26,180 nucleotides of DNA from a virus. The notes beneath the pieces were generated by a model. It did not search any database. It was not told the DNA's origin and saw only the letters and a program-made list of their open reading frames with translations. A program made the position numbers and the translations under genes. The stretch is from positions 1 to 26,180 of the IMG/VR virus record IMGVR_UViG_3300010157_000214; one strand, given 5' to 3'. Numbering within the stretch: position 1 is the stretch's first letter; each line of letters opens with the position of its first letter. Below, one piece after another: positions 1 through 26,180 of the stretch.

Positions 1-1
1 A

Positions 2-217
2 ACTAGAATTGGCAATAATTCTAGAATGGTAGTTACTGGAGATTTAAACCAAGCCGACCGTCCTAGTGAAAACGGTCTCCTAGAGTTTTGCAGTTTGTTC
101 GGAGGAGGAGGTGATTCGCGAATGATTGCAATGGCAAGATTTGAAACTCGAGACATTGAAAGACATCCTGTTGTTAAGGAAGTATTAAAAATCTATAAGG
201 AAGATACAGACGACTGA
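2..217 (+). CDS. phoH: PhoH-like protein, C-terminal part (cut by window edge)
   Basis: This is the end of an ATPase of the PhoH family, a P-loop NTPase carried by many marine phages whose role in infection is not settled. The frame is open from base 2 and ends with TGA at 215-217. The translated end contains TRIGxNSRMVVTGDLNQAD, the Walker B/sensor region of the PhoH core, then GLLEF, and closes with RFETRDIERHPVVKEVL, matching the conserved PhoH tail 'F...D(I/V)ERHP(I/V)V.EVL'. The Walker A part lies outside the window. It is one of only two plus-strand genes here and converges on the clamp-loader gene. The short Gly run (GGGGDS) is slightly unusual for the family. The assignment rests on motif recognition. 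Confidence 0.88.
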   Translation, partial: TRIGNNSRMVVTGDLNQADRPSENGLLEFCSLFGGGGDSRMIAMARFETRDIERHPVVKEVLKIYKEDTDD

Positions 218-238
218 TACCTAAATTAAACAAACGAC

Positions 239-277
239 AAACCGCACAGTATTCGACCTGCATCGACTGTGCGGTTT
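239..277. terminator. Bidirectional hairpin terminator between convergent genes
   Basis: A perfect 12-bp inverted repeat (aaaccgcacagt at 239-250, actgtgcggttt at 266-277) encloses a 15-nt loop. It lies exactly between the phoH stop (217) and the clamp-loader stop (283). The A3/T3 ends of the stem give a short U run in either direction, so it can serve both convergent transcripts. The U-tracts are weak, so efficiency is uncertain. Confidence 0.85.
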
Positions 278-282
278 ATCTA

Positions 283-1200
283 TTATAAGCGAGCTAATTT
301 TATAAGAGTAGCTGCAAGGTTGATTTCAGGATCAGCAATAATTGTATGATCGCATAGCCCTTGTTTAATAATAAACAATGCTTTATCTTTCTGTTCTTCG
401 GTTTGACCAAACAAATCTAAGTTGTTATACATCCATGTATAAATGTCTGCCATTTCTTCTGGCCTAGCACGACCACATAGTAATGTACGGGCTTCTCTAA
501 TCTTGCCCTTTTTAAACAAATCGACCATATCAATTTTGTAATCACTTACTCCTTCTTCACCTGCGGTCGGAGTTTGCAATTTCCCATTGTTGACATTTTG
601 TTGTATTAGATTAATACATTTTCGTAAATCTGGATATGCAATTTTAACATAGGTATCCAATGTATCTAAATCAAATTCTACATTCTCCTCGACGAGAATA
701 GTAGCCACGCGAGCAGTATACTCAGTGATATCAGTGCGTTCAATATGAAAGCCTTGGCACCTACTGTGGAGAGCAGGAATAATCCTATTAGGATAATTGC
801 AAGTAAGAATAAATCTACTATGATTGCTGTAGGTTTCCATAACTCCACGAAGGATGGCCTGAGCATTAGGAGTGAGATAATCTGCTTCATCAAGTAATAC
901 TACCTTAAATGGTCCAAAAGGAATCATCTGCACAAAGTTGATAATTTTATCTCGTACAGTTTCTACGTTATTATCGCGACTTGCGTTGATTTCAAGTATA
1001 TCAAACTCTTCAATATTGAGTTCATTACACAATACTTTGGCTAATGTTGTTTTACCAATACCAGCGACACCACTTAGCAATAAGTGTGGAATACTTCCAT
1101 CTTTAATCCAAGAATGCACTTGTCTACGTTGTGCCTCATCTCTGAATACATAGTCACTGGCCTTCTTTGGCCGATATTTTTCAGTCCACATTTCAATCAT
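283..1200 (-). CDS. Sliding-clamp loader large subunit (T4 gp44-like AAA+ ATPase)
   Basis: This 305-residue AAA+ ATPase would load the phage sliding clamp onto primer-template DNA. Visible motifs are the KYRP opening typical of RFC/gp44 proteins (residues 8-11), Walker A GVAGIGKTT (44-52), Walker B VLLDEAD (101-107), sensor 1 around TCN (133-135), and the arginine-finger motif SRC (146-148). The length matches T4 gp44 (about 319). The ATG at 1200 is preceded by GAGG with a 7-nt spacing and overlaps the stop of the upstream 83-residue gene (ATGA), so the two are translationally coupled. A gp62-like small subunit is not seen in the window. Family assignment is firm; clamp-loader rather than host RFC/DnaX-like function follows from the phage context. 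Confidence 0.93.
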   Translation of the reverse strand: MIEMWTEKYRPKKASDYVFRDEAQRRQVHSWIKDGSIPHLLLSGVAGIGKTTLAKVLCNELNIEEFDILEINASRDNNVETVRDKIINFVQMIPFGPFKVVLLDEADYLTPNAQAILRGVMETYSNHSRFILTCNYPNRIIPALHSRCQGFHIERTDITEYTARVATILVEENVEFDLDTLDTYVKIAYPDLRKCINLIQQNVNNGKLQTPTAGEEGVSDYKIDMVDLFKKGKIREARTLLCGRARPEEMADIYTWMYNNLDLFGQTEEQKDKALFIIKQGLCDHTIIADPEINLAATLIKLARL

Positions 1201-1448
1201 ACAATTTCCTCAACAATTCCTAACACTTCTGCAACAATTAGCAGTGTGCCTGCTTCAGGGAACCCTACCATAATCAATGATGCGCCTGCGCCAATCCGCA
1301 GTACACTCTTTACAAGGCTAACATAAAAATGTCCCTTGCTTGTGTCTTTTGGTTGAATATCAATCATAGGTTTCCTGTGTGGGCAGCGCCCTTGGTTATA
1401 ATCGCAGTCAGGACGAATTAGTCCACTACACGTTTTACACTTATCCAC
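1197..1448 (-). CDS. Small protein with Cys cluster and hydrophobic C-terminus
   Basis: An 83-residue protein that I do not assign to a function. I chose a GTG start at 1448 because GGAG lies 7 nt upstream and GTGGATAA overlaps the stop of the preceding gene. The frame stays open to 1586, but that extension would overlap the neighbouring gene by 146 nt. The N-terminus holds CKTC...C...CPHR (residues 4-25), a possible zinc-binding knuckle. The C-terminal half, from about residue 48, is rich in Gly, Leu, Ile and Val and could be a membrane segment. It sits directly upstream of the clamp loader with an ATGA overlap. Confidence 0.75.
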   Translation of the reverse strand: MDKCKTCSGLIRPDCDYNQGRCPHRKPMIDIQPKDTSKGHFYVSLVKSVLRIGAGASLIMVGFPEAGTLLIVAEVLGIVEEIV

Positions 1449-1740
1449 GGAGACTCTCCATAGTAATAATCTTTGCCAAACTGCGTCCAAGGTCATCGTC
1501 GTGGCTGACAATGTGTAGTTGATTTTGACTACGATCCTTTTGACGATCATAAACACGAGTCTCAACAATAGTCCCACCGTTAGCACGATAGATACTTAGA
1601 CGCATGGGTTCTGTGCTAAGTGTTTCGCCATCTGTAGATATAGCAAGTCCTCTGTGTTTTGAGCTCATATTCATTATTTGGTTGGACTCATTGAGGTCAT
1701 TATTAATCCAATTGCGTAGACGTCTTTTTAACCAGTTCAT
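1441..1740 (-). CDS. Conserved-looking phage protein, unknown function (99 aa)
   Basis: A 99-residue soluble protein without a motif I recognise. The N-terminus is basic (NWLKRRLRNW), and the middle reads as a beta-rich segment (LAISTDGETLSTEPMRLSIY, then GGTIVETRVYD). Its ATG overlaps the stop of the upstream nucleotidyltransferase (ATGA at 1737-1740), and its end overlaps the start of the 83-residue gene, so it belongs to the clamp-loader transcription unit. Position and overlaps support a real gene; function is unknown. Confidence 0.72.
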   Translation of the reverse strand: MNWLKRRLRNWINNDLNESNQIMNMSSKHRGLAISTDGETLSTEPMRLSIYRANGGTIVETRVYDRQKDRSQNQLHIVSHDDDLGRSLAKIITMESLRG

Positions 1741-2201
1741 TTCTTTTTTCCTTCTGCTTCTGCTACACGTTTGCGTAGGCTGCTACTACTAAAGGAATGA
1801 TCTCGTCCATTATAAACAATTTCAATTCCACGTTTAAGACAAATGTCCTTACCAGTGAAGTCTTTGTCTTTATACTCTACACCTAATATTCTAACATCAA
1901 CAGGCAAAATAAGCAAGAGGTCTTCCAGGTCTTTTTCTGTCTGATATACAACTACTTCATCCACATTACGATTTGTACTAACCTGTATCTGTCGTTCTAC
2001 AATAGTTTGGATTGGTGGATTCTTACTGTCCGGGCGATCAATGGTTGGATCAGTTTGTAATGCAGCAATCAAATAATCACAATGATTCTTTGCTTCTGCT
2101 AACATAGCAATATGGCCAGCATGAAAAAGGTCCCATGCACTAAAAACAATACCAATTTTTTTATTTTGAGATTTAAGATCTTTGAGTTTGTTAAATATCA
2201 T
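1737..2201 (-). CDS. Cytidylyltransferase-like nucleotidyltransferase
   Basis: A 154-residue Rossmann-type nucleotidyltransferase of the cytidylyltransferase family, which transfers a nucleotide onto a phosphorylated small molecule (for example glycerol-3-phosphate, phosphopantetheine or heptose-phosphate in various family members). The nucleotide-binding HxGH signature is present (FHAGH, about residues 26-30), preceded by the usual first beta strand GIVFSAWD. The C-terminal SSSSLRKR corresponds to the family's ISST.lR motif. The substrate cannot be told from sequence. The gene overlaps the endonuclease upstream by 11 nt and the 99-residue gene downstream by 4 nt. An AAAGGA lies about 11 nt before the ATG. 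Confidence 0.85.
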   Translation of the reverse strand: MIFNKLKDLKSQNKKIGIVFSAWDLFHAGHIAMLAEAKNHCDYLIAALQTDPTIDRPDSKNPPIQTIVERQIQVSTNRNVDEVVVYQTEKDLEDLLLILPVDVRILGVEYKDKDFTGKDICLKRGIEIVYNGRDHSFSSSSLRKRVAEAEGKKK

Positions 2202-2913
2202 CTGTATATAATTCCTTTGAAAAGCATTCGTGTTTTCCTCCTATTTTTAAACTGGAAGGTATGTATGATACATGTTTATATTTTTTAAGTACATATTGTT
2301 CTTTTAAAAAACAGTTGTATAATGTATCTTCATTGATCCAACATATTTTTCCATTATTTTTTTCTATAAATTTATAAAATCTATTTTTCATTGAAACAGT
2401 AATTCCTATTTTATAAAATTTAGAACCATCTGCATCATGTAATTCTATAAAATACAAATATCCATTCTTTAACTTGAGTTCAGGATTTCTATTAAAAATT
2501 GTTTCGCAATACTTTCCGGGACCACCACTTGCAGTACATAGTTTACAGCCTGATCCGTTTTTATGCAACTCGGGTTTTTGCCAAAATTCTCCATGCACGG
2601 GGCATATTATTCTCATTTTTATGCTATTTCTTATGTATGTAGTTTCGTCGTATGAATAGTACCCATTATGTTTTTCTTGAAATAACAAAATTATATCAGT
2701 CCATTTACATGATCTTTTAAACGACTTGCATTGCGGGCATCCGTGTCCATAAACATGATCACCGGGAGTTTGCCAGAATTCTCCATGTTCTTTGCATGTG
2801 ATAGATAACTTTGTTAATGCATCAATATATACAGCATTTTCATATGTATAAAATTTTTTATGTATATTTTCTGCTTTTACTATAAATTCTGATAAAGTTG
2901 CTTTTTTGCTCAT
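2191..2913 (-). CDS. Putative GIY-YIG homing endonuclease with duplicated zinc repeats
   Basis: A 240-residue protein. The first half has two copies of a roughly 64-residue unit, each ending in a Cys/His cluster: C40, H43, C59, C62 and C104, H107, C123, C126, both around the text HGEFWQ.P..H..G.GC..C. These look like zinc-binding DNA-contact modules. The second half has GYLYFIEL (151-158), FYKIGIT (167-173), R178 and a later Glu in KEQYVLKKY. This matches GIY-YIG nucleases of the T5orf172/MUG113 kind. It has its own late promoter, and its 3' end runs 11 nt into the nucleotidyltransferase gene, typical of a free-standing phage homing endonuclease. Activity is inferred. Confidence 0.75.
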   Translation of the reverse strand: MSKKATLSEFIVKAENIHKKFYTYENAVYIDALTKLSITCKEHGEFWQTPGDHVYGHGCPQCKSFKRSCKWTDIILLFQEKHNGYYSYDETTYIRNSIKMRIICPVHGEFWQKPELHKNGSGCKLCTASGGPGKYCETIFNRNPELKLKNGYLYFIELHDADGSKFYKIGITVSMKNRFYKFIEKNNGKICWINEDTLYNCFLKEQYVLKKYKHVSYIPSSLKIGGKHECFSKELYTDDI

Positions 2914-2931
2914 AATAGTATCCTAAAATAC

Positions 2932-2939
2932 TATTTATA
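2932..2939 (-). promoter_or_regulatory. T4-type late promoter TATAAATA
   Basis: An exact TATAAATA on the minus strand, centred about 22 nt upstream of the endonuclease ATG at 2913. T4-like phages use this element with a phage sigma factor (gp55 type) and no -35 box. An AGGA lies between it and the ATG. Confidence 0.75.
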
Positions 2940-2967
2940 CTCAGACATGTAATATCTCAAAAGTTAA

Positions 2968-3183
2968 TCATTTCCAGTCGTCGTCCTCTCTATAGGTCAT
3001 GTATGGTAAAATATCGTTGTCAAATATTTGTGCCATGCTATTCCACAATGCTTTACGTTGCAGTTCAGTCATGCCTGATGACATTGGAAAATCATAACCA
3101 CCAGGATCAGATTCTTTAGTTAGTCCATAATCGTGCCTATAAGTCATGCACATACTTGTGATAATTTGTTCGCGTGTTTTCAT
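2968..3183 (-). CDS. Small phage protein, unknown function (71 aa)
   Basis: A 71-residue soluble protein. It has a conserved-looking core (MCMTYRHDYGL, then SSGMTELQRKALWNSMAQIF) and an acidic end (YREDDDWK). I do not know its function. The ATG at 3183 has no Shine-Dalgarno sequence. A consensus sigma70 promoter ends only 5 nt before it, so the mRNA may be leaderless. It stands alone between that promoter and the late promoter of the downstream endonuclease. Confidence 0.75.
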   Translation of the reverse strand: MKTREQIITSMCMTYRHDYGLTKESDPGGYDFPMSSGMTELQRKALWNSMAQIFDNDILPYMTYREDDDWK

Positions 3184-3188
3184 ACTTT

Positions 3189-3217
3189 ATTATAGTCGTA
3201 AAAAACGGGCCTGTCAA
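3189..3217 (-). promoter_or_regulatory. Consensus sigma70 promoter (TTGACA-17-TATAAT)
   Basis: On the minus strand TTGACA (3212-3217) and TATAAT (3189-3194) are separated by exactly 17 bp, a perfect match to the bacterial housekeeping consensus. The -10 box ends 5 nt before the ATG at 3183, so initiation would fall at or next to the start codon. Host RNA polymerase should read this promoter early in infection. Confidence 0.9.
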
Positions 3218-3222
3218 GACCC
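3200..3222 (-). terminator. Intrinsic terminator whose loop is the -35 box
   Basis: Minus-strand text GGGTC-TTGACA-GGCCC-G-TTTTTT forms a 5-bp stem (with one G.U pair) and a 6-nt loop, followed by six Ts. Four As before the stem can extend the pairing. It lies 18 nt after the co-chaperonin stop (3241) and shares its loop with the -35 element of the promoter for the 71-residue gene. It would end the upstream transcript while a new one starts. Confidence 0.7.
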
Positions 3223-3240
3223 TTTTATTAAAGTGGCAAA

Positions 3241-3621
3241 TTAGATTCCAGGAATGTTAAAATTAACATTTGATCCTGCACCAATTGCTGCATTTCTCAT
3301 TGCACCTTCTGGTTTGTCATCTGCACTCATTAGTACGGATTTGAGTTCCACCATACGCAGTTCGAGAATAGAATCATCTTCCATTTCGAGTTCAATAGTT
3401 CGTGTCCAGCGACCGTGTTCAATTAAGATCCACTCACCTACCTTGATATCTAGTTGATCTGGTCCGATTGCCCATACCTTGCCCCAGCGTGGATGTATGC
3501 CTTCGGATTTTCCATTTGCACTGGTTAATAGAATACCGCCTTTGCTGGTTTCCATTCCAAATTCCATATCTGAAATTAGTACATTATCCTTAATTGGAAT
3601 AATTTTACCTTTAACTTTCAT
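3241..3621 (-). CDS. GroES/gp31-like co-chaperonin
   Basis: A 126-residue homologue of phage co-chaperonins, which cap the host GroEL chamber and assist folding of phage proteins such as the capsid protein. The GroES fold is suggested by IPIKDNVLISDMEF at the N-terminus, a putative mobile loop METSKGGILL, the core IHPRWGKVWAIGP, and VGEWILIEHGRWTR. The C-terminal 25 or so residues, rich in Ala, Gly and Asn, look like a flexible tail. It overlaps the 92-residue gene upstream by 11 nt and is followed by an intrinsic terminator. Family call is strong from the pattern; the GroEL partner is inferred. Confidence 0.85.
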   Translation of the reverse strand: MKVKGKIIPIKDNVLISDMEFGMETSKGGILLTSANGKSEGIHPRWGKVWAIGPDQLDIKVGEWILIEHGRWTRTIELEMEDDSILELRMVELKSVLMSADDKPEGAMRNAAIGAGSNVNFNIPGI

Positions 3622-3889
3622 CAGATGCCTTTACTTTTTTAACAGTATTGTCTACTGGAGCAACTTTTTGTTCAACTGGTCTATGAGCCTCGGAAAAAGC
3701 TTTTGGATTATTTTCATAATATTCTGCCATAACATCTTCACGCTTTTTAATAATCTTTCCACCAGCGCCTAACAGGTCTCCTCTTGCGTTTACTTTGGCA
3801 TTACCAATAGCCGGCATCATTTCATGTTGCCCTATTAGTTTATCCATATCAACTACTTTACCTTGCATAGATCTGTGCATATTTCCCAT
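3611..3889 (-). CDS. Conserved-looking phage protein, unknown function (92 aa)
   Basis: A 92-residue hydrophilic protein. Its central section reads NAKVNARGDLLGAGGKIIKK followed by REDVMAEYYENNPKAF; the tail is rich in Lys and Ser and probably disordered. I have no function for it. An AAGGA lies 8-9 nt before the ATG at 3889. It overlaps the co-chaperonin start by 11 nt, so the two are probably co-translated. That pairing suggests a helper or virion-assembly role, but this is only inference. Confidence 0.75.
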   Translation of the reverse strand: MGNMHRSMQGKVVDMDKLIGQHEMMPAIGNAKVNARGDLLGAGGKIIKKREDVMAEYYENNPKAFSEAHRPVEQKVAPVDNTVKKVKASDES

Positions 3890-3900
3890 ATTTAATTTCC

Positions 3901-4416
3901 TTATTTTAAGAATTCTTTAATGTCGAGGTCGTATTTTATACTATCTATTTTGTGTATACCTATTAGATATAAACAATAACTAGCCACGCTGCTACCTCTA
4001 CCAACACCCCAAACTATACCATGTTCTCGCATAGTATCTACCAAGTATTTAAGATAATACAATAGGTCCAGCATGCCATGCTGAATAAACAGTTCTAATT
4101 CTAAACTTACTCTATCTCTTTGTTCGTCAGTTTTGCACATTCCGTAAATTTGTTGTATCAAATCTGGACAGTAGTTGTCGGGCATAAACCAATTAGATTG
4201 ATTAGTTTTATCAAATTGTTCAACACTTATTTCAGGTGGGATATATGTATCTAACGATTCAAAATTATCTCGATTGATATTTTTGGAATTATTGAATTGC
4301 TCTACAGTTGCAGTGTCTAGATAGATATTTTTGAAATGTTTAATCTTACCTGTATAGATGCTATTAAACATCTCTTCGGAAGATAAAAATACAGCACCAA
4401 ATTTGTCAATTCTCAT
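3901..4416 (-). CDS. DnaE-like fragment protein (DNA polymerase III alpha region, non-catalytic)
   Basis: A 171-residue protein whose C-terminal third resembles the start of the palm region of bacterial DNA polymerase III alpha. The text GIVWGVGRGSSVASYCLYLI and then DSIKYDLDIKEFL parallels the DnaE stretch 'GPGRGS..GS...Y.L.I...DP..f.L.FERFL'. The protein stops just where DnaE continues into PDFDVDF, which carries two catalytic aspartates, so polymerase activity is not expected. The middle (CKTDEQRDRVSLELELFIQH) is also DnaE-like in style. The ATG at 4416 has no Shine-Dalgarno sequence, but a sigma70-type promoter ends 6 nt upstream. Role unknown; it could bind template or compete with host replicase. 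Confidence 0.7.
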   Translation of the reverse strand: MRIDKFGAVFLSSEEMFNSIYTGKIKHFKNIYLDTATVEQFNNSKNINRDNFESLDTYIPPEISVEQFDKTNQSNWFMPDNYCPDLIQQIYGMCKTDEQRDRVSLELELFIQHGMLDLLYYLKYLVDTMREHGIVWGVGRGSSVASYCLYLIGIHKIDSIKYDLDIKEFLK

Positions 4417-4422
4417 TGTGTT

Positions 4423-4451
4423 AGTTTACACAACTTTTAAGATGTTGTCAA
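4423..4451 (-). promoter_or_regulatory. Sigma70-type promoter with upstream stop codon in the -35 box
   Basis: TTGACA (4446-4451), a 17-bp spacer and TAAACT (4423-4428) lie on the minus strand, 6 nt before the ATG at 4416. The TGA of the upstream 81-residue gene (4448-4450) is inside TTGACA. The -10 box matches 4 of 6 consensus bases, the -35 box all 6. Confidence 0.7.
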
Positions 4452-4693
4452 CGATCTATATTAATAAAGCTATCTAAATCTTGATTTCTATTTTGCATTA
4501 ATTTTTTACTAGCATTCTGTTGTCTAGTAATCTGCTCAAGTTTGTAAGATTCTAATATTACGGAAATTTGCTGCATAACTCCTCCCTGCCCAAAGCGAGA
4601 AGCTAAGAAATATTTTTGCATTAATTCGGTTATTTTATTATCTACATCTTCATCTTTTAATGTAGACAAGTCGGGTAATAATGGGTTGAACAT
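4448..4693 (-). CDS. Small phage protein, unknown function (81 aa)
   Basis: An 81-residue, mostly helical, Gln- and Asn-rich protein. It opens with MFNPLLPDLSTLKDED and then has KITELMQKYFLASRFGQGG. It reads as a conserved phage family, but I cannot name it. It begins one base after the stop of the neighbouring structural gene (4695), so it is probably expressed late with that gene. Its TGA stop is embedded in the -35 box of the promoter for the DnaE-like gene. Confidence 0.75.
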   Translation of the reverse strand: MFNPLLPDLSTLKDEDVDNKITELMQKYFLASRFGQGGVMQQISVILESYKLEQITRQQNASKKLMQNRNQDLDSFINIDR

Positions 4694-4694
4694 A

Positions 4695-5024
4695 TTATGG
4701 AAGAGTTACTACAGTTCCAGTCATTGTATACCATGTACCACTACTAATATATACTGGTTTAAAATAGCCATTAGTTAAAAATACCATAGTACCGTTATCT
4801 ACTGTTCCAAGATTATAAAGTTCGCTAGGTGTATAATTATTCAATATAACATTAGCTGGGTTGTTTACAGCAAGTTGTAAATTGGATATCTCTTGAGCAG
4901 CTATTTCAAAAGATGATTGTATCTTAGAAAAGTTTGTTCTAAACCCTTGACTATCATTATCTGCACCCGGAACAGGGTAACTAACGTTGATTGCGCTGCT
5001 ATAATTTGTGATTGTACTTGCCAT
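4695..5024 (-). CDS. Probable small virion structural protein
   Basis: A 109-residue protein. The N-terminus has NVSYPVPGADNDSQGFRTNF followed by EIAAQEISNLQ. This 'PVPG.DNDSQGFR.NF..I' pattern is one I associate with T4-like marine phage structural proteins of the baseplate or tail-fibre attachment type. The C-terminal half is beta-rich. I chose the ATG at 5024, which has GGAA a few bases upstream, over an in-frame TTG at 5036. A late promoter lies about 22 nt before the start, and the tail fibre gene is directly upstream. The virion role is an inference from motif and position. Confidence 0.72.
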   Translation of the reverse strand: MASTITNYSSAINVSYPVPGADNDSQGFRTNFSKIQSSFEIAAQEISNLQLAVNNPANVILNNYTPSELYNLGTVDNGTMVFLTNGYFKPVYISSGTWYTMTGTVVTLP

Positions 5025-5046
5025 TTCTAATTCCAATTGTTTTTAT

Positions 5047-5054
5047 TATTTATA
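5047..5054 (-). promoter_or_regulatory. T4-type late promoter TATAAATA
   Basis: An exact TATAAATA on the minus strand, ending 22 nt before the ATG of the small structural gene at 5024 and lying in the short gap after the tail fibre gene. It fits late expression of the virion module. Confidence 0.75.
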
Positions 5055-5064
5055 GAGCTAGTTA

Positions 5065-8000
5065 TTAGCCAATTTTCTTTTTAATTTCGTTTATCTCTGC
5101 ACGAAGTTCTTTAACTGCTTCTATTAACAATGCAGAGATGTGTTCGTACCTTACGGCTTTGTACATTTCACCTTCCAGATTAGTGAATTCGTATACTAAT
5201 TCCGGTACTACCTGCTCAACTTCTTGTGCTATAACACCGATTAGTTTATCTTCCTCGCCGATGTAGTTGAAATTATATCCGTTTAATTTTTCTATCTTAG
5301 ATAATGAACCTTCGAGTTTAACGATATTTTCTTTCAATCTTATATCGGATGCTGTACCATAAGCAGTTATTTCACCGTTGGCAACAATGTTACCTTGATA
5401 ATCTATAGATGCTTGCGGAGAACCACCGTCGTATTCTGAATTTACAGTTGAGAAATCAAAATAGAATTTACTGGAGTCCATCCTTAATCTATAATTATAG
5501 ATTCCATTATCCGGATCTTTACTATCATAAAATGTAATCTCTCCGCTACCCATATTTTTCATTCTGATAGCATTATTGGTATCTTCTGTTATTTCAATAT
5601 GTTTAAATGAACCTGCTGATATAGTTCCGACTGCATCAAAGTTACCTTGATAATCTATATATGCTTTTCTGGTACCGGTGTCATATGCTGCATCCGTGGT
5701 TGAGAAATTAAAAGAGAATTGACCAGCATCCATTTGGAAATTGTAATTAAATATATTATTGGATGGGCCGTCTGGGCTTCTTTTATCGTAGAATATGATA
5801 TTTCCGCTATCCATATTCCTAATTCCTATGGCCGGATTATATGCTGTAATCACCTGTGTTATTTCAATCGCACCCGATGTTAATGCACCAGTGCTCGGAT
5901 TGACTTTAAAATTACTGGAAGTATAAACTGTTTCAGCAGTAGCAGATGTATTATTATCCTGGACAAATGTTGGATAGTATCCAGTTCCTGAATCACGCTT
6001 AGTTGTTTGAACTTGTTGGGAATATCCAGCACTACTTGCATATCCTATACTATTGTTTACTAGAGCACCGGCTAATACTGCGTATGCCGCAAATCCAACC
6101 GTTATACTTGAAGTATTTGTATATTGAGGAGCAGCAGCACCTTGGCTAACTAATAGTTGACCAGCAGTGCCTGGGCCTGTAAAGTAAGGACCATTGATGC
6201 CATCGCTCATTAATAGCTGTCCGGCGGTTCCTGGACCAAAGAAGCTAGTTGCTCCGGGGGCTGTTTGATAAGGAATTTGTCCGGCAGTTCCAATAAGCAA
6301 ATTCTTTGCAAACCCTACTCTAATAGATGATGTATTAGTATAAACAGGAGCAGCAGCACCTTGACTAACTAATAGTTGTCCAAGTGTACCTGGACCAAAG
6401 AAGCTAGTTGCTCCAACTCCACTTTGATAAGGAACTTGTCCAAGCGTACCGTTTGCTAAATTAGTAGCAGTAGTAGCTGAAACGGCCGCCGGTGCAGCAG
6501 GCGGAGACCATGCTGCTGTAGTACCGTTTGATGTTAATACATATCCGTTTGTACCTATATTAACAAACGTTGTAATTCCAGGTTCGCTTTGTATAGGAAT
6601 ACTACCTGCTGCGCCATTTGCAAGATTAGTTGCAGTAGTTATACCTGTAATTGCACTAATAGAAGTCCAAGTTGGAACAGATCCTGTTCCATGCGTTTGT
6701 AATATTTGACCATCAACTCCTGCCGCTAAAAACGCAGTTGCGCCTGGACTAGACTGATAAACAATGGACATACTAGTACCATTTGCAAGATTAGTTGCAG
6801 TAGTTATACCTGTAATTGCACTAATAGCAGTCCATGTAGGCGATCCAGATCCACCACTTGTTAATACTTGTCCTGTAGAACCCACTGCTGTGAATCCTGT
6901 TTTACCTGCTGATGTTTGGTATGGAATTTTTCCAGGCAATCCACCGGCTAAATTAGTAGCGGTAGTTGCAGTATCTGATGCGCCACCACCACCGCCACCA
7001 GTTGCTGCTGCCCAATACGGAGCAGTACCTCCAGGATTAACAGTTAGTACTTCACCTGGTGATCCAAGTACTAATTTTCCAGTTGAATTTGCTGCTGTTT
7101 GAAATAATACACTTCCAACAGCACCGCCTAATACACTAACGGCATATCCAACTACTAGTGTAGTTGTATTTTTCCATGTAGGTGCAGCAGTATTGTTAGC
7201 TGTTAGCACATATCCTGTTGTTCCTACATCTACAAATCCAGTAGTATTAAGTGCTGTTTGATATAGTAATTTACCTGCTGCACCACCTGCTAAATTAGAT
7301 GCCGAACTAATACTACCACTAAATGTTCCATATATAGTACCACCTACATATACATCGCTTTTTAAGTAGCTAGTTCCAGTAGAGTAAAAATTACCACCAA
7401 CATGTAGGTTACCACCAATACCAGTCCCGCCTGCTACCACCAATGCACCAGTAATAGTTGATGATGCTATTGTGCTGGAAGATATATATACGTTAGATAT
7501 TGTTAGTTTTTTATTTGTTACATTGTATGTAATATTAGAATCAATTCCGGCGCTGTAGTATCCATTACCACCGTTAACCATTGTAAGATATTGATCACCT
7601 GTTCTTCCTACCACTGGTAATATTGTTACATAGTTTTGATCGCTTGAAACAGACTTATTAACCATTAATGACGAAGTACTAACCCATGTAGCAGTAGAAT
7701 TTACGTATTGCAGTAAAGTTCCATTAGCACCCGGTGATATAAATCCAGTTGAACTAGTATTTTGTTGGATTGGAATACTTCCAATTGTTCCGCCAGCTAA
7801 ATTACTAGCTGTATTAGTATTACCCGAAACACTTCCGCTAGTTCCCTGATTACCGGTTGCACCTTGATTACCAGACCCAATTGTACCTTGAATACCCTGA
7901 CGTCCTTGGAGACCTTGTGTACCAGTTGCACCTTGCAAACTGGTAGCACCGGTTGCACCTTGATTACCAACACCAGTTGTACCTTGATTACCGTTTGTAC

Positions 8001-8268
8001 CTTGGGTACCAGTGGCACCTTGATTACCATTATTACCATTAGTACCTTGCGAACCAATAGTACCCTGAGTACCCTGGCGACCTTGTGTACCTTGTGGTCC
8101 TTGCCGTCCTTGTACACCCTGTGCTCCTTTTTCGGCTAATAATAAGCCTGCTTTTTCTACAGTAAGCGATTGTTCAACACCCCCTGCTGACACGATAAAC
8201 AATGTATTAACCGTGGGTTGTAGTAGTGGGGTGTTTAAAACTTCAGTTAAGGGGGTTCTTACAGTCAT
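5065..8268 (-). CDS. Tail fibre with collagen-like stalk and S74 intramolecular chaperone
   Basis: A 1067-residue receptor-binding or tail fibre protein. Residues 1-47 are a likely attachment domain. Residues 48-148 are collagen-like Gly-X-Y triplets (GAQGVQGRQGPQG and so on) that should form a trimeric stalk. Residues from about 150 to 780 hold many copies of a 30-55-residue unit with ATNLA.G..G..PYQ, GATSFF.PGT.GQLL and similar wording. Two related beta modules around 800-970 contain 'G.I.FYD' and 'YQGN'. The end is a Peptidase S74/endosialidase chaperone domain. It starts at S974-D975 with SDIRLKENI, the site at which such domains cut themselves off, and continues with GVIAQEVEQVVPELV. It lies behind a late-type promoter variant. 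Confidence 0.92.
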   Translation of the reverse strand: MTVRTPLTEVLNTPLLQPTVNTLFIVSAGGVEQSLTVEKAGLLLAEKGAQGVQGRQGPQGTQGRQGTQGTIGSQGTNGNNGNQGATGTQGTNGNQGTTGVGNQGATGATSLQGATGTQGLQGRQGIQGTIGSGNQGATGNQGTSGSVSGNTNTASNLAGGTIGSIPIQQNTSSTGFISPGANGTLLQYVNSTATWVSTSSLMVNKSVSSDQNYVTILPVVGRTGDQYLTMVNGGNGYYSAGIDSNITYNVTNKKLTISNVYISSSTIASSTITGALVVAGGTGIGGNLHVGGNFYSTGTSYLKSDVYVGGTIYGTFSGSISSASNLAGGAAGKLLYQTALNTTGFVDVGTTGYVLTANNTAAPTWKNTTTLVVGYAVSVLGGAVGSVLFQTAANSTGKLVLGSPGEVLTVNPGGTAPYWAAATGGGGGGASDTATTATNLAGGLPGKIPYQTSAGKTGFTAVGSTGQVLTSGGSGSPTWTAISAITGITTATNLANGTSMSIVYQSSPGATAFLAAGVDGQILQTHGTGSVPTWTSISAITGITTATNLANGAAGSIPIQSEPGITTFVNIGTNGYVLTSNGTTAAWSPPAAPAAVSATTATNLANGTLGQVPYQSGVGATSFFGPGTLGQLLVSQGAAAPVYTNTSSIRVGFAKNLLIGTAGQIPYQTAPGATSFFGPGTAGQLLMSDGINGPYFTGPGTAGQLLVSQGAAAPQYTNTSSITVGFAAYAVLAGALVNNSIGYASSAGYSQQVQTTKRDSGTGYYPTFVQDNNTSATAETVYTSSNFKVNPSTGALTSGAIEITQVITAYNPAIGIRNMDSGNIIFYDKRSPDGPSNNIFNYNFQMDAGQFSFNFSTTDAAYDTGTRKAYIDYQGNFDAVGTISAGSFKHIEITEDTNNAIRMKNMGSGEITFYDSKDPDNGIYNYRLRMDSSKFYFDFSTVNSEYDGGSPQASIDYQGNIVANGEITAYGTASDIRLKENIVKLEGSLSKIEKLNGYNFNYIGEEDKLIGVIAQEVEQVVPELVYEFTNLEGEMYKAVRYEHISALLIEAVKELRAEINEIKKKIG
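6614..6827 (-). repeat. Direct 49-bp repeat within tail fibre gene
   Basis: The 49 bases at 6614-6662 recur without change at 6779-6827, offset 165 bp (55 codons). They encode the text ISAITGITTATNLANG in the tail fibre repeat region. Identity at DNA level, including third codon positions, points to recent duplication or recombination between units. Looser copies surround them. Confidence 0.85.
7825..8127 (-). repeat. Collagen-like Gly-X-Y coding repeat
   Basis: This 303-bp low-complexity tract encodes residues 48-148 of the tail fibre as near-continuous Gly-X-Y triplets, dominated by QGT, QGA and NQG. The DNA repeats a 9-base theme of the ccttg(a/t)ac-like kind with variation. Apparent open frames on the other strand here are by-products of the repeat. 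Confidence 0.85.
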
Positions 8269-8297
8269 AGTGTGGTATCCATAGTTAATCTATACCT

Positions 8298-8305
8298 TAT
8301 TTATT
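8298..8305 (-). promoter_or_regulatory. Late promoter-like element AATAAATA
   Basis: AATAAATA on the minus strand, 29 nt before the tail fibre ATG at 8268, one base from the T4 late consensus TATAAATA. Its spacing to the start resembles the other late promoters in the window. The tail fibre start has only GGA at 9 nt as a possible ribosome site. Confidence 0.55.
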
Positions 8306-8334
8306 AAATTAGGTAGTTAAAAATAAAATGACAA

Positions 8335-8535
8335 CTAATGTATTGTTGTTATAGTAATTTCATGTAAATCTTTTATTCCAAAAATCTTCATTATTTTTTT
8401 AATAGATGTAGGAGGATCTTCTATTAAATTCTCAGGTATAGACATGCTTTTTAGTTCACCATCGGGACCTATTATAAATCCAAAGTCATCGGGCCCAAAT
8501 TCATCATCATAGTCGTAAATTTCCTCATCATTCAT
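8335..8535 (-). CDS. Small acidic phage protein (66 aa)
   Basis: A 66-residue protein with a very acidic N-terminus (MNDEEIYDYDDEFGPDDFGF), then IIGPDGELKSMSIPENL and a helical C-terminus. The acidic start could mimic DNA or bind a basic partner, but that is speculation. It is preceded by a CATAAATA late element 26 nt upstream and sits immediately upstream of the tail fibre gene, which suggests late expression and possibly a virion or assembly role. The ribosome site is weak. I do not recognise the family. Confidence 0.65.
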   Translation of the reverse strand: MNDEEIYDYDDEFGPDDFGFIIGPDGELKSMSIPENLIEDPPTSIKKIMKIFGIKDLHEITITTIH

Positions 8536-8561
8536 TATTATAAACTCTTTTTATTGTTAGA

Positions 8562-8569
8562 TATTTATG
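8562..8569 (-). promoter_or_regulatory. Late promoter-like element CATAAATA
   Basis: CATAAATA on the minus strand, ending 26 nt before the ATG of the acidic protein at 8535, seven of eight bases of the T4 late consensus. It sits in a 77-bp divergent gap that must also start the plus-strand gene at 8613. Confidence 0.6.
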
Positions 8570-8573
8570 TAGA

Positions 8574-8581
8574 GGTAAATA
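8574..8581 (+). promoter_or_regulatory. Weak late-promoter candidate for the plus-strand gene
   Basis: GGTAAATA on the plus strand, 31 nt before the ATG at 8613, matches six of eight bases of TATAAATA. No good -35/-10 pair was found in this divergent gap, so this is the best candidate start signal, but it is weak. Confidence 0.3.
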
Positions 8582-8612
8582 ATATTAGCATTTAATGCAA
8601 AGGAAATTAATC

Positions 8613-8984
8613 ATGTTTAAAAAAATCAAAGAGTTTTTCGTAGGAAAGCCCGCACCCGCACCTGCAGAGCCAATAGACACCTGGGTGACAGCACCATACA
8701 AGGTACCGGAACCAGCAGCAATAACACCAATTCCATTTATTGTTACTAACAGTAATCCTGCAGATAATGTACCGGTTGCTGAAGTAGCTGCCCCAGTTGT
8801 AGAAACTGTTGTCGAAGCTGCCCCAGTTGTAGAAACTGTTGTTGAAGCCGCACCTGCTAAGAAGCCACGTAAACCACGTACTCCTAAAGTAGAAGTAGTC
8901 CAAGAAAAAGCCCCAGCAAAAGCTAAGGCTGTTCCTAAACTAACAGTGGTTAAATCTACTAAAACAAAATCAAAGCAGGTTTAA
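8613..8984 (+). CDS. Ala/Pro/Lys-rich protein with H1-like basic tail
   Basis: A 123-residue low-complexity protein. After MFKKIKEFFVGKP come Pro/Ala-rich stretches (PAPAPAEP, VPEPAAITPIP) and then tandem VVETVVEAAP. The C-terminus is Lys/Pro/Ala-rich (AKKPRKPRTPK, APAKAKAVPK, STKTKSKQ), in the style of histone H1-like or AlgP tails. I chose the ATG at 8613, with AGGA 8 nt upstream, over an in-frame ATG at 8595. It is the only plus-strand gene inside the minus-strand block, and its last 15 bases overlap the end of uvsE. Nucleic-acid or polyanion binding is plausible, unproven. Confidence 0.75.
   Translation: MFKKIKEFFVGKPAPAPAEPIDTWVTAPYKVPEPAAITPIPFIVTNSNPADNVPVAEVAAPVVETVVEAAPVVETVVEAAPAKKPRKPRTPKVEVVQEKAPAKAKAVPKLTVVKSTKTKSKQV
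8787..8842 (+). repeat. Tandem 30-bp repeat coding VVETVVEAAP
   Basis: A 26-base block at 8787-8812 recurs identically at 8817-8842, giving a 30-bp period that encodes two consecutive VVETVVEAAP units in the Ala/Pro-rich protein. It looks like a recent in-frame slippage duplication. Confidence 0.85.
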
Positions 8985-9995
8985 TTCTTTAGCCCGGTTG
9001 TGTAATGCAAAACTGGATAAATTTTTACCCTTTGATTCACACATAATATCATGTGTGTTTAAAAAGCTCAATGCCCAATCATTTACTGGTGTATTCCAAT
9101 AAAAGTCCGAATGGGCACGAAGTTTTTGTTTTTTGTGCCCTAAATTGAGCAATGCATCATAGTCTGGCTTTACAGTAGCAGCATGATTCACGAGATAGTC
9201 TTCTCGACTGATACTATAGTGCATGGTAGGTCTAACACCACGCCAACTATCAATCACCCTCTCCACACGGGAGTCAGTGGGTTGAATGTACTCTCCTGTT
9301 TTGATCCAATGATGATGCACATCCAAAACTATAGGCACTAGATCGGTAATAGTAAGACAGTCATCCAATCCCCACGAATTTTCTTCATTTTCAATTGTAA
9401 TACAATTTCTTGCCTCCGCACTTAGACGTTTGTAAGTTTCTCTAAAACCTTCAGGACCTCGTTGACCGCTTATGTGTACATTGATCTTAAAATCTTGAAA
9501 GGTCTTTCCATATCCCATCCATCGAACCATGTCGGCGTGATATTCAAATTCTAAAATACTGCGCTCTACAATTCCAGGATTAGCACTTGCCAGTACACAG
9601 AACTGCCCAGGATGAAAACTTAGTCTAACACCCAGTCTACGGGCAGCTTCACCCACGGGAGCAAAGATCTTTTCGCAATGGGATTGTACATCAGCCTGTT
9701 TCCAAAAAGGAATCCAATTTTCATGTGTATATCCTTGCAGCATTTCACTACCTAATCGCACCATACGCAAGTTCGGTGCCAAGCTACCTACTCGCTCAAC
9801 CATGTTGAGTGCTGCGGTTGCGTTATGGTTCATAATATCCCACTGACGCTGTTCAGCTTCTGCTGGGTGCTCACGTAACCATCGCATGGTAGTGCTACGT
9901 CCGTTCAATGCACGATCCACCGCATTCACTTTCATACCACCACATTCGCTAGGGTCATTTAACCACTTGCAGGCAAAGCCTATACGTTTAATCAT
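8970..9995 (-). CDS. uvsE: UV damage endonuclease (UvdE/UvsE family)
   Basis: A 341-residue TIM-barrel endonuclease that nicks DNA 5' of UV photoproducts and abasic sites, starting alternative excision repair. Family signatures are the opening RIGFACKWLN, NLRMVRLGSEMLQ, RLSFHPGQFCVLAS with its metal-binding His, the later INVHISGQRGPEGFRETY, ITIENEENSWGLDD and VLDVHHHWI with the metal-binding acidic and His residues, and HYSISRE. The length fits the family (about 300-330). Its ATG overlaps the stop of a small AbrB-like gene (ATGA at 9992-9995). The 3' end overlaps the plus-strand Ala/Pro-rich gene. A phage in sunlit water would benefit from such repair. Confidence 0.93.
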   Translation of the reverse strand: MIKRIGFACKWLNDPSECGGMKVNAVDRALNGRSTTMRWLREHPAEAEQRQWDIMNHNATAALNMVERVGSLAPNLRMVRLGSEMLQGYTHENWIPFWKQADVQSHCEKIFAPVGEAARRLGVRLSFHPGQFCVLASANPGIVERSILEFEYHADMVRWMGYGKTFQDFKINVHISGQRGPEGFRETYKRLSAEARNCITIENEENSWGLDDCLTITDLVPIVLDVHHHWIKTGEYIQPTDSRVERVIDSWRGVRPTMHYSISREDYLVNHAATVKPDYDALLNLGHKKQKLRAHSDFYWNTPVNDWALSFLNTHDIMCESKGKNLSSFALHNRAKELNLL

Positions 9996-10171
9996 TTTTC
10001 AACTTTTGATAAGGACCATGAACCGTCTTCGTTGTCTTTCCAATCCAGCGTGTCGCCTTCTTTCCAACCTTGTTGATCCAGAAAGTCTTGCGGCAGTGGC
10101 ATTACAAGATCGCCACTGCCGTCATCTGCTTCTTCTAGTGTAACTGTCCAAGATGTTTTAGGTTCATTCAT
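9992..10171 (-). CDS. Small AbrB/SpoVT-like protein (59 aa)
   Basis: A 59-residue protein with LPQDFLDQQGWKEGDTLDW followed by an acidic turn and GSWSLSK. This resembles the swapped-hairpin AbrB/MazE/SpoVT fold ('LP...L..lGw..GD.l.w'), whose members are DNA-binding regulators or antitoxins. No toxin partner lies next to it. It could also be a free-standing structural relative without DNA binding. Its start overlaps the stop of the preceding gene, and its stop overlaps the uvsE start (ATGA), so the three are co-translated. Confidence 0.75.
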   Translation of the reverse strand: MNEPKTSWTVTLEEADDGSGDLVMPLPQDFLDQQGWKEGDTLDWKDNEDGSWSLSKVEK

Positions 10172-10347
10172 TTCTTACTCCTGATCATGTTGATAACTTC
10201 TACTGCTTGTGAAAATTCACCAGCACCTAACTTCTGTTCAACTTCTTCTTCAAATGTTGCAGTTAAATCAACATAAACAAATTCATTAGAATATGGATAC
10301 GGTTGCGTCCATGAAATTGTGTATGATAGTATTTTGTCGTTGTTCAT
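10168..10347 (-). CDS. Small phage protein, unknown function (59 aa)
   Basis: A 59-residue protein. It has a beta-rich start (ILSYTISWTQPYPYSNEFVY) and an acidic helical end (TFEEEVEQKL). A strong AAGGAG lies 7 nt before the ATG at 10347, one base after the stop of the upstream gene. Its stop overlaps the next start. Overlaps on both sides and a good ribosome site support a genuine gene; the function is unknown. Confidence 0.75.
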   Translation of the reverse strand: MNNDKILSYTISWTQPYPYSNEFVYVDLTATFEEEVEQKLGAGEFSQAVEVINMIRSKK

Positions 10348-10348
10348 A

Positions 10349-10582
10349 TTACCACTCCTTAGTAAGTGCGTGATACACTAGAAATTGTTTAAAAGCACGA
10401 TACACTGCTAGCCCTTCTTCCTCATCTACCGGAACTTTTTTTTCCCTAACATAGAAACCGTCTTCTGTAATTTTAAGCATTTCGGAAGAACCACCGTGGA
10501 ATACAATATTATTCCCAGGAGGTGAAGTTATGGACAGAACTGGATCTGGTAGTGCAGAGTCTTGGATAATGTATTGTGTCAT
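10349..10582 (-). CDS. Small phage protein, unknown function (77 aa)
   Basis: A 77-residue protein with a beta-rich first half (NNIVFHGGSSEMLKITEDGF) and a helical end (GLAVYRAFKQFLVYHAL). Family not recognised. The ATG at 10582 lacks a Shine-Dalgarno sequence. A sigma70 promoter ends 6 nt upstream, so a leaderless message is predicted. It heads a small operon continuing through two 59-residue proteins to uvsE, so this promoter may drive uvsE early in infection. Confidence 0.75.
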   Translation of the reverse strand: MTQYIIQDSALPDPVLSITSPPGNNIVFHGGSSEMLKITEDGFYVREKKVPVDEEEGLAVYRAFKQFLVYHALTKEW

Positions 10583-10588
10583 GTGTAT

Positions 10589-10617
10589 ATTTTACACTAC
10601 TTTGCGGAAATAGTCAA
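10589..10617 (-). promoter_or_regulatory. Sigma70-type promoter with upstream stop codon in the -35 box
   Basis: TTGACT (10612-10617), a 17-bp spacer and TAAAAT (10589-10594) on the minus strand, 6 nt before the ATG at 10582. Each box is one base off consensus. The TGA of the upstream oxygenase gene (10614-10616) lies inside the -35 box. Layout and the 31-nt gap match the promoter at 4423-4451. Confidence 0.8.
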
Positions 10618-11198
10618 GGAATTTTATGATACCAACCTGTTAGAATATACTTGTTTTGAGAATATACTGGATTACCTCGATGTATATGCGTTGATCCAGC
10701 GGGCCATATTACAATAGTACCTGCTTTTGGTTTCACTCGTTTATGTTGGTATAAAAATTCTGTTTCGGCTTCATTATCGGGCATATCATTTAAGTAGATC
10801 ATCCAGACCAATTCTCTAGAATAAGAATCTTCTCCAGCATTGGTTTCACAATGCCATACATGGTATCCGCCCATTGGCATTGTTCTTTGAAGTTTAAATT
10901 CGTACCTATTGTTTAATGTTAATGCTTTGAGTTGACCAAATTCTTCAATGTATTCTAATAATGCACTATGTAAATAATCTAAAAACGTATTACATAATTC
11001 AAATTGTTGATACAGTTTATCTCCAAGGAATATTGCAATATCCTTCCTTCCTAAATTTGTATCAGTAAACTGTTTGTTATTATTAATGATAGACTCTTTA
11101 TACTCGGGCGTAGTAATAATTTGTTCAAAGGTTTCTATGGCTTTTGTGCAAATATTCTTTGGTACAGTATTTTCCCAAATTCTAATAAAGTCTTCCAT
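10614..11198 (-). CDS. 2-oxoglutarate/Fe(II)-dependent oxygenase-like protein
   Basis: A 194-residue protein of the prolyl-4-hydroxylase-like 2OG-Fe(II) oxygenase superfamily, which hydroxylates a substrate using Fe(II), oxygen and 2-oxoglutarate. The iron triad is suggested by H116-C-E118 (VWHCET) and a distal His in GSTHIHRGNP (171 or 173). A basic residue downstream (YILTGW region) would hold the 2OG. The middle has EFLYQHKRVKPKAGTIVIWP, a typical double-stranded beta-helix stretch. HxE rather than HxD is a known family variation. The substrate is unknown; the neighbours are sugar enzymes. The start at 11198 lacks a clear ribosome site and lies 5 nt after the upstream stop, suggesting coupling. 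Confidence 0.85.
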   Translation of the reverse strand: MEDFIRIWENTVPKNICTKAIETFEQIITTPEYKESIINNNKQFTDTNLGRKDIAIFLGDKLYQQFELCNTFLDYLHSALLEYIEEFGQLKALTLNNRYEFKLQRTMPMGGYHVWHCETNAGEDSYSRELVWMIYLNDMPDNEAETEFLYQHKRVKPKAGTIVIWPAGSTHIHRGNPVYSQNKYILTGWYHKIP

Positions 11199-11203
11199 TG
11201 CAG

Positions 11204-12130
11204 TTACGTCTTAAAATATTCAATAGTTTTAATCAATCCTTGTTCTAAATTAATCTTAGGTTCCCATCCTAATATTATTTTAGCACGATCTATATTTGGT
11301 TTTCGTTGTGTTGGATCATCCTTAGGCAAGTCCATATGAACAATCTTACTGTTACTACCGGTAAGTTGTATTACCTTTTCAGCTAATTCCAACATAGTAA
11401 ACTCCCCAGGATTACCAATATTAACAGGACCAGTTACTTGATCGTCAGTATCCATAAGTGCCATCATTCCGTCTAACAAATCATCAACGTAGCAGAAACT
11501 GCGTGTTTGAAGTCCAGTACCATATATAGTAATATCAGTTCCTTTTAATGCCTGAACAATAAAATTACTAACAACTCTGCCGTCATTTTCTGACATTTTT
11601 GGACCATAAGTGTTAAAAATACGCATAATTTTAATGCGTACATTATGTACACGATTATAGTCTATAAACAATGTTTCTGCTGCACGTTTACCTTCGTCGT
11701 AGCAACTACGAATACCAATTGGGTTTACATGTCCCCAATATTCTTCTGGTTGTGGATGCACAACTGGATCACCATAAACTTCACTGGTACTGGCCTGTAA
11801 GATTTTTGCACCAGTACGTTTAGCCAATCCTAACATATTAACGGCACCAATCACTGATGTTTTTATAGTTTGAATTGGATCTAGTTGATAGTAATAGGGA
11901 CTTGCTGGACAAGCCAAATTATAAATCTCGTCCACTTCAACATATAAAGGCAAGCAGATGTCTTGTCTAATAACTTCAAAGTTTTTATTATCTAGCAGGT
12001 GCTTGATATTCTTTTTGCTACCTGTAAAATAATTATCGACACAAAGTACATGATGCCCTTGTGTTACTAGCCTATCGCATAAATGACTTCCGAGAAATCC
12101 TGCACCACCGGTTACTAATATTTTTTTCAT
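11204..12130 (-). CDS. UDP-glucuronic acid decarboxylase-like SDR (UXS)
   Basis: A 308-residue NAD-dependent extended short-chain dehydrogenase. The UXS group turns UDP-glucuronate into UDP-xylose. Key features are the dinucleotide motif [10 protein letters not shown] (8-17), acidic D32 after the second strand, [19 protein letters not shown] (73-91), STSEVYGDP (114-122), the catalytic Tyr-Lys pair in [10 protein letters not shown] (Y144, K148), and [10 protein letters not shown]. The ASP..YQ..PI.T.KT and G.R.CYDEGKR wording is specific to UXS among epimerases. The length is standard. It supplies an activated pentose next to the methyltransferase and GH130-like genes, consistent with sugar decoration of phage or host surface. 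Confidence 0.9.
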
Positions 12131-12141
12131 TTAATTTTCTT

Positions 12142-14079
12142 TTAATCAAAGAAGAACATTTGCCACAGTCTAGCATTTTCTGGTTTATAACCAAAATATC
12201 CCAACGGAGAATGTAAATATCCAGCGTTAAAAATTACCAACCTGTTATAAACATTGCCGATACTATCTACTGGTTCAAATATAGTTTTATCTAAATTCTG
12301 GGCACCGTCGCCCCTAAATGCTGCCATAATGCCTTCTTGGCTGTTGTGAAAAACTTTTGTACCTCTTAGTGCAAAGGATCCTGTGCCGGTTTCTAATGGC
12401 GCATCAGGAGTTAGATAAATCATAGCACCCCACTGTTGGGCATCACAGTGATATACTAATGGTTCGCCTTCCATGCTATATTGAAATCTACCATTCATGC
12501 CATGTTCTTCCCATACTGTAATTTTTCTACCCATAATTTTTTCAAATTCTTCTTTCAAGCCCGGAAATAAGAATTGTTCAAATGTTCTTCGTCCTATATA
12601 TCCTCGACCAAGACCGCCTTGATGATATTCTTGTTTTAATGCAAGTTCTCTTATGGAATCAGGATCAGTATAAAAATTATCAACTACCCATATTCCATTT
12701 CTGTAATTAGAATTTATTGAAGCAGGAGTAGATTGAGAAATTGTTAACTTTTTAATTTCTGTTACTACAGTTGGTACAGATTGATCAATTGTTAATTTGC
12801 CTTGTTCAATTTTAATTTTAGTAGAGTTATTGTTAGAATTTAACATATATGATTTAGCTGAGGTTGTAACGTCTGTTACACTTCTCATCTTTTTTATTAT
12901 TTCAGGATCTATCAAATCTGGATGTACCCACCAATCTTCAAAATTACTAATTCCATCGGGAGATATATCATTTACAATTAATTCATATCCTAAATTTTTT
13001 AAATAGTTTCTTGATTTTTCACGATATGACTTAGTAACATCTACATAGTAATCATGTTCGTATGTAATTACCGCAAATTTATATTTACTAAATGGTATAG
13101 TAAGCAATGCTTCAAATGTATGTCTTGCTGGTTCGATATCAAGCTGAAGATAATCTATATTAGTACCCTTGAAATGTTTGTTTAATAGATCATCGTAATT
13201 TACTTTTAATGCATCTTCACATAACATCACTGTATTTTTTCTTGCGGCCATGTATTCATTTGCAAACTCTTGCTTAAACTCAATTGACACACCTTTCCAC
13301 CCAAACTGTTCTTCTAACAATGCGGTATTGTTTCCATGATAAGGTCTTGCACCGCCAATTTCTAAAAATGTTCCATTTTGTTTTCCATTCAACATGGACA
13401 AGATAAACATATCCTGATAAACCTGCGAATAATTGTTACTGATAGTATCTGATAAGTTGAATTTAAATTTTAAGTTACTATACTGTGATTTATCGTACAT
13501 GGTAAATGCCTGTGATTCTGGGCCCGATCCAAGTCTAGTAATATTATCTTCAACTGAATTTTGATAAATTTGAGTCATTTCATCCCAATGAACATTTACC
13601 AACTCTTGAAATAACTGACGAGCCTCCATGTTTCTACCCCACCACCAAGAAGAAACTGCTTTTTCAAAAATTATTCCATACTTGCCAGGATAATTAATTG
13701 ACGATTTCAACGGAGGCAAATTAAAATCACATACGGTTAATGCAATACAAGTTAATGTATAACACTCCGAATACTCTTTATAAGTTTCATTATATCTACT
13801 CAATAGAAAATATGCTTCGGGACGAGTAGGTAATAAATTAATTGCTTGTTGTAACAAGCCTTTTACTGTATAATTTCTATTTTTTTGCCTATCAAAGCAA
13901 TCTGCCATTTTGATAAAACACTCATATGCTAGTGTATCGTCAGAAGTTAGCTCTGCCGCTTTTAAATAAAAAGAAATTGCTGCACTAGTTTGATTTTGAA
14001 AATCATATTCTAATGCCAGGTGATAGCTGTTTGATCCGTCGTTAGGATTTTTAATGTAATTGTATAATTGTTCAATCAT
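12142..14079 (-). CDS. TPR - FkbM-like methyltransferase - 2OG oxygenase fusion
   Basis: A 645-residue three-part protein. Residues about 15-170 are helical repeats of TPR type (for example ISFYLKAAELTSDDTLAYEC). Residues about 217-400 match FkbM-type SAM methyltransferases: SQVYQDMFIL, the SAM loop FLEIGGARPYHGNNT (238-252), GWKGVSIEF, then YLQLDIEP (310-317). After a Ser/Thr-rich linker with two copies of KLTI.QS.P, residues about 465-645 form a 2OG-Fe(II) oxygenase: H544-C-D546 (HxD), a distal His at 623 (GYLHSPLG) and R637. FkbM enzymes O-methylate sugars or related groups, so methylation and hydroxylation in one polypeptide is plausible. It overlaps the GH130-like gene by 8 nt. Confidence 0.85.
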   Translation of the reverse strand: MIEQLYNYIKNPNDGSNSYHLALEYDFQNQTSAAISFYLKAAELTSDDTLAYECFIKMADCFDRQKNRNYTVKGLLQQAINLLPTRPEAYFLLSRYNETYKEYSECYTLTCIALTVCDFNLPPLKSSINYPGKYGIIFEKAVSSWWWGRNMEARQLFQELVNVHWDEMTQIYQNSVEDNITRLGSGPESQAFTMYDKSQYSNLKFKFNLSDTISNNYSQVYQDMFILSMLNGKQNGTFLEIGGARPYHGNNTALLEEQFGWKGVSIEFKQEFANEYMAARKNTVMLCEDALKVNYDDLLNKHFKGTNIDYLQLDIEPARHTFEALLTIPFSKYKFAVITYEHDYYVDVTKSYREKSRNYLKNLGYELIVNDISPDGISNFEDWWVHPDLIDPEIIKKMRSVTDVTTSAKSYMLNSNNNSTKIKIEQGKLTIDQSVPTVVTEIKKLTISQSTPASINSNYRNGIWVVDNFYTDPDSIRELALKQEYHQGGLGRGYIGRRTFEQFLFPGLKEEFEKIMGRKITVWEEHGMNGRFQYSMEGEPLVYHCDAQQWGAMIYLTPDAPLETGTGSFALRGTKVFHNSQEGIMAAFRGDGAQNLDKTIFEPVDSIGNVYNRLVIFNAGYLHSPLGYFGYKPENARLWQMFFFD

Positions 14080-15055
14080 TTATCATCTTGTTTATTAAAT
14101 TTTTTGGAATACGAATAATAAATGCTGCATTATCTTGAAATCCAAAAGTAATTAACACATTATCACGATATTCTGTCATGCCACATGCGAATTCAATTTT
14201 GGCATCCATAAAAGAAAATAGTTCTGAAAATTTTCTATTTTTAAAGTCTTTATCCCAGTAGGTAAATCTGTGACGATAAGTACCATCTTTTCTTCCAGCT
14301 TCACTGGTATAAAGATCAGTTTCGTGATTAAGAGTAAGATATCCGTTGCCCCACGAAATTACTTGAGAGCCGCCTCTTAAATCTGAAGGCATTGGAGTGT
14401 ATTCCCCTAGAAAAACAGTTTCACATGTTAGTTTTTCTACATCTACTTTTACAACTTCAGTTGAATTTGTCCATTTTACAAAATGAAATGGTTTATCTAA
14501 AATTGGCATCCAATTTTTTTCACAATACGAATCATTTTTGCCAGGTGCAGGAATACGAGATCTTGATACTTCTATAACATTTGAGTTTGAAAATATAATT
14601 TCAGACAGTTCCATTCTACCTTCACCGTGTGTAGTAGTATCTCTACGAACTCCACAAAGATAAAATTTATTATTCCAATTTACCAATCTAGCATCTTCAA
14701 GTCCTACAAATTCCCAAAGTGGTGGTTTATCAAATTTAGAAGTATCTACCCTATGATATGATTCTATCTCTAAGGTATTATTATTTAATTTACAAATATA
14801 ATTAACGGTAGTAAGAGTTATATCATTTTCGGGATTAAGATAAACTAACGGTCCCCATTGGTGTTCGTATTTGTTTAGTTCAGCGTGATATAAAGTATAT
14901 TGTATATGTCGCAGATTTACTATTATTTCATCATTGACTACTAATATTGATGGATTGGTTAGGCCTGTGCCGTTGGTTAGTGTTGCAGGAATTGTTAACG
15001 GATGTATGCTACCTCCGGCATCAATTACAATAGATGCAAAATTTTTATTAATCAT
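14072..15055 (-). CDS. GH130-like five-bladed beta-propeller protein
   Basis: A 327-residue protein resembling the GH130/GH43-like propeller fold, whose members are mannoside phosphorylases or hydrolases. Recognisable blocks are GLTNPSILV (31-39), WEFVGLEDARLV (114-125), the CEKNWMP segment (178-184), DLRGGSQVI (225-233), LNHE (242-245) and RHRFTYWD. The propeller-type spacing is right and the length is typical. Catalytic identity is uncertain, since phages often carry such proteins beside glycosyl enzymes and some may only bind sugar. It is co-translated with the fusion gene downstream and overlaps the 46-residue gene upstream by ATGA. Confidence 0.78.
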   Translation of the reverse strand: MINKNFASIVIDAGGSIHPLTIPATLTNGTGLTNPSILVVNDEIIVNLRHIQYTLYHAELNKYEHQWGPLVYLNPENDITLTTVNYICKLNNNTLEIESYHRVDTSKFDKPPLWEFVGLEDARLVNWNNKFYLCGVRRDTTTHGEGRMELSEIIFSNSNVIEVSRSRIPAPGKNDSYCEKNWMPILDKPFHFVKWTNSTEVVKVDVEKLTCETVFLGEYTPMPSDLRGGSQVISWGNGYLTLNHETDLYTSEAGRKDGTYRHRFTYWDKDFKNRKFSELFSFMDAKIEFACGMTEYRDNVLITFGFQDNAAFIIRIPKNLINKMIND

Positions 15056-15192
15056 TTGATTTTAGGTTGAATGATATCGTATTGTTTGTACAACCAATTA
15101 ATAAATTGTTCAACAGACAAGTTTGGGCTTACTTCCTTTGCATATACCTTATATGCAATTGTTACTCTTTCTAACCATTCTTTATCAATCAT
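15052..15192 (-). CDS. Small phage protein (46 aa) between MazG-like and GH130-like genes
   Basis: A 46-residue helical protein (MIDKEWLERVTIAYKVYAKE, then NLSVEQFINWLYKQYDII). Its ATG overlaps the MazG-like stop by 8 nt (ATGATTGA), and its TGA overlaps the GH130-like ATG (ATGA). Tight coupling on both sides supports a real gene. Function unknown; the composition suggests a small partner protein. Confidence 0.7.
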   Translation of the reverse strand: MIDKEWLERVTIAYKVYAKEVSPNLSVEQFINWLYKQYDIIQPKIK

Positions 15193-15457
15193 AAATTGTA
15201 GACCATTTCTTAAGTTTTTCAATTTTTGCCCGTTTAGCTACTTCCAAAGTAATTGATGATACAATGCCCATTTCTCGCATAATATCAACCATAGCTAACA
15301 AGTCACCGAGTTCTTCTTCTAGGTGCTCTCTATTAGTTAGTGGTTTGCCAGGTTTGTAATTGTCAATTCCGAATCGACTACATTTACTAACTGCTTGGAT
15401 TACCTCTGCACATTCCTCTTGCAAAATATCCATTACTTCTTTTTCTTTATTATTCAT
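15185..15457 (-). CDS. MazG-like nucleotide pyrophosphohydrolase
   Basis: A 90-residue member of the all-alpha NTP pyrophosphohydrolase superfamily (MazG/HisE), which cleaves (d)NTPs or ppGpp-like nucleotides to monophosphates. The metal-binding EExxE/ExxD pattern is visible as LQEECAEVIQA (about residues 12-22) and HLEEELGDLLAMVDIM (46-61). The single-domain length fits short phage MazG proteins. It starts 5 nt after the membrane-protein gene and overlaps the 46-residue gene downstream. A second, longer member of the superfamily is at 22877-23242. Confidence 0.85.
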   Translation of the reverse strand: MNNKEKEVMDILQEECAEVIQAVSKCSRFGIDNYKPGKPLTNREHLEEELGDLLAMVDIMREMGIVSSITLEVAKRAKIEKLKKWSTIYD

Positions 15458-15462
15458 TTATT

Positions 15463-15627
15463 TTACCAGTGATGTATAACGCCTGCTGCAATGAAACAGT
15501 TTGTTATTATATAGCATAGCACAATACAAGTGCGAATACAAGCAACACGGTTTGCTTCTACATCCGTGTTGCCTGATTTTTCACCAAGGGCTTTAGCCCA
15601 CAGACGCCAGAGTTTATTGAAACTCAT
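15463..15627 (-). CDS. Small single-pass membrane protein (54 aa)
   Basis: A 54-residue protein opening with FNKLWRLWAKALGEKSG, a polar segment (NTDVEANRVACIRT), then a hydrophobic stretch (CIVLCYIITNCFIAAGVI) that should cross the membrane once, ending in HHW. I believe this WRLWAKALGEK family recurs in phages, but its role is unknown. The ATG at 15627 overlaps the queD-like stop by 14 nt, with GAGG just upstream. It fills what would otherwise look like a 156-base gap. Confidence 0.75.
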   Translation of the reverse strand: MSFNKLWRLWAKALGEKSGNTDVEANRVACIRTCIVLCYIITNCFIAAGVIHHW

Positions 15628-16093
15628 TGTCCTCACGATGCCCTTGTCGTCCAGCCATATTGCTGTCTGTCTCGCGCACCTCTACCTTACAGCACCAAAC
15701 ACGCTTGGCTTCTTCTGCGCCACAGTTGGGCAAGAAGATGGTGTTTACATATTCATACAAGAAGTCAGCAATGCCTTCGCAGCCTGTCTTTTCTACTTCT
15801 GTAATCTTAGCAAGTTTGAGTCTGCCAAGTTCCAACAGGTGTTCACGCATTGGATCATCCTGTGCTACTAGTAAGGTATGATCAAACCATTCTTCAAGTT
15901 TTTCTTTGAGAGGTTTTAACCCACCAAAGTCAGTGCACCAGTTTCTAGCATCAAGTGTATCACACTCAAACTGGAAATGAAATGACAAAGCATATCCATG
16001 TATCAACCGGCAATGTGAATCTGCCCGCCATTGTCTGTATGCTACTGGTCCGATTTGTTTATAAGTTTTGGTACTAAAGAATTTTTGTGCCAT
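15614..16093 (-). CDS. QueD-like 6-carboxytetrahydropterin synthase homologue
   Basis: A 159-residue member of the 6-pyruvoyltetrahydropterin synthase/QueD family. QueD makes 6-carboxytetrahydropterin, a precursor of preQ0 and so of queuosine and 7-deazaguanine modifications. Matching text: ADSHCRLIHGYAL (25-36), TDFGGLKPLKEKL, the catalytic-type WFDHTLL (D71-H72), GCE and KVEVRETDSNMA near the end with the pterin-anchoring Glu. The usual zinc motif HGH reads HGY here, and the loop between the first and second His is short, so zinc binding may differ. No queC, queE, dpdA or other deazaguanine gene is in the window. The start has GGAG 7 nt upstream, inside the endonuclease gene. Confidence 0.85.
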   Translation of the reverse strand: MAQKFFSTKTYKQIGPVAYRQWRADSHCRLIHGYALSFHFQFECDTLDARNWCTDFGGLKPLKEKLEEWFDHTLLVAQDDPMREHLLELGRLKLAKITEVEKTGCEGIADFLYEYVNTIFLPNCGAEEAKRVWCCKVEVRETDSNMAGRQGHREDNEFQ

Positions 16094-16664
16094 GTGTTTT
16101 CTCCATATGTCTGTTTAAATTTTGAGGCGTAATCTGCCGGTTGCAGTCTGTACATTGTACAGTCATTCGCTTGCTTCGTAAAGCATTTTTCATGTTCATT
16201 CGAGTTTCTTCACTCCGCTTTTTACCTAAATGCGAGGCAAGTAACTTTTCTGAAATTGCTTGAGGTCTAGGCCCTTTTGGTTTACGACCAACATTCCATT
16301 CCGCAGGGATTAGATCTTTATTGTCAAACAATTTCTCTTGTAATGTGACTGGACAGTGCCCATAAATTTTACCATTTGTTGTTGATCCGCCATCGCCTGA
16401 TTCAGGAATACAATTGGCCCAGGTCTTATCCTTGACTACATTATACAGATTGCTGTAATACAATCCTGCTTCACTGAGTTCTTCTTTGGTATTGTAATGA
16501 CCTAATACTGTAGTCGATACGGTATATGTTGGATGAGATTTTAAAATCTTTCTCCAAAATACGCCCGATCCTTTATATAAGATATGATTTTTATTGTCCA
16601 TACACTTACACAAATATTTTACACCGTTTTGATCAATAGTTTTAATCATTAGATAGTAACCCAT
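16074..16664 (-). CDS. Putative homing endonuclease (GIY-YIG/Seg-like) with NUMOD3-like motif and zinc finger
   Basis: A 196-residue protein. The N-terminal text YLCKCMDNKNHILYKGSGVFWRKI (read as blocks YLCKC and YKGSGVFW), followed by TKEELSEAGLYYSN and WANCIPESGDGG, matches a phage endonuclease pattern with 'Y.GSG..W'. A NUMOD3-like DNA-binding motif follows (LGKKRSEETRMNMKNAL), and the end is a C2H2-type finger, C-x2-C then H-x4-H (CTDCNRQI..., RHMEKTH). AGGAG lies 7 nt before the ATG. It has its own late promoter and runs 20 nt into the queD-like gene. Homing is inferred; a catalytic set is not fully visible. Confidence 0.72.
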   Translation of the reverse strand: MGYYLMIKTIDQNGVKYLCKCMDNKNHILYKGSGVFWRKILKSHPTYTVSTTVLGHYNTKEELSEAGLYYSNLYNVVKDKTWANCIPESGDGGSTTNGKIYGHCPVTLQEKLFDNKDLIPAEWNVGRKPKGPRPQAISEKLLASHLGKKRSEETRMNMKNALRSKRMTVQCTDCNRQITPQNLNRHMEKTHGTKIL

Positions 16665-16687
16665 AACAATCTCCTAAGTCTGTAACA

Positions 16688-16695
16688 TATTTATG
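16688..16695 (-). promoter_or_regulatory. Late promoter-like element CATAAATA
   Basis: CATAAATA on the minus strand, ending 23 nt before the endonuclease ATG at 16664, one base from the T4 late consensus. The spacing equals that of the late promoter before the other endonuclease and the structural gene. Confidence 0.65.
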
Positions 16696-16721
16696 CTGGT
16701 AGCAGACTTTGGTAGTAATAT

Positions 16722-16739
16722 CTAATATTTCTTTGCCAT
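16722..16739 (-). pseudogene. Five-codon open frame MAKKY, possible remnant of a queD start
   Basis: In the 162-bp gap between clpP and the second endonuclease, AGGAG sits 7 nt before an ATG that opens a frame of only five codons (MAKKY) and a TAG. The queD-like protein beyond the endonuclease starts MAQKF, and the DNA after both starts shares ATGGCA and ACCAAA with a 5-base offset. It could be a relic of the original gene start or a leader peptide. Confidence 0.35.
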
Positions 16740-16757
16740 TATTATTCTCCTATGTTA

Positions 16758-16766
16758 ATTTTAGCA
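16758..16766 (-). promoter_or_regulatory. Extended -10 promoter candidate TGCTAAAAT
   Basis: TGCTAAAAT on the minus strand is an extended -10 element, with TATACA 17 bp before the hexamer as a partial -35 box. It lies between the clpP stop and the MAKKY frame, in a region that also folds as an imperfect CCTATG...CATAGG hairpin reaching the AGGAG. Confidence 0.4.
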
Positions 16767-16826
16767 TAGGCGGCAGAGTTTGTATACCGGGATGAACGCC
16801 GAAGGCCGGTGTAATGATATTTATTA

Positions 16827-17453
16827 TCAGGTGCGACTATCAACAACTTTATCTGCAAGACCAAAATCAACAGCCTCTTGTGCAGACAGAAATGTATCAA
16901 ACTTCATAGTATCGTACATGTCTTCATATGACTTACCAGCAGTATTGTGACGTACATACAATTCAGTTAGACGTTTGTTAATGCGTACACTTTCTTCAAA
17001 GCTACGTTTAGCATCTTCAAACTGCAAGTCTTGAACGTGAACGCTACCACTTGTACCACGTGTACCTGAACTAACACGATGAATCATAGTACGTGACTCT
17101 GGAAGTACATAACGCTTATTCTTAGCACCTGCTTGTGCAAGGAACGACCCCATGGACGCTGCCTGTCCCATAACATAGGTTGCTACATTAGGTTTAATAA
17201 ATTGCATAACATCATAGATGCTTAGACCTGCTGTGACCAATCCGCCAGGGCTATTAATATAAAGATGAATATCCTTCTCACTATCGGCACTCTCCAAATG
17301 TAGTAACTGCGCTACTACAATATTTGCACTATGATCATCTACTGGTCCATTTAGGAACACGATGCGCTCATTGAGCAATCGACTAAAAATATCAAACGCT
17401 CGTTCGCCTTGACCTGTCTTTTCTACTACCATTGGGATTAGATTATTATACAT
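16827..17453 (-). CDS. clpP: ClpP-type serine protease
   Basis: A 208-residue homologue of ClpP, the tetradecameric serine protease that degrades substrates fed by AAA+ unfoldases. The catalytic triad is visible: S100 in GQAASMGS, H125 in MIHRVSSG and D186 in [11 protein letters not shown]. The oxyanion strand INSPGG (67-72) is intact and the C-terminus [17 protein letters not shown] is typical. The length equals bacterial ClpP. No Clp ATPase is in the window, so it may form complexes with the host ClpX/ClpA or mix with host ClpP. Its ATG overlaps the upstream stop by one base (TAATG). An AATAAATA at 16818-16825, just past the stop, may be a further late element. Confidence 0.93.
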
Positions 17454-17893
17454 TAGTTTGATTTTTCGTAAGTTTGATTAAAGATATCTTTTTTGACTAC
17501 ACCGTAGTCGCCTGGACCGTGACGTACTAAAACATCCTCGCCTGGGTTATAGTGTAACTTTTCTCCCCAGCTGGTGTCAACTGTTCCGGCGCGATCAGCT
17601 ACCTTGGCCATTTTAATGATCTTCTTGGGAGTACATATACCGTCACCCAAATCATCTTTTAGTTTGCTGAATGTTTCTGGACTGACGGGATACTGTTCAC
17701 CTTTTGGGCCAGTCATAATATAATAGCCTGCTGGATACTTTACTGGTCCTTCTAGTGTTTGAATAGTGCCAGATTCTTTGGCAATCTTGTATTTTTCTTG
17801 AGCAGGTCGTTTATAGGCCTGAAATCCATCATTGAACCAATCGTCGTTAATGCCTTCCATTGATTCAACAATGTTAATATATTCTTTAATCAT
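17453..17893 (-). CDS. PGDYG-motif protein with an internal duplication
   Basis: A 146-residue protein with a [12 protein letters not shown] text (127-138), which I recognise as the signature of the uncharacterised PGDYG family. Two related halves are seen: [20 protein letters not shown] with [11 protein letters not shown] (41-75) and [20 protein letters not shown] with [11 protein letters not shown] (102-138). The first 30 residues are a separate helix ([12 protein letters not shown]). The stop abuts clpP and the start overlaps the next gene by ATGA, so it is in the clpP operon. Function unknown. Confidence 0.78.
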
Positions 17894-18315
17894 TGATAAT
17901 CCTTATCTATCTTAATATTAGTCAATCCTGCTACCACCTGGAATTGATCCCAGGCAATTTTTGCAGCTGGATTACGCTGTAACTCACTGTCGGGCAAGCA
18001 GGTCTCTAACCAAAACTCACTACGACGATATGGATGTGCTCCGAACTGTCGGGGCTGATGGAACTTACCTTGATTCCATAATGCAATACTAACATCGCGG
18101 AACTTGTCTTCGTGTTCTTTATTAGAAAGATTGTAGTTGCTCCATTCGGGAGCACTGAGTCCGCCAAGGCAATATCCTTCCCAGATTCCTCCCCACTGAC
18201 CATCATCATTGGGATCAAAGTTGGTGCGAGCAACAACAACTAACACATCATCAATATCTACTCGTCCTTCAACAATGTCAAGGACACACCGACTATAGCT
18301 CAGGCCTATTTTCAT
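17890..18315 (-). CDS. Conserved-looking phage protein, unknown function (141 aa)
   Basis: A 141-residue Trp-rich soluble protein with blocks such as GLSYSRCVLDIVEGRVDIDD, QWGGIWEGYCLGGLSAPEW and HPYRRSEFWLETCLP. It ends with a helical region before IKIDKDYQ. I have no family name. It overlaps the 92-residue gene upstream by 23 nt and the PGDYG gene downstream by 4 nt. It is probably an early gene translated with its neighbours. Confidence 0.75.
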   Translation of the reverse strand: MKIGLSYSRCVLDIVEGRVDIDDVLVVVARTNFDPNDDGQWGGIWEGYCLGGLSAPEWSNYNLSNKEHEDKFRDVSIALWNQGKFHQPRQFGAHPYRRSEFWLETCLPDSELQRNPAAKIAWDQFQVVAGLTNIKIDKDYQ

Positions 18316-18571
18316 TTTGTTCTTTCTCTTTCTTTTCCATATCGTATTTCTTAACCATACGATAAAGTGGTTCCATCTCTTTTTGGAATACGTGTGGTGC
18401 TAATTCTGATGCAGCCTTCATATCCCATGCGCTAGGGTAATGGCGCAATATACCAAGCGCCCGTTGCCTAACCAACTTAGGCACTCTAGGATACACCTTT
18501 GACGATTGTAGGTCAGTAAGAAACTGTATAGTCTGCATTACCGCACGGTACCTTTCATCGGGCAATGTCAT
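18293..18571 (-). CDS. BPSL0761-family-like protein (92 aa)
   Basis: A 92-residue protein. It starts TLPDERYRAVMQTIQFLTDL, then PRVPKLVRQRALGILRHYPS (residues about 28-47) and WDMKAASELAPHVFQ, and ends in a charged KKEKEQNEN tail. The pattern 'P.ER..A...T..FL..L...PRVP..vR..A...LRHYPs.wD...a....P..F' is that of the BPSL0761 family of small uncharacterised proteins from Burkholderia-like bacteria, suggesting gene exchange with proteobacteria. It starts right after the upstream stop. Function unknown. Confidence 0.72.
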   Translation of the reverse strand: MTLPDERYRAVMQTIQFLTDLQSSKVYPRVPKLVRQRALGILRHYPSAWDMKAASELAPHVFQKEMEPLYRMVKKYDMEKKEKEQNENRPEL

Positions 18572-19150
18572 TTAAGCACCATTTGGTGAACCAAACATAA
18601 CTTCTGCACGAGCCTTAACACCCACTGGATCACGTTTGTATTCTTCCATCATTTCACGCAATGCGTTATTAATATAGGCATTGAGAGTGATATCTTGTTT
18701 ATGTGCGTTCAATGCAGCTTCTAGCAAGAGATCGTCTGGGAGATCCAACGAAAGACTCACAGTGGTGTCATAGTCTATGCCTGCAACAATAGCACGAGCC
18801 TTTTCTTCAAAATCTTCTTCTTCGTCAAGATTGATCCATAACACAGGATTGCCTAGCTCGTCTTCCCATGCTTCGTCGGCCAGGCCGCGAGCTGTAACTT
18901 CTGCATCGTGTTTGTCTTTGTATGCAGGATTAATTAAACGATAGGCACGATTGTGCATATAGTCACAGGCTTCCATACTGTAAACTTCTTGTGTCTCTGT
19001 GTCAAATGTGATACATAGGCTATGTCCGTCTTGATGACGCCCATCCCAAGAATCCAACATATAAGCATTAGGTCCAAAGCATGACCATTGATAGTCACTG
19101 CCTTCTGTAATGCGGTAGTTGACAATTTCCATAAAAGTTTTAAGTAGCAT
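18572..19150 (-). CDS. Phage protein with possible ribbon-helix-helix-like C-terminus (192 aa)
   Basis: A 192-residue protein in two parts. Residues about 15-125 are a mixed domain with YRLINPAYKDKHDAEVTARG and acidic stretches (LDEEEDFEEKA). Residues about 128-172 read VSLSLDLPDDLLLEAALNAH and ITLNAYINNALREMMEEY, which resembles the strand-helix-helix of HicB/Arc-type DNA-binding tails. A DNA-binding or antitoxin-like role is possible, but no toxin partner is evident. It overlaps the 155-residue gene upstream by 11 nt. Confidence 0.7.
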   Translation of the reverse strand: MLLKTFMEIVNYRITEGSDYQWSCFGPNAYMLDSWDGRHQDGHSLCITFDTETQEVYSMEACDYMHNRAYRLINPAYKDKHDAEVTARGLADEAWEDELGNPVLWINLDEEEDFEEKARAIVAGIDYDTTVSLSLDLPDDLLLEAALNAHKQDITLNAYINNALREMMEEYKRDPVGVKARAEVMFGSPNGA

Positions 19151-19607
19151 TTTTTTCTTCCTTAGTTAATTTACACAATAAAATGAAATGTTCGTACGCT
19201 TTTCGTACTGCTGGATTTAAGTATAGCATCTTTGCTTCATCTTGTAAAGCCTTTATGCCTGCTTCGGCAACATCGTGTGCGCTAGGTCCTTGTAAAGTGC
19301 AGAGTTCATTTCCAAACTCTTTAGACAACTTCCTCCACGCTTTACGTTGCCCTTCTGTAATAGGCGTCTGCCTTGGCCGAAGTTCACTAGACTTGCTAAT
19401 TGCTCTACACATGGCATCTTCTGCAACACGACTGGCCGCAATCAACCCAGCATAGTCGGGATCAATGTTAAACCTACGACTTTGCCCGCCTGGGTAAACC
19501 ATAATCAAATGTGTACCACGAGTAAAACTGTCCATAAAGTCGCTGTTGCACTCAGAGACAGGAACATACTTCCTGCCAATCTTTTCGTAATAAATCTTCT
19601 TAGTCAT
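19140..19607 (-). CDS. Phage protein, unknown function (155 aa)
   Basis: A 155-residue soluble protein. It begins with KIYYEKIGRKYVPVSECNSD, followed by GTHLIMVYPGGQSRRFNID. The rest is mainly helical with a basic Arg/Lys-rich middle (LRPRQTPITEGQRKAWRKL). I do not recognise the family. The ATG is 2 nt after the stop of the 46-residue gene, without an evident ribosome site, and its end overlaps the next gene by 11 nt. This suggests coupled translation through the run from 20967 downwards. Confidence 0.75.
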   Translation of the reverse strand: MTKKIYYEKIGRKYVPVSECNSDFMDSFTRGTHLIMVYPGGQSRRFNIDPDYAGLIAASRVAEDAMCRAISKSSELRPRQTPITEGQRKAWRKLSKEFGNELCTLQGPSAHDVAEAGIKALQDEAKMLYLNPAVRKAYEHFILLCKLTKEEKNAT

Positions 19608-19609
19608 TA

Positions 19610-19750
19610 CTATGTTAAAATATTGTTAATAAAATCTATTGCCATTTGTACAAGTTCAACACTGATATTAAGTTTGGCAGCAATATCCGACACTGTAAAA
19701 TGGCGGTCCATCATTTCACGGACCGCCATAATAACATCTTTGCGTATCAC
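19610..19750 (-). CDS. Small helix-turn-helix-like protein (46 aa, GTG start)
   Basis: A 46-residue protein starting at a GTG that overlaps the stop of the 406-residue gene (GTGA), with AAGG about 8 nt upstream. The text VIMAVREMMDRHFTVSDIAA then KLNISVELVQMAIDFI looks like a helix-turn-helix ('t..diA..l.iS...V..ai..i'), as in many small regulators. No methionine start exists upstream in a better place. A DNA-binding role is possible but unproven. It fills a gap of 139 bases. Confidence 0.68.
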   Translation of the reverse strand: MIRKDVIMAVREMMDRHFTVSDIAAKLNISVELVQMAIDFINNILT

Positions 19751-20967
19751 TTAAACACCTTCAAAATCATAATGTCTGCGTTCATGCGTCCGTTTAGCAA
19801 GGTATCAGTTGCCTTGATAGCAGTAATCCAAGATTCAACTCGTCGTTGCGTATTTTGCAACTTCAAATCTTTCAACTGCTCTGCAGGCTTACGCAGAGTC
19901 TTTTGCATTGATTTCGCTGTGAATTCTGTAATGCTTGTACCTTTAACACTAAGACCTGCACTTGTTTTAGCAATGTACATACCAATCTTGCGTGTCTTGG
20001 AGTTGTACACAATTGCACCTTGTGCGCCAATTAATCCTGCTGCTGGCACTGAAGCCACGCCCAACTTGTCGTCAGTTAATTTGAATTTAATCTTCTTAAC
20101 CAATTCTTCCGCCGGTTTAACTTTAGTAGCACGGGGTTTTTTCATTACCTTAGCTTCTGCTGCAATCTGCTCACAGGCCTGTGCAATGCTTTCGTAAAAC
20201 TCAATCAATTTCTTAACGTTCTTACGGCTTGCAAACTTGTAGCCTTCTTTCAATTGCTCATCAGCATTGCCACTTGACAGTTCTTGCAGTTCGGCCAATC
20301 CGTTAGCAAAGAATCCTTTAATGTATCGGGCCTGTGCTGCCTTTGCACCCTTGCCTCGCAACAGACTAACCATTTTAAACGACTTTGGATCAAATGCCTC
20401 TGGATCCGTGATCCAGCTATCAATAGCTGCATCGATCTCGTCGCTCATTCCAACTGCTTGTTCGCGGATACGATCTTGGATATTCATAACAGGCGCTACA
20501 GACCTAGTGGCCTTAGTTTCTTCAATTACTTCAATATCCCACTTACCTGCTTCAACGGCATTAGCAATTTGCTCTTTTAACCAAGTAGCGGCACTACGGT
20601 TCTCATTGAACCCTTGGAAAGTGTCCGGCATACCTTTAATTAGACATGCAGCAATAGAACCCATAACTAGGTCACAGCGCCAATCTTTAGTTTTCTTAAA
20701 TTCTGCTATTTGATCACGATCGTAACCATTACGACCCATCCAATCAATTACTTTGGGTTTAAGTTCTTTTGCGGAACTTTCCAAACGGTAGTATTTCATT
20801 GCTTCGCGGAACTTAGCAGTATATTCTGAAGGAGACAGCAACTCAGTACCATCCCATTTTGGGCTCAGATCACGCTTGGCGTTTTCACGAATGCTTTGAC
20901 TAGTTACTCGAACTTTTGGAGCCGCTGCGGGTTTGGTCTTAATTTTGATTCCTGCTACTGTTGCCAT
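19747..20967 (-). CDS. Large phage protein, unknown function (406 aa)
   Basis: A 406-residue protein that I cannot assign. The N-terminus is Lys/Ala/Pro-rich (GIKIKTKPAAAPKVRVTS). Residues about 45-75 contain EYTAKFREAMKYYRLESSAK, and about 75-95 VIDWMGRNGYDRDQIAEFKK. The middle is helical, and a basic linker (KKPRATKVKPAEELVKKIKF) leads to a C-terminal domain with GQGAIVYNSKTRKIGMY-like wording. It is headed by a consensus sigma70 promoter and TAGGAG 8 nt before the ATG, so it should be strongly and early expressed. DNA binding or a host-takeover role is conceivable, nothing more. Confidence 0.85.
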   Translation of the reverse strand: MATVAGIKIKTKPAAAPKVRVTSQSIRENAKRDLSPKWDGTELLSPSEYTAKFREAMKYYRLESSAKELKPKVIDWMGRNGYDRDQIAEFKKTKDWRCDLVMGSIAACLIKGMPDTFQGFNENRSAATWLKEQIANAVEAGKWDIEVIEETKATRSVAPVMNIQDRIREQAVGMSDEIDAAIDSWITDPEAFDPKSFKMVSLLRGKGAKAAQARYIKGFFANGLAELQELSSGNADEQLKEGYKFASRKNVKKLIEFYESIAQACEQIAAEAKVMKKPRATKVKPAEELVKKIKFKLTDDKLGVASVPAAGLIGAQGAIVYNSKTRKIGMYIAKTSAGLSVKGTSITEFTAKSMQKTLRKPAEQLKDLKLQNTQRRVESWITAIKATDTLLNGRMNADIMILKVFK

Positions 20968-21001
20968 ATATAACTCCTAGTGTTGCTGCGTTTATGTATT
21001 A

Positions 21002-21030
21002 ATTATACAGCATTTTTGACTCTTTGTCAA
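21002..21030 (-). promoter_or_regulatory. Consensus sigma70 promoter with stop codon in the -35 box
   Basis: TTGACA (21025-21030), a 17-bp spacer and TATAAT (21002-21007) on the minus strand, a perfect consensus match, driving the 406-residue gene with a leader of about 28 nt. The upstream gene's TGA (21027-21029) is inside TTGACA. The -35 region forms a 5-bp inverted repeat, TTGAC-AAAGA-GTCAA, at 21016-21030. Confidence 0.92.
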
Positions 21031-21638
21031 GTGTTGGTTTTACCAATTTCTATGTGATCGCTGTAATCGCCTTCACGGAAGATCCAACCTAATTTCTTTA
21101 GGTCTTCTTTGATATCATCAGTAATCATTCCCTCACCTACAAATGCTTGACCTTCTTTGTAATAAGTTTGTTGCTTTAGAGTCCATCCTTCCCATTCTCC
21201 GGGGTCTAATGGTAGGGGATTTCTTATGCCTGAACAATACCAATCAATGTAATCACCTTCTCCGCGCATGTCTGCTACAATACCACCAGCACTACGCCAA
21301 CTGGCGCTCCATCTTTCGTCTTTGAGTATAGGCCAAACTTCAAATCTTTGGAACTCGTTGTTACACATAGCAGCATAAAGATTTTGAGCATATACACGAC
21401 TTTCACGTACCTTGGCAACCATCCAATCGGCACTGCGCATATCAAACTCCATATTGTTCTCTTGCCATTTGGTATCAGTTAGATTTTCCTCATCCCTAAG
21501 CGCCCAACTGTTGTACATTTCAATCATGGCTTTAACATTTGGATCGTTGAGACTTTTACCTTCCTTAACAACTCGTTTAATATAGTTGTCTCTTTGGAAG
21601 GTATGTCGATCAGGGCTGCTGGAGATTTGAGATGTCAT
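21027..21638 (-). CDS. Phage protein, unknown function (203 aa)
   Basis: A 203-residue soluble, Trp-rich protein with HTFQRDNYIKRVVKEGKSLN, MIEMYNSWALRDEENL and RWSASWRSAGGIVADMRGEG. It ends with DYSDHIEIGK. I chose the ATG at 21638. A GTG at 21671 is also in frame, but it would double the overlap with the zinc-ribbon gene, and neither has a clear ribosome site. Function unknown. Its TGA is embedded in the -35 box of the next promoter. Confidence 0.75.
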   Translation of the reverse strand: MTSQISSSPDRHTFQRDNYIKRVVKEGKSLNDPNVKAMIEMYNSWALRDEENLTDTKWQENNMEFDMRSADWMVAKVRESRVYAQNLYAAMCNNEFQRFEVWPILKDERWSASWRSAGGIVADMRGEGDYIDWYCSGIRNPLPLDPGEWEGWTLKQQTYYKEGQAFVGEGMITDDIKEDLKKLGWIFREGDYSDHIEIGKTNT

Positions 21639-21795
21639 TTGGAGTTGCAGGTCTACGAGTACAAAATTCACAGTATTGATCTGTACAAATATCTTCTAAC
21701 CATCTGTTGCATTTCTCACAGTAATAAGCATCATATCCATTTGAGTATGATTTCTTAGTACCGCAAATTTTGCAGTTGTATTCGTTTATGTCCAC
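21610..21795 (-). CDS. Small zinc-ribbon-like protein (61 aa)
   Basis: A 61-residue Cys-rich protein: C8-x2-C11, C26-x2-C29, then C37 and C42-x2-C45. The first two pairs (NCKICGTKK and YYCEKCNRW) fit a zinc ribbon, and the last three Cys could hold a second metal. The GTG start at 21795 lies inside the end of the 282-residue gene (overlap 10 nt). Its end overlaps the downstream gene by 29 nt. Small phage zinc ribbons often regulate or bind nucleic acid, but function here is unknown. Confidence 0.7.
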   Translation of the reverse strand: MDINEYNCKICGTKKSYSNGYDAYYCEKCNRWLEDICTDQYCEFCTRRPATPNDISNLQQP

Positions 21796-22634
21796 AATGC
21801 GTCTCTTATTTTGATCAAACGGATCATCATTGCAGTATCTTCTTCGTCATATTCGCGTTCAATTTTTGAAGATAGATCAAGTACCAGGCGGCTTTCTTCT
21901 CTTTCTTCGTCAGTACGGTCGCTTAGGCTGCTCATAAATCCCTTTCCAGGATTAGCTAGTCTACGACGTTCACACAATTCACTCCATCCGCTTGCATCCA
22001 TTGCATCTGGACGATTTGGATATACAGTGGTCCACCATACATAAAGTTCTTTAAGTTCCTTGGCACGTTCTGCTTGTGGAGTAGGTTGATTATAGAGTGG
22101 ATTTTCTTTGTCAAACCAATCTTCGTCAAACTTCAAAGTCATTGCCCAATCAAGGTGATCCAACCCTGCTTGTGGACTGCGCCAAGTTCTCCAACGGAAC
22201 CAACCACTTGCCCAGAATGGAGGATTGTATTTTGCACGGGCTTCTTTGTCACCCCAGGCAATATGATGCCACGCTGATTCTATCTCAACAAAATCAACCA
22301 GCTCATTGAATAGGCAAGGCAAAAAGCGGTTCCCCACGTCGCACCATTCACCCGGCTTAATATTCCGGGGATGAGCGGTAAGACCATGAGTGCGACTAAC
22401 CCAACGGTTGTTAACGTAGTACTTGATATCATAAAGTTTCCTTATAGGCCATGTTACAAAGTCCTGGAGATGACTAAGTCCTTCTTCTGCCAACCAGTAG
22501 CGGAAGTTGTGCTTCATTTGGGCCGCAGTGGTCCAGTCGTCCCATTCTTCACTTGTACCTGCGCCAAGTTTTTTGGTTCCGCGAACCCAGTCTGCAAACG
22601 GAGTACAACTCCAGTAGTTTGAGTGTTGTGCCAT
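21786..22634 (-). CDS. Conserved-looking Trp-rich phage protein (282 aa)
   Basis: A 282-residue soluble protein, rich in Trp, Arg and acidic residues. Blocks include YWSCTPFADWVRGTKK, AEEGLSHLQDFVTWPIRKLY, RTHGLTAHPRNIKPGEW, RFLPCLFNELVDFVEIESAW and a C-terminal helix EDTAMMIRLIKIRDALW. The style is that of a conserved phage family without known function. AAGGA lies 8 nt before the ATG. A weaker sigma70-like promoter (22661-22689) could start transcription in the end of the upstream gene. Confidence 0.82.
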   Translation of the reverse strand: MAQHSNYWSCTPFADWVRGTKKLGAGTSEEWDDWTTAAQMKHNFRYWLAEEGLSHLQDFVTWPIRKLYDIKYYVNNRWVSRTHGLTAHPRNIKPGEWCDVGNRFLPCLFNELVDFVEIESAWHHIAWGDKEARAKYNPPFWASGWFRWRTWRSPQAGLDHLDWAMTLKFDEDWFDKENPLYNQPTPQAERAKELKELYVWWTTVYPNRPDAMDASGWSELCERRRLANPGKGFMSSLSDRTDEEREESRLVLDLSSKIEREYDEEDTAMMIRLIKIRDALWT

Positions 22635-22635
22635 A

Positions 22636-22872
22636 TTATTTCCTTGTTTGTTCTACACTTAGTATAGCAGCTTTTACTTCTTTGAGCAAGGCCTCGTCAT
22701 CCCAAAGCAGTTCTGTTCGACCATCTGAAAATGTAGTAACAGTTAGGTGACTGCCCTTTACTACACCACTTGGATCAATTAGCTCTGCTGCTCGCTTTTC
22801 GATCTTGGCCTTGCGCTTAACAGGAAGTTTTTCAATAACTTCGGTTAGAGTTTTTGTTTTCTTAGTTACCAT
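22636..22872 (-). CDS. Small phage protein, unknown function (78 aa)
   Basis: A 78-residue protein with a very basic first third (VTKKTKTLTEVIEKLPVKRK) and a beta-strand-like middle (GSHLTVTTFSDGRTELLWDD). It ends with a short helix. It abuts the neighbours on both sides (4 nt and 1 nt gaps). Not recognised. The basic start hints at nucleic-acid contact only. Confidence 0.72.
   Translation of the reverse strand: MVTKKTKTLTEVIEKLPVKRKAKIEKRAAELIDPSGVVKGSHLTVTTFSDGRTELLWDDEALLKEVKAAILSVEQTRK
22661..22689 (-). promoter_or_regulatory. Possible sigma70 promoter inside the end of the 78-residue gene
   Basis: TTGCTC (22684-22689), a 17-bp spacer and TATACT (22661-22666) precede the 282-residue gene by 26 nt. 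The -10 box has 5 of 6 consensus bases, the -35 box only 3 of 6. Spacing and position favour it, but it is weaker than the others. Confidence 0.4.
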
Positions 22873-22876
22873 AATA

Positions 22877-23242
22877 TTACTTCTTTAGAAACGGTGCCAG
22901 TTCAGGTGCCTTCCAACCTAGCGGCTTGAGCACCTTACCATCTTCACGCTTGCGAACCATGCCAGTTTCTGAATCCACTTTGGCAAAGTTAGTACTCATA
23001 ACTTCTTTCCAAGCACCTTCGGCATCCCACCCGGCACTATGGATAGCACCAATAGTAACCACAAGGATATCAATAAGTGCATCTAATTGTTCTACGCGAT
23101 CTTCCGACAGTGTCGCCTCTAACAATTCCTGATGTTCTTCATCAATAAGTTTAACATACATTGTGTATTGTTTTTCGTTAAACGTATCCACACTTTGACC
23201 GCAAGCAGTCATAAACTTCTCTTGATCGCGAAATGGATTCAT
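22877..23242 (-). CDS. MazG/HisE-type NTP pyrophosphohydrolase
   Basis: A 121-residue all-alpha pyrophosphohydrolase of the MazG/HisE superfamily. The metal-binding region appears as VKLIDEEHQELLEA (about 30-43) and EQLDALIDILVVTIGAIHSA (51-70). The C-terminal text STNFAKVDSETGMVRKREDG is typical of HisE-like phage members. Such enzymes hydrolyse nucleoside triphosphates, possibly to remove modified nucleotides or shape the nucleotide pool. It is distinct from the shorter MazG-like protein at 15185-15457. It starts one base after the upstream stop with no obvious ribosome site. Confidence 0.85.
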   Translation of the reverse strand: MNPFRDQEKFMTACGQSVDTFNEKQYTMYVKLIDEEHQELLEATLSEDRVEQLDALIDILVVTIGAIHSAGWDAEGAWKEVMSTNFAKVDSETGMVRKREDGKVLKPLGWKAPELAPFLKK

Positions 23243-23243
23243 A

Positions 23244-23426
23244 TTAGTCTACAATCATTAATTGTTTTTCGTTATAGATATGCAATGCACCTGCAATTTC
23301 AGCTACAGTACATTCCACTACTACTCTGCGTTCTCCTGATAGTGTATCAAATACACTTACTACGACACCGGGCCATTTATAACCGCTAGTCTTTTCTACC
23401 TTATCACCTACTGCAAGTAATGCCAT
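23244..23426 (-). CDS. Small KOW/SH3-like protein (60 aa)
   Basis: A 60-residue beta-rich protein. The text LLAVGDKVEKTSGYKWPGVV with VSVFDTLSGERRVVVECTV looks like a small SH3-type barrel ('GD.V.....y...G.V..v....g...y.Ve'). AGGA lies 8 nt upstream of the ATG. Such proteins recur in phages and proteobacteria without assigned function. Confidence 0.72.
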   Translation of the reverse strand: MALLAVGDKVEKTSGYKWPGVVVSVFDTLSGERRVVVECTVAEIAGALHIYNEKQLMIVD

Positions 23427-23427
23427 T

Positions 23428-23760
23428 TTATTTTTCCTCTAGTTCTTTTATCACTGTTGTGATTGTGTTAGCAACATTTAATGCTGCTTTTTTATTTAAG
23501 ATCAATGTATGTTGATCTTCTCTATAACCTTTGACCAAAATATCCCATGCTGCTCGAAAACGATTAAACCCCTTCTTCCAAAATGGAGTAGTAGTGTTTA
23601 CATAGAAGCTGATCATAACATCTTGGCAATCTTTATCACCGTCCAGTTCAATCCACATATGAACTTGGTGATCGCCATCGTGACAATCGCAAGCAATTGT
23701 ATATGCCTTACTATTGCCGTAATCACTATCTAACATAATGCCCTGTGCCGGAGTTTGCAT
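23428..23760 (-). CDS. Phage protein, unknown function (110 aa)
   Basis: A 110-residue protein with CDCHDGDHQVHMWIELDGDK (about residues 24-43), a Cys/His-rich beta region that could bind metal, and a C-terminal helix (AALNVANTITTVIKELE). The GGGG before the ATG at 23760 is a good ribosome site; a Met at residue 9 is an alternative start. No function known. The gaps to both neighbours are one base. Confidence 0.75.
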   Translation of the reverse strand: MQTPAQGIMLDSDYGNSKAYTIACDCHDGDHQVHMWIELDGDKDCQDVMISFYVNTTTPFWKKGFNRFRAAWDILVKGYREDQHTLILNKKAALNVANTITTVIKELEEK

Positions 23761-23761
23761 G

Positions 23762-23998
23762 TTATCCCCTACTTGTTTTAGATTTATTTACTGTTGGACC
23801 ATCACTGACAAAATCAATTCCGGCCATTCTGCCTTCATACATTTTACCATTCCATGTCATTGGTAATTTTACACTTTTATTTAAAACAACTGTTAGATGT
23901 TTTTGTTCCATAAAATCAAATACTACTGCATCAACTACCTTACTGGTATTAGTTGCTTGTTTGATTTTGCATGTCTCGCTAAATCTAGTTACTTCCAT
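23762..23998 (-). CDS. Small phage protein, unknown function (78 aa)
   Basis: A 78-residue beta-rich protein, with DAVVFDFMEQKHLTVVLNKS and KLPMTWNGKMYEGRMAGIDF as its core and a basic Ser/Thr-rich tail. Not recognised. It overlaps the 106-residue gene upstream by 14 nt and ends one base before the next start, so it belongs to the same polycistronic block. Confidence 0.72.
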   Translation of the reverse strand: MEVTRFSETCKIKQATNTSKVVDAVVFDFMEQKHLTVVLNKSVKLPMTWNGKMYEGRMAGIDFVSDGPTVNKSKTSRG

Positions 23999-24305
23999 TA
24001 TTTTCTATTGGTCCAAATCTTAAATAATATTCACTTAGTTTCTTCATCTCTAACTCTGCTACTATAGCATATTCATGACCGTAACCATACATATCATGAT
24101 GCCTATGCCATTCGGGTTGACCAATAGCATGTTTCATTACAAACTGTCCAGGTTCACTCTTTTCCCAGTTGTAAATAGGTTCAGCAGCATATAGGTCAGG
24201 ATCCTCAACATCTCCTAATCTAAAGCGATGAACAACAACCTTGTGAATTTCTTCAACAACCATCTGTCCATCTTTTTCAAACTGTTGCCATCTACTTATT
24301 GCCAT
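23985..24305 (-). CDS. Phage protein, unknown function (106 aa)
   Basis: A 106-residue acidic protein. It opens MAISRWQQFEKDGQMVVEEI, has HRFRLGDVEDPDLYAAEPIY, then a His-rich stretch (QPEWHRHHDMYGYGHEYA), and ends with ELEMKKLSEYYLRFGP. The His cluster could bind metal. It overlaps both neighbours (10 nt upstream, 14 nt downstream). Function unknown. Confidence 0.72.
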   Translation of the reverse strand: MAISRWQQFEKDGQMVVEEIHKVVVHRFRLGDVEDPDLYAAEPIYNWEKSEPGQFVMKHAIGQPEWHRHHDMYGYGHEYAIVAELEMKKLSEYYLRFGPIENNGSN

Positions 24306-24634
24306 CTTAGATAATACAATGTAATAAACTTTTCAGCATCATGCTTACTTTTAAAAAGCCATTGGGTACGATCCCATTGAATAACATCAGACCAGTTATC
24401 AAGTTGATCTTCACACCATGTACATCGTACATATAACTCTGCACCACTTTTGGATGTACCGTAATTAATACCATCCGGCCATTGTTCTTCAATCATCAGT
24501 TCCCACGGATGAATAGTACTTGGGCCTTGAGTTAACACGGGAACAAACTTTGGACCTTGTTCCATTGCAGCCTTATATGTATCGTATGCTGGTTCAATTG
24601 CAAGTAACACTTGATGCCACGGGTCAGTGGTCAT
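24296..24634 (-). CDS. Phage protein, unknown function (112 aa)
   Basis: A 112-residue protein with STIHPWELMIEEQWPDGINY and, near the end, WDRTQWLFKSKHDAEKFITL. It resembles its neighbour at 23985 in size and in ending with an aromatic YYLRW motif (YYLRF there), so the two could be distant relatives. Its start overlaps the upstream stop by 4 nt. Not recognised. Confidence 0.72.
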   Translation of the reverse strand: MTTDPWHQVLLAIEPAYDTYKAAMEQGPKFVPVLTQGPSTIHPWELMIEEQWPDGINYGTSKSGAELYVRCTWCEDQLDNWSDVIQWDRTQWLFKSKHDAEKFITLYYLRWQ

Positions 24635-25116
24635 GCTTTCTTTTTCTTATAATATTGCCGTTTTCGTGGCGCTGCCTTAGTAACCAGTGGACCGTGTTCT
24701 CCATCCTTCTGAGATTGCTCAAGGGCAGCATGAATCTCATCTGCACTTGGATCATCTTCAGCCATGTGTTCTTCAAACCTATCCAACTCTGCTTCTAATT
24801 CTTCATCATCAGTTGAAATAAATGCCATGCCGGTCCTGGACAACATCTTGTGAGCAGCATCTTTATTTTCAAATGCGTCACGCAATGACCCAACGTGTCC
24901 ACCTTTAGTTTGGCTGATAGTATGCCATGTTCGAATCTCAAGCAACATTTCTATTTCATTTGGAATACCAATAACATAATGTGGCTCGTTGTTAAACCCT
25001 TTATAGGTAATAACAAATGATTGAATCACTGTTCCCTGTGTGGATTTTTCGTTACCTTGAGAAATACCATAAATCCAAACGGTATCACCAACATTATATT
25101 TTTTCTTAACTGTCAT
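24631..25116 (-). CDS. Phage protein with SH3/KOW-like start and acidic-basic tail (161 aa)
   Basis: A 161-residue protein. The first 60 residues (KKKYNVGDTVWIYGISQGNE, then GTVIQSF) resemble a small SH3/KOW-type barrel. The middle has KMLSRTGMAFISTDDEELEA, a strongly acidic helix (ELDRFEEHMAEDDPSADEI), and the tail is basic (APRKRQYYKKKK). The charge pattern suggests binding to nucleic acid or a protein partner. It is followed by an ATGA overlap into the 112-residue gene. Function unknown. Confidence 0.75.
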   Translation of the reverse strand: MTVKKKYNVGDTVWIYGISQGNEKSTQGTVIQSFVITYKGFNNEPHYVIGIPNEIEMLLEIRTWHTISQTKGGHVGSLRDAFENKDAAHKMLSRTGMAFISTDDEELEAELDRFEEHMAEDDPSADEIHAALEQSQKDGEHGPLVTKAAPRKRQYYKKKKA

Positions 25117-25122
25117 AGTTTA

Positions 25123-25284
25123 TCAAGCGGCTGCTTGCTCTTTAGTTTTAACATCGAGAAGATCTTTAACGAATTTGATAGCCTTGCGGTCAGTATCATA
25201 AACATATTCTTGATCTTCGTCTTCGTTGCGCAAAGTAACAATAACACCGTTTTTAACTTTGCGGATTTCAATAGATTCAAACAT
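25123..25284 (-). CDS. Small charged phage protein (53 aa)
   Basis: A 53-residue protein: MFESIEIRKVKNGVIVTLRN, an acidic EDEDQEYVYD, then AIKFVKDLLDVKTKEQAAA. It reads as a beta hairpin plus helix. AAAGGA lies 5 nt before the ATG at 25284. The frame fills the gap between the glycosyltransferase and the 161-residue gene. Unknown function. Confidence 0.75.
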   Translation of the reverse strand: MFESIEIRKVKNGVIVTLRNEDEDQEYVYDTDRKAIKFVKDLLDVKTKEQAAA

Positions 25285-25298
25285 AGGAATCCTTTCTT

Positions 25299-26030
25299 TT
25301 ATTTTGGTACTGACAAGTTGTAATTAAAGTGGAAAATACCAATGTGTGCAATTTCTCTGCTTAGTTCTTGATCACACCAAAGTTCATATCCTGCTTTCTG
25401 TGCTTGTTGACAGAAGAAAATGTCTTCACCAATTTCAAGATTCAAGTGAGGAATATATTCTTGCAAGTAATGTGGTTGTGGAATCTTTTCATAAACTTCA
25501 CGTTTACACAAAACCATACCATGTGGTAGTACATCAATCAATTCCATTGCTGGGCTATTGTCAGTAGTTTGAAACTCTGTGAATGTACCAGCACTTCCAC
25601 TCATACCTGTAAAGTTAGGATTTGAGAAACGACGTCGACGATAGTTAGCACCTACAATTGGCTTATCACGATTCAACATTCGCAATGGAGCATCAATCGG
25701 GAATTTCATATCACTATCAACCCACCAGATATAATCAAAGTCTGATTTCATAAAGATGTCAACTAGATTACGACGAGCAATAGTAATAACACTACCAATG
25801 TTAAATGCACAGTTGATCTTAATGCCATTAGCAACAAGATTAGCACAGGCCATAGCAAGATGCTGTGCAAATTCTGCATTAACCATTTCCATTGCTGGAA
25901 CTGCAACCATAATGCTTGGACGTTGTCCTGCAGGGCGTGGAGTAGGTTGTCCAGTCATTGCTCGTTGCATATTAGTTGCTGCATTAGCAACTGGTGTGCG
26001 GCTTGGAATATTCAGTTTACCTTTTTTCAT
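25299..26030 (-). CDS. GT-A-like glycosyltransferase family protein
   Basis: A 243-residue protein with the GT-A glycosyltransferase layout. It has a Rossmann-like start after a basic linker (PSIMVAVPAMEM, 38-49), RRNLVDIFMKS, and the metal-binding DxD as D105-S-D107 in YIWWVDSDMKFP. VGANYRRR, a second acidic pair in GEDIFF (201-206) and a late His (AHIGIF) follow. Sugar donor and acceptor are unknown. Phages use such enzymes for DNA, capsid or host-surface modification. It lies behind AAGG 9 nt before the ATG and is about 10 kb from the other sugar genes on the same strand. Confidence 0.82.
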   Translation of the reverse strand: MKKGKLNIPSRTPVANAATNMQRAMTGQPTPRPAGQRPSIMVAVPAMEMVNAEFAQHLAMACANLVANGIKINCAFNIGSVITIARRNLVDIFMKSDFDYIWWVDSDMKFPIDAPLRMLNRDKPIVGANYRRRRFSNPNFTGMSGSAGTFTEFQTTDNSPAMELIDVLPHGMVLCKREVYEKIPQPHYLQEYIPHLNLEIGEDIFFCQQAQKAGYELWCDQELSREIAHIGIFHFNYNLSVPK

Positions 26031-26090
26031 TTTTTTCCTTATATGTTATTAGGTGTTATCGGGGTGCAAACTCTTGTTAATGGATTTGAC

Positions 26091-26180
26091 TTACTTACCG
26101 TTTCTTGATTGAAGTAATATATTATCAAAGAACTCTTTTTTTGTTCCTTTATCAGTATTAAACGCACCTTTAAGTACAGT
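26091..26180 (-). CDS. C-terminal end of an upstream gene (cut by window edge)
   Basis: The minus strand is open from the window edge to a TAA at 26091-26093, giving 29 residues that read VLKGAFNTDKGTKKEFFDN and end in SRNGK. Too short to assign. It lies 60 nt upstream of the glycosyltransferase start, as expected for the preceding gene in this tightly packed block. The frame could be open by chance. Confidence 0.4.
   Translation of the reverse strand, partial: TVLKGAFNTDKGTKKEFFDNILLQSRNGK

Follow-up and report, generated by a model that had tools for sequence, protein, structure and literature searches.

The window analysed here is the whole of a 26,180-base virus record in which nearly all genes lie on the minus strand, the plus-strand gene at 8595-8984 being among the very few of its kind. 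Its genes include those for a T4-type clamp loader, a head protease, a tail fibre protein and a polymerase III alpha-like fragment. Judged from this 26-kb fragment, the nearest relatives found in culture are the PA5oct-like Pseudomonas jumbo phages, with 30-57% protein identity; uncultivated viral contigs, reaching 353 kb in length, supply many that are closer. A near-DNA search against cultured phages gave no match, and a search of bacterial genomes for the host with a 406-aa protein encoded in the window found no relative of that protein.

At three junctions in the window, all on the minus strand, the TGA stop of the upstream gene forms bases 2-4 of the -35 hexamer of a promoter that precedes the next gene. 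This arrangement had been proposed in the initial annotation and is base-exact at all three sites, each of which also carries the -10 box and 17-bp spacer assigned to it there. The stop-to-ATG gaps measure 31, 31 and 59 nt, in agreement with the claim that two of them are exactly 31 nt. At the first site the -35 hexamer TTGACA (4451-4446) contains the TGA (4450-4448) of gene 4448-4693, which encodes an 81-aa protein of phrog_15348 with no assigned function and whose stop-in--35 junction is kept in several relatives. The -10 box TAAACT (4428-4423) includes an in-frame TAA four codons before the next ATG (4416-4414), which lies 6 nt after the -10 and opens gene 3901-4416, whose 171-aa product is a relative of the jumbo-phage DNA polymerase III alpha fragments (PF07733). 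At the second site TTGACT (10617-10612) contains the TGA (10616-10614) of gene 10614-11198, and the TAA of its -10 box TAAAAT (10594-10589) is in frame with an ATG (10582-10580), again 6 nt downstream, that begins gene 10349-10582, for a 77-aa protein without a known family.

The third site is organised differently. Its TTGACA (21030-21025) contains the TGA (21029-21027) of gene 21027-21671 and, with TATAAT (21007-21002) across a 17-bp spacer, makes a promoter with a consensus score of 12/12, and the ATG of gene 19747-20967 (at 20967) lies 34 nt after the -10. Here the -10 box does not adjoin the start codon, and a Shine-Dalgarno sequence, AGGAG (20978-20974), precedes the gene. This is an ordinary leadered promoter, with a predicted start at 20995 and a leader of about 28 nt. 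It is conserved in relatives while its upstream context varies. Gene 19747-20967 itself encodes the 406-aa protein, which is conserved and has no assigned function (phrog_11903); in dozens of relatives its gene is preceded by a strong leadered promoter that is likewise conserved. A box of sequence GGTAAAAC (21037-21044, minus strand) is found 14 nt upstream of the start of this -35.

A fourth promoter, absent from the initial annotation, occupies 3217-3189 on the minus strand. It has the sequence TTGACA-N17-TATAAT, with no stop overlap, and the ATG of gene 2968-3183 (minus strand) follows its -10 box by 5 nt, a start geometry nearly equal to that of the 31-nt sites. All four window promoters have sigma-70-type hexamers, near consensus and within the usual 16-18 bp of each other, with scores of 10/12, 10/12, 12/12 and 12/12 for sites 1 to 3 and the fourth promoter and a 17-bp spacer throughout; the -10 boxes of both 31-nt sites, TAAACT and TAAAAT, are imperfect. 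In place of a stop codon, the -35 of the fourth promoter forms the loop of a terminator-like hairpin (3222-3207, minus strand) that reads GGGTC-TTGACA-GGCCC followed by GTTTTTT. The hairpin has the G+C-rich stem and T run of an intrinsic terminator, termination itself being predicted, and its folding energy does not stand out from that of shuffled sequences (z -0.64). Hairpins with the -35 as loop number 19 among 1673 distinct promoter matches, vs 1.5 with shuffled flanks; these 19 include an orthologue (L040) and unrelated genes, and a further orthologue (L043) carries the same sequence as the window.

What had not been recognised is why 31 nt should recur. With the ATG placed at the predicted +1, the gap consists of the promoter alone: from a stop in the -35 to such a start there are 2+17+6+6 = 31 nt, which is the shortest that a promoter-only gap can be. 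The relatives bear this geometry out. In a set of 1229 distinct gene starts, the distance from -10 to ATG for promoters of at least 10/12 is 5 nt in 9 cases and 6 nt in 23, with a second, broad peak at 17-36 nt, while shuffles give 0.43 per distance. A Shine-Dalgarno sequence is found at none of the 32 sites with an ATG at 5-6 nt, vs 78 of 95 leadered sites. The same peak emerges without gene calling: of 336 promoters of at least 11/12 in eight long relatives, 39 are followed by an ATG at 6 nt and 10 by one at 5 nt, vs 0-6 for each distance from 8 to 15 nt. In a near-identical promoter set, the ATG at these two spacings opens an ORF of at least 50 codons in 29/38 and 6/10 cases (35/48 together), vs 3/17 at 8-15 nt. 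All 20 long records searched contain the pattern TTGACN-N16-18-TANNAT-N5,6-ATG, which is several-fold commoner than either its N10,11 version or the reversed pattern. Gap lengths tell the same story, with 11 gaps at 31 nt and 1-5 at each length of 27-30 and 32-34 nt. Leadered promoters show a C-A-T-A consensus at the position equivalent to the ATG, which fits initiation at its A. A further peak of ATGs 2 nt after the -10 (23 sites) was considered as a set of starts and rejected, only one of them opening a 50-codon ORF; these ATGs were assigned to the initial sequence of leadered promoters.

At 4416, 10582 and 3183 the -10 box, separated from the ATG by 5-6 nt in agreement with its position about 12 nt before the start codon in leaderless genes, contains an in-frame TAA, and no start codon intervenes between this TAA and the ATG, so none of these genes can start further upstream. 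A start further downstream would turn each gene into one whose mRNA begins near the ATG while translation begins at a later codon behind a Shine-Dalgarno sequence. The 16th codon of gene 3901-4416 is indeed an in-frame ATG, immediately preceded by GAAGAG, a sequence that leaves no spacing to that codon. However, residues 5-7 are conserved among its relatives (such as KFG, EYG and KYG), ahead of codon 16, which indicates that the annotated ATG is real. Gene 10349-10582 offers no alternative start before codon 35, and wrong starts would not be expected to produce a peak of long ORFs at precisely the 5-6 nt spacing. Misplaced starts are thus quite improbable. Stop, promoter and 6-nt spacing of the polymerase-fragment gene are kept in four relatives (L008, L013, L043 and G003, the contig of L041), and in two others (L003 and L012) the -35 is changed or moved.

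The history of the second promoter can be read in some detail. Upstream of the 10617 site lie gene 10614-11198, which encodes a 2OG-Fe(II) oxygenase, and gene 11204-12130, which encodes a nucleotide-sugar epimerase, both on the minus strand. Where relatives lack the oxygenase at this position (G002, G003, G007, L133 and L135), the promoter falls within the final codons of the epimerase gene, about 79-81% identical to that of the window; there TTGACTATTTCCG reads I-D-Y-F-R, and the TAA of the -10 box serves as the epimerase stop. In the window the corresponding stretch (10618-10592, minus strand), still readable as (L)DYFRKVV*, follows the oxygenase gene and is non-coding, the epimerase having its own ending, TIEYFKT. 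The 17-nt spacer of the window promoter is identical at 17/17 positions to that of L126, where it encodes DYFRKVV. Synteny extends downstream as well, the gene that follows this promoter in G007 being a 55% relative of the 77-aa gene in the window. On these alignments the 10617 promoter is a fossil of the epimerase 3' end, a sequence that is still coding in relatives. Its position ahead of the small gene has been retained through a change in the coding context upstream, where the oxygenase now takes its stop from the TGA of the -35. The doubled epimerase ending favours insertion of the oxygenase over its loss elsewhere.

These comparisons bear on the view of the junction as a compact, reusable unit that restarts transcription. 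The sites do look like real sigma-70-type promoters that would start transcription anew where genes nearly touch, and the same layout is found at many unrelated junctions in many related phages, but a sequence unit copied between the short sites is not supported. The wording said to be shared around their -10 boxes, GTGTAAA.TA.ACA, aligns only after a one-base shift past the -10; it is not a common motif, because the orthologues of site 1 differ there and the site 2 copy descends from epimerase codons. A motif common to both short sites was rejected on these grounds, the two differing in origin. A dedicated mobile or copied promoter cassette, inserted between genes, is extremely improbable. 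The recurrence of a ACTATTTCCG spacer ahead of different small genes might suggest one, but it is explained by the epimerase 3' end standing in front of different genes, and the other sites have no spacer sequence in common.

Whether stop and promoter coincide more often than chance allows depends on what is counted. Taken alone, the pattern TTGAC[AT]-N15-19-TANNNT shows no clear enrichment in the window (9 occurrences vs 5.1 expected; 6 of 100 shuffles reach 9), and such weak enrichment speaks for the view that the hexamers are chance occurrences in AT-rich DNA, the genes being transcribed from operon promoters further upstream and perhaps translated by termination-reinitiation. Counting from the stop codons gives a different result. 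In the window all 3 TGA stops in TTGAC context are followed by a -10, vs 9.4% of TTGAC inside genes, for which simple multiplication gives a chance of about 8e-4. Across window and relatives, 81 of 901 distinct TGA stops lie in TTGAC; a -10 box at 16-18 bp accompanies 69 of these 81 (85%), vs 190 of 2016 TTGAC inside genes (9.4%), well above background. Aligned on promoters of at least 10/12, 69 stops fall at the stop-in--35 offset and 0-13 at each other offset, the two counts of 69 resting on slightly different criteria. Promoter geometry is, moreover, kept while spacer sequence diverges, and the 31-nt gaps have no Shine-Dalgarno sequence, all of which makes chance hexamers very improbable. 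The gene calls come from a home-made caller; some loci were retrieved via the genes under study, and the long contigs were read over their full length. As the relatives are not independent, families rather than sites are the safer counting unit, and the 69 stop-in--35 sites reduce to 47 upstream-gene families, 12 of which also have an ATG 5-6 nt after the -10.

A more serious alternative is that the overlap is a functionless by-product of genome compaction, in which a promoter comes to lie at a gene end and TTGA supplies the stop in one case of three, since any gene running into such a promoter must stop at TTGA in one frame in three. By family, the share of stops located at the -35 is 47/119 for promoters of at least 10/12, no different from 1/3 (p = 0.09), and stops immediately before the -35, as well as TAA stops within the -10, occur too in the relatives, both as expected under compaction. 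In viral contigs at large the stop-in--35 arrangement is found at 10-12% of perfect-consensus matches (15/120 and 12/119 among the matches listed), and this share is the same whatever the ATG distance in a sample that was drawn from patterns with the ATG at N6 and N11 and compared for the listed matches only. The overlap is therefore special neither to leaderless starts nor to this group of phages. Compression, raised in the initial annotation as a possible simple explanation, thus covers much of the overlap, but an excess over 1/3 is left at strong promoters, 36/66 at 11/12 or better (p = 3e-4) and 29/44 at 12/12 (p = 1e-5). It also leaves the start codon at +1 and the missing Shine-Dalgarno sequence unexplained. 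Compaction alone is given somewhat less than an even chance of accounting for the overlap, which is the only feature it touches, and it is compatible with a leaderless start.

The 31-nt sites are probably host-polymerase, sigma-70-type promoters that hold the upstream stop in the -35 and the next ATG at +1, and that give rise to leaderless mRNA. On this reading host RNA polymerase would start at the A of the ATG at both the 4451 and the 10617 sites, that is, at 4416 for gene 3901-4416 and at the first base of gene 10349-10582, and both mRNAs are predicted to be leaderless. Ribosomes would recognise such an mRNA by its 5'-terminal AUG. As a predicted consequence for expression, the local promoter would control transcription and translation of the downstream gene alike, and read-through RNA from upstream would be expected to yield little of the downstream protein because the gap is without a Shine-Dalgarno sequence. 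On this account genome compaction is the main source of the stop overlap: coding sequence closes up on a fixed promoter, whose -35 then supplies the first stop in one frame in three. The 10617 promoter exemplifies this history, with an old epimerase 3' end and the 2OG-oxygenase gene now between. A broader and more doubtful possibility, offered tentatively, is that these are all-in-one junctions of 31-45 nt, in which the -35 is also the upstream stop or the terminator loop, the start codon is also the +1 and neighbouring genes are insulated from each other. Because the start codon would work only at a 5' end, insulation would extend to both RNA and protein and touching genes could be controlled independently.

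Several known systems offer parallels. The E. coli ampC promoter lies inside the end of the frd operon. There too promoter and upstream gene overlap at the gene's end, but ampC/frd is one locus, whereas the arrangement in the window recurs and the -35 hexamer itself is the stop or the hairpin loop. Bacterial leaderless genes whose -10 adjoins the ORF are known as TA-led genes (PMC3160421) and in Deinococcus-Thermus (PMC12340547). They resemble the window sites in having TANNNT about 10-12 nt before the start, no Shine-Dalgarno sequence and a start codon at the predicted 5' end. They are, however, genes of cellular genomes, whereas the window belongs to a group of jumbo phages with a full -35/-10 promoter and, unlike those genes, an upstream stop or terminator loop inside the -35. 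According to one paper (PMC5312081), leaderless transcripts are frequent in phages, and leaderless initiation has been found in lambda (PMC3160421), where cI (PMC9031893) is, like the window genes, a phage gene with predicted reading from a 5'-terminal AUG. The lambda case is a single repressor gene, whereas the present geometry is common to dozens of junctions in jumbo-phage relatives. Stop codons that overlap the Shine-Dalgarno sequence of the next gene have also been described (PMC2784483); as in the window, a stop doubles as a start signal for the next gene across short co-directional gaps, the shared signal being a ribosome site there and a transcription signal here. In a literature search that covered few subscription papers, no report was found of a stop or terminator loop in the -35 together with a start at +1. 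Each element is already known; the combination is, as far as this search reaches, new.

If this reading is correct, an uncultivated phage group is predicted to make a set of its genes from leaderless mRNAs, dependent on the state of the ribosome and not on Shine-Dalgarno sequences. The pattern TTGAC-N16-18-TANNAT-N5-6-ATG would provide a simple rule for finding such genes and correcting their starts. A promoter, it appears, can shift between coding and non-coding roles and retain its job. As a design, the junction would come close to the lower limit of length for a boundary between two genes that are expressed independently, with a new leaderless message begun within about 31 bases.

How widely the geometry extends among cultured phages was considered with T4, HTVC008M, S-PM2, Cr30 and PA5oct, in which no leaderless peak was seen and 0-2 stop-in--35 sites were found in each; these controls are weak evidence of absence because they have few strong promoters. 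Atu_ph07 was examined by pattern only. The PA5oct-like phages (Arenbergviridae, Wroclawvirus) share with the window a 57% identical clamp loader, a related polymerase III alpha fragment and the same family of 406-aa proteins, yet PA5oct itself, unlike the relatives of the window, has neither the leaderless peak nor a stop in the -35.

Two other kinds of putative regulatory sequence accompany these promoters. Among 304 strong promoters of G002, G004 and other relatives, the box GGTAAAAC(C) occurs 21 times at +9 to +11 from the -35 start and 8 times at -13/-14, where 0.02 per position would be expected, and it looks like a site for a phage regulator. Sequences resembling T4-type late promoters, TATAAATA or CATAAATA, lie upstream of genes 2191-2913, 4695-5036 and 8335-8535, all on the minus strand.
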